From Anaeramoeba flamelloides (Eukaryota > Metamonada > Anaeramoebidae), in the NCBI GenBank assembly GCA_027625915.1, contig JANTQA010000070.1, positions 4,593,001 through 4,657,000 on the forward strand: 64,000 bases of DNA, given 5' to 3'. Below are positions 1 to 64,000 of this stretch, piece by piece. Positions within the stretch are counted from its first letter, which is position 1; every line of letters starts with the position of its first letter. A program made the position numbers and the translations under genes. The notes beneath the pieces are model-generated. The model was given only the letters and a program-made list of their open reading frames with translations, was not told the DNA's origin and searched no databases.

Positions 1-410
1 ATCTGTGAAGTGTTCTTGTTTTTTTTTTTTGAGGTTTTCTATTTTATTTGTGAAGTGTTCTAGGTTTTTTTGAGTTTTTTTTACTTTAGAAATAAACAAA
101 AAATTTTAATAAATTTTCGGTTTATTTCTAAAGTAAAAAAAACCTAACGAAAATCTATTGATTTTCCAAATAAATAGAAAACTCAAAAAAACCTAACTAT
201 AATCTATCGATTTTACAAATAAACAAAAAACTCAAGAAAACTTATCGGTGCTTTTTTTTAATTTTAGAAATAAAAAGAAAATTTCAAAAATTTTCTTTCT
301 ATTTCTCAAATTAAAAAAAAGCTAACGATGGTTTTCCAGAATTTAAAAGAATAGAGTAAAATCAAAGATTTTACGCAATTCTTTTGAATACTGGAAAACC
401 TAACGACTAT
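1..410. repeat. Tandem palindromic hairpin modules, locus A
   Basis: Several imperfect palindromes lie head to tail. Typical left arms read AGTGTTCTAGGTTTTTT and right arms end AAAAAAACCTAACG. One module (about 328-402) has arms starting GTTTTCCAGAATT and ending AATACTGGAAAACCTAACG around a small loop. Another (about 60-150) pairs an ACTTTAGAAATAAAC arm with its complement. The same modules recur near 20870-21186, 44705-45010 and, as one unit, 37060-37160. No ORF is present. In HDAC coordinates this lies in or beyond the third visible intron. The family is not recognised. Confidence 0.75.
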
Positions 411-579
411 CCAGTCTATGAAAATAATCATTAAATTTGGATTTCTGAATTAAAAAAAAAAAGAATTTTTAATTTGAGACAATTTTCTTTAATTACTCCT
501 TTCTCTAAATAATAACAAAAAAATTTTTTTTTTTCATTTTTAAATCGATTCTAATTAATGGAAAAGAGTTTATATAAAC

Positions 580-942
580 TCTTTTTCAAAAATTGTGACT
601 CACCTGAAATAATAAATTGAAAAAAAAATATTATCCTTTAATATTCAAAAACAATTAATAACTAAATATGATTTGTAATTCTCTTTTAAGTCATTCTAAA
701 TCTATAAAAGCCTGATATATTAAAAATTGAAAAAAATAAAACCAAAAACTAAAAAAAAGTGAGTCACAATTTTTGAAATGAGTATTACCCATTTTTTATT
801 ACTGAACTTTCACTGAAAAAAAGTTGAACAACAAGATTTTTTATGAATAATTAAATCCATTTTCAAAGACATTACATCGTCTCAATTTTCTTAGTGATTA
901 TTTGTATTTTCGAAGATCTCTTTTTTTTTATTCCACATGATC

Positions 943-1034
<92 letters not shown>

Positions 1035-1183
1035 AAAACAAAAATTTGAAAAAGCAAAGCTAAACTTGAAAAAAATGATTCTGATCCAAAAATTTGAAAA
1101 TATTTTTTGTAAAGAATACTGGAATAAACCTTCAAAACAACGTCCATTAACATTATAAAGTGAGTCAAAATTTATGAAAAATA
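580..1183. mobile_element. Non-autonomous DNA element, copy 1, with 84-bp poly-A core
   Basis: The left end reads TTCAAAAATTGTGACTCAC and the right end GTGAGTCAAAATTTATGAAA, an imperfect terminal inverted repeat. An extra internal copy of the right end lies at about 759-777. A related, longer copy lies at 25448-26190 and shares the internal stretch ATTACTGAAC...GTTGAACAACAAG. A short copy at 36738-36917 holds only the left 190 bp. Positions about 949-1032 are an uninterrupted run of A. There is no transposase ORF; long Phe/Lys frames here are translations of the homopolymer. The element sits in an intron of the HDAC gene. Confidence 0.65.
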
Positions 1184-1261
1184 GTTTACTTTTTTTTAAA
1201 AAAAAAATGAAAAAAACAAATGAAAAAAAAAATGATAACAAGTAATAAATAATATCCGTAC

Positions 1262-3396
1262 CTGTATAAGGCCACCAATCGTCTTCATATTTATGAAAAC
1301 TGCAAGTCATTACCCTATTTGAAGAAAAAAATGCTGTTTCTACGCCATCTCCATGATGAATATCAATATCAATATATAGCACTCTGGTATGATGCTTTAA
1401 TAATTCTTGTATTGCTAAAACGATATCATTGACAAAACAAAATCCGGATGCTTGGCTTTTTCGTGCATGATGATATCCACCTAATTTAAAATAATAAATT
1501 TATTTTTATTGTTTCAATTATTATTTTCAAATAAAATTAATTGATTACAGACGATTAATTAAGAATCTTATTTTGTAAAATGTGGGGAAACAATAAAGTT
1601 TTTAAAAATAAGCACTCAAAAAAAAAGGGGGGGTGGGGGGGGTGGGGTTATAATCACCCCAATTTTAATGTGATTTGTATTTAAAGCTAGTACCGAAATT
1701 TGTATTATTAATAACAGTTGTATCTTCCAAACCAAATCTCGAAGAACGCTTATTGAGAATTTATTTTTTCCACGGAAGTGGGTGGATACCAATACGGGAT
1801 AAATAATTTTTTTTTATTTCATTATTATCATATCCTAATTATTTATCATTCCTTTATCATATTATGTCAAATTTGTTTTTTTATTGGAGAATCGAATAAA
1901 GAATTTCGTGTGTCCTTTAATTTTATCTTGAATCTTAAACGAATTATTTTTATTTGATTAAAGGTAAATTAATTACAATGGAAATGTTCTTTTTGAAATC
2001 GAAAATTCTTTTTACTGTTGTGGAAAAAAAGTGAAACTGAAAAAAAAGTGAAACACGGTTTTTAATTGGGAACATTAATAGAATCACAGAGATCCAGAAA
2101 ATTCAAAAGTAAGATCAATTAATAAAAGAATAAATAAATAAATAAAGACAAAATGAAGGATTCAGCACAATAACAGTTTTTTTAATACTATCTTTTGGTA
2201 AGGTCTGGGTTTTTCTTTGATTGATCAATTATTATAAAACAATTTGTTCAAAAAATTGACTATTTTTGGGATCTCCAAAACCAGAAGAATAATTTCGATA
2301 TGAAAGTAGATTTAAATTGTATTTGTTTATTTGAAAATAATATAATGAATTACTATTTGGAGTTAATTGGTTTCTTCTTTTTATTGATTTTACTTTTTGT
2401 TTTCAGGTTCTATTAAGGTTTCCAATGAAAAACCGTGTTTCACTTTTTTTCCACAATGGTTAACAGATTTTTTTTGGTTTATTGATTTTTGTGCACAATG
2501 ATATGCTATGAATTTTCTTTTACTTTTTTTGTTTGAAAATTTTAGTCATTTAGGATCTATTGAAATTTTGTTTTTTGCATTTTTGCAATTAGAGATTTCT
2601 ATGAAACTTTTTTTTGTTGTGTTTTTTTGAATTTTTCAACAAAAAGATGTTTGATTTCACAATACCATTTTGAGTGGCAAACTTCTCCTTGGGTATGAAG
2701 AATTTTTATAATTGTGAATAGAGAACTTGTAGTAAATCATTCGTGAGAGTCTATGGATGAAACGTTTTTGGTTTTTGGATTTTGGGATTCCGCAACACAA
2801 CAAACAATTTTTTAATTGTATTTCTGAAAACAATCAACTAAGTTCTGGTTTTTGTTCAATACCATTTTGTAATTTTAGGATTTAAAATGCTTTTTTATTT
2901 GGCATTGTTTAAAAAAAAAAACAAATTGTTTGGAATGTTTGATACACACCAAACAGTTTCATCTTTTTAGTAAGAAAGCAATTTACGAAATAAGAAATTT
3001 ACCTGACCAGTTAATCGCAATCTCGACTTCTTTATCATTTAATAACTTTGCACCTAGTTTTGAAGATCCGGCCTGTAAGCATGAATACTCAAATAAACCT
3101 TTAAAAATCGGGCAATCTTCTTCAGGGTTATATATTTCCATTTCTTTGGAAAACTGCTCTTCGTTTTCAGGGTTTACTTTTTGTAAAAATTGTAAGTATT
3201 TCTCATCATGGAATTCAAGCAATTCATTTATTTCCATACTTGGCGATTTGTAAACTTGTAGCTTTGGTAAAAGCTGATAAGATTCTATTAATTCATGTGT
3301 CATACCAATCCTTTGTGGTTTCATTGGGTGTTCACTTCCATAATCAAAAGTGTTGAATGCTGGATCATAAATATAAGCAACTTTTTTCTTTTCCAT
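1262..3396 (-). CDS. Class I (RPD3-type) histone deacetylase, 5' part, two exons
   Basis: Exon 1 is 3396-3003 (ATG at 3396) and exon 2 is 1480-1262. The intron 1481-3002 has a GT donor and a TTAG acceptor, and joining restores [19 protein letters not shown]. Visible landmarks are [12 protein letters not shown] near the N terminus, a [10 protein letters not shown] stretch, the His-His pair in [17 protein letters not shown], and the zinc-site segment [16 protein letters not shown]. These are the hallmarks of class I deacetylases, which remove acetyl groups from histone lysines in the nucleus. About 204 residues are visible; the rest (second zinc Asp, catalytic Tyr) must lie left of the window, since exon 2 ends in a donor (GTACGG, phase 1) and no later exon is seen in 1-1260. 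The segment [13 protein letters not shown] replaces the usual HKYGEYFPGTG. Family certain; subtype (HDAC1/2/3/8) not resolved. Confidence 0.9.
1627..1648 (+). other. G-rich tract in HDAC intron
   Basis: Runs of 7, 8 and 4 G are separated by single T. This is conspicuous in such AT-rich DNA and could form a quadruplex on the plus strand, the non-template strand being the other one for HDAC. The only comparable C/G run is at about 21942-21953. Confidence 0.5.
2015..2459. mobile_element. MITE inside HDAC intron
   Basis: The left end carries TTGTGGAAAAAAAGTGAAAC and then a second GTGAAACACGGTTTTT. The right end reads AAAAACCGTGTTTCAC followed by TTTTTTTCCACAA. Together they are a nearly perfect inverted repeat about 440 bp apart. 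TTA on both outer sides (2012-2014 and 2460-2462) may be the target duplication. There is no ORF, so it is non-autonomous. A 3-bp TTA duplication would fit a PIF/Harbinger-like element, but that is inference. Confidence 0.65.
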
Positions 3397-4720
3397 TTTA
3401 GGACAAATAAAAGAATAAAAGAGATAAAAAAAATAAAGTATTGAAAAGTGATTTCTCTTTTGAACAAATCATTTGAAAATTCCAAGTTGCATTGAACTGG
3501 TTTCTATTTGCTTTTTTTTTGAAATACCTGAATTGTAGACAACCCAAATGCAGATGAAATTATTTTGGAAATTCTTCAAAAAGAAAGAATGAACTTGTTG
3601 GAGTTGAAAATAAAATAACACGTCTGAGATTTTACTTTTTAAGGAAGAGTATTAAAAAAAATATATAGTGAATGAAAATAATCCACTGACACGATTTTTA
3701 ATTGTGAATATTCGGAAAATTGTTGTATCATTTCTTTTATTTAAAAACAAATCCTTTTTTAGATATAACAAATTTTTTATGAACAAAGTACATAACCGAC
3801 ATAAAATTCATTAAAATGAACATTTCTGTCAAATACTCGTATCATTGGTTGATACCCTAAGTAAATTTACTTTTTTTGAATAGCCATAGAGTTTTATAGA
3901 GGTTTGCTCTGAATTTAGAAAATGATAATTTTTATTCTTATTTTTTTTGATTGATCGAATCTTATTTTGATCAAGTCTGATTTCATGAATCATTATTGTA
4001 ATAAGTTATGGGTTATGATTTTCATTGTTTGAATATTTCAAAAAAATAGATTTGATTTGAAATTTTGATATTATCCAACAATTTTCCTAATATTAATAAT
4101 TATAAATCATTTAAGGGGATTATTTTAATTACAGTATTTTTTTTCAAGAATATAGCAGTTTATAGAAAAAAAATCATTTTTTACAATCAAGTGCATTATC
4201 AAAAAAAAATTACCCCATCTTTAAAATTGATAAATAAAGTGAAAATTCCAATGAACAAATTTACTTTTAATACTATTTTCAAAAATGAATTGTTGTTTTG
4301 AAAAGATCTGAAAAATTTCTCTTGTATTTTTGAAAATGTCAAAATATCAATCATATGTATTTAAAATAAAAACAAAATTCTTTTCTTCTTCTGATATTTG
4401 AAATCTAAATACTAAAAAAAAATACATTTCATTTTCCTTTTTTTTACTTTTTTAAAGATTGGGTTTTCAAAGAATTAAGTATAACTCATTACTTTTTTTG
4501 AAAATAAAAAATACAAATCAAGTGATTTTTTTTTTTTTATCATTAGTTAATAATAGTTTACAGATCAATTCTTATTTTCAATTAATACTGACTATAAAAA
4601 ACAATTTAAAAAAAAATACTACTCATTTTTCAGATAATTTGGTTTATAAAAAGAATCTTAATTTCGACAAATCACAATAATTATTTTCAACTGGAGAAAA
4701 AGTGAATTTTTATCTATCTA

Positions 4721-4777
<57 letters not shown>

Positions 4778-5688
4778 TTATTTTGACCAAAAGTATGTTT
4801 CAGTTTTTTTTAGCACATTTTAAATCATGGAGTGAATTATGAATTCAAATCTTAATTACAAACATTTGAACAACCCCTAATTTGTACTATTCTCAATTTT
4901 TTGTTTTTTATTATAAAAAAAATATCTATATTCTACTTTGTTTCTGTGGAGTAATCTAAAAAAAGTTCCACATACCGATTATATATTATAGATTTCCTTT
5001 TCATAATAATAATAAAAAAAAAAAAGTGAATAATAATTATCAGGTAATAGTTGATATTCGTCGGGAGAAAATCATCTAAAAATATTTTTTTAAAAAAATG
5101 AAAAATCCAAATACTTAGGTTACCTATCGAGAAAAAACAAGATGTGTGTTTTGAACCTCTACTGGCATTTGAATAATAAATAGAAAAAAAATTTCACTTT
5201 ATTTTCGATACTTTTCTTTTAGAAATCAAGTCTCCAAACGAAGTATGTTGGTATTTGTGGTCTCTATTTGAAAAAGGAAATGAAAATGAATTGAAAACAA
5301 AAACAAAGGTTCATTTTGATCTCCAATAGAAGATTATTTAAAATTTCAGTAGTTATTAATATGATTTTTCAACAATCATTTCCATAGTTCCAATAACATT
5401 AAAATTACATATTTTTTCCAAGTGGGTATTGATCTTGGAATAAAAAAAAATTTACAAAAGAATTAATTATCAAAAAAAAAAAAAAAAAATAGAAAAAACA
5501 AAATAAATAACAATGTGCAAAAAATTGAAAAAATGATTCACGGTATTTTCAAATAATTTTTTCACACAAAAATGAAATTTCACAATTTACGTTACCTTTT
5601 GAACTGTGAATTCACAAAAATAAAAAATCTAAAAAATAATTTGTCAAAAAGTTTTTACTAGTAAAAAATTAACCGTTTTCAACCCTTA

Positions 5689-5690
<2 letters not shown>
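3397..5690. other. Intergenic stretch, no gene seen
   Basis: This is AT-rich upstream flank of HDAC. Short frames at 4065-4301 and 4459-4680 have no domain-like pattern. A TATC/TA microsatellite lies at 4711-4775. A segment near 5160-5215 weakly resembles the left arm of the elements at 40660 and 50495. Confidence 0.6.
4711..4775. repeat. (TATC)n(TA)n microsatellite
   Basis: Three TATC units run into about 26 TA units. Similar TA tracts occur at 5690-5733, 8937-8985, 12900-12920, 28013-28040, 32273-32299, 36773-36790 and 37679-37697. Confidence 0.9.

Positions 5691-5733
<43 letters not shown>
5690..5733. repeat. (TA)n microsatellite
   Basis: About 22 TA units lie roughly 90 bp upstream of the LINE 3' fragment and may mark its 5'-truncated junction. 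Confidence 0.9.
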
Positions 5734-5738
<5 letters not shown>

Positions 5739-5828
5739 TGTTTGATATTGAAAATGATTCTGATTTTGTAAAGAGTGGCAAAATAATTGTTTAAAACAAC
5801 AATGAAAAATTAAATTTTTGTTAGTCTA

Positions 5829-6366
5829 TTGAAACTCACTCAAAAGGTAGAATTAGTGGCCAAAAAACTTTTTTTTCAAAATCAATTGGAATTCAAAAGA
5901 GTTAATCGAACTATGAAAGAAGAAATTTACAACTATACATTTAATGAATTATTGAATTCCAAGATCTGGAAAGTGCATAAATATTTCAAAATAATAAAAT
6001 ACCAAAACTCTTTATTTAAAACCCAAAGATATTTAAGTTATCCTTCAAGCTCAACAATCCTAAAATTCAGAACATATACTAACTGCTTAAACAGATACTA
6101 TTATGTAATAAATAAAAATCCAACGAAATATTGTCATTTATGTTTAAAGTATGAACATAAGGAAATAATAGAAGATATTAATCATTTTTAAAGGGTATGT
6201 CCTTCTTATGAAAAAAATAGATTAATTTTTCTTAATAAATTAAAAGAAATTAATCCTTAATTAATTGATTTTAAACTGTAATAGTTTGAAATTATTTTCA
6301 TTAATTAATAATCATGAAATCTATGGTTTTATGCTTAAATTTCTGAAAGGGAATTTAAGTCTAAGG
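5829..6366 (+). mobile_element. LINE 3'-end fragment with C-terminal zinc-knuckle remnant
   Basis: The frame 5829-6191 ends in CHLCLKYEHKEIIEDINHF, then a TAA, then RVCPSYEKNR in the same frame. C-x2-C...H...C followed by Arg is the cysteine-rich C terminus of many non-LTR retrotransposon ORFs. No reverse transcriptase core is visible upstream, so the copy is 5'-truncated and the ORF is broken. The downstream AATTAAAAGAAATTAATCC tail is shared with relics at 30085-30985 and 38200-38500. Its 3' terminus (CTAAGGGTGTAATTTACAC, then poly-A) is now displaced to about 7499-7545 by an insertion. Confidence 0.65.
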
Positions 6367-7498
6367 GTAACTAAGCTAAATTTCAAAAATAGGGTCATCA
6401 TTACAGTCAGTTTCACTTTTAAGGCACAAACTTTCAACGATATTTAAGGCACAACAAAATCTCAAATTAAAGCACATTTTTTGGAAATTGTTTTTTTTTA
6501 CAATTTATTTTACTAGAATTTGAATTTTGTGCCTTAATTTGAGATTTTTTTTTGTGCCTTAAATTTCGTAGAAAGTTTGTGCCTTAAAAGTGAAACTGAC
6601 TGTAGTATTTTCTAAATTATTGGTATGTGTGTTGTGTTAACCAAATATTCTGAACCCAATATCTTTTAAAAGTCATTATTGAATATTTAATATCAAGAAA
6701 AAATCTTCTTTTAATGAAAATTTCCCAAAGTTGAATTCATTTTTTTGCAATTTTTCTTTCAAAATGATTCCATATTTTTATTTTTATGTCGAATGAACAA
6801 GAACATTTTTGAAAATCGTTAATATTCAAGAGATGAGATTAATTAGCATTGGAGAAAGGGATTGTAAAATTCAAAGAAAGTAAAACACCCAAGAAGTGTT
6901 TGCTTCGAAAACAAGTATCAACCAAATTTGCTTTAATGAGTTACAATGGTTCCTTGAAAAGTGAAGAAATAGCAAGATCAAATAAGATCTTCTTTTCTCT
7001 TTCATTTGGAGACAATGTGATGAATGTGATCGTATTCGTTTTATCTTTGAGTTCTTTGTTGTACATTCAAAAAATTGGTTTTGTTTTCGTTTTATTTTCT
7101 TTTTCTTTTTCTTTTTCTTTCTTTTGTTGAGATTCTTTTTATCTTGAAAAAGGTATCAAGGAAAGTTTGGGCTGATACCAAATGGGTAAATAGTAAAAAT
7201 CTGATTACTCTGATGGAAAGTTGTTTCGAAAGGTTCTTGGAAGCAATGGTGAATCTTAAATGGATAATTTTAAGATGAAAAATCATTTCAAAAATAGGGT
7301 CAGATTTATTTTTTTCTTTATGGGTTTCTTTTCTCTATTCTTTTATTAGAAATAATAATTAAAACAGAAAAGGGTGTTTTAGACAGTTATTTTTTAGTTT
7401 TAAGTTCTGATTTTTCTGGGTTGAGTTTTGGTATTCACTAAATGAGAAACTACAATTTTTTTTCAATCAAAAATTTGCCCCTATTTTTGAAATTAAGC
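6367..7498. mobile_element. Insertion in the LINE 3' tail, ends with TTTCAAAAATAGGG inverted repeats
   Basis: The left side reads CTAAGGGT then GCTAAATTTCAAAAATAGGG. The right side reads CCCCTATTTTTGAAATTAAG then CTAAGGGT. The 8-bp CTAAGGGT on both sides behaves like a target duplication, and the joined outer sequence recreates the LINE tail seen elsewhere (GTGTAATTTACAC). A third copy of the end (ATTTCAAAAATAGGGTCAG) lies inside at about 7288, so two units may be nested or tandem. Frames at 6849-7130 and 7075-7278 are Lys/Phe-rich and match nothing I recognise. An 8-bp duplication would suit hAT-like elements (inference). Confidence 0.5.
6404..6602. mobile_element. Tc1/mariner-type MITE with long TIRs and TA target site
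   Basis: Ends CAGTCAGTTTCACTTTTAAG and CTTAAAAGTGAAACTGACTG are perfectly complementary. Near-complementarity continues for about 70 bp on each side (AAGGCACAAACTTTC motif), leaving only a short loop. TA flanks both ends. The CAGT terminus and TA duplication are typical of Tc1/mariner-derived MITEs. An older copy lies at 49255-49452. Confidence 0.8.
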
Positions 7499-7670
7499 TA
7501 AGGGTGTAATTTACACTTCTTCAACAATAAAAAAAAAAAAAACTTTTTTTTCATGACATATCAAAATTATATTTATTTTTTTAATTCACACCACTCTATG
7601 TTACCGATTTTGTGAAGTGTTTAAAAAATATCTCAATATATATTAGATTGAAACGCAGGAAAACAATATA

Positions 7671-8236
7671 ATGGTTCCAAACCAACCGAGAAATTTAATA
7701 GACATGGGAATTGACTTTTTTGTCTCTGATAAAAACTAAAAAAAAAAATCTTCTGTTATACAATATCACATAAGTTTATGTTATGACATATATTTTTTAA
7801 AAAAATAGATTATTAGAAAGACAAAAAAAAAAATTTAAGTTTAAGAAATCTATTTAAAAAAACAAAATAAAGTTTCCAAAGATCGAAGATAGAATTTGAA
7901 GATTTCTTTGAAATGGTTTTACCCTTTGATTTTAACGTGTTTAGAGAAGTTAAGGATCCACCAAAAACCTGAAAATCAAAGGATAACACTCTTAATAAGG
8001 TATTTTAAAATTCGATCTTAGATCTTTGGAAACTTTATTTTGTTTTTATTAAATGGATTACATAAACATCAAGATTTTTTTCTCAGTCTTCTAAATAATT
8101 AATATTTTTAAAAAACCTATTTCTAACCCTAAAATTAAGTGAAACTGTGTAACAGAAGATTTTTTTTTGTATTTAATACAGGATAAAAAAGTCAATTTCT
8201 ATATCTGCCAAAATTTACCTTAGATTTGGAACGATT
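7671..8236. mobile_element. Long foldback element
   Basis: Nested complementary arms start at GGTTCCAAACC (7674) with partner GATTTGGAAC (about 8223). They include AAAAAGTCAATTTC and its complement, the AACAGAAGATTTTTTT pair, and an inner pair AAAATAAAGTTTCCAAAGATC / GATCTTTGGAAACTTTATTTT. The arms are roughly 250 bp. A solo copy of the right arm follows at about 8250-8340 (GATGAAAAAGTCAATTTCTG ... GGTTTGGAACTGATG). No coding capacity. Confidence 0.7.
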
Positions 8237-8889
8237 GTATGTGATATCGTAGAACATTAGATTTTTTTTTGTATTTATCAGAGATGAAAAAGTCAATTTC
8301 TGTGTCTCTCAGATCACACAGTAGGTTTGGAACTGATGTTTATCGATATAAACTAAATTTCATAATAAATGGTCCAAGTAACATTTGAATTTTGAATTAC
8401 TTTTATATCGTTTGGAAATTTTTCATCTCACAATGAAAAGTTTGCATTAAATCATTTTTTCTCTTTTTTATTTTTTTAACCTTGTTTTGTTAAAATGGAA
8501 AATTAAAATGAAAAATTGGAAATTAGTGACATTTGAATTAATGAAAAAAATTGGTTTCAAATATGAAAAAGAGATTAGATTTAGTTATTCAAATGGGGGG
8601 GGAATTGATAAATGGTTTTTCTAATTTTTTAAATTTTCTATTTTTTATGTAATGCTTCTTTCAAAATAAATTGCCAAATTTTTTTAACTGTTTTTTTTCT
8701 TTTTCTTTTATTTTTAGACAAAAAATAAATAACTCTTGAATATCTCACTGAATATTCAAATCGAAATTTTTATATTATAATAGATAACTTTGATTATTAA
8801 AAATATTTTTCTTTAAAATTAGATTGTTAATGGGACAATGATTTAGAAATGGAGTTTATAAAAAGAGAATAATAAAAAATTTCTCAAAG

Positions 8890-8933
8890 TCAATTATTTA
8901 ATATTGTAAAGAAATTGAATTATTTCACAACTA

Positions 8934-8987
<54 letters not shown>

Positions 8988-9437
8988 TCACAAATATAAG
9001 AAAGATATTTCACAACTTTGGAGTCTCAATATTGATAGTTTAACCTTTAAATTTGTGGCGGAATGCATATTTTTTTTTCAAAAATTCTTAATTTTTTAAC
9101 CTTAGGGGATTAGCATCTATCGAGGAGAAGCCTAAAATCAAAGTATATTGTTATTGGGAATAATTTGAATCGGTGTTACATGGTTCAAATGTCTCTAAAA
9201 AATCGATTAGTCAAGTTTTAATATTTGTTGATCTGATCAATTAAAAATGATCTTTGTATTAGTAAAAAATAAAAATAATTTCAGAATAAAAATATGCATT
9301 CCACTACTTTTTTAAAGCTTAAATTATCAATATTCAGACTCCAAAGTTGCAAAATATCTTTCTTAAAATTTTTGTCAAAATGTAGATTAATAGCTAAAAA
9401 AATTCAACTTCTTTACAAAATTAAATAATTTACTGAA
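8890..9437. mobile_element. Foldback element with internal TA tract
   Basis: The left arm includes CAACTTTGGAGTCT, AATATTGATA and GGAATGCATATTTT. The right arm carries their complements (AAAATATGCATTCC, TATCAATATT, AGACTCCAAAGTTG). Outer arms also pair (TTGTAAAGAAATTGAATT versus AATTCAACTTCTTTACAA). The (TA)n tract 8937-8985 interrupts only the left arm, so it arose or grew after insertion. No ORF. Confidence 0.7.
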
Positions 9438-11153
9438 TAGATTCTATTTTAAAAAATTATTTCTATAACTATTGGAAATATATTGATGTTACAATAAGCC
9501 TTTAAAAAAGGAAACAAACTAATCAGTCCTTGGGTTTTTATATTGATCATTATTGAGTTAATCTTTGAAAATAAAAAAATAGTTACTTTTCAAAGTTCTA
9601 AATCTAAATTATTAAATACCAGAATACTGTATTTTGGAGTTTTTATTTTGGGATATGGAAAAGGAATTACAAAAAATAATTTCAAAATGACTTTTTTAAA
9701 TGTTATCCTTACATAAAAAATTTCATAATTTATTCTACGCTAAGATTTATAATAGATTTTTAGAGAAATTTGAAGCTATTTTTGACATGGAGAACTAATA
9801 TCATTTACACCCAATTACCTCACACTTTGATTATAGAGAAATCTATGGTTACACTAATCCAATAACTAAGATTATTTTTAACTGATGAGATCAACTTGAT
9901 GTAATATATTACTTTACTAATCAAATATTTCTAGACATTTGAAACAATGTTGTCCTATTATAATTTATCTTCAAGAGTAACATACTCTAATTAAAGACTT
10001 ATTTGATTTTGACCTCACCTAATCCTGAGTTTATATTTTTGCAGAATATGAAACCTCCAAAGAGTTTTTATAAAAAAGATTTTACGTTTCAAAACAACTG
10101 TAAAAAAAAAAACTGTTATCGAAGAATTTTGAACTTTTAAAATTAATAAAAGGACAGACTTTTGTGATTGATTCAGTCAGTGAAAAGAAAGAAATCAATT
10201 TTTACAAATTATATTTCATGTTCAAATTTTGACAATTAAATTGGATTTTAAGCTTAGGGTACAATACAAAAATTTACAACTGTCAGAAAAAAAAGCAAAG
10301 GACGATCAATCAAAATTGAAAATAAAAATTGAGAATAATTTGTAATTTGAGATCAAAAAACAATTTTATTATTTCTATAAAATAAGAACTTTTTTGAATT
10401 CAAATCCTTTTTATAGAATTTTTACAATCGTTTGGAAGAAAAACTTGAAAAGAAAAGAACGAAAAAAAACCAACCAATATTTTCCAAAATCGAGTTCCTT
10501 TGATAGACTTAATAATGGATCCTAAAAGAAAACAGACTCCAAATCTGAAAACTACACTACCAACAAATTTTCGGAACATTTAATTTCTTCTTTTTTGATC
10601 AAATTCTTGATTTGTTGTTGTGTAAAGGGTAGACTCTTGTAGCAACAATTTATAAGATTCATAAATTAATTTTATAAAAAAACTTTTTCAAAAATAATCT
10701 CTTCCAAATCGCTTCAGAAACAAAAACACGAACCTCACGAATAAAACAAACGAAAACAATTCCTATCAAACAATTTATCGTTCTTTTTTAAAACATTTGA
10801 CAAAACTTAGATCAAATAAAGAAATTAGAAAATCTAATTTTTGTTTTTTGATCTTATTTATTTAGGAAAAAAATTCTACTTTTAAAGATCCAAAAATCAA
10901 TCTTTAAAGAGAAGAAGAGCAAAAAAGAGTTCAAATTAGAAATTGTTTTTGATTAAGGTATTCAAAATTAAAAAAAATAAAAAAAGATCTCATTATTGGA
11001 AATAATTCAAATACCAAGTGTGTGTTCTATTTATTCTTTTCAAATTTGAAAAATAAAATGTTCTATTTTTTAAAAAAAAATTCATTTTTTTTTAAAAAAT
11101 TGTTTTTTTGTATTTTCACTGCAAAAGAAAAAAAAAAAACAAATTAGATTTGG
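9438..11153. other. Upstream region of RGS-DUF547 gene, with a coding-like relic
   Basis: About 9700-10340 has slightly higher codon-like complexity on the plus strand (for example HFDYREIYGYTNPITKIIFN near 9826), but no continuous frame and no recognised family. It may be an old element relic. A 22-codon ORF at 10515-10583 (MDPKRKQTPN...) could be an upstream ORF of the RGS-DUF547 transcript, or chance. No core promoter motif is convincing. Confidence 0.35.
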
Positions 11154-12898
11154 ATGTCTTCAACCAAAATTAAAATTAGAAACGGAAAATCCTTTTTGGA
11201 AACAATTTTTCCACTAAGGAGCCAAAAAAAACTGAAGAACGATCATTTAAACCAAGAAATCTTTAGGATTAACCTGATTACTAAAAACTTGGCAAAAACA
11301 TTAAATGAACTTGAATTTCAGAAAAAGAAATTAATTGATTTCACACACTTCAATGATTATTCAAACAAAATAAGTGATACAGAGTCTCGAATTCATAACC
11401 AACAAACTGAAAAAGGGTTACTCATGATTAAAATCAACAAAATCAGAACAAAACAAATGCAAATAAATCTTTACTCAAATACAGAATTCAACCAACTTGA
11501 AGACCTTGAAAATCAAAAACAACAGCAACAAGACCAACAAAAACAGGAACAAGAACAAGAACAACAAGAACAGGTACAAAAACAACAAAATAATCAAAAT
11601 AAAGAAGAAGAAGAAGAAAAAGAAAAAATATTCAAAAAAATACAAAAAAATCAAAACCAGATCAGCATCTACAAAAACAAAATTACAAACTTTAAAAACA
11701 CATTGGACAACTTAACCAAAACAAAGTTAAAAGAACAAGAATTAACCAGAATATACTTTGAAAAAACAACAAAAACAAAAAAAGGAAAACAATTGATAAT
11801 CGATCAAAACCAAAATATTGAAGATTTAAAACAAGTTTTAATCAAAATCAACAAACGAATCAAAAAAATATCATTTGAATTGGGTAATAGGAAAAGTCCA
11901 AAAGCTGCTTTTTTTGGGGAACTTACAAGACAAAATTTGATTCAAATCAAAATTGAAAGACTAATAAAGGAAAACGAAATAATAAGGCATGAAATATCCG
12001 ATGTTTTAGATGGTTTTGACTATAAAGAATACTTTCAAATTTCTTCAGAGTTTGAAAATAAAGAACTTTTAGTCAAAAATAACTTGACTGAGAGTAATAA
12101 CGATGACAATTTAAAAGAAGAAAAAGAAATAAAAAACGAAACAGAAAAAGAAAAAGATCAAGAAGAAAAGAAAATTGAAAAAAACAAATTCAAAATATCA
12201 AATTTAAAAAAAAAAAATTTAAAATCAAGCCATAGTTTGGATGAAATTAAGATTTCTTCATGTGAAAACTTTGAAAAATTAAATTCAGAGAAAAACTGTA
12301 CAAATAATCATAGCCAGAAAAATAATCTTTTGAAACATAATGTTAGATTTTATGGAAGTACCGAAAGCATTGAGAAAAGAAAAACAGTTGATTTAAAAAA
12401 ATTATTTTATGAATATGGTAAACGTCCAAAACAACAATTCATTAATAGTTCTCCAAATCCTAATTTTACCAAAATGAAATCAATTGAAAATTGTAAAAAT
12501 AAAAAGAATAATATTGATAACACATTCACTAACAAAAAGAATTTAATATATTTCAGATCAAAAAGTGATTATGATCACCAGATCCAAAATTTACAAACGC
12601 AAAAAGAAAATCTTCAACAAACTAAAAAAACCAAAAGCAAAAGCATTGATTATACTAGATTAACGAGAATTCAAAGAAACCACAATCGATTCAATTCAAA
12701 TCAATTCGGTGTATCAATTAAAACCCTCGACAATTTATTGTCAACACCTTTATCGTTTGATTATTTTAAAGAATTTTTATGTAAACAATTTAATCAAGAA
12801 AATATTATGTTTTTCCAAGATGTTAAAGATTACAAAACACAAGTCCGGTCGTATAAAGTAATTATTATTATTTTTTTTTTTTCAAATATTTTAAAATA

Positions 12899-12932
<34 letters not shown>

Positions 12933-14860
12933 ATAAATATACGCGAGCAAGTGTGTAACACAATTCCAAATTAAAGCTATTTTCGAAAAAAAACAACGAA
13001 AAATGACTTTAAAATATTTTTATTTAAATCTAATAAAAGCACTTAAAGATCCAATATTATTATTAATCAATAACCAATTCTTCATAATAATTCGGTTTAT
13101 TTGTTTGTATTACATTACCTTATTCAAAGATATCAAAATTTTCTGATCTCAATTTTATATGATATTTTTTATAGGGGTGAAAATTGGTTGATATTTTTTT
13201 CTTTTTGATTGTAAAAAAATTGTTTTCTGAAGATTCTTAAATTCCAACATATTTTCGAATAGAATTGAAAACTTGTGGAACCTTATTTTATTATTTTCAA
13301 AATCTTTTGAATCCTTACCAATATTAATACTTTTTATTGAATTTTATCGTCCATTTTTTTATAAAAAAAAAGTGAAAATTTTTTCATTTTTTAAAAAATT
13401 TTAACAAACATATTTTGAAATAAATACCATATATACTAATTCAATCAATATTAGTATTACTCTTAATTGTATAGTACCAATTTAAGAAAAGAATTGCCAA
13501 AAAAGAGAAAATATTATTTGAAATGTAAAAAAAAACAAAAATTCTCCACTTTGTTGGAAATATCTTATCTATTAATTTCTTTTTCTTTTATTATTATTTT
13601 TTTTTTCAACAACTAATTTATATAAAATATTATTTTCAATCTTTTAAAATTTATTTCTTATAAATTTCAAAAAAAATAAAAATAAATAAATAATTATAGA
13701 AAATGAAAAAAAATGCAAAAAAAATTTATTTAAAATATATTAAAGAAGGATCTTTATTTGAAATCAATATTATCTTTTCATGTCGAAAAAAAATTATTGA
13801 TCAAATTTCAAAAAAGGAATTTTCTTTGACAATGTTTGACGAAGCACAAGAAACAGTTTATCGTCATTTATTTAGGAATTCTTTGGGTTCATTTATGAAA
13901 AGTGACATATATCAAAATTTACTTGAAAATTTGCAAAAGGATTCAAATTACAATTTAAATACAAATACTAAAAAATGTTATTTAGTTCACAACAACTTAA
14001 AAAAACATTTAAACAAAAAAAATAAACCAAAAGTATTGAATGAAGAAAACCATTATGATGGAACAAAGGAACAAGCAGATGAATTATGTGAAAATTTATT
14101 AATGATGTTATTAGATATCATTAAATCAAATTATAATTTTAGAAGAGAACAGATTAAAGTTAAACAAATTTTGAAATCAATCCAATTTAGTAGATTTTTA
14201 GAACTGTCTGCGCACCTTCAAAATGTTACTTTCAATTGTCTCAGAAATGAAGAAGATAAATTAAGATTTTGGATCAATTTGTATAACACAATTATTTTAC
14301 ATAGCTTTATTGTTAACGGCTTTCCTAAAGATAAAACCCATTATGAGAAATTATTAAAAAAATCAAAGTACTTAATTAATCAGCAATATTTGTCATTAAA
14401 TGATATTTATCATGGTATATTAAGAGGAAATATCGACCCAAAAAATAATAATCGCAAATATTTCAATATCCAGTCAAATTATTTGAATGATTTGAGTTTA
14501 CAAAAAGTAGACCTAAGAATACATTTCCTCTGTTATCATTATTCATTCCCTTCTTTTATTACAGTCTATCATAAAGAGAATTTTCAATTTTCCTTGGAAA
14601 AAATTATTAAAAAGGTTTTGCAGCCCTTAGTTGAAATAGATCAAAATCAAAATAAAATTATTTTACCATATATTTTTAATCTGTACGAAAACGATTTTCA
14701 AAGTTATCACAATATTTTTGATTGGATTAATCTTCAATTAAATACAAATTTTAAGATGAATAAAAATCCATACACAATAAAATATTCTAATAAAAATAAT
14801 TCAACACAGCAAATTACTTTTGATCATAAAGCAACATTATTAAGAAAATTTATCAATTAA
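11154..14860 (+). CDS. RGS and DUF547 domain protein, two exons, 954 aa
   Basis: Exon 1 is 11154-12857 and exon 2 is 13700-14860. The intron 12858-13699 (GTAATT...TTATAG) is phase 0, and joining gives KDYKTQVRSYKKMKKNAKKIY, continuous across an RGS helix. The N-terminal 300 residues are Lys/Gln/Glu-rich coiled coil with a CAA/GAA-encoded Q/E run near residue 122-160. The RGS domain is at about 519-640 (LLSTPLSFDYFKEFLCKQFNQENIMFFQDV; later FDEAQETVYRHL and FMKSDIYQNLL). DUF547 is at about 700-890, with FWINLYNTIILHSF near 756, LSLNDIYHGILR and DLRIHF. RGS domains speed GTP hydrolysis by G-alpha subunits, so a role at heterotrimeric G-protein signalling membranes is likely. The DUF547 function is unknown. 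Its usual Cys-containing GAxSCP-like motif reads YHYSFPSF here. Confidence 0.85.
12900..12940. repeat. TA/TG microsatellite in intron
   Basis: An (AT)n tract followed by (GTAT)n lies just inside the RGS-DUF547 intron. Confidence 0.85.
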
Positions 14861-17262
14861 GTATCATTATTATTTAAAATATTATTATTATTACTACAAT
14901 TATTGTTTATAAATTATTTTTTTCTATTTATATTATTATAAATTTTAGAAGTTTCTAAAATTGTAATATATTGTTTCATATATTTATTTGTTATTAATAT
15001 ATTCGGTTTTTTTTTTTTTTTGTTAAATCTGTTTAATTTTTTTTCAATTGTTTTATTTTTTTTTATTCTATTTTATTTTTTGTTTTTTTTAATTTTGATT
15101 TCTTAAATAGAAAATTTTATTTTAAAAAAATTAAATTTTATCAAAAATAAAATATCTATTTTTATTGTTTGTAAAATCATTTTTTAAATAAAGTTACTCT
15201 TCATTTTTTACTATCATTTTTAAAACCAGTCATTTTTTTCTTATTATTTCAATCCAAGATTAATAAATATTTTTTTGTATATTTTTATTGAATTATGTTT
15301 ATATTTCAAAACAAAACCATTTTCCAGTCCAATGGTGCCATTTTTGGTGTAATGGCTGATATAAATTTATTTAAAGGGGTTGAATTTTTATTAGAATATA
15401 AAATTGATTTTTTGGAAATTTCAATATTGACAACATTTTTTCCACATTTTTGGACATTCACTTTTGTTTTATTTCTATTTTTTGAAAAATAATTCATTTG
15501 CAAAATATTTTTTTTTAAGATCTACAGTAACACTTGGCAAAAAGGTGTTATTCAAATGGTTATTGAAACATCGAAAATGATTGTGGAGAAATCATATTTA
15601 TTCTATTGGACTTTTATTTAATCTTCAATTAAGAATCATAATGAATATGTTGTTTTTCTCAATAGGGAATAAGAATTTGGGGTTTTCAATTGTTAAGAAA
15701 ATTTATTGATTTATTGGTTTTGTATCAATTGAGTTATCAACAATTTTTGGATGTGTATTAACCTACTTATTTTTTATTTGTTATTCAAAACTCGATTATA
15801 AAAAATAATAGATATTAGTAAAATATATTAGAATTTTTTTTTAGAATCCTTTTGACTTGTAAAAAAGTTTCGATTTTGTCAATATAAGTGAAAGTATTTG
15901 TTATCTTGATCTGGTTAATTAATTTCTCAAATAAAGTTTAAATAACCATTTTATACTATTATCTTATGATGTAACAAATATTCCCAAAAATACCCAAAAA
16001 TTGAAAATACTCCAAAATTTTTTTAAATAAAAATGCTTTTTGAACAACTTCTAAATAACCCTTGTACTACAAATACCCAGTTTAAAGGTAAATTGAAAAA
16101 ATTTCATTATAATATTTTTTTTTTAACCTAGAATTCAAAAAGTGCCAATTTTGAGGTGTATTATACAATGGTCGTTCTATGAAAAGAATTGTTATCCTGG
16201 ATGACTGTAACATTTCTGATCATTTCAAAATGGTATAAACTAAATGAGATAAAATGCCTCTTTAAAGAAAAATTCAAATTGTGTATCATTATTCATTGTT
16301 TAGTAGTCTTAAAAACAATCCAAAAATACCAAAATAATATCTAATCGTGCATATACGTACCCTATACCTTATTCAAATTTATTCATGCCAAATATAAAAA
16401 TAACCCTTTTCTAGAAAAGAAATTGACTTCACCCAATACATTTTTCCAAAACTAACTATACTCTGACAGACATATATACTTGTCTCGATTAGCAATAACA
16501 TAGTCAAATATTCTCTCAAGTTGTCACAAACTTCACTAAGGGTCAACAAAGAAATTTAAAATTAAATATTCTTTCTTCAAGTAATATGGTTATTTTACCC
16601 TAAACAAAATCTAAAAAAACTTCGTTTTTTGTAAATTCTTCAAAAAAGCAGTTTTTGAAGTAAAAAAATTTTCGAGTATTTTTAATTTTTGGGTTTTTTT
16701 GTGAATATTACAAACACCCTATTATCTGCAATCAATTTTATTTTTTTTTTCACAATAATTATTTTATTTTATGGCTTTAAAAAAAGGTTAAATTTGATTT
16801 TTTTTTTTTTTTTTTTTTCAAAAAAAAAATAATATCTATATTACTATTAACTGGATGTGATTTAAACAGTTTGTTTTTTTAATCAAAATAACATAATTTA
16901 GGAATCTGAAAAGAGGAAAAAAATAATTTTTGAGATAAACTTTTATTTTTTTTATACTTTCCTTGATTGACTTTTTATATTGTAATTCCCTTTTTATTGT
17001 TATTATTTATAAAAATAGTTAAATCTTTTTGACCAAATTGTAAATGATTTCCTATTTATATGATGATCTTGAATATATAATTCAATTTATTCATGTTATA
17101 TTTATATTTGCACTCCTTTTTTTTCAATCTTAAAAGAGTATATTAAGTAATTCCTTTAAAAAGTGGTAAAATTAGATAAAATAATTATTGAATGGGTATT
17201 TGATATAAATATACAACTTTATGTAATTTTAATTAGTTTGATAATTAACTTTAAAAGTCAAA
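14861..17262. other. Intergenic, no gene seen
   Basis: T-rich 3' flank of the RGS-DUF547 gene, then AT-rich DNA. A short frame at 15295-15492 is open on both strands and looks like chance. No repeat ends were recognised. Confidence 0.55.
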
Positions 17263-17810
17263 TAAACTAAAATTCAAATTTTTCCACATAGTTAAAAGAG
17301 TTAAAATAATCACAATATTATTTTTTTTCATTTAAATCAGAAATAATTTTGATTTTTGAAAAATATAGAAAATCTTTTTTTCATCTTTAAGTAATTTGTT
17401 TTCAATTCATTTTTTGAATTAGGTAACTAGTCGTTTTCATTCGACCTAATTTTTTTTCAAAGATTGATTAGGTCAAAGTTGTGTTGTTCAAAAGAGAAGA
17501 ACTCAAATAAAATTAGTTGATAGTCTCTAATAATTTGGTCGATCAATAATTCTTAATACAATTTAAACACATTTAGCCATTCATTTTATTGTTTTGCTCC
17601 TTCCAAAATTTTTAACACACCTTTGATTTATTTGTATTGATAATTATTTATTTTTTGTTTTGTGAATATTGTAATTTATAAAAAAGTGTTAGCATTTCAA
17701 TTACTGAATGGTTCTTATTTGGTAAATCTTCTTGAATTGGTTAAATAAGTTTTTTTTTTTTTTTTCACAAATCGAATTTTGGTGTGTTAAAAATTTTGAA
17801 TTGGTGTTTA
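17263..17810. mobile_element. TAAAC-family MITE (about 540 bp), copy 1
   Basis: It starts TAAACTAAAATTCAAA and ends GAATTGGTGTTTA, imperfect TIRs with a TA at each tip that may be the target duplication. The inside shares GAACTCAAATAAAATTAG, GATCGATCAATA and an inner inverted pair built on AATTTTTAACACACC / GGTGTGTTAAAAATT. Full copies also lie at 35989-36522 (opposite orientation) and 53729-54266, with a rearranged copy at 48505-49166. No ORF. Confidence 0.8.
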
Positions 17811-18507
17811 TTTTAAATTACTTTGTTTTTTGGGCATAAAGAATTAGACAATACAAGGAGTGATCAAAGAACAAGATTTTCCAATATTTCACATTTGCTA
17901 TTTTTATGTTGAATACATGAAAACTGCTTCTTTGAATTTCTTTCATCTTTTTTTCACTCAATTACCAATTATAAAATAAACCAACAATTTATTATCTATT
18001 TGTTTTATATAGTAAACCCTAAAAGAGTATATATTTTGAAAGGAATTTCTTAATGGAATTCACGTTAAACTTTTTTATGAAAAAATAACAAGTATCTAAA
18101 ATTGGTAAAGTTACATTTTTTAGGATCTACTAAGCAAAATTAAAATCAATTTAGCTTAATTATATTTATGTTAAGCTTGATTTCTGAATTCTTTTTAGTT
18201 TTACTGGTGATTTTTTCTTTTAATATCCAATCCTTGAATAGAACAAAATATATAAATTTCAAAATTTGTACAAAAAAATTGTAATATATCTAAGTTCAAA
18301 ATTTTAAAAAGTTCATTGTATTCCCTCAACAGTTAATATTTATACTTCATTCGAGTGAACATTACTAGTAATCTTCATTTTTTTTTTTTTTTTTTTAGTA
18401 CAATAACCCTTAATAACAGTATTTCTAAAGAAAAAAAATCAAAATTTAATCAGACAAATAAAAATAAAAACTTATAAAAACGTTTCAAATAGTATCTGTT
18501 TTTTTCA

Positions 18508-21500
18508 TTATTTTTGTGAATTTTCTAAAGGATAAAAAGCATGACAGCTTTTTAATAATTCTAAAGCATTTTGGTTATTTCCGTTGGAAAGTTCAAGGTA
18601 CACACACGATAATAAAACAAGGGGAGAATTGGGGAACATTCTAGAAGCTTGCTTAATATATTCTGATGCTGTCTGTATCTCGTTTTGCAAGATCAACACA
18701 AAGGCAAGATTTAAAAGTGTAACACAATCTGACCAATTTGATTCATATTCTTTAGGGGTCATGATTTTTAAATTTTTTGGCCCTTTTAGCAACTTTTCTA
18801 CTTGGTATCTTCTTTTTTGTAAGGTTTGGGAGATATATTCTTTCGCTAAATTTGGATTATTTAATAAACAACAAGCCTCTGCAGCATAAATGTTTGCCAA
18901 ATATGCTCTATAGGGATCTGGGTTATAATTTAATAGCATTTTGGCACTTGATAAAGCTGTTACAGGATTTTGGCAACATAAAGAAATATAGCTTAATAAT
19001 AATAACCCATGCTCGAGGTCTTGTTTTAAACTTTGATCATTTTTTGATAAGTCGTCAAGATCTATATTTGTATTTCCTGATTTTAATGAATTTAAAGTTG
19101 TGTTATTGATATTGATTTTTTCTTGATTTTTTTGTTTTTCTTTTTCATTGCCCTTTTTGAATCCGTTATTAATAAGAACATTTTTTTCATTTTTTTGAAT
19201 AGTATTATTTTCATTAATCTTTGAGTTTTTATTATTATTGCTTGTTGTTGAAGTTTTTTGGTTTTGATTATTTATTATTTTTAATAATTTTTCGGAAATT
19301 AATATGGAATTCGAAGCTGCCTTTGAAGCATAATCCAGACTCATTGATTGGACAGGTATACCATGAAATTGTAAATCGCCGACGTTACTCGACACAATAT
19401 CTTCAAAGCTAACAGATTCTTCATTAATATTTAACCCATCGTTTGGCCCAATTCCAGTTTGGAGTATAACCGTTCGGTATTTACCCTGCCCAATGACCTT
19501 TTTCACTAAATGATTAAGACTGTTCTTTTGTTCTTTATCCTTAATCAATCGAAAATGCTCTAATAAGCAACACTCTGCCAATCTTATCCACACTCTGGGC
19601 CTATTATATAAGCATACCAAGGCACCTTGGAAAAATTGAAATGCATTTTGTGGCTTTTCAAGTAAAATTAAACACAAACCCGTATTGTACATTATTTCAC
19701 TTCTTTTATCTTTTGAAAAATTATTTAATGTCTTTTCATTTTTACAAATTTGTGAATTTGCCATTAATGCCTTTTTGAAATAAAACAATGCAGAACCTGA
19801 CTTATTATTCTTTAATTCAACACATCCTAGATTGTTATAAAACGATGACCAAAAATTTGAATAATTTCTTTCTTCTTTCATTTTTAAATTCGTCATCATT
19901 TTACTTAACCCCCACAAATTATTTTTAGCTTCTTCTAAATTCATTTTTGAATGCTCAATTTTACACCTCATCATGTTTAAACTTAAGTTTTCATTTAAAA
20001 GATCTTTTTCATTTAATTTTTCTATTTGATTTTCTTCTATTAATAAAATTAAATTACATTAAAAAAAGAAGGTTAGCAAGAAAGTTATGGTTTATTATTT
20101 CAATAGATTAATTTTGAAAGATTTTCCTTTGTTATTTTGAAAAATTAAAAATTGAAAATAAACTTTTGTAAAAATTTCTAGTTAAAGAATGTATAAATTT
20201 TTAATAAATACCAAATTAAAGCAGTACTAAAGATTTAAAGGAAAGCTGTAAATGATCTTTCAAAATATATTGTTTTGAAATTACTTTTGTGACTTTTTCT
20301 TTTTTAATCAAGTAAAAAATTATTATTTTATTCATCTTTTTCCAATTCTGATTGAATTTCCTTTTTATTGTGAAGAAGAGTGACAAAGGGAAAAAAAAAG
20401 TGTAGTTACTTACTAATACTGAGATACTGAAGCATGGCAGTATGAGTAACTTGAAAATAAAAAAGAAAAAGTAAAGACAAAAATGACAAGATAAAGCAAA
20501 CAAATTCAATCAACAAGAAAAAAAAAAAATGGCATCTGCTAAACAACTACCTCTCAACTGAACATTCATGATTACTTAAAACCAGATAAAATTTAAATCA
20601 AAAGTATTGTGGTTGTAGTTTGAGGTTTCTTAATTAAAACGATAGCATTGTTATTTTTTTGTGATTTTTTATATATCACTTATTGAGAAAATCCTTTTTA
20701 AATTTCTTTTTTTTTTTTTTATTTTTCCTTTTTTCTTTTCAATTTTTTGTTTATTCTTTTGGTTTTTTCAACCAATAAAAAACTTTGATCTTGTGAAATT
20801 CCAAAATATATTTTTTTCTTAGCATCTAAATTGCTAATTTACAAATAGTAATCAAGAATGAGTGCCGTAGAGTGCCTAGCTTTTTTTTAAGAATTCGAGA
20901 AATAAACCTAACGTCAAGTGCCGTAGAGTGTCTAGGTTTTTTTTAATTTTTGAAATGAATTGAAAATTAAATAAATTTTCAATACATTTCAAAAAGTTAA
21001 AAAAACCTAACGGCGTCTTTACAGAATTCAAAAGAATTGAATAAAATCTCTGGTTTTACTCCATTCTTTTAAATTCTGGAAAACCTAACGAAAAGTGCCT
21101 AGGTTTTTTTTAATTTTTGAAATAAACCGAAAATTAAATAAATTTTCTATTAATTCCTTAAATTAAAAAAAACCTAACGGCTGTAAGAGGATCTTTGATC
21201 TCTCCGTTTCATCAATATAAAAAAAAAAAAAAAATAAAGTAAAAAATTGAAATTTGTAAATAATGTCACAACAACCAACTCGATATTTAACAGTATAAAA
21301 TTTTCATCGAGTTTTTACTTTTAAAAAAAAATGTTTCAAAAATTGAATTATTTTTGTTTTTATACCCTCAGTACCGCCTTAATATATATTATAAGATAAA
21401 GATTTTGCTCGTGCTAAAGAATAAACAAAATATGTAATAATGAAGAATGTATGAATTAAAATAAAAATTTTTTTTTTTTAAATCTAATGAATTACTTTTC

Positions 21501-24125
21501 ACCAAGCCCAACTCTTAATCTTAAAATAGAATGGGTTTTTATTGGCTAATTGAAAACGGGAAAATTATTAAATTTCAAAATTGGTCAAATTCTTATTTTT
21601 TTCCAAATAATCAATTCTATTCAAATATATTGACTGTGTGTATTTAAAAACCCCTTTCCGAGTAGGTTAAGGTATGTTAGAGTGGGTTAGAGTATTCTAT
21701 AGTAGGTTTGAATGGCTTGATAGAAAATTTTGGCAATATTTTGAAAAAAAAAAATAATTTAGAGACCAATTAGACTTTTGCAACTTGTTTTAAGGGGAAA
21801 AAAATTTCCACTGAACTTTGGTGGTTAACATTGGGTCTTAAACAAATTTTATAAATTATTTAGTATTGATGATTTCAAAATTTTGTATTTTCTACAATTT
21901 AAGTAATAAAATACTACCAATTGCAAAATAATCTTTTTGACCCCCCCCCCCCCACACACACACACACACACACAATTATAAAAAAACATTAGAAACTTTC
22001 GTACCAATGATAATAATCAAGAAACTCTTCAAAAATATGAAAAATTTCAATTTGACCAATTTTGAAATTTGACCAAATTTGAAATTTAATAATATACCCT
22101 TGAAAACCACTTATCTGAAATAATTGATCTTTTACTTTGTAACCAAAATAAGCTTATTATTGTCGAAACTTATTCTTGCTTTTAAATCAAATTTTGAATA
22201 ATTTTAAAACTCGCTTCAAATAATATTTTTATTTGCGTAAGTTAGTCTATATGTCTGTTTTTAATAAATTAAGTTATATATTCTTTAAAATTCATCCCCT
22301 TAAAAGGAATTGTTTACTATATATGTTTTTATTCATTATCTTAAAAAGTAAAAAAATGAAAAATTAATGAGTAATTTTACAAAAAGTGGAAATTAAAACA
22401 TCTCTCAAAAGCATCTATAAAAAAGGTTTTACAATTCAAATAAAACAATTTGGTGAATGAATTATTAAAACTGTATTTTTTACCTTTTGAAAAGGACTTT
22501 ATACAAAAATACCCTTTCTAATTTAATTTCTAAATTATTCTTTGATCTTGCTTTAACAACTTGGTTTTATATTTTAAATTGGAGACAACTTTCCACCTTT
22601 TCTTTTATTTTTTTTCTTTTTCGTTTGTCTTATGATTACTATCGAATGGCGCCATTGGTTCCAAAAACAAATTGAACAAAATTTTAGTTTCTTCTTTTTC
22701 CAAAGCAAAAATTATTATTTAATAAATAGGATTTATTAAAATTCACGAATTTACCAGCACAATTAATCAACTTTAAAGTACTAAAGGATTTAATTTTGCC
22801 AGAGGTATTGAAAATACCTCTTTCCAAAAGAGAATTAATGAAAATACAATTTATTTTTCAACCAATCATATCTCCCAAAATTGGCAAAAGTGTAAAATAC
22901 TAGGAATTCAAATACCTTATTTATTTTTAACAATTCTAGGAGAAAAAAACGAATATTGTCTGATGTTACAATTACAAGACTAAAAAATCTAAATTCGTTT
23001 TTTAATACATCACCAATTCAAAATCATATTCCTAGATTGCAGACTTAAAAATTGAATACTCGTTTAGTTCCTTTTTAAATATTATATTGTGGTGTTTGAG
23101 ATCTCCATAATTCAATTATTAAAATTAAAAAAAAAATCATAGAGAGGGGATCAAAAACCAAAAGTTTCGATCATTTTTTTAGCCAAAAAATCAAATACTT
23201 TATATTTCCTAGTTTTTAAAAACAAAAAGAAGAGTGAATATCAAATGACTTTAAAAAGTAATCAAAAAATTTTTTTGTGTTTTGTTTCAAAAAAAGAAAA
23301 AGTATTAAAAAAAAAAAAAACTCAAATTTTCATTTGCTTGACTTGATTCAAAAAATAGTGTACTGAAAATGAAATTGAAACCAAGGATCGATTTTTCTTC
23401 TTGAACAAAAGGCTTGTGAAAAAAAAAAAATCAAAAAGAAAAAAGACTAAAATGAAAAAGAAAAGAAAAAAAAGAAAAGAAAAAAAAAAAAAGATATTAC
23501 TTTGTTGTTGTAAATTTCTATTTTTAATTTCTTGTAATTGATTTATAAACAACTCTGCTTTGTTATGTTCAGAACAACACAAAGAAAGTTTAATTTTTAG
23601 CATTAATAGTCGATGCTTATTTTTGTTTTGGTTTCTTGTTTGTAATTCAGAATTTTTTTGATTATTTTTTGTGTTTGTCTGGAAAAATTGATTTTCAATT
23701 AGTGAAACTAAGCCGTTTGCTTGTGAAATGTGGTTGTTCTCTATAGACAATTTTAATAAAAGGTGTGTGGCTTCAAAACCTAAATAAGGATCTAACGAGC
23801 CTACATTTTTTCGTAAGGACTCCAAGTGAATTGCTGCCTTTTGCGATCGTTTTAATTGATAATTGATGATAGCCTGGTTATAAATCACATACCCCAGATC
23901 AACTGTTGTGAGATCTTTAGAGAATTGTTTAACAATACCGTTTAGTGTTTCTAAATATTCTTCTGGTTGTGTGCGTCCTGTCTTCATATATTCACAAAGC
24001 GCAAGATGGCTTTTTAATTTGACAATTTTTTTGTTATCTCCACTTGTTTTTTCAAGTAATGTCGAGATTTGTTGAGATGCCTCATTGTATTTTTTTTGAG
24101 TAAACAGCCGATGAGCTAAATTCAT
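18508..24125 (-). CDS. CNOT10: CCR4-NOT complex subunit 10 (CNOT10), two exons, 717 aa
   Basis: Exon 1 is 24125-23501 and exon 2 is 20036-18508, with intron 20037-23500 (GTAATA...TAATAG, 3464 bp, phase 1). The joined length is 2154 bp, exactly 718 codons, close to the usual length of about 740. ATG 24125 is the first Met after an in-frame TAA. TPR-like helical pairs run throughout. Family landmarks include VIYNQAIINYQLKRSQKA, FYNNLGCVELKNNKSGSAL, FYFKKALMAN, IMYNTGLCLILLEKPQNAF and RVWIRLAECCLLEHF. CNOT10 with CNOT11 forms a peripheral module on the N-terminal part of CNOT1 in the deadenylase complex, acting in cytoplasmic mRNA decay. An Asn/Ser/Lys-rich insert at about residue 440-500 is lineage-specific low complexity. 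The intron contains the hairpin locus 20862-21186 and a foldback at 21562-22095. Confidence 0.88.
20862..21186. repeat. Tandem palindromic hairpin modules, locus B
   Basis: Left arms read GTGCCGTAGAGTGYCTAGGTTTTTTT or AGTGCCTAGG; right arms end AAAAAACCTAACGGC. The module at about 21014-21088 pairs TTTACAGAATTCAAAAGAAT with ATTCTTTTAAATTCTGGAAA, as at locus A. It lies inside the CNOT10 intron. Confidence 0.75.
21562..22095. mobile_element. Foldback element with (C)12(CA)n
   Basis: The left arm AAATTTCAAAATTGGTCAAA is complementary to TTTGACCAATTTTGAAATTT at about 22052. A second, offset copy of the right arm follows (TTTGACCAAATTTGAAATTT). A poly-C run passes into (CA)n at about 21942-21974. 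Repeated GGTTAGAGT/GGTTAAGGT motifs lie near 21664-21710. Intronic, no ORF. Confidence 0.6.
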
Positions 24126-24425
24126 TCGCAAGTATGATTATATTTGTTGTGAATAAAAAAAAAATCAATAGTAACAGAAAAAAATGGTAAAAAAAATAAA
24201 TTGTTTTTGGGATTATTAATGATTTTATCAGAATATATATTGGAAATTGAGATTTGGTGTGCTCTTTTTCTCAATTAGGGACATTTATTATATTGCTTTG
24301 TTGAATTTTTCTGAGTCATAAAAGATAAATGATTGAAAATGGATTTAAAGTAATTATGAAAAAAATCTTTTGAAAAATGTAATTTTAAAAAAAAAATCTT
24401 TATAAATACTTCTTTTTTTTTTAAC

Positions 24426-24943
24426 TTAAAGGTTTACAATCCCTGAAATGGGAAAAAAAGTTATCTTGGGTTGGTTTTTGTTCCAGTTGTTTTGGTTCTT
24501 ATGATTATTGATCTGGGACTTTTTATGGTTTTAATTGCTGTTCAAAATGACACATTTTTGACAATTTTTTTTTTTTTTTTCCGAAATCCCAATTGGTGAG
24601 TGTAAGATTAATTAGGTTGGTATGTGTTTAATAAATGCTTGGGTTTTGTGGTTTTCTATTATTATTTTTTTTTTTTTTTAAATAATTGGGGAAAAGGGAA
24701 ACCAAAATTCAAATCAACAAACCAAAATAAACATATTTTACATAATTTCCTATCAGACTATTAGTCTTACATTTATTAATTCTGATTTCACAATTGAAAA
24801 ATTTGAAATTCATTTTTTAACCACTTAGAAACAATTATATTTTTAATCCAAATTTGATGATCGATCAGAACTAAAAGAACAAGTGGACAATACCCTAATA
24901 CAAGATAATATTTTTTTCCCATATCAGGGATTGTAAACCTTAA
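24426..24943. mobile_element. MITE flanked by TTAA-like ends
   Basis: GGTTTACAATCCCTGAAATG (24431) pairs with CATATCAGGGATTGTAAACC (about 24920). Pairing extends through GGGAAAAAAA and ATCTTG, about 45 bp per arm. TTAA abuts both ends. It lies 300 bp upstream of the CNOT10 start. No ORF. Confidence 0.7.
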
Positions 24944-25447
24944 ATAAGATAAAACTTGATTTATTTAATATTGGTATTATTAATGTACATTAGGTAATTG
25001 TGATCTTTTTTTTTTTTCTATTACTTGAGTTATTACTAATTCATTAAATATATTGGACACTTAAATAAAGTTAATTCTTCATTGAAATCTTTATTGTAAC
25101 AGTAATAATAAATCCCCATAACCCTTAAGCTGGAAAAATTAGAAAAAAAAATTATTCAACAATTGTATGAAAATTTTCCTATATTCAGTTGTTTACCTTC
25201 TAAAAAATCATGCATAACCTTTCAACACATAATGATAATTAAATTTTTTTTTCATTTTGTATTAAAAAAAATCCTTCAAAAATGTTTTCAATTTTGACTT
25301 TTTTGAAATCCTCTTTTTTAAATGTATTAATAATCTTTTTCATGTTCAAAGCATTTGGGGGGGTTCGTAAAAGAATAAGTAAGGATTATAAAAATATGAA
25401 AACTTGTTAATGATTTGATTTTGAGTTAGTCTAACTAAACATCATTT

Positions 25448-26190
25448 CAAAGATTGTGACTCGCCTGAAATAATAAATTTAAGTAAAATATATATCTTTT
25501 TGTATTCAAGGATAACTTAATAATTAAATCTGATTTTTAATTCACTTTTTAATAATTCTAAATATAATAAAAACCTGATATTATAAAAATTAAATAAAAA
25601 TAAAAACCAAAACTTAAAAAATGTGATTCATAATTTTTGAAATAAGGATTAGGATTATTTATTACTGAACTTAATCTGAAAAAAGGTTAACAACAAGATA
25701 TTTTTTGTGAATAATTGAATACATATGAAAATACATTGCATAGTATCAATTTTCTTAGTAATTATTTATCTTTTGGAAATTATTTTTTTTTCCACATGAT
25801 TTTTTACAGAAGAAAATATCAAAAAAAAAACGGATCAAAAAAATGAAAAAAAAAAAAAAAAAAAAAAAAAACAAAAAAAAAAATTTGGAAATTAGAAAAA
25901 TTTTACAAAAAAAAAAAAAAATGAAATAATGAAAAAGGAAAAAAGAGAGAAAGGGAGAAAGAAAGAAAGAATCGAAAACAGAAAAAAGAAAGGGGAAAGG
26001 AAAAGGAAAAGAAAAAGAGATATTTGAAAACAAAAATCAGAAATTTTACAGAATTAGTAAAAATATTTTGATCTAACAATTGATATTTTTTTTTTTTTTT
26101 TTGATAAGGATATTAGATTAAACCCATAAAACAACTTTCCTTAACATTATAAAGCGGGTTACAATTTTTTACAATCTAGTTTACTTCATT
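25448..26190. mobile_element. Non-autonomous DNA element, copy 2
   Basis: The left end TTTCAAAGATTGTGACTCGC and a degenerate right end (AAAGCGGGTTACAATTTTTT) match the element at 580-1183. So do the shared internal stretches ATTACTGAACTT, CAACAAGATATTTT, CAATTTTCTTAGTAATTATT and TCCACATGATTTTT. The poly-A core is replaced by A-rich and AAGG/GAAA-rich sequence. Long Phe-rich minus frames (25755-26033) are homopurine artefacts. Confidence 0.65.
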
Positions 26191-28009
26191 TTTGATATTA
26201 AAAAGAAATGGATAATAATGAAGTAATTGATTTGAACGGATACTTATTGAAGTGAATTGATTTTAAATAAAATGAAATGAACTGAATTGGCCTTTTTATT
26301 TTTATATATCTAGTTGGTACTCAAATTATGAGGATGCCAGTAGTTGGGTTCAATGTACTGGAATTTTACGAGAACATGATTTAGGGAAACTTACAAAAAT
26401 AAAAATAAAATAATAAAAACTACTTAGAAAAAATAAAATAATAAAGTAATACAAAGAAAAATTAGAACATTCTTTTATATTATTAATAAACAATCTTTTA
26501 TAGTAATTCCTATTTATAAAGTTGCGATTAAAAACTTCAATAATTACCATTTTTCGTTAGATTTCTAGTTGGTTAAATATTTTTGAGTTTTTATTTAAAT
26601 GTGTTCTGATGATTATCATCTATACATTTACAAAATAAAATGAAAAAAAAAACACCAACTTGTTCAAAAATTGGTGTACAAAATATAAAATTTTGAGAAT
26701 TATTTTTTACAATCTTTTTTATTTTTTTTAAATCTCTTTTATTATTTCATTTACTTTCTCTATTTCTTGTCTTTGTTTGAAAAAAATATTTTATCTTTTT
26801 TTTTTTACTGAGGGGTATCCAATGACTTTTCTTCAATTCAAAATAATTTAAAAAAAAATAATAATAATAAAAAAGTTCCTTTTACATTTTAACTCATCCT
26901 AAAAAGAAAAGACAATAAATAGTATGATAGGAAAATAAAAGTTTGATAAATTGGAAAATATTTAGTTTTCCCTATTAAACTATTTGTTAATCTTTACTTA
27001 ATTTGACTATGTAAAAAATAAGCGTTCAAATCTCATACACAAGTAAATGATATATTTTCCTGTTTTAATAAATCTCGACCTCAAAATGGAAAAAATATTG
27101 AATATTTTGTAAACTTTAAAAAAAATATATATTTTTGAAAATAAAATCAAATTAAAATTTTTTTCTATTAATAATGATTCAGAAAATAATTAATAAAAAA
27201 ACACTTTCAATAAAAAAAAGAGTCTGGTCTTTATTTCTAATAAATTGATATTAAAAAATATGCTGAAAAGTCTTAATATAAAAGTAAAAACAAAATTATT
27301 CCAATTTTTTTTTAGAGAATAAAAAATTTAACTCAAAATATTTACAAAATGGAAAATTCATCATTTAAAAAAAAAATTACCAAAAATTATTTTTAAATAA
27401 CATAAGTGTAAATATGAAATGTTGTAAAAACTCTATTTTTTTATCACATTTATATTTACACTAGTGTAAATGTAATTATAATAAAGAATTTAATTAAAAA
27501 AAAACACATATAAAAATTTATTCGATTTCGAATACAAATTTTTTGAATTAGTTTACAATTAAATTTCAAAAACAAATGTAAAGTTTGTTTTTTTTATAAA
27601 AGTTTTTTCAAAATGAAAAATACAAAGTTATAAACCCATAAAAAAATTCGAAAAACCTTTCAAACTCAATCTCCGTGAAAATTTTAATTTTAAAATTTAG
27701 CTTATCCGCATAATAAAAACCTATTTTGAAAATCAACTTACAAAAGTAACAAGATTTTTTTTTGAAACAAAATGATATAAGTACAATTAATAAAGATCTA
27801 AGGTAATGATAGTATATCAAAAAAAATAGAATAAACGAATGATATTTTATTTCGTAAAAATGTTCAGAAAGGGAAAAAAATTAAAAAATTAAAAAATTAA
27901 TCAATAATAATTTCAAAAAGAGAAAAAAAGTTAAAATAGAAATTAGTGTGGAGATTGACCGAAACGTGAATCAAAACGATTTGATTATTATTTATATCAT
28001 CTAATATGA

Positions 28010-28040
<31 letters not shown>

Positions 28041-28098
28041 TTGGATGTGTAGATAGATGTAGAGATGGGTGGACGTATGTGGAGATACATAGATACCA
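26191..28098. other. Intergenic, no gene seen
   Basis: AT-rich, with several short frames lacking domain-like composition. A TA tract lies at 28013-28040, followed by the 3' flank of the SANT gene, which is unusually rich in GATGT/GGATG motifs (28040-28080). Confidence 0.5.
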
Positions 28099-29577
28099 TT
28101 AATAGTCTTCGTCTTCATCGACATCTGACCAAAAGTATTCGCATCCATTTGAATTGATTATCCTATCTTCCATTTTGTTATAATTGGAAATTATATTCGA
28201 CACTTGCTTGTTCATTGACTTGATATTGTAGTTCTGTTCTAGCCTTCTGTTTTTCATATCGTTAATTTCCTTTAAGATTTTTTTTTTGGATTTTTTCTTC
28301 TTTTTACAATTTTTTTTTAATTTCTTTTGTTCACGAAAAAACCTATTTTGCCTCTGTTTCATTTTTTGAAGATATGAATCCATTGTGTTTGGATCAATTT
28401 TTTTTAAAACACCATCACTATCAGATTCTGACCGCAAAGGTGAACAGTCCTTTAAATAATTGCTTATGTGTTTAAAACTATTTTCTTTACCATTCTTGTT
28501 CTCGCTGCAACTGTCGCCGTCGCTGTCGCTGTCGCTATTGCTATTGCTGTCGCTACTTAATTGGAACTGTTGAATTTCTTTCTCGAGATCGTCTCCAATT
28601 TCCTCATATTCTGGCTCTTTGCCTTCGTTCTCCATTTCCACGTTTTTGAGGATCTCACGCATTTGTTTTCTTCTTTTCTGGGTGCCTTTCCCAGCTAATC
28701 GTTTAAGATCGATAGGTTGTTTTTTTTTTGTTTTGTTAGTTTTTAATTGGATCTCTCCATATAATTTCTCATAGCATTCCTCAATCGTTCTGTTTGGAAC
28801 ATATTGGGCTACCTGTTCCCAAAAGTTGATAGAGTCTGTGTCTACAAGTGCGTGTGCTTTTTTTAGTAATTCAATTTCTTCAATTGTCCATTCTTTGTTA
28901 ATTACAGCTTTTTCTTTTTCATTCTCACTCTCACTCTCACTGACACTTTGTAATTTTTTGTTACTTTTTTTCTTTGTTGTTTTCTTTGTTTTTTTCTTTG
29001 TTTTTTTCTTTGGCTTTTTTATTGGTTTTTTCGATGATTTTTTCTTGATTTTTCTCTTTGGTTTTTTCTTTAGTTTTCTCTTTGTTTTTTTTTTTGTTAA
29101 TTTGTTTTTTGTTGTTTTTTGAGAATAATTTGTATGTTCCTCATTATCAGAATTGCTTGGCTCAAAACTTGAGCTATTTGAATTAGATGTAGTTTTTTTT
29201 GAGGAGACTTGGTTTGATGAAGAAGAAGAGGAAAATGAGTCTTGTGAGATAGAACTGGCTTTTGATCTTTTTTTCTTTCTTCTTTTCTTTCTCTTCTTTT
29301 GCTTGTTCCTGGAAGCTTTTCGTTTGAGGTTTGCAGAAATTAGCCCCTTTTTTAATCTATTTTTGGCTATTAAATGTTTTTGTAGCTTTTTTTTTTTTTT
29401 TTTTTTTTTTCGTTTTGGTTTTTTTATTGGACTTTCGGGCTCTGTGAGGCTTGCTCCAAAGTTGCATTTATCAGAAAATTCTGAACATGAATCACTAAAT
29501 GAGTTTGATTCTTCTGAAAGAAAGGTTTCTTCGTTTGTAGTTGTGTGACTACAAGAAGAAAAGGTTAAAGAAGACAT
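28099..29577 (-). CDS. Basic SANT/Myb protein, M18BP1 (KNL2) C-terminus-like, 492 aa
   Basis: Single-exon frame; the ATG at 29577 is the first Met. The N terminus is Ser-rich. Residues about 55-215 are extremely Lys-rich blocks with Ser runs (nuclear or nucleolar, DNA/RNA-binding character). A SANT domain at about 229-280 starts KEWTIEEIELLKKAHALV and continues FWEQVAQYVPNRTIEECYEK. It is followed by KGTQKRRKQMREILKNVE, then acidic Ser/Asp stretches and an acidic C terminus FWSDVDEDEDY. From memory, human MIS18BP1 has the same order: SANT with a FWxEVA core and xECxxKY, then GTLKRKQQMREFL. M18BP1 recruits CENP-A deposition factors to centromeres. No SANTA domain is visible, so this could be a trimmed M18BP1-like protein or another SANT chromatin protein. 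Confidence 0.6.
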   Translation of the reverse strand: MSSLTFSSCSHTTTNEETFLSEESNSFSDSCSEFSDKCNFGASLTEPESPIKKPKRKKKKKKKKLQKHLIAKNRLKKGLISANLKRKASRNKQKKRKKRRKKKRSKASSISQDSFSSSSSSNQVSSKKTTSNSNSSSFEPSNSDNEEHTNYSQKTTKNKLTKKKTKRKLKKKPKRKIKKKSSKKPIKKPKKKTKKKTKKTTKKKSNKKLQSVSESESENEKEKAVINKEWTIEEIELLKKAHALVDTDSINFWEQVAQYVPNRTIEECYEKLYGEIQLKTNKTKKKQPIDLKRLAGKGTQKRRKQMREILKNVEMENEGKEPEYEEIGDDLEKEIQQFQLSSDSNSNSDSDSDGDSCSENKNGKENSFKHISNYLKDCSPLRSESDSDGVLKKIDPNTMDSYLQKMKQRQNRFFREQKKLKKNCKKKKKSKKKILKEINDMKNRRLEQNYNIKSMNKQVSNIISNYNKMEDRIINSNGCEYFWSDVDEDEDY

Positions 29578-30084
29578 TGACAAAATATATTTGTTGAAAA
29601 TTAATGATCCAAAAAAAAAATCAAGTTTATTATTTTTAACGGTTGTTTTCCAAAATTTCTTGAAAATTACTATTACCCTTTTTATTTGTTTCTGTGATTT
29701 TTATTTGAAAAGTATTCATTTTTTTCACAAATCAAAGATTAAATTCCAATTAAAAAATATTTCTTCGAACATTTTGAGAATTCAAAAGAATGAAGTTTTT
29801 ATTCTTCTTCTTGCTGGTTTGGAAAAATTGATCTCCTCAAACATTTACTCACACTTTTCTTGCTGAAATTTCTTCCTTATCTCTTTACAAAATTTTTTCC
29901 CATTAATTCAGCTACTATCATTCATGAAGCAAAGTTTTTTTCAATATGATCTTTCTTATCCTCAAATCCAACTTTGTTAAAATCTATATTGGTATCAAAA
30001 TTTAATATTGGAGATATTTCACTGTAGTTTTGGAAAGTCTGTATAATTGTATGACAAATAATGTATTGTAGAATTCTACCATTT
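29578..30084. other. 5' flank of SANT gene
   Basis: A T-rich frame at 29591-29866 (plus) has no recognisable domain. Nothing else is supported. Confidence 0.5.
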
Positions 30085-30985
30085 GAAAATGTACAAATTG
30101 ATTTATAAATAAATAAAAATCAACATTATTTATTTATATCAAAAAAATATACAAGTTATCCACCAAACTCAACAATTCGAAATTCAGGAACAATTATTTA
30201 TTACTTAATTTTACTACTGCACATATAAATAAAAGTTCTTATACTTTTTCTACTGTTGTTCAAAATAAAGCGCACAGAAAAGTATATCCATGTTTCAAAA
30301 TAAAAAGCGTTTTTTTTTTTTGTTATAGAAGACCCACACATCAACTATACAAATAAACCGACAATAAACACTAATTAAATATGGTATTGGTTTCTTCCAG
30401 TTCCAATATTTAAATAGAAATTCTAAAAATGAAGGATCAAATTGGAAAATTTATCTCAAAAAATAATTAAATTTTGAAATAAAATTTTTATATTCAAAAA
30501 ATCAAATAATTTCAAAAAAAGGAGAATATTATGAAAACAAATTGCATAAATAATCTCAATTTTACTGAAAATATGAAAGAATTTTATTTCCAAATAGATT
30601 TGAACTTATGTGTATACTATTGGGTAATAAATTAGATGTTGCCTTGTAACAAGCAGAAAAAAAAAACACGGATTATATTTTGTATACGGGTTTAAAATTG
30701 ATTTGCACGCTATATTTTGATCAATGATCTTTCCGTTATTAATATTAAGATAAGGAAATAATAGAAAATACTGATTATTTTTTATCTGTATACCCGTTCT
30801 AATAAAACAACACATTAATCAAAATAAATTAAAAGAAATAATCTATTATGAATTAATTTTAAAATCAATAAAGTTGGTAATTATTTTCATTAATGAATAA
30901 TGGTGGAATCGTTGATTTTATGTATAAATTTATGTAAGGAAATCAACTAAAAATATTAAGCAACTAGATTTTAATTTACACTTTT
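30085..30985 (+). mobile_element. LINE relic, same family as 5829-6366
   Basis: The stretch around 30150-30195 translates to a decayed YTSYPPNSTI, matching YLSYPSSSTI of the 5829 copy. The end (AATTAAAAGAAATAATC ... TAATTATTTTCATTAATGAATAATG) matches its 3' tail. Many differences and insertions make this an old, dead copy. Confidence 0.55.
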
Positions 30986-31089
30986 TTAATAATAACAATA
31001 ATATATTTCTTTTCTTTTTCTTTTTCTTCACCCTTTCCGTTCAATTCTTTACTTTTGTTTTTAAACTTTAAAAAAAATTGGGTGTGTCT

Positions 31090-31200
31090 TTTCCGTGATC
31101 AATTATATAATCCATGATTTTATTCTTAAATTTCCGTTGTAAAAATTTAAATAAAAGGATATCTAGAGTGTAATTTACACTTTTCCAATAAAAAAAAATC
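31090..31200 (+). mobile_element. LINE 3'-tail fragment
   Basis: ATCCATGATTTTATTCTTAA, then TAGAGTGTAATTTACACTTT and an A-run reproduce the extreme 3' end of the same LINE family. Confidence 0.5.
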
Positions 31201-31835
31201 AGATAACAGGAGATGCTTATAATGTGGATGCGGGATTAATATTGAAAATGTTATAAAATTTGAAAGAAATTGATTTAAATCTTAAAAACCACGGAACAAC
31301 CTGTTATAAATAAATGAAATTGTTTTATAATATTTTTTTTATTATAAAAGGGGTTATCAAATATTTTGGTATGTAATATTAGTATTATCTAAGATAAAAT
31401 ATGTCAGATAAGGTATTATAAGTTTAAGATATTCTAAAAAAACAAAAATAATTGAATAAAAAGACTATATAAGGTATTTTGTTAAAAAGGTTTCACTGCA
31501 AAAATATTTATATAAAACTGTTTTAAATCATAAAATAGCCATTAGTAAAACATATTTTTAACCGAATAGTAATGTAATATTTACAATTTTTTTTTTTTTT
31601 TTAGATTTTTTAAGCATAACTAATTTATTTTAAAATTTGGAATATTTTGAAATAATAAAAAATTTATAAATTGAATATAAAATAAAAAAAAAATAATTTA
31701 TATTATTTTTTGGTTTGTTGCGACATATGCATATAAATCTTTATTATTATTTTTTTATAAAAAAAGATGAATAAAAATATTAAATTTTGATAAAATTTAA
31801 ATCAGTTTCTAAATGAAATTTTGAATAATAAAAAA

Positions 31836-31871
<36 letters not shown>

Positions 31872-32073
31872 CAAACTTTAAAAAAATATAAAGTTCTTAA
31901 AATATAACCCAATTGGCTTATTTGGTCTTTTATCTCACCGGGATCAAATTTAAATATTAAAATTAAAAAAATACCATAAATTATTTTCTATAGATATTTA
32001 ATGTTATAAGGTTTAGAATTTTTATTTGAATTAATATGTTTTATTATAATACATTTCATTTGAATAATTAAAA
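31201..32073. other. Intergenic, no gene seen
   Basis: AT-rich, with an (AAT)n tract at about 31832-31870, and the 3' flank of the Rab gene. Confidence 0.6.
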
Positions 32074-32273
32074 TTAGCAGCAGTTTGAATTTTGTTTCTT
32101 AGTGCTACCCTGATAAATATCAAAAATTTCATCACTTTCACTACTTTCAGTTGGCTTGTTTATACGACTTTCCAATTTATCATTTTCTACAAGAGTTGTT
32201 GAGATATACTGGAAAATTTCTTTTATTCCTTAATAGTTAATGAATTTGTTATTGTTGTTCAGAATAGTAGATA

Positions 32274-32305
<32 letters not shown>

Positions 32306-34113
32306 TATAAAAAGATAGGTAAAATGAGTTTGAAAATTCATAATTAATTATTTAAACTGTGTAAAAAGTAATTTTTATATCATTAAAATAATTCGAATTA
32401 TTACTAAATATATTACAGGAAAAATAAAATTAATTTATTTAAATGTACATTTTTAATAAATTATAATAATCCGAATAAAAATATAAAAATAAATAAAAAG
32501 GAAAGGAAATGAAGTTATTAACACTAACCCTCTGCAGTTTTTGCTGATGTAATATAAAATTTGGCACCAATTTTTTTTGAATATTGTTTCCCAGATTTAA
32601 TTAGCTCCTCATAATTTTCATTTTCGTCTTTTAAATCATTTTTGTTGGCAGCAACTACTAAAAGTGGCAGTGTTTTTAGTTCTTGTTTTAATTGACCATG
32701 CCAAAAAGATAATTCATTTAAGGAATTGTCATCTGTGAGATCAAAAACAAAAATAGCTGCTCTGACCTTTCTATAATATAGTGGCACCAAAGATCTAAAA
32801 CGTTCTTGGCCAGATGTATCCCAAATCCTATAAATATATATAAATAGAAATTATAACAATTTTGGTTTTATTTTGTTAACATTTTTAAAAAGTTTTTTGC
32901 TTTTAATGAATATTTTTTGAGTCTAGATCAAGAATCTGATACTGGACACCTAAAATTTTTGATCTTTGAAGCCTGCCAAGAGGGTAACCATTCACAAGCC
33001 AAATGAAATGGCTTTAAGTCCTCTGTTTCAAAAGCCAAATCACCTACTTGAAAAAATCTACAAACATCAAGAATCTACAAATGTCTTTCAAAATTAACTT
33101 GAAGAATTTTTGTATTTTTGAAAAATGTCCTGAAATAATTTTCAATAATCTCCAATTGTTTGAAATTAAAGTTGTTTTGTTAGAAGTGCTGAACAATACT
33201 GATAAATTCTAATAAATGGTTGAAAATTTTTACTTGATTTTCCTTTTTGAAATTTTTCTGATCAAACTTTGAATAAAACATTTTATGAAGTCAAGTGTTA
33301 AGAAACTCTTCAAAATTAGTTGTTCTTCAAAATATTCTTTGTCCTGTGCTGATTGACAAGAAATAGTTATGAAGATTTATAAAAATGGAAAATGAACTAA
33401 AAATTTTTTGAAATTTATTAGAATTTAGCAGTATGGAGAAGTTATGCTGATTTATTGTTGATTTAATTTGAATAATAATGTTTGTATCGATTACCATCCA
33501 AGATCAATTGCTCATTAGATAAATCGGTATGGATATCTTTTGTTTTAACAAAGAGTCTGTTACTTGTTCATTAGCAAGCGTTTTTCCCTTTTCAGAATTT
33601 TCTTTTTGAATGTTTTTTCTCGGACTAAATTTCTCGTTTTGCAAACATTTTCTTTTTTTATTTGTTCAAATAAAATAGCTTATCAAAAGATCAGGCTTTG
33701 AAAAAATGGGATTTTCAAAGTATTCTTGGATTCTGATCTTTTGTATTTGTCGTCGTGGTTGCTTTGTTTATAAGCGGTGAGACGAGCAAAAGTAAAAATC
33801 ATAAATATTTTTTGAACAAAAAGCGAATTCCAAAAAATTGCCTTTTCTCTTAAAATTTCAATGTGGTGTTGATCAAAAAAGAAAGAAAGTAATGTTAATT
33901 TTGTTCGTACCTTAATGAAATGATCTGATCTTGAATATTCAATTTTTGAATTGCAAAAGCTGCGCCGATTGTTGTTCCTGTTTTTGTTGTGAATGTCCCT
34001 TTTGTGTATTGTGTGACGATTGAAGTTTTCCCGCAACCAGAAGTTCCTAGCATAACAATTTTAATAACATAAGAACTCAAAGAATTCTCTTCTTCGCTGT
34101 CAGAGGTAGACAT
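32074..34113 (-). CDS. Rab5-type small GTPase, three exons, 218 aa, complete
   Basis: Exons are 34113-33911, 32827-32529 and 32228-32074. Introns are 32828-33910 (GTACGA...TATAG) and 32229-32528 (GTTAGT...TTAAG). The joined 657 bp is exactly 219 codons. Motifs are the P-loop GTSGCGKTS, switch I TIGAAF, WDTSGQERF, NKND, the TSAK loop, and a C-terminal NSNCC for double geranylgeranylation. TIGAAF and SLVPLYYR place it with Rab5/21/22/31, which act on early endosomes. The switch II Gln is present, so it should hydrolyse GTP normally. An acidic/Ser N-terminal extension of about 15 residues precedes the G domain. The start is the ATG with no in-frame alternative. Confidence 0.93.
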
Positions 34114-34967
34114 CGTGTAATAGCAATTTTTTAAAAAAAATGAAAGGTTTTTTTTTTTACAATTAAATTAGTGAACTCTAGATACTAAGTAGACGAAATT
34201 ATTTTCTTATAGTTTGGATCTTCTTAAAAAATACCAAAATTAGAGATTAAACCATTCAAAATAAAAATTTTCTAAATATTTTTCGAAAAAATCATGTTTT
34301 TTATTGAGATAAAGTTTAGTTTTTTTTAAATAGTCTTAAAAATAATGAAGAGTACAGACCGATGAAAATTAAAAACAGAAGAAAATTCTTGATAGAAGGA
34401 CTCAAGACTATTGATGAAAGAATTAGTTAGTGTGAAATCGATCAAATGATTAAGACACACCGATTTAAGAACCAGAGAGTAAAACTTGTTGTTTATGATG
34501 TATCAGGGTTAAACATTTAGGGTTTTATTTCTGAGGTGGAAGTGCATTGTTAAATGAATATAGATTTGTCAGAAGTTTATAATTATTGTTTTTTTATACT
34601 AGAAAAGAAAATGATTTTAACAAAAATAAGAGGAATTTTCATAAAGAGAAAAAAAATTTTAGTTTCAAGTAATTTTAAAATAATTAGAAAAACAATAAAA
34701 AAATTTATTTTAAAAACAATATAAAAATAGTCTTTTGAAACTATTGTCTGAGAGAAGAACTTGGTAGTTTTCAAGGAGATGATTTATCAACAATTAAAAT
34801 TACAAGAACTCGCTTTTTCTTTTATTATCAATTAATCCATTAACTGATCATTTTCAAATTTTGGTGAATAATTTATTCGTAATTCTAACAAAAAACCAAA
34901 CGAATTTGAATCAAAAAATTAAATTCTCTTGACAAAATTATTTATCGTTTTAAATTATACAGTAAAT
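34114..34967. other. 5' flank of Rab gene
   Basis: No ORF with domain-like pattern. No promoter motif I can support. Confidence 0.5.
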
Positions 34968-35351
34968 CCAAAGCTACTGTGAAATTTTATTAATATCAAA
35001 TTTTGATGTTGATATAAATTTTAAAAAGTCGAATATGAGAATTATAAAAATCATATTAAAAAAAAAAATGTACTAAATTAGCCAATATTCAAGATTTTTT
35101 TCTGATATTCAAAAAATAAATTTCAGAACCCAAAATAACTCTAAAGATCGAAAATTCATTAAGAAAGGCACACAATTTTTCTCTAAAAAAGTGAATTTAT
35201 TTTTCGAAAAAACCAGAAGTTAATTTTTTCAGATCAACTCATTTATGAAAAAATATTTTTAATATGAGTTTCTTATTCTTATATTCTTAGATTTAAAAAT
35301 TTCTATCAACATCAAAATTTGATATTGATACTTTTTCACTGAAGCCTTGGA
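34968..35351. mobile_element. MITE with ACTGTGAAA / TTTCACTGAAG ends
   Basis: The left end CCAAAGCTACTGTGAAATTT pairs imperfectly with TTTTCACTGAAGCCTTGG on the right. Inside, ATATCAAATTTTGATGTTGA (35001) pairs with TCAACATCAAAATTTGATAT (35307). About 60 bp per arm. No ORF. Confidence 0.65.
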
Positions 35352-35988
35352 ACAGATGTAACCTAATAAAGATAAAACAGTTATATCAAAAAAAATTAAA
35401 AAAATTAAATATTTGGGTGTTTAGAAAGATAAAATTTCACATTTTGTTAATATTTTACAGGGTAAAAGAAGCACCTAATAACGATAAACAATTATTTAGC
35501 AACAATTTACTCAATAAATAATTTACAAATAAGTTTATTTAACAAATAATAAAAGAGGTCAATTCGCATATGTGTTAGAAATTTTCAATTATGAGATAAA
35601 AACACCTAGAATTATTTAATTAATGGGTTAACCCATATAATGATGTAAAAATCAAATAAAAAGGTATTAATTCGTTTTTATAATGAGAACTTATATTTGA
35701 AAATATCATAATTTAAATAAATAAATAAATAAAAATTCAAATTAAAAAAATAATTAAAAAATTTATTATTACACAATTATTCAAAATTAATAAAATTTCA
35801 ATATAGAAAAAATTAAAAAATTACTAGAACTCAAAAGAGTTAAATAAGCTAAAGGGATTCTCTGTTACCACTACACATTTTATGTATGGGGTTTTCTAAA
35901 TATTTTTTTTTCATTTTAATAGTAAACATTATTAATTGTTCAATATATATATATATATATATATTTATAGTTGGTCAAAAATATAAAA
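35352..35988. other. Intergenic, no gene seen
   Basis: AT-rich, ending in a short TA tract just before the TAAAC-family element. Confidence 0.5.
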
Positions 35989-36522
35989 TAAACCCCAATT
36001 CAAAATTTTTAACACACCAAAATTCAACTTGTGAAGAAAAAACTTATTTAATCAATTCAAGAAGATTTACCAAATTAGATCCATTCAGTAATTGAAATGT
36101 TTAACACTTGTTTAAAAAATACAATACTCACAAAACACTCAATAAATAATTATCAATACAAATAAATCTTGGGTGTGTTAAAAATTTTCGATAGAGCAAA
36201 ACAAAAAAATACATTAGTAAATTTGTTTAAATTCTATTAGGATTATTGATCGATCAAAGGTTAGATACTACCAACTAATTTTATTTGAGTTCTTCTATTT
36301 GGAACAACTTGACTTAAAACTAATATCATTTTTTTAAAAAAATTTTGATCCAACGAAACAAATTACGTAATTCAAACAATGAAATGAAAAGAAAAACTAA
36401 AAGATGAAAAAATGATTTTCATATTTTCCAAAAATCAAAATTATCTCCAATTCCAATGAAATTGTATTATTGTGATTGTTTGGAACGTTTTAGTTGTGTT
36501 GAAAATTTTAAATTTTAGTTTA
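35989..36522. mobile_element. TAAAC-family MITE, copy 2 (reverse orientation)
   Basis: It starts TAAACCCCAATTCAAAATTT and ends AAATTTTAGTTTA. It carries the family's inner inverted pair at about 36002-36020 and 36174-36190. It matches 53729-54266 when reverse-complemented, in the same internal order. Confidence 0.8.
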
Positions 36523-36737
36523 GTAAGATTTTTTAATAAATTTTTACCAAATAGTGGATAATCTTTATACTTACTTTAAAAGTGTATAGGTTGTAGAAAA
36601 TAATTGTGGAAAGTTGCTTTCTCGGATTCTGTGCTTAACAGAGAAATATTTAATTCCACTTATAATGAATTATTCAATTCTAATGGTTTTAAATTCTTTG
36701 TTATTTTCCTAAATCAAATAGCAAAATAAAACTCTTT

Positions 36738-36917
36738 TCAAAAAGTGGAACTCACTTGATATAATGAATTAATATATATATATATATATATTTATTCATA
36801 ATAATTAATAATTAAATCTGATTTATAATTCAATTTTAAATTATTATAAATATTAAAAAAACCTGTTATTTCAGTAATTACGAAAAAAAAAAAATGAGTC
36901 ACAATTTTTTAAATTAG
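36738..36917. mobile_element. Short copy of the 580-1183 element family
   Basis: The left end TTTTCAAAAAGTGGAACTCA and right end ATGAGTCACAATTTTTTAAA enclose TAATTAAATCTGATTTATAA and AAAAACCTG. These are the left 190 bp of the longer copies, with a TA tract inside. Confidence 0.65.
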
Positions 36918-37059
36918 CATTACAAATCTTTTAAATTTGACTATGCCCAATAAAGAAATAAATATTTCGGAAAGAGATTATCATAATGATCTAAAAATAA
37001 ATATAAAAAATAAATACCTAACCAATTTGTATAGCAATAAAGTCAGAAATGTTGTTAAG

Positions 37060-37160
37060 TTTTCCAGAATTTAAAAGAAGGCCTAAAATCTAAGATTTGG
37101 CTCAATTCTTACAAATTCTGGAAAAATCTGTTATTTTTTTTTTTAATTTCAGAAATTAAA
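37060..37160. repeat. Single hairpin module (family of loci A-C)
   Basis: TTTTCCAGAATTTAAAAGAA pairs with TTCTTACAAATTCTGGAAAA around a loop with AAATCTAAGATTT. It is followed by a second small palindrome, TTTTAATTTC / GAAATTAAAA. Confidence 0.6.
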
Positions 37161-38199
37161 AAAAACATAGATACTCAATAACATTTGGTGATATTTCACA
37201 AGAATACTAAAAAATACTCAAAAATGAAAATATCAACTTTAAAATAAAAAATTAACGAAAATTTAAACGTGGTACTATATTCAGCAAATTCCAAACGTTT
37301 ACAAATAGACTAAAAATATAATCAAAGGTCTTAAAAAATGAATATGAATTAAAAAAATTCAAAAAAAAAGGAAAAATGTTAAAAAATATGATTATTGTAC
37401 CCAATATTTAGATATATAAATTATTTTAATTACACTGTGAAAGATATAAATTTATCAGAATCAAAAGGGAAAAAAAATATTGTCAAAAATTTTAGTTAAT
37501 CAACTCTATGAAAATGTTATTATTAGAAAAAATACACAAAAAATCTTCAATATGATTAATTTTCATTATTAAATTTATTTTTCTTATCAGGTATTTTTTA
37601 TAAAAGTTCTTCTGGTTAGTAAAATTAAGTCAATAAAGAAAAAGTAATAATAAAAAATCGAAAATCAAAAAATACTTAATATATATATATATATATAAAG
37701 TTTAGAAATTCATGTTTTAGTTTTCCCAATCTGAGAGGTAACCTCTGTATTTTTTTTTTAATTTTGAATAATTGAGCAAATTCAATAATTGTACATAATT
37801 ATTTCAAATTAAAAAAAAAACTCAAAAAGACAGTAGAAAACCAATTATTACATAAATATTGTGGAATTTATATTTACAAATTGATAATCTTTATATCGAG
37901 ATTTTACTCCTAAACTGAATTCAGGGTAGTTTCGTCAAGTACATAGTTTTTTTTTATTTTAAAAAAATAAAAGAAAATTATAGAAATAAACTTATAATAT
38001 CTGAAATAAAAAAAATAACTGAATTAACCTGATACAACACAACAAAATATTTATCAATTATAAAATAGTAAAAATTTTTTATGTACAACTCATCGATATT
38101 GAAGTGATCCATAAGGCTTAAAGATTGTAAAATTCATGATATTTATTAATTTCTTAAATAGATAATAATATTGAATTCAAAAAAAATCCAAAATGAATT
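37161..38199. other. Intergenic, no gene seen
   Basis: AT-rich, with a TA tract at 37679-37697 and a perfect AGAGGTAACCTCT palindrome near 37733. Confidence 0.5.
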
Positions 38200-38500
38200 C
38201 TATCCTCTATGTTAAAAACATGAACCTAAAGAATTCAGAGACAATATTGGTCAATTGTGAATGAGTCTTTCTATTTTATGAAGGGGGTAGACTAATATTT
38301 CTAAAATAATAAAAAGAAATAAATCTTTAATCAATTACTTTTCAAATCAACCATTAGAATAATATTATTTCATTAATTAATAAATGTGAAATATATGATT
38401 TTTTCATTTTTATGTTTAAATTTCTTAAAGGAAATTGAAGTAGAAGAGCACTATGAGCGTAATTTACTCTTCTTCCTGAATAATAAAAAAAAAAACATGA
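38200..38500 (+). mobile_element. LINE 3'-end relic
   Basis: AAAAAGAAATAAATCTTTAATC, then TTCATTAATTAATAAATGTG, ATGTTTAAATTTCTTAAAGG, GTAATTTACTCTTCTTC and an A-run follow the 3' tail of the 5829-6366 LINE copy. Preceding decayed coding includes a KHEPKEF-like stretch. Confidence 0.55.
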
Positions 38501-39252
38501 TAAATTATTTTTTGGAAAAAATGGCAACATATAAAATATTTACTCCTTAGAACTGCATTTATGAGCATTTTTCTCCGAATTTTGAATAACTCATTTCGAA
38601 ATTATGGCTTTGGAAATCAATTTGAATATTAATTTATTTTTAAACAATATATAAAATCCAAGCTTTGTTCTGTATCGGTTTTCAACGGGTTAAATAACAA
38701 GATACATGATCTTTAATATTTCCATCAATTTTTTATCACTAAATTTTGACAAATATCACCATTTATATCTAATATCACAATATCATCAATTTTCCGATTT
38801 TATGAAATAAATCAATTTGATAAAAGTAATCATGATTTTTTAATAAATTTAAAGTAAATTGGGAAAGATATCAGCAAATCATCTAATAATACCCCAAGAG
38901 TTATTTTTGCATATCACATATGAAATTTGAAATTATTACATTTAAACATAAAAATGAAAAAATCTAAAATTAAAAAATTAACAAAATCAAAAATGATAAA
39001 TAAAATATTATTTTTATTATTATTTTTCTTTGATATTGTATATCAAAAAAATATCTTTAACTCGTGTCTAAACAAAAGAAGGATTAAATGTAAAAATAGC
39101 TGATTGATAATTTTAATTTAAAAAAGAATTTTTTTTTTTTTCATAATTGAAGAAGATTAAAACAAAAATAAGTAGTGAAAATCAGTAATATTTAGTTCAT
39201 AATTCTTTATTTGATCACACGATAATTTCAAATTTATTAAACTAGGTAGGCT
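38501..39252. other. Intergenic, no gene seen
   Basis: AT-rich, including the 3' flank of the RING gene. Confidence 0.5.
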
Positions 39253-40376
39253 TTATTTATCAACTTGGTTTTTGCAAACAGGACAAGTATTGTGTTCTTC
39301 AAGCCATTTATCAAAAATTTTTTTATTTGAAATGTTGAACATTTTTGAGTAACCTAATATTAAATTTTTATTTTTTGAATTTTAAAATGATTCTTTTATT
39401 ATCAATTTTTGTATATTTCTTATTTTACAAAACAAGTTCTTTTTATAAATAAATTTTCCAATTGTTTGGAATAGTTTCAATTCTTTTTGCTTACATTAAA
39501 TAAAATTGTTTAAAATATTACTAATTAGGCAATAGGTATGATTGCCTAAAACTATTTCTTTTAAAGCAATATATATTTTAAATTAAGCAATTGTTTGTAT
39601 TTTTAAACAATGATCGTTATAAATTACACAGCTACTCTATTATTGAATTCCCCAAAAACCTCATTAAGTGGTCTGTTTAAATCAAAGTTTCTATTTCGTG
39701 TAAAGTTTTGAAACTCATGAAAAGGAAATCTTTGGATTTGGTTTTGTCCAAAAAATAGTCCTTGGTTTTGATTTCTGTTTGTATTAAAAATCGAATTTTG
39801 ATTTCTGTTTGTATTAATACTTGTGTTTTGATTCTGGTTCTGATTTCGATTTTGAGTTTGAGTTTGTCTTTGCGTTTGTCTATTATTATTGTTCAGTTGG
39901 TTATTCATATTGTCTTCCAAAACATTAAAATCAACAAATTCCACTTGTTCATTATTGATTGTCATAAATTGTTGTTGGCTATTAAAATTCAAATTAGGTT
40001 GGTTATTTGATCGTGTTGTTGTTGTGTTTGTTGTCGTGGTTTGTCCATTCCGATAAGTTCTTGTGGTCGTGGTGGTATTCCCATTCGTTGTCGTTGACGT
40101 GTATTGGAATGAGCCTCCCGTGGTGGGAAAGATAAACGATTGTTGAAAACTGTTGGTCTGTCTTTGTGTTTGGTTTTCGTTCTCAGAATTGGAATCAGAA
40201 CCGTTTTCAGAATTTTCAGATCTTTCAGGGTCTTCATTAGTATTTAATTCTCGTTGGAGTTTGCGAGCATATTCTTCGTCGTCGAGTTCTTGTTGAATTT
40301 TTTTAGCAGATTCCTTGTCGTTTGATGTAATTATCTTTACAACTTTGAAGGATTGTTTTTGGGAAAAAATGATCAG
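39253..40376 (-). pseudogene. Decayed RING-H2 E3 ligase-like gene
   Basis: A clean coding stretch runs from about 40376 (after a possible acceptor CCTAG) to a stop at 39624. It has ESAKKIQQELDDEEYARKL (UIM-like helix), acidic Ser/Asn stretches, a Thr-rich TTTTT region with YRNGQTTTTN, and Asn/Gln repeats ending FGEFNNRVAV. Such a layout precedes the RING in RNF115/126-like ligases. About 350 bp further on, KIFDKWLEEHNTCPVCKNQV then TAA (39253) is clearly the C-terminal half of a RING-H2 finger. The expected first Cys pair, Cys-x-His and His are missing: the piece upstream reads YSKMFNISNKK, with Asn where His/Cys are expected. The stretch between holds many stops. I favour a decayed host gene. 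A spliced gene with an unseen RING exon is the alternative. Confidence 0.55.
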
Positions 40377-40659
40377 CTAGGATCGTTTTCCAAATTTTTA
40401 TTCCTGTATTTTTCTTCACCTTTACTTTTTTTTGGTTTGAATTCAAGGTAACCGAACATAACAAACAACTCGATATAAATAACAGTTCATTTTTTTGATT
40501 TGACTTTTTCCTTTTTTAAATTGAAGGTATCTATTTATAAAATGAAATAAATTCTTCAGAATTTATCTTGTAATTATTGAAAACTCAGGAATGTTATTTA
40601 TTGTTATAACAATACCAAAAAAGATGAGTTAACAATCAAAAAAAAGTTGACTTACGGAA

Positions 40660-40845
40660 GGATTTGACTACTAGTATTTGAATTATAAATTGGAAAGATT
40701 TTCACTTCATTTTCTAAATTCCTTTTTCTAAACCTATTTCCCAAAAAAGTCGGTATTAATTTGTGTCTTCCATTTGAAAGAAAAACGAGATTGAAAATGA
40801 AGAGAAAATCTTTTCCGATATATAATTCCAATACCACTATTAAGG
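40660..40845. mobile_element. MITE with ACTAGTATTTGAATTATAAATTGG arms
   Basis: The left arm GAAAGATTTTCACTTCATTT pairs with AAATGAAGAGAAAATCTTTTC on the right. Outer arms TAGTATTTGAATTATAAATT / ATATAATTCCAATACCACTA pair imperfectly. A sister copy lies at 50495-50672, and both end next to TTAAGGAC. Confidence 0.6.
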
Positions 40846-43175
40846 ACCACGTTTTATAATTTGATAAATTGTCTTAAGATCTTTTTGACCAACTTCAATA
40901 AAATTGTAAAGTGACATACATCAAAATATTATCCAAATTATAATCAAAACATCAATATATGAAAATTTTTTAATGAAAAATTCAGAACAAAGAAATTTTG
41001 ATAACTGAACCCGAATACCCTATTAAGAAATGTTGGAAGTCAAAAGATGAATAATAACGATTTTCAAGCCTAAAAAATGACAATCAAATTCAAATAATCT
41101 CAAATAAACAACTATAGCTAATCAATATCACAAGTCTATGACTTTTTAACAATTCAATTACTTTGAATTTTTGATTTTCACCACAAACTATAATAATTAT
41201 TACAAAAGCATTGTAATTTTCTCTCTGTTTTTTTTTTTTGGTTTTTGTTCTTTTTGTTGTTTCTCGATTGAAGTTCTCAAGAACCCCATTAAGGATAATA
41301 TTTACTCTATTTGATATTTTGAATAATAAAACCCCTTACCACACTACAAGGAAAATTTAAACACCGAAAATTAAAGTTAGCGAAAAATACACATTGAATT
41401 TCAGTTATACTTCTTTTATAAATTATTTTTTCAAAGTTATCATAATTTTATGTAATAAAAAAAGGATAGCTATTAAACTAATGAAAATCCGAATACCCCC
41501 CTTGTCAAAAATACTGACTTTTGAAAAAAACACCTATTTTTAGGGTATTTTTTTAATGAAAAAAGTTGAAATGAAGGAACTTTTGATTGAGCATTAAGAT
41601 TGAAAAAAGAATAAATGTTAAAGCAATTTGCAGAAAACCCCAGGGAGAATGTATATAAAAACTCAAACATGGAAAAAAATAAAATGATAAAAAATATTCC
41701 AAAAACAGATAAAAAATCAGTTTTTCAATTTAATTTAGCCATATCTTTTGATTGAAATATTTTGTGCTATTTTCAAATTGAAAAATATTTTCTTTTTAGA
41801 CTATTAAAAAAATACTTGAAAATTATCTCTCTACTAAGTCAATTAAAAAATTCAAAAATTTTACAATTAAAAATGAAAAAAATATTACTGAAAAATTTCA
41901 TTTTAATTTCATTTCCTATTAATATCTATTTAAGTTGTAAACCTTTTTGAAAATTGTTATGTATAATAATGTTTATTATATGAGTGTATTTTAAAAATAC
42001 AAATTTTAGAGATTTTTTTTTGAAAAATTTTTCCTTGTCTTGCAGTTTACTCAAAACTTTTGGTTTATTTTTATTTTACAATTTTTTCGTTCGTATTCTG
42101 TTTCCAACAAAATACAATTTTTTATCAAAGATAAATTGGGTTGAGGTTTTGGGATGGGTTTTGTTGAATTTTGTATTCAAGGATTTAATGAAAATAAAAA
42201 TTAACAAAATGTGCCAATATTTTATTCAGTTTAACATAATAATATTGTTGATTTGTTTATAAATAATTATCTGGCTTTTAGTAAATTATAATTTGGTGAA
42301 TCCTAACCTATACAACACACTTTATAGAGCATTAATTAAATTCTAACTAAACATGAAAATAACAAATAATAATTTATAATTTTTTCATTTTTCTCTAGTT
42401 TGATGTAACTGAATTATTTTTAGAACCCTGTCAACCTTTTTCACAAAACAAAAAATGATAGATTAGAAAATTTCTCAAAATGTGCCAGGATTTTACTCTG
42501 ATCAAAATAATGCGTGCAGAACGACTATAATCTGTGTTTCAAAATATAATACGTACTTTTTTTCACGTCTTGTTCCAATGTAACATCCAATCTACTCCCA
42601 AATAGTATACCTAAGATCAAATCAATTTTGAAAGTAAAAATCTGAACATTTTTAGTAAAATTTAAATTTCTCATCAAATTTCTTTTAAATTTTTCATAAT
42701 ATTCTCAATTTTTTTGGAACTTTTTTTTTTTTTTTGATGCAAAGAAATTTTCTTAAAAAATTTACTCGATTTTTTGAGATAAATTTTGCAATGTGATCCT
42801 TTATTTTTATACTTTCTTTTTAATTAATAGATGTTTTTGTAATCAAGTACCATATTTTTTTAGGGTTTATTGCCCCTTTCTTTGATCTATTAAGATGTGG
42901 TTCTTCTCTGAAAAAGTAACTTCTTTTTATTTTGAAACATATATTAAACTTTTCTACATACGATATCTTGTGAATGGGAGGTATCAATTATTCTCTAGAA
43001 CTGCCTTGAATTGTTTATAAACCAAGTTCTTGTCTTGATGATAACACTATGATCTTTGTAAATTAAAAACACACTTTTTATAAGTATTCCTCCTTAAAGC
43101 GTTGAAAGATTTGGAAATTGACCATGGGTAAAGGTTATCAAATGTTCAAAAGTTCGAAAAATGACTGAAATTTTT
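40846..43175. other. Intergenic, no gene seen
   Basis: Frames at 41473-41670, 41762-41950 and 41984-42262 are Phe/Leu/Ile-rich without motifs. AGAACCCCATTAAGGAT (about 41279) echoes the TTAAGGAC element edges. Confidence 0.5.
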
Positions 43176-43618
43176 CACGACAAGAATAGCACAATCCATA
43201 CAAATACTTTCAAGACTTTTTCGAAATTTCAGGCTGACAGTCTGCAAGATTTCAGTCTCTGATATTCTTTCATATTGTTTCAAATTTCAAATACTTGGTA
43301 CAAACTTTTGTAAGCCAAAAAAAGGGATAAAAATAATAATTAACAAAAGATAGCATTTTGAATTTAATTGAAATTTTTGAAAGTTATCTAAAAGAAAAAT
43401 ATTTGTAAACTTTCAATAACCTGAAACTCTTTTTATGAAAACCAAAAATTGAAAAATTGTTTAAATTACAAGTTTTTAAAAGTATAACTTGTAAAAACTT
43501 TTGAATTGAAAGTTGTTGCATTGTGATCTTGTAATTTCAAAATTTGGAACAATTTCAAAAAAACAAAGTGTTGCTAAGGAAAAAAAGTGACTACAATTTT
43601 TGTGCTATTCTTGTCGTG
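43176..43618. repeat. Foldback element abutting the eL21 gene
   Basis: CACGACAAGAATAGCACAA (43176-43194) and TTGTGCTATTCTTGTCGTG (43600-43618) are perfectly complementary over 19 bp. They enclose about 400 bp with further partial symmetry. The right end is 58 bp before the eL21 ATG, so the element must supply part of the promoter or 5' UTR of that gene, or the repeat itself is the regulatory structure. Confidence 0.6.
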
Positions 43619-43676
43619 TTGGTTTTAGCAATTATTTATTTTTTTCATTTTGTTTCTTTTTTACAATATTTTATAA

Positions 43677-44286
43677 ATGCCAAACTCAAAAGGGTACAGA
43701 GCCGGAACACGACACAAATATAGAAGAGGATTCCGTCAACATGGTATGCCAGGACTTTCAACATACCTTCGAACATTCAAATTAGGTGAATATGTTGATA
43801 TCATTGCTAACAGTGCAATCCAAAAAGGTCTCCCATACAAAGTCTTCCATGGAACAACCGGAAGAGTATGGGCTGTCACCCCACGTGCAATTGGTGTAGA
43901 AGTTTTAAAAACTGTTAAACACAGAAGATTTAGAAAGAAATTATATGTAAGAATTGAGCATGTAAGAAAATCTAAATGTAGAGATGACTTTTTAAAAAGA
44001 GTTCGAAAAAACCAATTACTTGTACAAAAAGCCAAAAAAGAAAAAAGTAAGCTTTACCTTTCTTTTTTTTTTTTTACTTTTTCTTTTTTTGTTTTGCTTT
44101 TTAATTTTTTTTTTTTATTTTCTTTTTTTTCGTAAAACTATTAAAAACTAAAAACACAATAATAAAAAAGAAAAACCACAAGTCCCAAAAAGATGGCCAA
44201 AACAACCAAGAGAAGGTGAGTTTGTCAAATTTAAAAAAGAACAAGTTAAAATGCTTCGACCAGTCAAATTTGAACTTGACTTTTAA
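43677..44286 (+). CDS. RPL21: 60S ribosomal protein eL21 (L21), two exons, 161 aa
   Basis: Exon 1 is 43677-44046 and exon 2 is 44171-44286. The 124-bp intron (GTAAGC...AAAAAG) is phase 1, and the joined length of 486 bp is exactly 162 codons. The protein begins MPNSKGYRAGTRHKYRRGFR and contains YLRTFKLGEYVDI, FHGTTGRVW, YVRIEHVRKSKCRDDFLKRV and a C terminus RWPKQPREGEFVKF...LRPVKFELDF. These match the eL21 family (usually about 160 aa) along the whole length. eL21 is a structural protein of the large ribosomal subunit near the 5S rRNA region. Codon use is less A-biased than in neighbouring genes, as expected for high expression. The start follows TTTTATAA. The splice acceptor lacks an adjacent pyrimidine tract. 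Confidence 0.97.
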
Positions 44287-44704
44287 GATCTTTAGTTATT
44301 AAAAGAAATTCATTTTTTTTTTTTTTTTGGATCTTTTTGTTTTTGCAAAACAAATTTTTCTTTATGAAAAAAGCAATTGGAATAAAAAAAAAAAAAAAAT
44401 TAATCCTTTTTTTTAATTAACTTTTTAAAATTTAAGAAATTCTTTAAATATATTCAAATAGATTTCAAAAATCTGCAATAAAAATTTAAAAAAAAACTTT
44501 TCTTTTTTTTGCTTTGTAAAATTTTTTCTCTTCGTTCGAAAATTCCTATTTGTTTTTTTGTGAATCAAAATTTTAATTATTCTTTCTTTTTGAAACATTT
44601 AATCCACAACCAGAAGACCCAAAATGCTACAATTTATCAGAAAACAAATATCTTTTCTGTTTGTTTTTTATATTGAAGAGATGCGATTCAACAAAGTTAC
44701 CTTT

Positions 44705-45010
44705 TGTTTCCCTTAGGTACTTTTCGTGAGGTTTTTTTCAGTTTTCTATTTATTTGTGTAGTGTTCTTAGGTTTTCTTGGTGTTTTCGATTTTATTTGTG
44801 AAGTGTTCTAGATTTTGAGGTTTTCTATTATATTTCAAAAAGTGTTCTAGGTTTTTTTTACTTTTTGAAATAAACAGAAAATCATTGATTTTCTAAATAA
44901 ATAGAAAACCTCAAAAAAACCTAACGAAAATCAATAGATTTCCCAAATAAAATAGAAAACCTCAAATAAAACTAGAACACTTAACAGACAAAACAAAAAA
45001 ACCCAAGAAA
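44705..45010. repeat. Tandem palindromic hairpin modules, locus C
   Basis: Left-arm units GTGTAGTGTTCTTAGGTTTT and GTGAAGTGTTCTAG are followed by right-arm units AAAACCTCAAAAAAACCTAACG. The inner pair TTTTTTTACTTTTTGAAATAAAC is decayed. Same family as 1-410. Confidence 0.7.
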
Positions 45011-45865
45011 ACGGATTAGCACTTGACAGCACTTCCATAAATATTGAATTTACTGTTAATTGCAAAATAAAAAGATCAATATTTTCATTTAGCTTTCCAA
45101 AATAATACCTTCAAGAACATAAAACAAATCCACAAAGAAATCAATTCTAAAAAGAAAATTAATAATTTAAGCTTGTTTTCAGAAGAGAATTTTTGAAGAC
45201 TTTTAAAATCTTTTTTTGGAATGCTGAATGAAAATTTTGTTCCTTTTTTTTTGCAAAAAAAAATATTAATTTATAATCATTTTTCTTCTTCTCTCTTTTT
45301 TTTTTTTTTTGATAAAATTTTCTTTAATTACTTCTTTTTCACAATAAAAAAATTACTAAATATCTTATAAAGTTTTCAAGATTCGTTTTATAATCTGAAA
45401 TAAGACTATATTTCAAAATAGGAAAATTAGTTGAATAACTAATAAACCTTAGTAGTGATTTGAATTTGATGGTTTTTGAAAAAACAATTAATTAGAAAGT
45501 TGTTTATATTAATGAATAAAAAAAGATTAAATAAATAAAAAAAAATTGAACAAAAAATAAATAAAAAAATATAATTGTAAAAAATTTTATTAAAAGTTTC
45601 ATGATTTTTTTTTACTCAAATGAGTTTTAAATTAAAATTTTAAAAATAATTTTAATAAATCATATTTAAATACTAGAATATGATTATTATTAAATATTTT
45701 TGATTATTATTATTATTTTTTTTAAAAATAAAAAAAATAATAATTTACCTTTTTTTTTATATTAATTTATTATTTTAAAAAAATAATAAAATAAAATAAA
45801 AAAACAATAGAAATAATAATAATAAGGATTTGAATTATAATAATAATAAAAAAATAATAATCAAT
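45011..45865. other. Intergenic between convergent eL21 and ankyrin-C2 genes
   Basis: AT-rich with AAT/TTA runs. No gene or recognised repeat. Confidence 0.5.
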
Positions 45866-46997
45866 TTATTTCTTTTTTTTATAAAAAGATTTTTTTTTAC
45901 TTTTATTAAAATCAAATTTATTAATGATTTTATTAAGATAATTTTCCCAATTAATAGTATTTGTTTTCAAATTTGAGGATAATTCAAAAAGCATGTCCCC
46001 GTTATAAGATTGATGCCAAGTAAATAAAATGCAGAAATTATCATTATTTGGATTTAAATTTTGATTTTGAATTTCGCCCTTCTCGAGAGCTGTCACCGAT
46101 TTCATATCAAAAATTATAGGGTGGTAATCGTCATAATTTTTGAATGACCAAATTAAACCATCTTTATCTGCAAAGGCGATCTTTTTGGTAATTTCTTCCA
46201 CTGAAGCAGTAGACATATATAGATTCGAATCCTTGATATCGATTTTTTCTTTGGATAGAAGGTCACCAGTAAACATTTCCATGCATAATACTAATTGCCC
46301 CTTGGCTTTATTCCCGTTTTCCTTCATCAGTTGGTAGGATTTGGTTTTATTACCCTTTTGTAAGAGTTGGAAAACAGAATTAGTTAACGTAACTTGACCA
46401 ATTAATTCATCACCAAATAATTCGAAGGAATAGACTTGAAAAACAATGTTTTGGAAGGAAGAAAAATTTTCCTTTTTGCCAATTGTAAAAACAAAATATT
46501 CTTTGTCCCATGATGGATTTTTTTTGTCTTTTACTTGATAAATTTTTGTTTGTTCTTCTAAATTATTATATAATACCTTAACATAAAATTCGTTTCCTTT
46601 CACTTTTTTCAATTGGGATACGCCAATTAAAAGTCTATAATTATCATCATCTTCAATTATCTCATTTTCTTTGTTAATTATCATTGATGTTCCTGAAGTA
46701 ACATTTTGATTATTATTTCCATTCACATTCTGTGTGTTTTGCATTTTATTTAAAAGCATTGAACTTAATGTTTGATTAAATTCATTTTTGTCATTGTTTT
46801 TAATTGTCTGTGAAGAATTTATTGTAGAACCCTTTTCAGAAATAACATCTTCTTTAACATCAATTGTATCAATCACTTCATATAATGATCCAGAAGCGAT
46901 TAATTTTTCATCTTTTTCATCCTCTTCCTCATCATTTTCAAATTCTGAATCATCACTAATTTCAATATCCAATTCTTCTGAAATTTCTTCCTCTTTA

Positions 46998-47034
<37 letters not shown>

Positions 47035-50000
47035 AGTTATCTTTTTCGTTATTATTAATGGTAGTGTTTTTATTAATGGTAGTATTTTCGTTATTTATAG
47101 AACTTTCCTTTTCTAATTCCTGTTTAATTTCTTCTTTGACCTTTGTCGATTGATTATTTTTTAATTCCTCTTCAAACATTTTATCGATTTCGATTAAAGT
47201 TTGTTCGGTAATGTCCTCTGGTAAAATCGACGTGTCACAATTTTTACTTTCTAAAATACTGAGACATTTGTTTTTAATTTCTTCTCTAATTTTCGATCCT
47301 TTAGAATTAAAAATTCTTACTTTAAACCACGCAGTTTCCCCTCTATGATTTTTTAAATTTACAAAATCTGGTATTGAATGAAAAGAAAGTACAGATTGTA
47401 ATCCTCGATCATCAATTCTTTCGGCTAAAAGATGGAGGCAGGAATCTCCATTTTTATTAACACAATTCCAATTGATAATTCTTGGATTTGTTTTATAAAA
47501 TTCTAAATACCAGTCAAAGGTATATGATAGATTTGTTAAACATACATTTAAAAATGGCGTATTCTGATTATTATCTACAGATTGTGGATCAGCGCCACTT
47601 TTTATTAATAATTCAATTAAGTTTGGATCATCAGTTTCTTTAGAGGTGCAAACGAGATTTAATGGTGTGCTCCCATTGATTATATTTTTAACATTGATCA
47701 TTTCTCCAATAAACTGAGTGGTTCTTAAATAATCAACAATCTTTAAGATTTTGTTTTTTTTGGTTTTTTATTTTTTAATTTTTTTTAAAAAAGATACATT
47801 AACAATATTTAGAATAATGAAATGTTTTTTATATTTTTTGTTTAAAATAATCGAGAAATAACAATTTTAAAAAACTTTTGAAAAAATATTTTTAAAAGTG
47901 TCTAGAAAATAGTCGATAAACTTTAAGAGGATCTATTTTTGGTACTATATTGTAAAACATTTTTTTTTTAGTTTTAATTTCAGAAGAACTTATTTTCCAA
48001 TGATTTTTTTTATATATTTCTCCTTGAAATTAGAGTAATAGGGGAGTTATTCTACCCTGAAAAAAAAAAAATCAATCAATGTAAACTTTTTTCAAATGTT
48101 TTTAATAATTGAAAAAAAAAGTTTTTTTTTTATATTTCGACTTGAAATTAGAGTAACAAAAAAAATTGTATTTCCAAAATTATATTAATTATTGAAATAC
48201 AAGATAAAAAATCCTAGGAAAAATTTTTTTTTTAGAAGATGTTTAAATGATTTTGGTTTCTATGATCTCTGTTATTTGGGGGATTTTTATGAATTTATTC
48301 GTTTTAATATTTTTATCCTTTGGTATTTATTTAATTTTTCGAAATCAAATATATCAACTCCAAATTGATTTAATAATACAATTTTTTATTCTGTTTAGAA
48401 TGATCGATTTTTTTGGTTCTTGGAGTTATGGGAATATTAAAGAATGAAATAAAAAATAAATAAAAAAATATATTGTTCTATCAATCAATAATTTTCAATT
48501 TTTAACAGAGGGGTTGATTTATTTGTATTGATATATAATTCTGTATTTTTTTGTTTTGAGAGAATTGTAATTTATAAACAATTGTTCCAATTTCAATTAG
48601 TGAATGGTTCCAATTTGGTATTTCTTCAAGAATTTATTAAATAAGATTTTTTTTTTCAAAAATTGAATTTTGGTGTGTTAAATATTTTTAATTGAGTTTA
48701 CTTTTCAAAATTATTACCAACTTAACTTGATATGTTATTATATATTTACAAAAATTCTAGAATTAAAAAAAAAAAAATGAGGTGGGGGTGCCTTTATAAA
48801 AGTTAATTAATGTTCAAAATTTTGGAGGTGAGCTAACAAAAAAAATGAATTAGGAAATGTGCTTAAATTCTATTAACAATTATTGATAGATCAATAAATG
48901 GTTAGATAGCATCAACTAATTTTATTTGTGTTCTTCTGTTTTGAAGAACCGAACCTTTACCTAATACCAATCGTTTGAAAAAAAAGATTTGATCGAGCTA
49001 AACAGGCTAGGTAATTCAAAAAATTAAATGAAAATAAAAAAATAAAAAATGAAAAAATGATTTCCATATTTTACAAAAATCAAAATTATTTGCAATTTGA
49101 ATGAAATTGTATTATTATGATTCTTTTAACTGTTTTAGCTGTGTGGAAAATTTTGAATTTTAGTTTAAATTAATTAAAATAAAGATATTGTTGTTAATTT
49201 ATTGTCTTTATTTGTAAGACACAATTACTTCAAAAAGAAAAAAAAATTAAAAAATTCAGCCAAAGCCATTTTTAAAGCACAAACTTTCAACAAAAATGAA
49301 TGTACAATAAAAAATCTCAATTTAATGCACAAAAATTTATATATTAATAAAATAATCCGAGTTTTTTAAAATTCCAAAAAATCTGCCTTAATTTGGAATT
49401 TTTTTTTGTGACTTAATTTTTGTTCAAAGTTTGTGTCTTTAAATTGGTACAGAATGTAAAATTATTTGTTCCTTTTATTTCAAACAATAAACTAAAGGAT
49501 TAAAAATCATAAAACATATTTATTTCTTTAACAATAATAAAATTATTAATAATAAAAAAAAAAAAAAAATTATGTTGTTGTTTTAGAGATAACCCAATTT
49601 TTTATTTTTTCAACACCAGCCCCAAAAAGAGACAGATTATAATTTTTGTGATTTTTAAAAAAAATTGCCTCAAGTGTTCCTTTTTATAATTTATGAAAAT
49701 TTTTGTTTCAATTTCCTCAAATCCCGTTTCTTCAAAGTGATCTAAAATAATAAAAAGATCTTGACAAATAACCTAAAAAAAAAATTGATCAAATAATGTT
49801 AATCCATTTTGAAAAAATAATCGTAATTAAATTATACATCATAATTACATTTAATTTTTTTATTTAATTGAATCTTATTTAAGGACAAAGTTTTCAGGTG
49901 AAAATTGTGGATATAAAAATTCTTTTGAAAGTGCTCTATAATCTCAATTAAATTTACACACTGGGAATTTCTTGAACAAAAAATGGTTAAATTATCACAA

Positions 50001-52346
50001 TCTTCACATTTTTTCCACTCTTGGATATTAACAATGCCAAAATTTGATTTTAATAATTTCATAATTTCTATTTCAAATCGTCTAAACACAAAACAATCCC
50101 TATGACTGTTCTAAATATTTTTAGAAAACTAAATTGAGTTTATAATACTTCTAATGGCTGTGTATCTAGGAACTAACATCGTTTCTAGCCACTCTTTGGG
50201 TTTGAAGACACAAATTTAGCCACTTCAAAATTATCTCTTTACCAGATAAATTGTTTTTTTAACATTTAACCCTTAACAATAAATCCTAATACAAAAATGT
50301 TTTTATAGTAAAATTAATTTTAATATATTTTAAATTCTCTAATCTTCAGCTTGTTTGATTATTGAATAAAGTCACTTTAAAAAAGTGGGTACGATATGTT
50401 TTTCAAAGTTTTACTCAAATTGTTTCATAAGGTGAACCAAAAAGTTTGAATAAAACTTTTTGTAAAACTTTTGTTGCTCAATTTTCAAAATAACAATACT
50501 GGTATTTGGATTTTAAATGGGAATAATTTTCACTTCCTTTTCAATTTCTATTTTGAAATAAGAATTAAACAAGCCACAAATTACAAGCCACCACTTTGTG
50601 GAAAACTCTATTTGTAAAAGAAAAAATGGAAAAGTAAGTGAAAATTTTTTCCCATTTATAATTCAAATAACTTTAAGGACTATTCGAATTTTATGCTCTG
50701 CGAGGGTTGGAATACCATACAGTAAATGGTTCAAATGTTTAAAAAGTTATAGGTTTTGCTGAAAGTCAAAATATTATAAATTTTGGATCTCAAAATATTT
50801 TTTTAATTTACAAACAAATCTTTAATAATTCCAAAAATTGTAATATTTTGACTTTCAGAAAAACCTACAACTTTTTAACAAGTTTTACCATTTACTGTAT
50901 GGTATTCCAACCCTCGCAGAGCATAAAATTCGAATAGTCCTTAATGAAACAATTTTAATTTAAATATCTCATTATTAGGCTAGATAGTAATTATATTTAT
51001 TTACCATTTACCCAACAAGATCAAAATATCGGATTTACGAGATAAAATAGTAGAATAAAAGGATTCAAAAAAAAAAATAAAACAAAATTGGTAAAAATTC
51101 TCTCAAAAAGTGATTTTTGTAAAAAAGTAAAATCAGAAATTTTTAAGTTAAAAACAAAATAATAAAAAACTTTTGTGTAAAATTTGAATGAGACTTACTT
51201 CAAAGAGACACAAGGAAACTGCATAGTGTAATAAAGTGTTTCCTGTTTGTTGGTCAACTGAAGGAACTGCGCCCTCTTGAATTAATTCTTTCAGAGAAGG
51301 CAAGTTATTGCAATGTATTGCAAACCAGAGCGCATCAAGACCTTGTTTGTTTTTCACTTTAGGATCTGCTCCTTCACCAATAAGCTTTGGGATTCTGCTA
51401 TGTTTTTTGTTTAAAATTGAATGATGTAGCGCAGTGTTCCCAGTTTGTGAATCAATTACTTTGTTCATAATTTCATATTTGTCTTTTTCGAAATTTGGAA
51501 GCACGTGCCTTAATAAAAAACTCCTCCCGCTGGATTGGATTTGTGTAATAAAAGAAACTCCTTTTTTGTCTTCCACCCCAAAGGGTGATCCTTTCACCTT
51601 CAGGTAAATAATAAAATCTTTGCCAATTTCTGTCGTGGATGCCGCAAACAAGGCTGGTGTTTTACCTTCATTATCTGTTTCATTAAGATCTAATCGACAC
51701 CTGTCCAAAAGAAGATCGCACAAATCAAAGTTCTGAAAGAAATTATTATTTGTTCAAGGTTTTATTTAAAGAGAAGGGAGATCGCAAAATTACAAATTAG
51801 GAGAGAGTGAGATTTTTTTTGGTTTTTGTTTCGAAAAAGAATGGGGAAAAAAAAAAAAAAAAAAGAAATGGGTTTATTACTTGATTAGCAACAGCATAAA
51901 AAAGAGGTGACCTTCCATCTTGATCTTTAATTGTAGGATCGGCTTTATATTTTAAAAGTAACTTGACAACCTCAAGCTATAAGTATTTATGAAGCGTAAA
52001 AAAAAATTTTATTTTTGCAAAAAATTAAAAGGTTTTTTTTTAATTTTTATTTTTTTTTGTTTTTGTTTTTGTTTTTGTTTTTTGGTTGATGAGCCAAAAA
52101 GTTTCAAGTTAGTTTTCATTTTATGATTTATCCATTTTCTAATTTAAAGAAGAAAATAGAAATTTATTAAAAAAATTATACTTTGCTGCATCTAACTGCA
52201 AGTTGAATTGGGGTCAATCCTTTGTCATTCAAAGAATCTGGTTTTATTTTTTTTTTTAAGATTCCACCACTCAGTAATTTTTTAATTTCTTTTTCTGTTC
52301 CTTCAACAACTGCTTTATGGAGAGGGTACTGTTTTGATTGAGTCAT
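45866..52346 (-). CDS. Ankyrin-repeat and C2-domain protein, four exons, 889 aa
   Basis: Exons are 52346-52182, 51976-51881, 51732-51199 and 47740-45866, all phase 0. Introns are 205, 148 and 3458 bp. Joins fall inside ankyrin repeats and restore them: VRCSK|LEVVKLLLKYKADP, YAVANQ|NFDLCDLLLDR, HYAVSLCLFE|IVDYLRTTQF. About nine ankyrin repeats span residues 5-400 (GNTALHHSIL, GADPKVKNKQGLDALWFAI, GSTPLNLVC, GDSCLHLLAER). An Asn/Asp/Glu-rich linker (about 470-600) follows, then a C2 domain at about 625-740 (LIGVSQLKKVKGNEFYVKV, NPSWDKEYFVF, GDELIGQVTL). The C-terminal 110 residues, with FCILFTWHQSY and a final amphipathic helix, may be a PH-like fold. Only one of the usual C2 Asp ligands is obvious (NPSWDKEY), so Ca2+ binding is doubtful. 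Probably a membrane-associated scaffold; partner unknown. Confidence 0.85.
48505..49166. mobile_element. TAAAC-family MITE, copy 3, internally rearranged
   Basis: 48505-48700 matches the right 200 bp of the family in forward orientation (GATTTATTTGTATTGAT ... GGTGTGTTAAATA ... GAGTTTA). About 48795-49166 matches the rest in reverse orientation (GTTCTTCTGTTTTGAAGAAC ... AGCTGTGTGGAAAATTTTGA). So the two blocks have opposite relative orientation compared with the other three copies. Confidence 0.65.
49255..49452. mobile_element. Degenerate copy of the CAGT MITE (6404-6602)
   Basis: AAAGCACAAACTTTCAAC and its partner GTTCAAAGTTTGTGTCTTTAA, with AAAATCTCAATTTAATGCAC / GCCTTAATTTGGAATTTTT inside, follow the 6404-6602 plan with many substitutions. 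It is clearly older. Confidence 0.6.
49570..50110 (-). pseudogene. Unidentified gene fragment inside the ankyrin-C2 intron
   Basis: Two blocks with normal splice signals: 50110-49838 after TTTAG, ending in GTATAA, and 49772 onward after TTTTAG (65-bp intron). Joined they read NSHRDCFVFRRFEIEIMKLL ... EWKKCEDCDNLTIFCSRNSQ ... IKCNYD|VICQDLFIILDHFEETGFEE. Past KIFINYKK the sense continues in another frame (GTLEAIFFKNHKNYNLSLFGAGVEK, to TAA at 49570), so a one-base shift at an AAAAAGG run is likely. Composition is far more protein-like than the surrounding intron. It lies on the same strand as the host gene and shows no upstream start, so I regard it as a broken fragment. I do not recognise the family. 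Confidence 0.45.
50495..50672. mobile_element. MITE, sister of 40660-40845
   Basis: TGGTATTTGGATTTTAAATG ... AATTTTCACTTCCTTTTC pairs with GAAAAGTAAGTGAAAATTTT ... CATTTATAATTCAAATA. It ends directly against the TTAA of the next element. Confidence 0.6.
50677..50940. mobile_element. Young MITE with 53-bp perfect TIRs and TTAA target sites
   Basis: GGACTATTCGAATTTTATGC at the left and its exact complement at the right begin 53-bp perfect inverted repeats (50677-50729 and 50888-50940). Further near-complementarity (AAAGTCAAAATATTA / TAATATTTTGACTTT) reaches about 105 bp per arm. TTAA at 50673-50676 and 50941-50944 is the apparent duplication, the signature of piggyBac-type insertion. The perfect arms suggest recent insertion. 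No ORF. Confidence 0.8.
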
Positions 52347-53728
52347 ATTTAAAAAGTATAATTACAAATTCTTGGAAAAAAGGTTTTAGAAAAAATGATG
52401 ATTTTCGATTTGAAACAAGATGAAATTAAGTGGAAAAAACCTAAATCGCCTAAAAATTATGGTGTTTGTTATTTGATCTTTTTTTTACTGATTTTTGTGA
52501 AAGTTGATTTTTTGGTTTTTCTCTTTTTTTGAAACTATCAAGAAGTTTATGGTTAAAATTGAAAAAAAAGTATAAATTATCAAAGATTTTAAATTATTCC
52601 ATTCTGTATAGAAAAAAGTTTATATTTAGTAGATCAATTTGCCAAATTTACAAAACAATTAACAAAAAATTGTCAAAGAGGTTTTGATTGTAAGATGGGG
52701 TAGGAAATGAAAATTTTGAAATTTTTTTTTTGCTTATTGTTCAATGAACAATAGAGATATATGAATCTGAAATTATATAAATTTGATGTATACATATTTG
52801 TTAAACACTTATGATCAATTTTGTATGAAGGGAAATCATAACAAGAAAAAATCGCAAAAAATTTAATTTTACCAATGTTGATAATTACAATTCAGTAATC
52901 GGGAAATGGAAAAAACTTAAGTTTTGCTTATGAAAAATTTCTTGACTATAAATATAAAAAATCAAATTAAATTATTTTGAATATATGAGTTTATCTTTTG
53001 ATTAACTTTCCGTCTTTATATAGATTTAACCTAATAGCTTCAGTTTAATGATTTTTAATTTGAAGATTAAGATTATTACATTTTTAAATCACAACAATCT
53101 GCAATTTTCTAATATTGTTTTAGTGTCATTTATCTTCTTCTTAATAATACAAATAAACAGTTTTAAGGGGGTATAAATCTTGTGATATAGAGACTTATTA
53201 ATATTAGGTCAATTAGTCACTCTAAAAATGGACTAGGTTAAGAATTTGATGATTTATACATATTATTTTTTATTGCTAGAGAAAAAAAAACTTAAGATCA
53301 TTATCTATCACTGAAAATAAGGAAATTTTTGTAAACAATAATTTCTAAATATTTTTCAATTTTTAAAAAATCTTTTAGTATGTTAATAAATTATTAAAAT
53401 TAGAAATCTTAAACACCCCAAAAAATGTACTTTATTATAGAAAATCTACTAAATAAAAATATAATTTAAATTATTTCATTCGCCTTTTAATTTTATCAGA
53501 TAATTTTTTTTCTTAAAGTCAAATTGAACAAAAAATACTTCAATAAATAATTAGTTATCTATTCCAAGTAGACTTTGCAAACACCAATTTAATAATTTGA
53601 AATATGTTCTTTCTCTATTTTATTTTTTTTTTTAATTAATTATCATTATATGGCAAATTTATTCTTTAATCCAAAAATTTACTTTGATACAAAGCACATA
53701 CACATACTGATTTTGAGATTTAATTACT
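52347..53728. other. 5' flank of ankyrin-C2 gene, no other gene seen
   Basis: AT-rich, with a perfect ATTGTTCA-TGAACAAT palindrome near 52737. No domain-bearing frame. Confidence 0.55.
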
Positions 53729-54266
53729 TAAACTAAAATTCAAAATCTTCCACACAGCTAAAATGTTCCAAATAATCACAACAATACAATTTTATTCAAA
53801 TTATAGATAATTTTGATTGTTGAAAAATATGGAAACCATTTTTTCATCTTTTAGTTTTTTTTTTCATTTCATTTTTTGAATTACCTAACTTGTTTCTTTC
53901 GATCAAAATTTTTTATAACCATTGATATTGTGGTAAAGTTGAGTTGTTCCATATAGAAGAACTCAAATAAAATTAATTGGTAGTATCTGACCATTTGATC
54001 GATCAATATTCCTAATAGAATTTAAACAAATTTAGTAATGTATTTTTTTGTTGTTTTGCTCTCTCCAAAATTTTTAACACACCCTTGATTTATTTGTATT
54101 GATAATTATTTATTTTTTGTTTTGTGGGCATTGTATTTTATAAACAAGTGTTAACATTTCAATTAGCAAATGGTTCTAATTTGGTATTTCTTTGGGAATT
54201 GATTAAATAAGTTTTTTTCTTCACAAATCGAATTTTGGTGTGTTAAAAATTTTGAATTGGGGTTTA
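53729..54266. mobile_element. TAAAC-family MITE, copy 4 (reference copy)
   Basis: It starts TAAACTAAAATTCAAAATCT and ends TTTTGAATTGGGGTTTA. The inner inverted repeats CCAAAATTTTTAACACACC (54065-54083) and GGTGTGTTAAAAATTTTG (54237-54254) bound the 190-bp segment that is flipped in the 48505-49166 copy. TA at both tips. Confidence 0.85.
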
Positions 54267-56106
54267 CAATGTAATAATCTAAATATAGAAAAGAAAATCA
54301 TTCTATTTTTTTTTTTCAGAATACTTCTCATTTCAATGATTACTATGTAAATTTGCTAATCCAATATAAATTCTTTTTCAGTTAAAGTGGCTAAGTTTTA
54401 TTGGAAGTAATAGAACATATTCTATGGGTTTAATTCATCATACTTCTCAAACTAAAATTTCAATTCTTTAGATCTGAATCATTTTTTCTCATTTTGTAAA
54501 TTTTTTTTTTGTATTTTGATTTTTGCTTTTATTTTTTTTTTTTTTATTTTTTAAAATTAAATTTAAGAAAAAAAAAATATTGAAACTCCAAATTAACATT
54601 AAGAAAAGTGAGTCCTTATATACTCTTTTAAAATTCATACATTTACAAAAAATCTAATTGTCAACAATTTTAATTTCCTAAATAAATTGAGAATTTTGTA
54701 ATAGATGTTCCAATAAAAAGGACCCAAAAATTTTTTTTTTAATTTTTTTTTTTTTGAAATTTTTGGTTTGTTCACGCTTTTCTTTGATGATAATTGACTC
54801 TAATACAAATTTATTATTTCTCTTATTTCTAAACTATCTTAGTTTGATTCTTAAAAAAAAGGAAAATTTTAATTTTTGACTATTCCCTTTGAGTGAAATG
54901 GAGTTTATTATCTTGGTTTCATTGAGTTACTATGTTTAAAATACTTTCTTGTGTAAACCAGAATACGTGAGCTATATTTTTTTTCAAGGCATCAGTGATT
55001 AAACCCCAACACCCAGTATTTTCCAACATTTACCAACGATTGATTCATCCCGTTCATTTGAAACAATAGAAAAAAAAAAAAAACATTATTTAGAATCACC
55101 AAAGTACCATTTATAAATAATACAAAAAACACGAAACTATATTTATGTATATCTAGTATTAAACGATTAAATATATTACAACTTTCATATTATCAGTTTT
55201 ATTATATATTTTTTTCTTTAATGCTATAAAACTTTAAATAAATTGAATAATTTAGAAATTATAAATAATGAACAAAGGATATACTTAATAAGTTCCTTTA
55301 TTTTCTTTTCTTTTCTCTTGTGTGCTTCATTTTTTTTTTTTTTTTTTTTACCTCAAATATTCCATGATTCTTAAATAAAAATCTATATGTCCCTACGACC
55401 CAAAAAACACTAAAAATGAAAAACTGATCAAATACTTTCCATTTATACAATTAAAAAAACAAAATGATAAAATAAAAATAAATAAAGTTTCAATTTAGCT
55501 TTTTCTTGAAAACATTTTTTGCCAAAAACATTGAATTCAGACTTGAAATTATGTATATTTTTAGATACACTATCTTGTTTAAACTCATTTACAAAAACAA
55601 ATTCTAAATTATGGGGAATTTTTTTTCACAAAAGGCACTAATTTGGTCCTCAAATGTTTTTTTTAGTTTTAAATGGTAAAATAAAAAAAAAGTTAAACTA
55701 AAAGGATAAACTTTCTGGAAAAGTATTCTAATTCAATATATTAAGTTATTCTTTGATTTCAAACTTTTCTCAACCCCAATTTTTCAAAAAAAAATAAAAA
55801 AGTGCACACTAATTCCAAAAAATATTTTCTATATTCAAAAGTTGAGAGTGTTTTTATTCTAAAAAAAATTATCCCAGTGTTTAAGTGAATTAAGTTATGT
55901 TCTTAATTTCGAAAAATATTAATCAGAAAAAAATAGTGCTTAATTTTATTAAGGACATATTAAGAAAAGATTATTAAAACCTTTCAAATAAAACGAAAGA
56001 AAATTTAAATCATGGAAATAATTTTTAAACTTTTTTTTTTATTAACCAATTTTCAAAAATTAATGAAAAAAAAGAAAAATAAAACATAAATATCTATTAA
56101 TTTTTT
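54267..56106. other. Intergenic, no gene seen
   Basis: AT-rich, with several poly-T runs and no frame of interest, ending at the RasGAP gene stop. Confidence 0.55.
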
Positions 56107-58924
56107 TTAATAGTTGATAATTTTTTTAAGTTTCTTTATGATTTCTTTATCATTTTTAAATGATTTTAACAGATTAACAATGACATCCTTTTCTAATATT
56201 AAAGTATAAACATTGAAAATTGATTCACTATAATCCTTTTCTGTAAGATCTAATTGATAGAAAAAAAAAGGTGTATTTTTTGTATCAAAATTTAAATGTT
56301 CTTTTTTGTGTTCTTTTATCTTTATTTCTTTATCTTCTTTTTGATCAAAATTTCCTTGATCGTTGTGCTTATCAATTAATCCACTTTCAGTCCCCTTTAT
56401 CTTCTCTTTCTCTTTCTCCTTCTCCTTCTCCTTCTCCTTCTCCTTCTCCTTCTCCTTCTCCTTCTCCTTCCCCGTCTCATCCCCATTCTCCTCCCCCTTC
56501 ACTTCCTCCTTCCCCGTCTCGTTTTCTGTCACTTCAAGATATTTTATATTATTCAAATTAGGATTATCTTCTATTGTAAAAAATTGATTATTATTTTGAG
56601 AAATAACAATTAATTTTTTTCGATTATTATTATTCTTTTTATTAAAATTATCATTAGTCTGGATTGTGAAAATGGGTTGAAGGAGCATATCCATGAAAGA
56701 AAATATTTTGTTTGAATATTCCTTTTCAATTTGTTTACCAATCATTTCGTAATTTTTTTTATATATACCCTTATTAGCCAAAGTTTGAATAATTTTTGAA
56801 ATCGTTATTAAGGTTGATCGAACTCTTGAAGAAATGAGATTTTTTTTTAACTGGAAAATTGTTTCTGGGAAGATTAAAAAAGGAGATAAAAATCTTAAAA
56901 AAAAGAAACAGGATACAATAAAATATTTTGAATTATTAAATTTTTTTTCAGAAATTTTTTCAATTACTTGTAATAACGATCTGATAGGGATAGGAATTTT
57001 TAAGGAATTGATCAAGATTTGATTTAATATTATTGTGATATAATATATATATTTATTTTGGTTCTCAAGAATTTTCTTATCAGTCAATGGTATATTTTCA
57101 TTATTATTTGCAAAGCCGTTATAATTTTGATCGTATTTGATGATTTGCAAATTTAAATCATCATTTATAATTTCATGGATAATGTCTTTCAAATGATTTT
57201 TAATAAATTTTATTCCTAACAAATTAATATAATAAGATAAGGATTTTATAAGTATAGAATCTGTACGGAATAAAGAATTAATATCTAGTGTATTTTTTAC
57301 TTCATTATTAACCAAGGTATTGAAAAAGATTTCTAATTTGCAATTTTTAGAAAAGATTTTAATTAAGGATTGAGAAATAGTATCAAAGTAATCGATTGGA
57401 GAAAAATAAAATAATTTTTTTAAAAATTTAAAATTAAATATTAAATTTAATAAAACATTTTTCATTTTTATCGACAATGTTTTTTTTTCTTCTTTGATAA
57501 ATTTTTTTATTAAATATATATCTTGATATTCAGTTTTTTTAGGATAATTAACTATTATGATATTATTATTATTTATCCAAAATCTTTTATCATTTTTTTC
57601 TATTTGACATTTTTCCTTTTCATAGTTAATTTTAACAATTTTAATCCATTCATGTAAATTTATTTCAATATCACTTTTAATTTCTTGATCATTATCATCA
57701 AATATACCATCAGAACTATCATTAATAACATACGCTATTTTATGATAAATATATTTATCCATATCATCATCATCATCATCGTCGTCGTCATCATCATAAT
57801 CATCATCACACTCATTATAACTGTTGTCAATAACGTTATCATCATCATTGTGATTATTTTTATTTTGATCAATACGATCATCATTACTATTACTATTATC
57901 ATAATTTGAATGATTTTCATTATTATTTTTATAATAATAATAATTAGATATTCCAGGATGTAAAAAAAAGATATGAGATAAAAATTTTTTTCTTGATTTA
58001 CTTAATAAAGCGATATTTAAATTCAATTCTTTCATATCATTATCTATGAAAACCGAATTATTGGATTCCTGGTTATCAAAATTTAACCGTTTGATGGAAA
58101 GTAATGTTTTGATTTGTGAATTATAATCTTGTATTTTCTTTTCTGCCCATGAATCTAAATTAGATAATTTTTGGTAATGTATTTTTTTTTTCTTCAAAAA
58201 GCTCTGTTCATCATCATTATTTTTAAATAAATAGTTCAAGCCTAATTGGAAGTATTGATAATCCCAAATAGCAGTTAGGTGCGAAACCCAATTTAATCTT
58301 GATTTTGTATCTTTGCAAGAAAATTTATATTTTTTATTTTCTAATTTAATCGTAATTAAATGGTATATTATTTTATTATTATTTTCAATTTTTTCAACAA
58401 GTTTGGTTTTAATTAATTGAATGTTTATTAAATCAATTTCCTTAATTGGGCGTAAATCATTTTTTTCAACATATATTTGTAATTTAATACCATCTAATAT
58501 TATCCATCTTTTTTTCCATTTGGTCAATACTAAGGAATTTGAAAATACATACAAATGTCCATAGTAATGAATCGGTATTTTTTTATTTTTTTTGTAAGTT
58601 TTCAAATCTTCAGAATTTTCAATTAAAGGCTGATGAAATTGATATAAATTTTCATTATCAAAATCAAAATTAAATTCATATCTTTGATGTATATCTTTGA
58701 TTGATAAAAAAATGACTTTATTTCTTGGGAATATACCTAGAGTACCATTGTTTAAAGTACCAACAAAATATTCTTTATTAGGAAATAATTTTTGCAATTC
58801 GCTATCAATAAAAACCCAATTATTTTTTTCAATGTTTAAAAATTTAAAATAATTTAAATTTATTTTATTTTTATTATTGTCCCGGTTACTCTCACTGTTA
58901 TTCTTATCATAATCATCGTCGTCG

Positions 58925-58958
<34 letters not shown>

Positions 58959-61900
58959 CATCATTGTCCACAACACTATTAATAATAATATTTTCTTTTT
59001 TTTTCTGATTATTATCATTATTGATTGATTCATTAATATAAGCAACCAAATGATAATTTGGATTATTTTTTAAAAAATGATAAAATTTAATTTTTGCAAT
59101 TTTTGATAATATTTTATTCCTCCATAAATGTAATAATGATATTTTTTTGGTTAAATTAATAATTATTTGTTGAATTTTTGATTCAATATTTAACTGATTT
59201 ATTGTAAATTGAAATAAATCTTTATGGATTTGTTTATCCTTTTCATATTTGTTAATAGAATTTTCAATCCAGTCTAATAAATTTGTATTTCGATTTTCAA
59301 ACAAATAATTTGTTTCAATTTTTTTCTCTTTTAATCTTTCTCTTTCCTTCTTGTCGTCCTTCTTATTTTTATTATTTTCACCTTTTTTTTCATTCACATT
59401 TCCACTCTCTTTATCGGAATCATTATTTTTATTGATTGTTTCGATGGGCGAAAGAAAATAATTAAAATTTTTAACCAAACTGAAATATTTTGTCCATTCG
59501 ACTAATAGTATTGTATCTGTGAAAAAAAATTTAATATCTTTTAAAAATTTAAATTGTAATATTATACAATATTCATCCGTTGAAATTTTCTTTTTGATCT
59601 GAATCAATGAACGAAGATCATATATCTTGTCTGGGTTCAAGTCATTCTCATTATTAAAAATTTGTAAAATCCAACACTTCAAATAGCCCCATTTTTCCAT
59701 TAATTTTAATTTATTTGAATTATTGACATTATTTTGTTTCATGAGATAAATGCTATTGGAATATTCAATTGGAAAATTTAATAAAGAATCGGGGTTTTGA
59801 TCAAAATTATTTAAAATGTTCTTCGTAAAAAATATCGACTTTTTAATTGGCAAATAATGTAAAAGAAAATAATTATAAGAGTTCTGTTTCTCCTTGTCGA
59901 CTTGCCTTTCTATGATATTCGTAGAAGAGAAACTTCTTACTTTGGGTGTGTATTTTTTTAATTTTGATAATTGATTGGGTAAAATAGTTAAAAACCTTGA
60001 AAATTCATAATTTATGTTAATTTTTTGTGGAACAATTAATTTTGTATTTTTATTTGGAATGATAACAGTTTTCAAATTTTTATTTTTTATTTTGATATTT
60101 AATTTATTAATATTTTCGATAAATAAATAAAAATTATTTATATCATAAAAATTATCATTTTTATTAACACTATTATTATCAATAGAATTTTTTTTTTCAA
60201 ACTTATTCTTATCATCATCATCATCATCATTGCCGATTTCCTTGTTTAATTGTGGTAAATTGTTGATTTCATTTTCTTTAATTATTATATAATTATTATT
60301 TTGATTAATGAATTCTTTGAAATTTTTTAATTTTTTATGATTATCAATTAGATTTAAATTGATATCCTTTAGTACAAATAATTTACATAGCCTGCTAATC
60401 AAAAAAATTTTCCAAACTTTATAAATATTGATAATTTTAGTAATGCTATTGCTATTAAAAGAATTTTGCTCCATATCTTTTTTTAAAAGCAATTTAAATC
60501 TTTGAATTTCTGATCGAAACCAATTTATGATCACTAAATATCGTTTTTTTATTTGGAAAAAATGTTGAAATTCCACTGGTGACAATAATAGTATTATATT
60601 TTTTATTAACAAAAAAAAATTAATCCAATCTTTAAATTTTTTATAAGAATTCACTTGGCAAGAGAATTCAGCATTTTTAAAATATAAATTGAAATCATAC
60701 TTGTCCCTTTTCAAAAATTTTGAATTCTTTTCAATTGATATAAAATTAAATAATGGGATAATTTTTTCACAACTATTTTTTTTTAATATGATTAAAAACC
60801 AATTATAAATTATAAATGTTTTTTTGCTATAATTACCTAATTTATGATCATTTTCCAAATAAATGTAATCATCTAAGAAAAGTGGTAAATCTATATTTAT
60901 ATTTAAATTCTCTTTAAAGTTTTCCTTTATAATATCCACCATTTTTTTTTTATTATGATCCATTTTTTGCACCTTGTTATCATAACTGTCTTTCTTGCCA
61001 CCACCACCACCAGTATTAATACTATTTCGATTAGAATTATCAAATGATGATAAATTATTAGTTATCTTTTTTGTTTCGGGCTTTTTATTAACATCGCTTT
61101 CATCTATTTGATCATAATAATTTGATAAATTTTTTTTTATTATATTTTTATAAAACTCAATTTTATGGATTGGTTCTTTGAATTGATCAAATAAATTATT
61201 TTTGATTTGGATTTTTTTGGGATTATTTAATAAAAAAAATGAATTTAAATCTGAATCTTCCGTTTGTCGTCTTTGTAAAATATTTTCAGGTTCCGAAGGT
61301 TTTACAAATTCAACATTTTTTAATTGGACTTTCCCAATTTTCATTTCATTGTTTTGCGCTGATACGATAACATTATTCTTTGACTTTTTTATTAAAATTA
61401 AAAATTCATTTTTTTTATAGGACAATAAATTATCGTTATCTGACTTGAAAGAATTTAAACAAAATAATCTCATTCTGTTATCTACATTATTTTCAATATG
61501 TAACCTGGCTAATTTACTTAATAATTTTTTTTTCCAAGTTTTTAATAACGCAATTTGTTCAGTCACTGAACGTTTTATTTGATAATTTTTTTTCTTTTCT
61601 TTTCTTTTTTTAAAAAAAATTTTATCCATTTTTAATTTTGTATTTTTTTGCAAATCAATTAATGTTATTTGCAATTTATTTAATTCGGCATCGATCCAAT
61701 TCAATAATTGATGAAATTTTCCTTCTCGTTCTGATTTATTCTCGCCAATGGTAATTGGAAGGGTTAATTCTTGAAACAATTTGCACATTTTGAACATATT
61801 AAACCATTCAATTATCTCTTTATGGGTTTTTGCTTGGAATGTTTTGGTCAATTCCCCTTTCAGTCTTAATTTAAATTTTGTATTATTTAATGAACTGGAA

Positions 61901-63203
61901 TCAAAATCATAATTTATTACCTTGCGCAAATCAATTGAATCCTTTGGCTGAAGATATTCTTTATTTTTATAAAACCCAAAATACCAAGAGTTGAGCTTGC
62001 AGTATATTTTTTTAAATTTTTTATTATCGTAAATATGTAAATATCCCTCCTTTTTGCACGGGAACGCATAGCCCGACTTAATTTCCGATTTTACATTTTC
62101 AAATAGAAATATACTTTCCTCAATAGACTTTTTTTTTTTTATTTTCCGAAGTCGGTGATTTTTATTTTGAATTGTTTTGTTTTGGTTATTTTGTAAATCT
62201 TGTTTGTTTGTCTTATTAATTTTATAAATTTTTTGAATTTTATAATTTTCTTCATCGTTGTGTTTTTCTTTATTTTCAATTTCTAAATCTTCCAAATATT
62301 TGTTATTAAAAATTTCTTCAATTTTCGGGATTTCAATAATTTTTAATTTTGATCTTGGCGCTAGCCCGATTTTATTTTGTAATTCAACTTGTAGAAATAT
62401 ATTATCGACTTCATTTAATAAAACAAACCATTGATTTTTTTCAAATGACAATTCTTCTTCATTTAAAATATTATTATGACTTGCAATTGAATAAGCTATT
62501 TCTAAATCTTCTAATTCTAAAAAATTGATTCTAGCATCTATACTTTGAAAATATTCTTTATATCTTTCGAGGTTAGCTAAACGCTGCAATAATTCCAATA
62601 TACCAGAATAAATTGAAAAATATATGTTATAATAAATGACTGTATTCTTGTTTATTCTTGATTTTTTTTTATTCTTTTGTAAATAATTTGGGAACTGTCT
62701 TTTGACAAATTCCATTCTTTTTTTTTCTATTTCCATTTTTTTCCCATTTAATTTTTGCAATTTGGTTTTTAAGTTATTAATTTTTTTTTCCAAATATTTG
62801 ATTAATTTTGAAATCATTATTTTATATTCCTGAATTAAATTTGGTTCAATTGGATTTTTAAAAATTTCAAAATAAAAATAACATTGGATGTTATCAAACC
62901 ATTCATGAAAATTTAATGCATTTTCACATGAAAACGTTAATTTATCTTCATTTGAAGCACTAATTTCAAAACAATTCTCTCGATTACATTCTAATGAACA
63001 ATCACAGATCATATTATAGTCTCTTAAATCTATTTGAGATTTCGAGACATAATTTTCTTGGTTAGAGTAACAATAAATTATACCACTGATTAATCTGTAA
63101 TACATTTTTTTCCATTTGTTTTTTTTTTTGAAATCCTGTTGATAAATAAAGCCTTCAATTTCAAAAGTATAATTTTCAAAATTATCTAATTTATTTTGTA
63201 TTT
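56107..63203 (-). CDS. Giant multi-PH / SH3-like repeat RasGAP, last large exon, at least 2364 aa
   Basis: The exon runs from a likely acceptor (TATTTAG, exon from 63203) to TAA at 56107. The first ATG (63105) falls inside the first PH domain. The upstream in-frame sequence EGFIYQQDFKKKNKWKKMYY is a normal PH start, so the true start lies in an earlier exon. Numbering from that Met, PH domains are near -15-80, 345-448 (KKEGYLHIYDNKKFKKIY), 750-850, 1135-1225 (KWGYLKCWILQIF) and 1505-1610 (YGHLYVFSNSLVLTKWKKRW). Each is followed by a coiled coil with LxxW, a WKKKLLSKLA-like helix and an SH3-like stretch (ELSFEKNQWFVLL...GLAPRSKL; NNWVFID...LGIFPRNKV). A RasGAP domain at about 1870-2150 has NSLFRTDSILIKS (arginine finger about 1948) and FFLRFLSPFLIFP. 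It should stimulate Ras GTP hydrolysis at membranes. A KE hexanucleotide repeat (about 56400-56475) and Asp/Asn runs are low complexity. Confidence 0.85.
56395..56480 (-). repeat. Coding GAGAAG hexanucleotide repeat
   Basis: About a dozen tandem GAGAAG-type units encode (KE)n near the C terminus of the RasGAP protein. They produce misleading Ser/Pro and Ser/Phe frames on the plus strand. Confidence 0.85.
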
Positions 63204-64000
63204 CTAAATAATATTTTTATTGAAAATAAGAATTATAAAAATATATTGGGGAATAAATAAAATATATAATTGTTAGTTTTTAATGTTGTATATAGTGAAA
63301 AAAAAATGGTAATTAAAATAAAGTTTTATGTGTAACTCATTTTTTTTTCTTTAAATATTTAAAATAATTTTAAAAGATTAATTTGAAAGAGTTTGTAAAT
63401 CTTATTTGAGTCATTTCAAGGAATTCAACAAATTTATTTTTTTCAATAGTCAGAACCAAAATTTTTATTAAATCTATTTTGTTTTATAAATTTTTTTGTT
63501 TTTTTTTTTGTTTGATCGTTCAATAATTCTTTCCATACAAAGTGAATTATAATAACATCAAATAACTCTAAAAAGTACTTTTGTAAACCATTATTACTGT
63601 TGATTAATGAAATTATTCAAAAAAAAAAAAAAAAAAAAGATACAAAATTCTATATTAAAAAGATTTAGTATTATATTTTTCTGTTTTTATATTTTTCTGT
63701 TTTTATATTTTTCAAAAAACAAAAAAATTTGTTTGAAATAAATTAGTTTGATATCAATACTTTTTATTTATTAAATTTAAAAATTAATCAGAAAAACTAA
63801 TGTTTTACTTTTCAGTTACTATTAATGCTACAAATTAAAAATTGCATTGAACTTTTTTTTAGTTTCATTTATTCCCTCAAACAGATTGATTTTAACTGTT
63901 ATTAGTACAACAAACTCTTAGAAAGAATTAAAAGTGTAATTGAAGAAAAAGAAAAATGTTTTTTTCAATGATTAATATAATTTTTTTTACTTGATCTTAC
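63204..64000 (-). other. Upstream intron or 5' flank of the RasGAP gene
   Basis: No coding frame is seen. The last bases, read on the minus strand, are GTAAGATCAAG, a good donor site. So 63204-64000 may be one complete intron, with the previous exon ending exactly at the right edge. A poly-A run lies at about 63621-63638. Confidence 0.4.

Follow-up and report, generated by a model that had tools for sequence, protein, structure and literature searches.

The window, i.e., the whole stretch of 64,000 nucleotides of Anaeramoeba flamelloides DNA analysed here, carries genes on both strands. On the minus strand lie an HDAC-like gene with GT-AG intron signals (894-3468), a gene for a Myb-domain protein (28099-29583), a Rab-like GTPase whose two pieces are separated by about 1 kb (32527-34167) and a C2/ankyrin protein (45866-47701). 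The plus strand contributes a protein with RGS and DUF547 (13703-14860) and a frame resembling ribosomal protein L21 (43677-44132). The HDAC, Rab and L21 names were given by eye.

The gene discussed here is a single open frame on the minus strand that ends in a TAA stop. It encodes five PH domains at a spacing of about 384 residues. Behind each come a helical hairpin and an SH3-type stretch, and a RasGAP domain comes last (Table 1). A first-pass annotation had seen a unit of roughly 400 residues, repeated about five times, made of PH, helices and an SH3-like stretch and closed by a RasGAP with an arginine finger. This layout was borne out. The listed ATG start, at 63105, falls within the first PH domain. 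The codons preceding it encode the beginning of that very domain, and the true start must therefore be sought further upstream. The frame begins with a TTAG acceptor-like site, as does one exon of the HDAC-like gene. Low-complexity runs are part of the coding frame: an (EK)n tract at 56379-56528 and N/D runs at residues 1417-1435 and 1808-1818.

Table 1. Features of the array gene, from the N-terminal to the C-terminal end of the encoded protein (positions in the window unless marked otherwise)
Feature	Position	Strand	Evidence
Probable unit 0 (PH, hairpin, SH3)	L009:6244-7476, beyond window	-	135 bits with N-terminal-unit profile; 36 bits with PH profile
Open frame, units 1-5 and RasGAP	56107..63216	-	2369 codons plus stop; probable unit 0 outside window
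PH domain, unit 1 (residues 15-124)	62845..63174	-	Pfam 2.2e-13 on fragment; family HMM 84.4 bits
Helical hairpin, unit 1	62509..62835	-	Helix A 1/1000 shuffles; helix B weak, 77/1000; family rows
SH3 domain, unit 1	62326..62511	-	Pfam SH3_2 3.8e-4, below cut-off; PDB matches; profile comparison
PH domain, unit 2	61750..62064	-	Pfam above cut-off on fragment; AlphaFold model
Helical hairpin, unit 2	61483..61755	-	Profile 0/300 decoys; predicted helices 115-153 and 159-196 of model
SH3-type stretch, unit 2	61297..61494	-	Unit-0 SH3 profile 9.4 bits, decoy maximum 6.0
PH domain, unit 3	60571..60888	-	Without Pfam match; profile and AlphaFold model
Helical hairpin, unit 3	60352..60579	-	Predicted helices; helix A 16/1000 shuffles; helix B weak, 63/1000
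Degenerate SH3-type stretch, unit 3	60016..60285	-	Window copy 0.7 bits; family position 3 vs unit-0 SH3 E 4.1e-8
PH domain, unit 4	59440..59778	-	Without Pfam match; profile 26.3 bits, best decoy 15.1
Helical hairpin, unit 4	59065..59349	-	Helix A and helix B 0/1000 shuffles; joint profile 2/300 decoys
SH3-type stretch, unit 4, with N/D-rich insertion	58693..59067	-	Pfam SH3_9 0.025, below cut-off
PH domain, unit 5	58246..58578	-	Pfam 4.6e-11
Helical hairpin, unit 5	57937..58209	-	Helix A 3/1000, helix B 3/1000 shuffles; joint profile 6/300 decoys
Divergent SH3-type stretch, unit 5	57532..57741	-	Window copy unsupported; family-level link only
RasGAP domain	56677..57429	-	Pfam PF00616 79.9 bits, cut-off 28.3 (fragment scan); neurofibromin 2.4e-10
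Arginine-finger codon (residue 1984)	57265..57267	-	Aligned with neurofibromin
C-terminal tail with (EK)n run	56110..56676	-	No Pfam family over cut-off

The repeat is evident when the protein is compared with itself. In whole-unit alignments, five of the ten pairs of units scored above all 200 shuffles, three fell slightly short (1, 3 and 7 of 200 shuffles) and two failed. Leave-one-out PH profiles recovered all five PH domains, PH3 narrowly, and none of 300 shuffled proteins scored as high. The C-terminal tryptophan of the PH domains recurs at intervals of 365 to 402 residues. Pfam scans of fragments found PH over the cut-off in units 1, 2 and 5 and no match for PH3 and PH4. The Pfam scan of the whole protein was insensitive; it missed PH and RasGAP altogether and listed weak SH3 families only, which is why absence in such scans is not counted as evidence. 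AlphaFold predicts a PH domain plus hairpin in unit 2 as well as in unit 3, where the PH fold had been in question; PH4 is assigned by profile only. In a Foldseek search the unit 3 model found nothing at E 0.001 or better; its top match, at 4.6e-3, is a PH domain. Tandem-unit alignments were left out of folding because identical overlapping parts had been aligned to each other.

The hairpins are unequal in clarity. Within the single protein, helix A is supported in all five units and helix B is clear in three; the stretches for this shuffle test, like those of the SH3 cores below, were picked by eye, which flatters the comparison. A joint hairpin profile recovers unit 2, units 4 and 5 less well, and does not recover units 1 and 3. 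Against PDB sequences the hairpin profile found none at E up to 10. The hairpins carry a positive charge of 0.066-0.143 per residue, which is unexceptional; 22% of the protein's 90-residue windows reach 0.10.

The gene does not stand alone. In the genome that holds the window (254 Mb, 76 contigs), 150 of 299 candidates were scored, and at least 228 RasGAP matches reached E 0.001 or better. Each match stands for an exon, and their number should not be read as a number of genes. Among the matches listed, the RasGAP of the window gene does not appear. Many of the matches sit in open frames of about 1600-3200 codons. From 20 loci picked for long open frames, 16 encode a RasGAP together with five or six PH domains. 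In the remaining four (L020, L021, L022 and L028), likewise RasGAPs with long frames, the visible part shows no PH unit ahead of the RasGAP, and the frames run off the loci; L022 has a partial PH match at the locus end, behind the RasGAP. The array is thus not universal, and other RasGAP layouts exist in the same genome. Three further loci comprised L032, with a long frame and five PH domains, and the short-frame loci L030 and L031, with none. In sum, the layout recurs in 17 of the 23 ten-kilobase paralog loci fetched, 21 of which had been picked for long frames, a choice that favours the array. Eight short loci of 3.6 kb (L001-L008) gave no match to the unit profile, and tblastn searches for relatives in collections of viral contigs and genome contigs gave none.

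In nine paralog proteins all six units lie in one frame; for L023, L026 and L027 this count includes one split PH match each, merged by hand. Across the family the PH-to-PH spacing has a median of 391 residues and ranges from 322 to 537 (n = 77). A sixth unit probably belongs to the window gene, too. On the same strand, 5.5 kb upstream of the frame with unit 1, a further frame encodes PH, hairpin and SH3, and we infer that it is joined to the rest as unit 0. A similar upstream piece (47 bits) is seen in L025.

In the window protein alone the SH3-type stretches are weak. Pfam gave no SH3 match on fragments of units 2, 3 and 5 and matches below the cut-off for units 1 and 4. When four of the stretches were tested with SH3 profiles built from one another within this protein, all four failed. 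In a shuffle test, 27, 86, 388, 52 and 785 of 1000 shuffles scored as high as the SH3 cores of units 1, 2, 3, 4 and 5, respectively. Unit 1 has 17 matches in the PDB, the best being drk (E 0.0084), with intersectin and GRB2 among the others. In the unit 2 model, pLDDT stays below 50 from model residue 216 onward, i.e., in the region after the hairpin, where the SH3-type stretch lies.

The family provides the missing links. The SH3 domain of unit 0 is clear at this level: with a limit of E 0.1, SH3_2 matches 8 of 10 members, the best at 2.7e-9; the window gene's own copy reaches 0.0039, below the cut-off. A profile of unit-0 SH3 scores above all decoys in 3, 4, 8, 2 and 0 of 17 proteins at positions 1 to 5. 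In the window protein it does so in units 1 and 2 and over part of the domain in unit 4 (6.3 bits; decoy maximum 5.8), not in units 3 and 5. Pfam found SH3_2 in 3 of 17 paralog stretches at position 1 and in 3 of 17 at position 2, and no SH3 family at position 4. When the profiles of all six positions were compared with each other, with boundaries set by eye and with two near-identical paralog pairs (L010/L011, L025/L029) in the alignments, 14 of 15 pairs scored above 25 of 25 column-permuted controls. The strongest pair is units 2-3 (E 1.2e-17), and units 0 and 2 are linked by hhalign at 7.6e-10; units 0-4 (E 0.0046) and 4-5 (E 0.0092) are weak. Unit 0 versus unit 5 is the sole pair not above the controls; position 5 matches positions 1, 2 and 3 instead. 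The stretches at the unit positions thus appear to be linked to each other through the paralogs. An SH3-like stretch in every unit is accordingly plausible at the level of the family; in the window protein it is indicated for units 1, 2 and part of 4, whereas units 3 and 5 look degenerate.

The RasGAP domain itself scores well above its Pfam cut-off, and the predicted arginine finger is in place: R1984 aligns with arginine 1276 of neurofibromin (position counted from the printed alignment). The FLR motif is present as FLRFLSPFLIFP; the A of FLRXXXPAXXXP, the form of the RasGAP motif given in PMC12871552, is F in the window protein. The RasGAP regions of the 16 paralogs compared are 25-29% identical to that of the window protein. 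In this set of 17 proteins the arginine finger is kept in all, the FLR arginine in 16 (L026 has lysine) and the following lysine again in all. Since the catalytic residues are kept at such low overall identity, catalysis appears to be under selection. GAP activity of the window protein is therefore likely, and its substrate, judged from the domain family, would be Ras.

An open frame of this kind might also be a decayed or mis-joined gene, or an artefact of repeat assembly. The degenerate SH3 stretches of units 3 and 5 and the gap between unit 0 and unit 1 would fit such explanations. Against them speak 2369 codons free of stops at 22% G+C, catalytic residues that are kept, an array that recurs across the fetched loci, unit PH domains that are only 16-31% identical and direct DNA repeats of just 40-57 nt. 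We consider any of these explanations very improbable.

As an enzyme class the protein is well known; what is new is the array architecture and the family of genes that carries it. In the literature searched, no title or opening of an abstract describes a PH-hairpin-SH3 array combined with RasGAP. With the established RasGAP proteins (neurofibromin, p120GAP/RASA1, SynGAP; PF00616) the window protein shares the arginine finger, the FLR motif and the conserved lysine. Known RasGAPs have, to our knowledge, one or a few targeting domains, whereas the PH-hairpin-SH3-type unit stands five to six times in the window protein and its family. SH3 and PH also occur beside RasGAP in RASA1, in the order SH2-SH3-SH2-PH-C2-RasGAP; SH2 and C2 were not among the matches of the window protein in the pieces scanned, which cover it partially and include the insensitive whole-protein scan.

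For the unit, the closest known counterpart is found in Tiam, a Rac GEF with one PHCCEx module, which in a paper's title is reportedly termed a protein- and membrane-binding module. In Tiam1/Tiam2 PHCCEx (PDB 4k2p, 3a8p), a PH domain is followed by an antiparallel helical hairpin, the same order as in the window unit; the latter, however, ends in an SH3-type stretch. The best Foldseek match of the unit 2 model is Tiam1 PH-CC-Ex (E 4.5e-6, 221 columns). The rmsd is about 19, which suggests that the rigid arrangement of unit 2 differs from that of Tiam, and sequence profiles match Tiam2 in the PH part only. The PH domains of the adaptors SKAP55/SKAP-Hom are among the best profile and fold matches. 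These adaptors carry PH and then SH3 in one chain, as a single unit with no hairpin between and no catalytic domain. Basic contact zones on the CC and Ex parts of Tiam PHCCEx are described in PMC3531375.

What might such an array be good for? We lean towards the view that the gene encodes a giant, probably active Ras-family GAP that is placed by a multivalent docking array. The C-terminal RasGAP would offer its arginine finger to a Ras-family GTPase, and units 1-5, with the probable unit 0, would form a multivalent docking scaffold ahead of it. Single contacts would be weak: PH plus hairpin with membranes or acidic tails of partners, SH3 with partner proteins. Summed by avidity, they could hold the GAP at a single site of the cortex or an endomembrane. 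The spacing of about 390 residues would have been kept because the docking partners are likewise multivalent. Multivalency here follows from the anatomy of the array, and to this extent the first-pass idea of a multivalent membrane/ligand array controlling Ras stands. Its membrane part is less secure, since the full phosphoinositide motif was not found.

Membrane binding by the array indeed remains uncertain. The full phosphoinositide motif G-x-L-x-K...[KR]xR, searched as one pattern, has no match in the window protein, nor do its PH domains show the canonical basic motif KX(n)[KR]XR in beta1-beta2; PH5, by eye, has the KKR ([KR]xR) half only. PH1 is acidic, with a net charge of -5. Among 94 aligned PH domains of the family, just 13 carry the [KR]x[KR] pair in the beta1-beta2 loop. 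Together with the family-level SH3-type stretches, the missing motif and the rarity of the pair would suit an array that is mainly a protein scaffold, its PH domains and hairpins serving to bind proteins and signalling complexes being assembled around one GAP, rather than a membrane device. PH2 and PH5, however, are basic (+11 each), the second position of the pair, taken by itself, holds a basic residue in 63 of the 94 domains, and PH domains can, according to PMC3344901, bind phosphoinositides at a non-canonical site. We therefore take the pure protein scaffold as possible, yet rather unlikely.

The modules might also fold back on the RasGAP as an autoinhibitory clamp, to be released by a ligand. 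A folded assembly would be in line with the similar number and spacing of units in diverged paralogs; the spread of that spacing and the N/D-rich insertions, however, fit a loose chain better, and we doubt this explanation strongly.

A more far-reaching idea may tentatively be put forward, speculative as it is: this lineage could have turned one RasGAP into a combinatorial address system. In a large and old family, an array of six modules and near-constant length would have been kept while the modules diverged, each protein reading a particular combination of lipids and partners and inactivating Ras at a place of its own. A composite module that stands five to six times ahead of a GAP, in a layout kept in diverged paralogs, makes the family a natural setting in which to test how the place of Ras inactivation depends on multivalency and spacing.

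In a viral structure library a single match reached E 0.001 or better; it is a giant-virus protein whose name refers to an RGS domain, and the match spans 127 columns. Among protists, RasGAPs have been studied in Dictyostelium. According to PMC12871552, IqgC has the arginine finger, and its FLR motif is almost complete; its layout is IQGAP-type, unlike that of the window protein. The same paper counts at least 18 RasGAP-domain proteins in Dictyostelium. Against this number stand the exon-wise matches in the window genome, which are not a count of genes. With the layout kept in diverged paralogs, they suggest an extreme expansion of Ras control in this protist.
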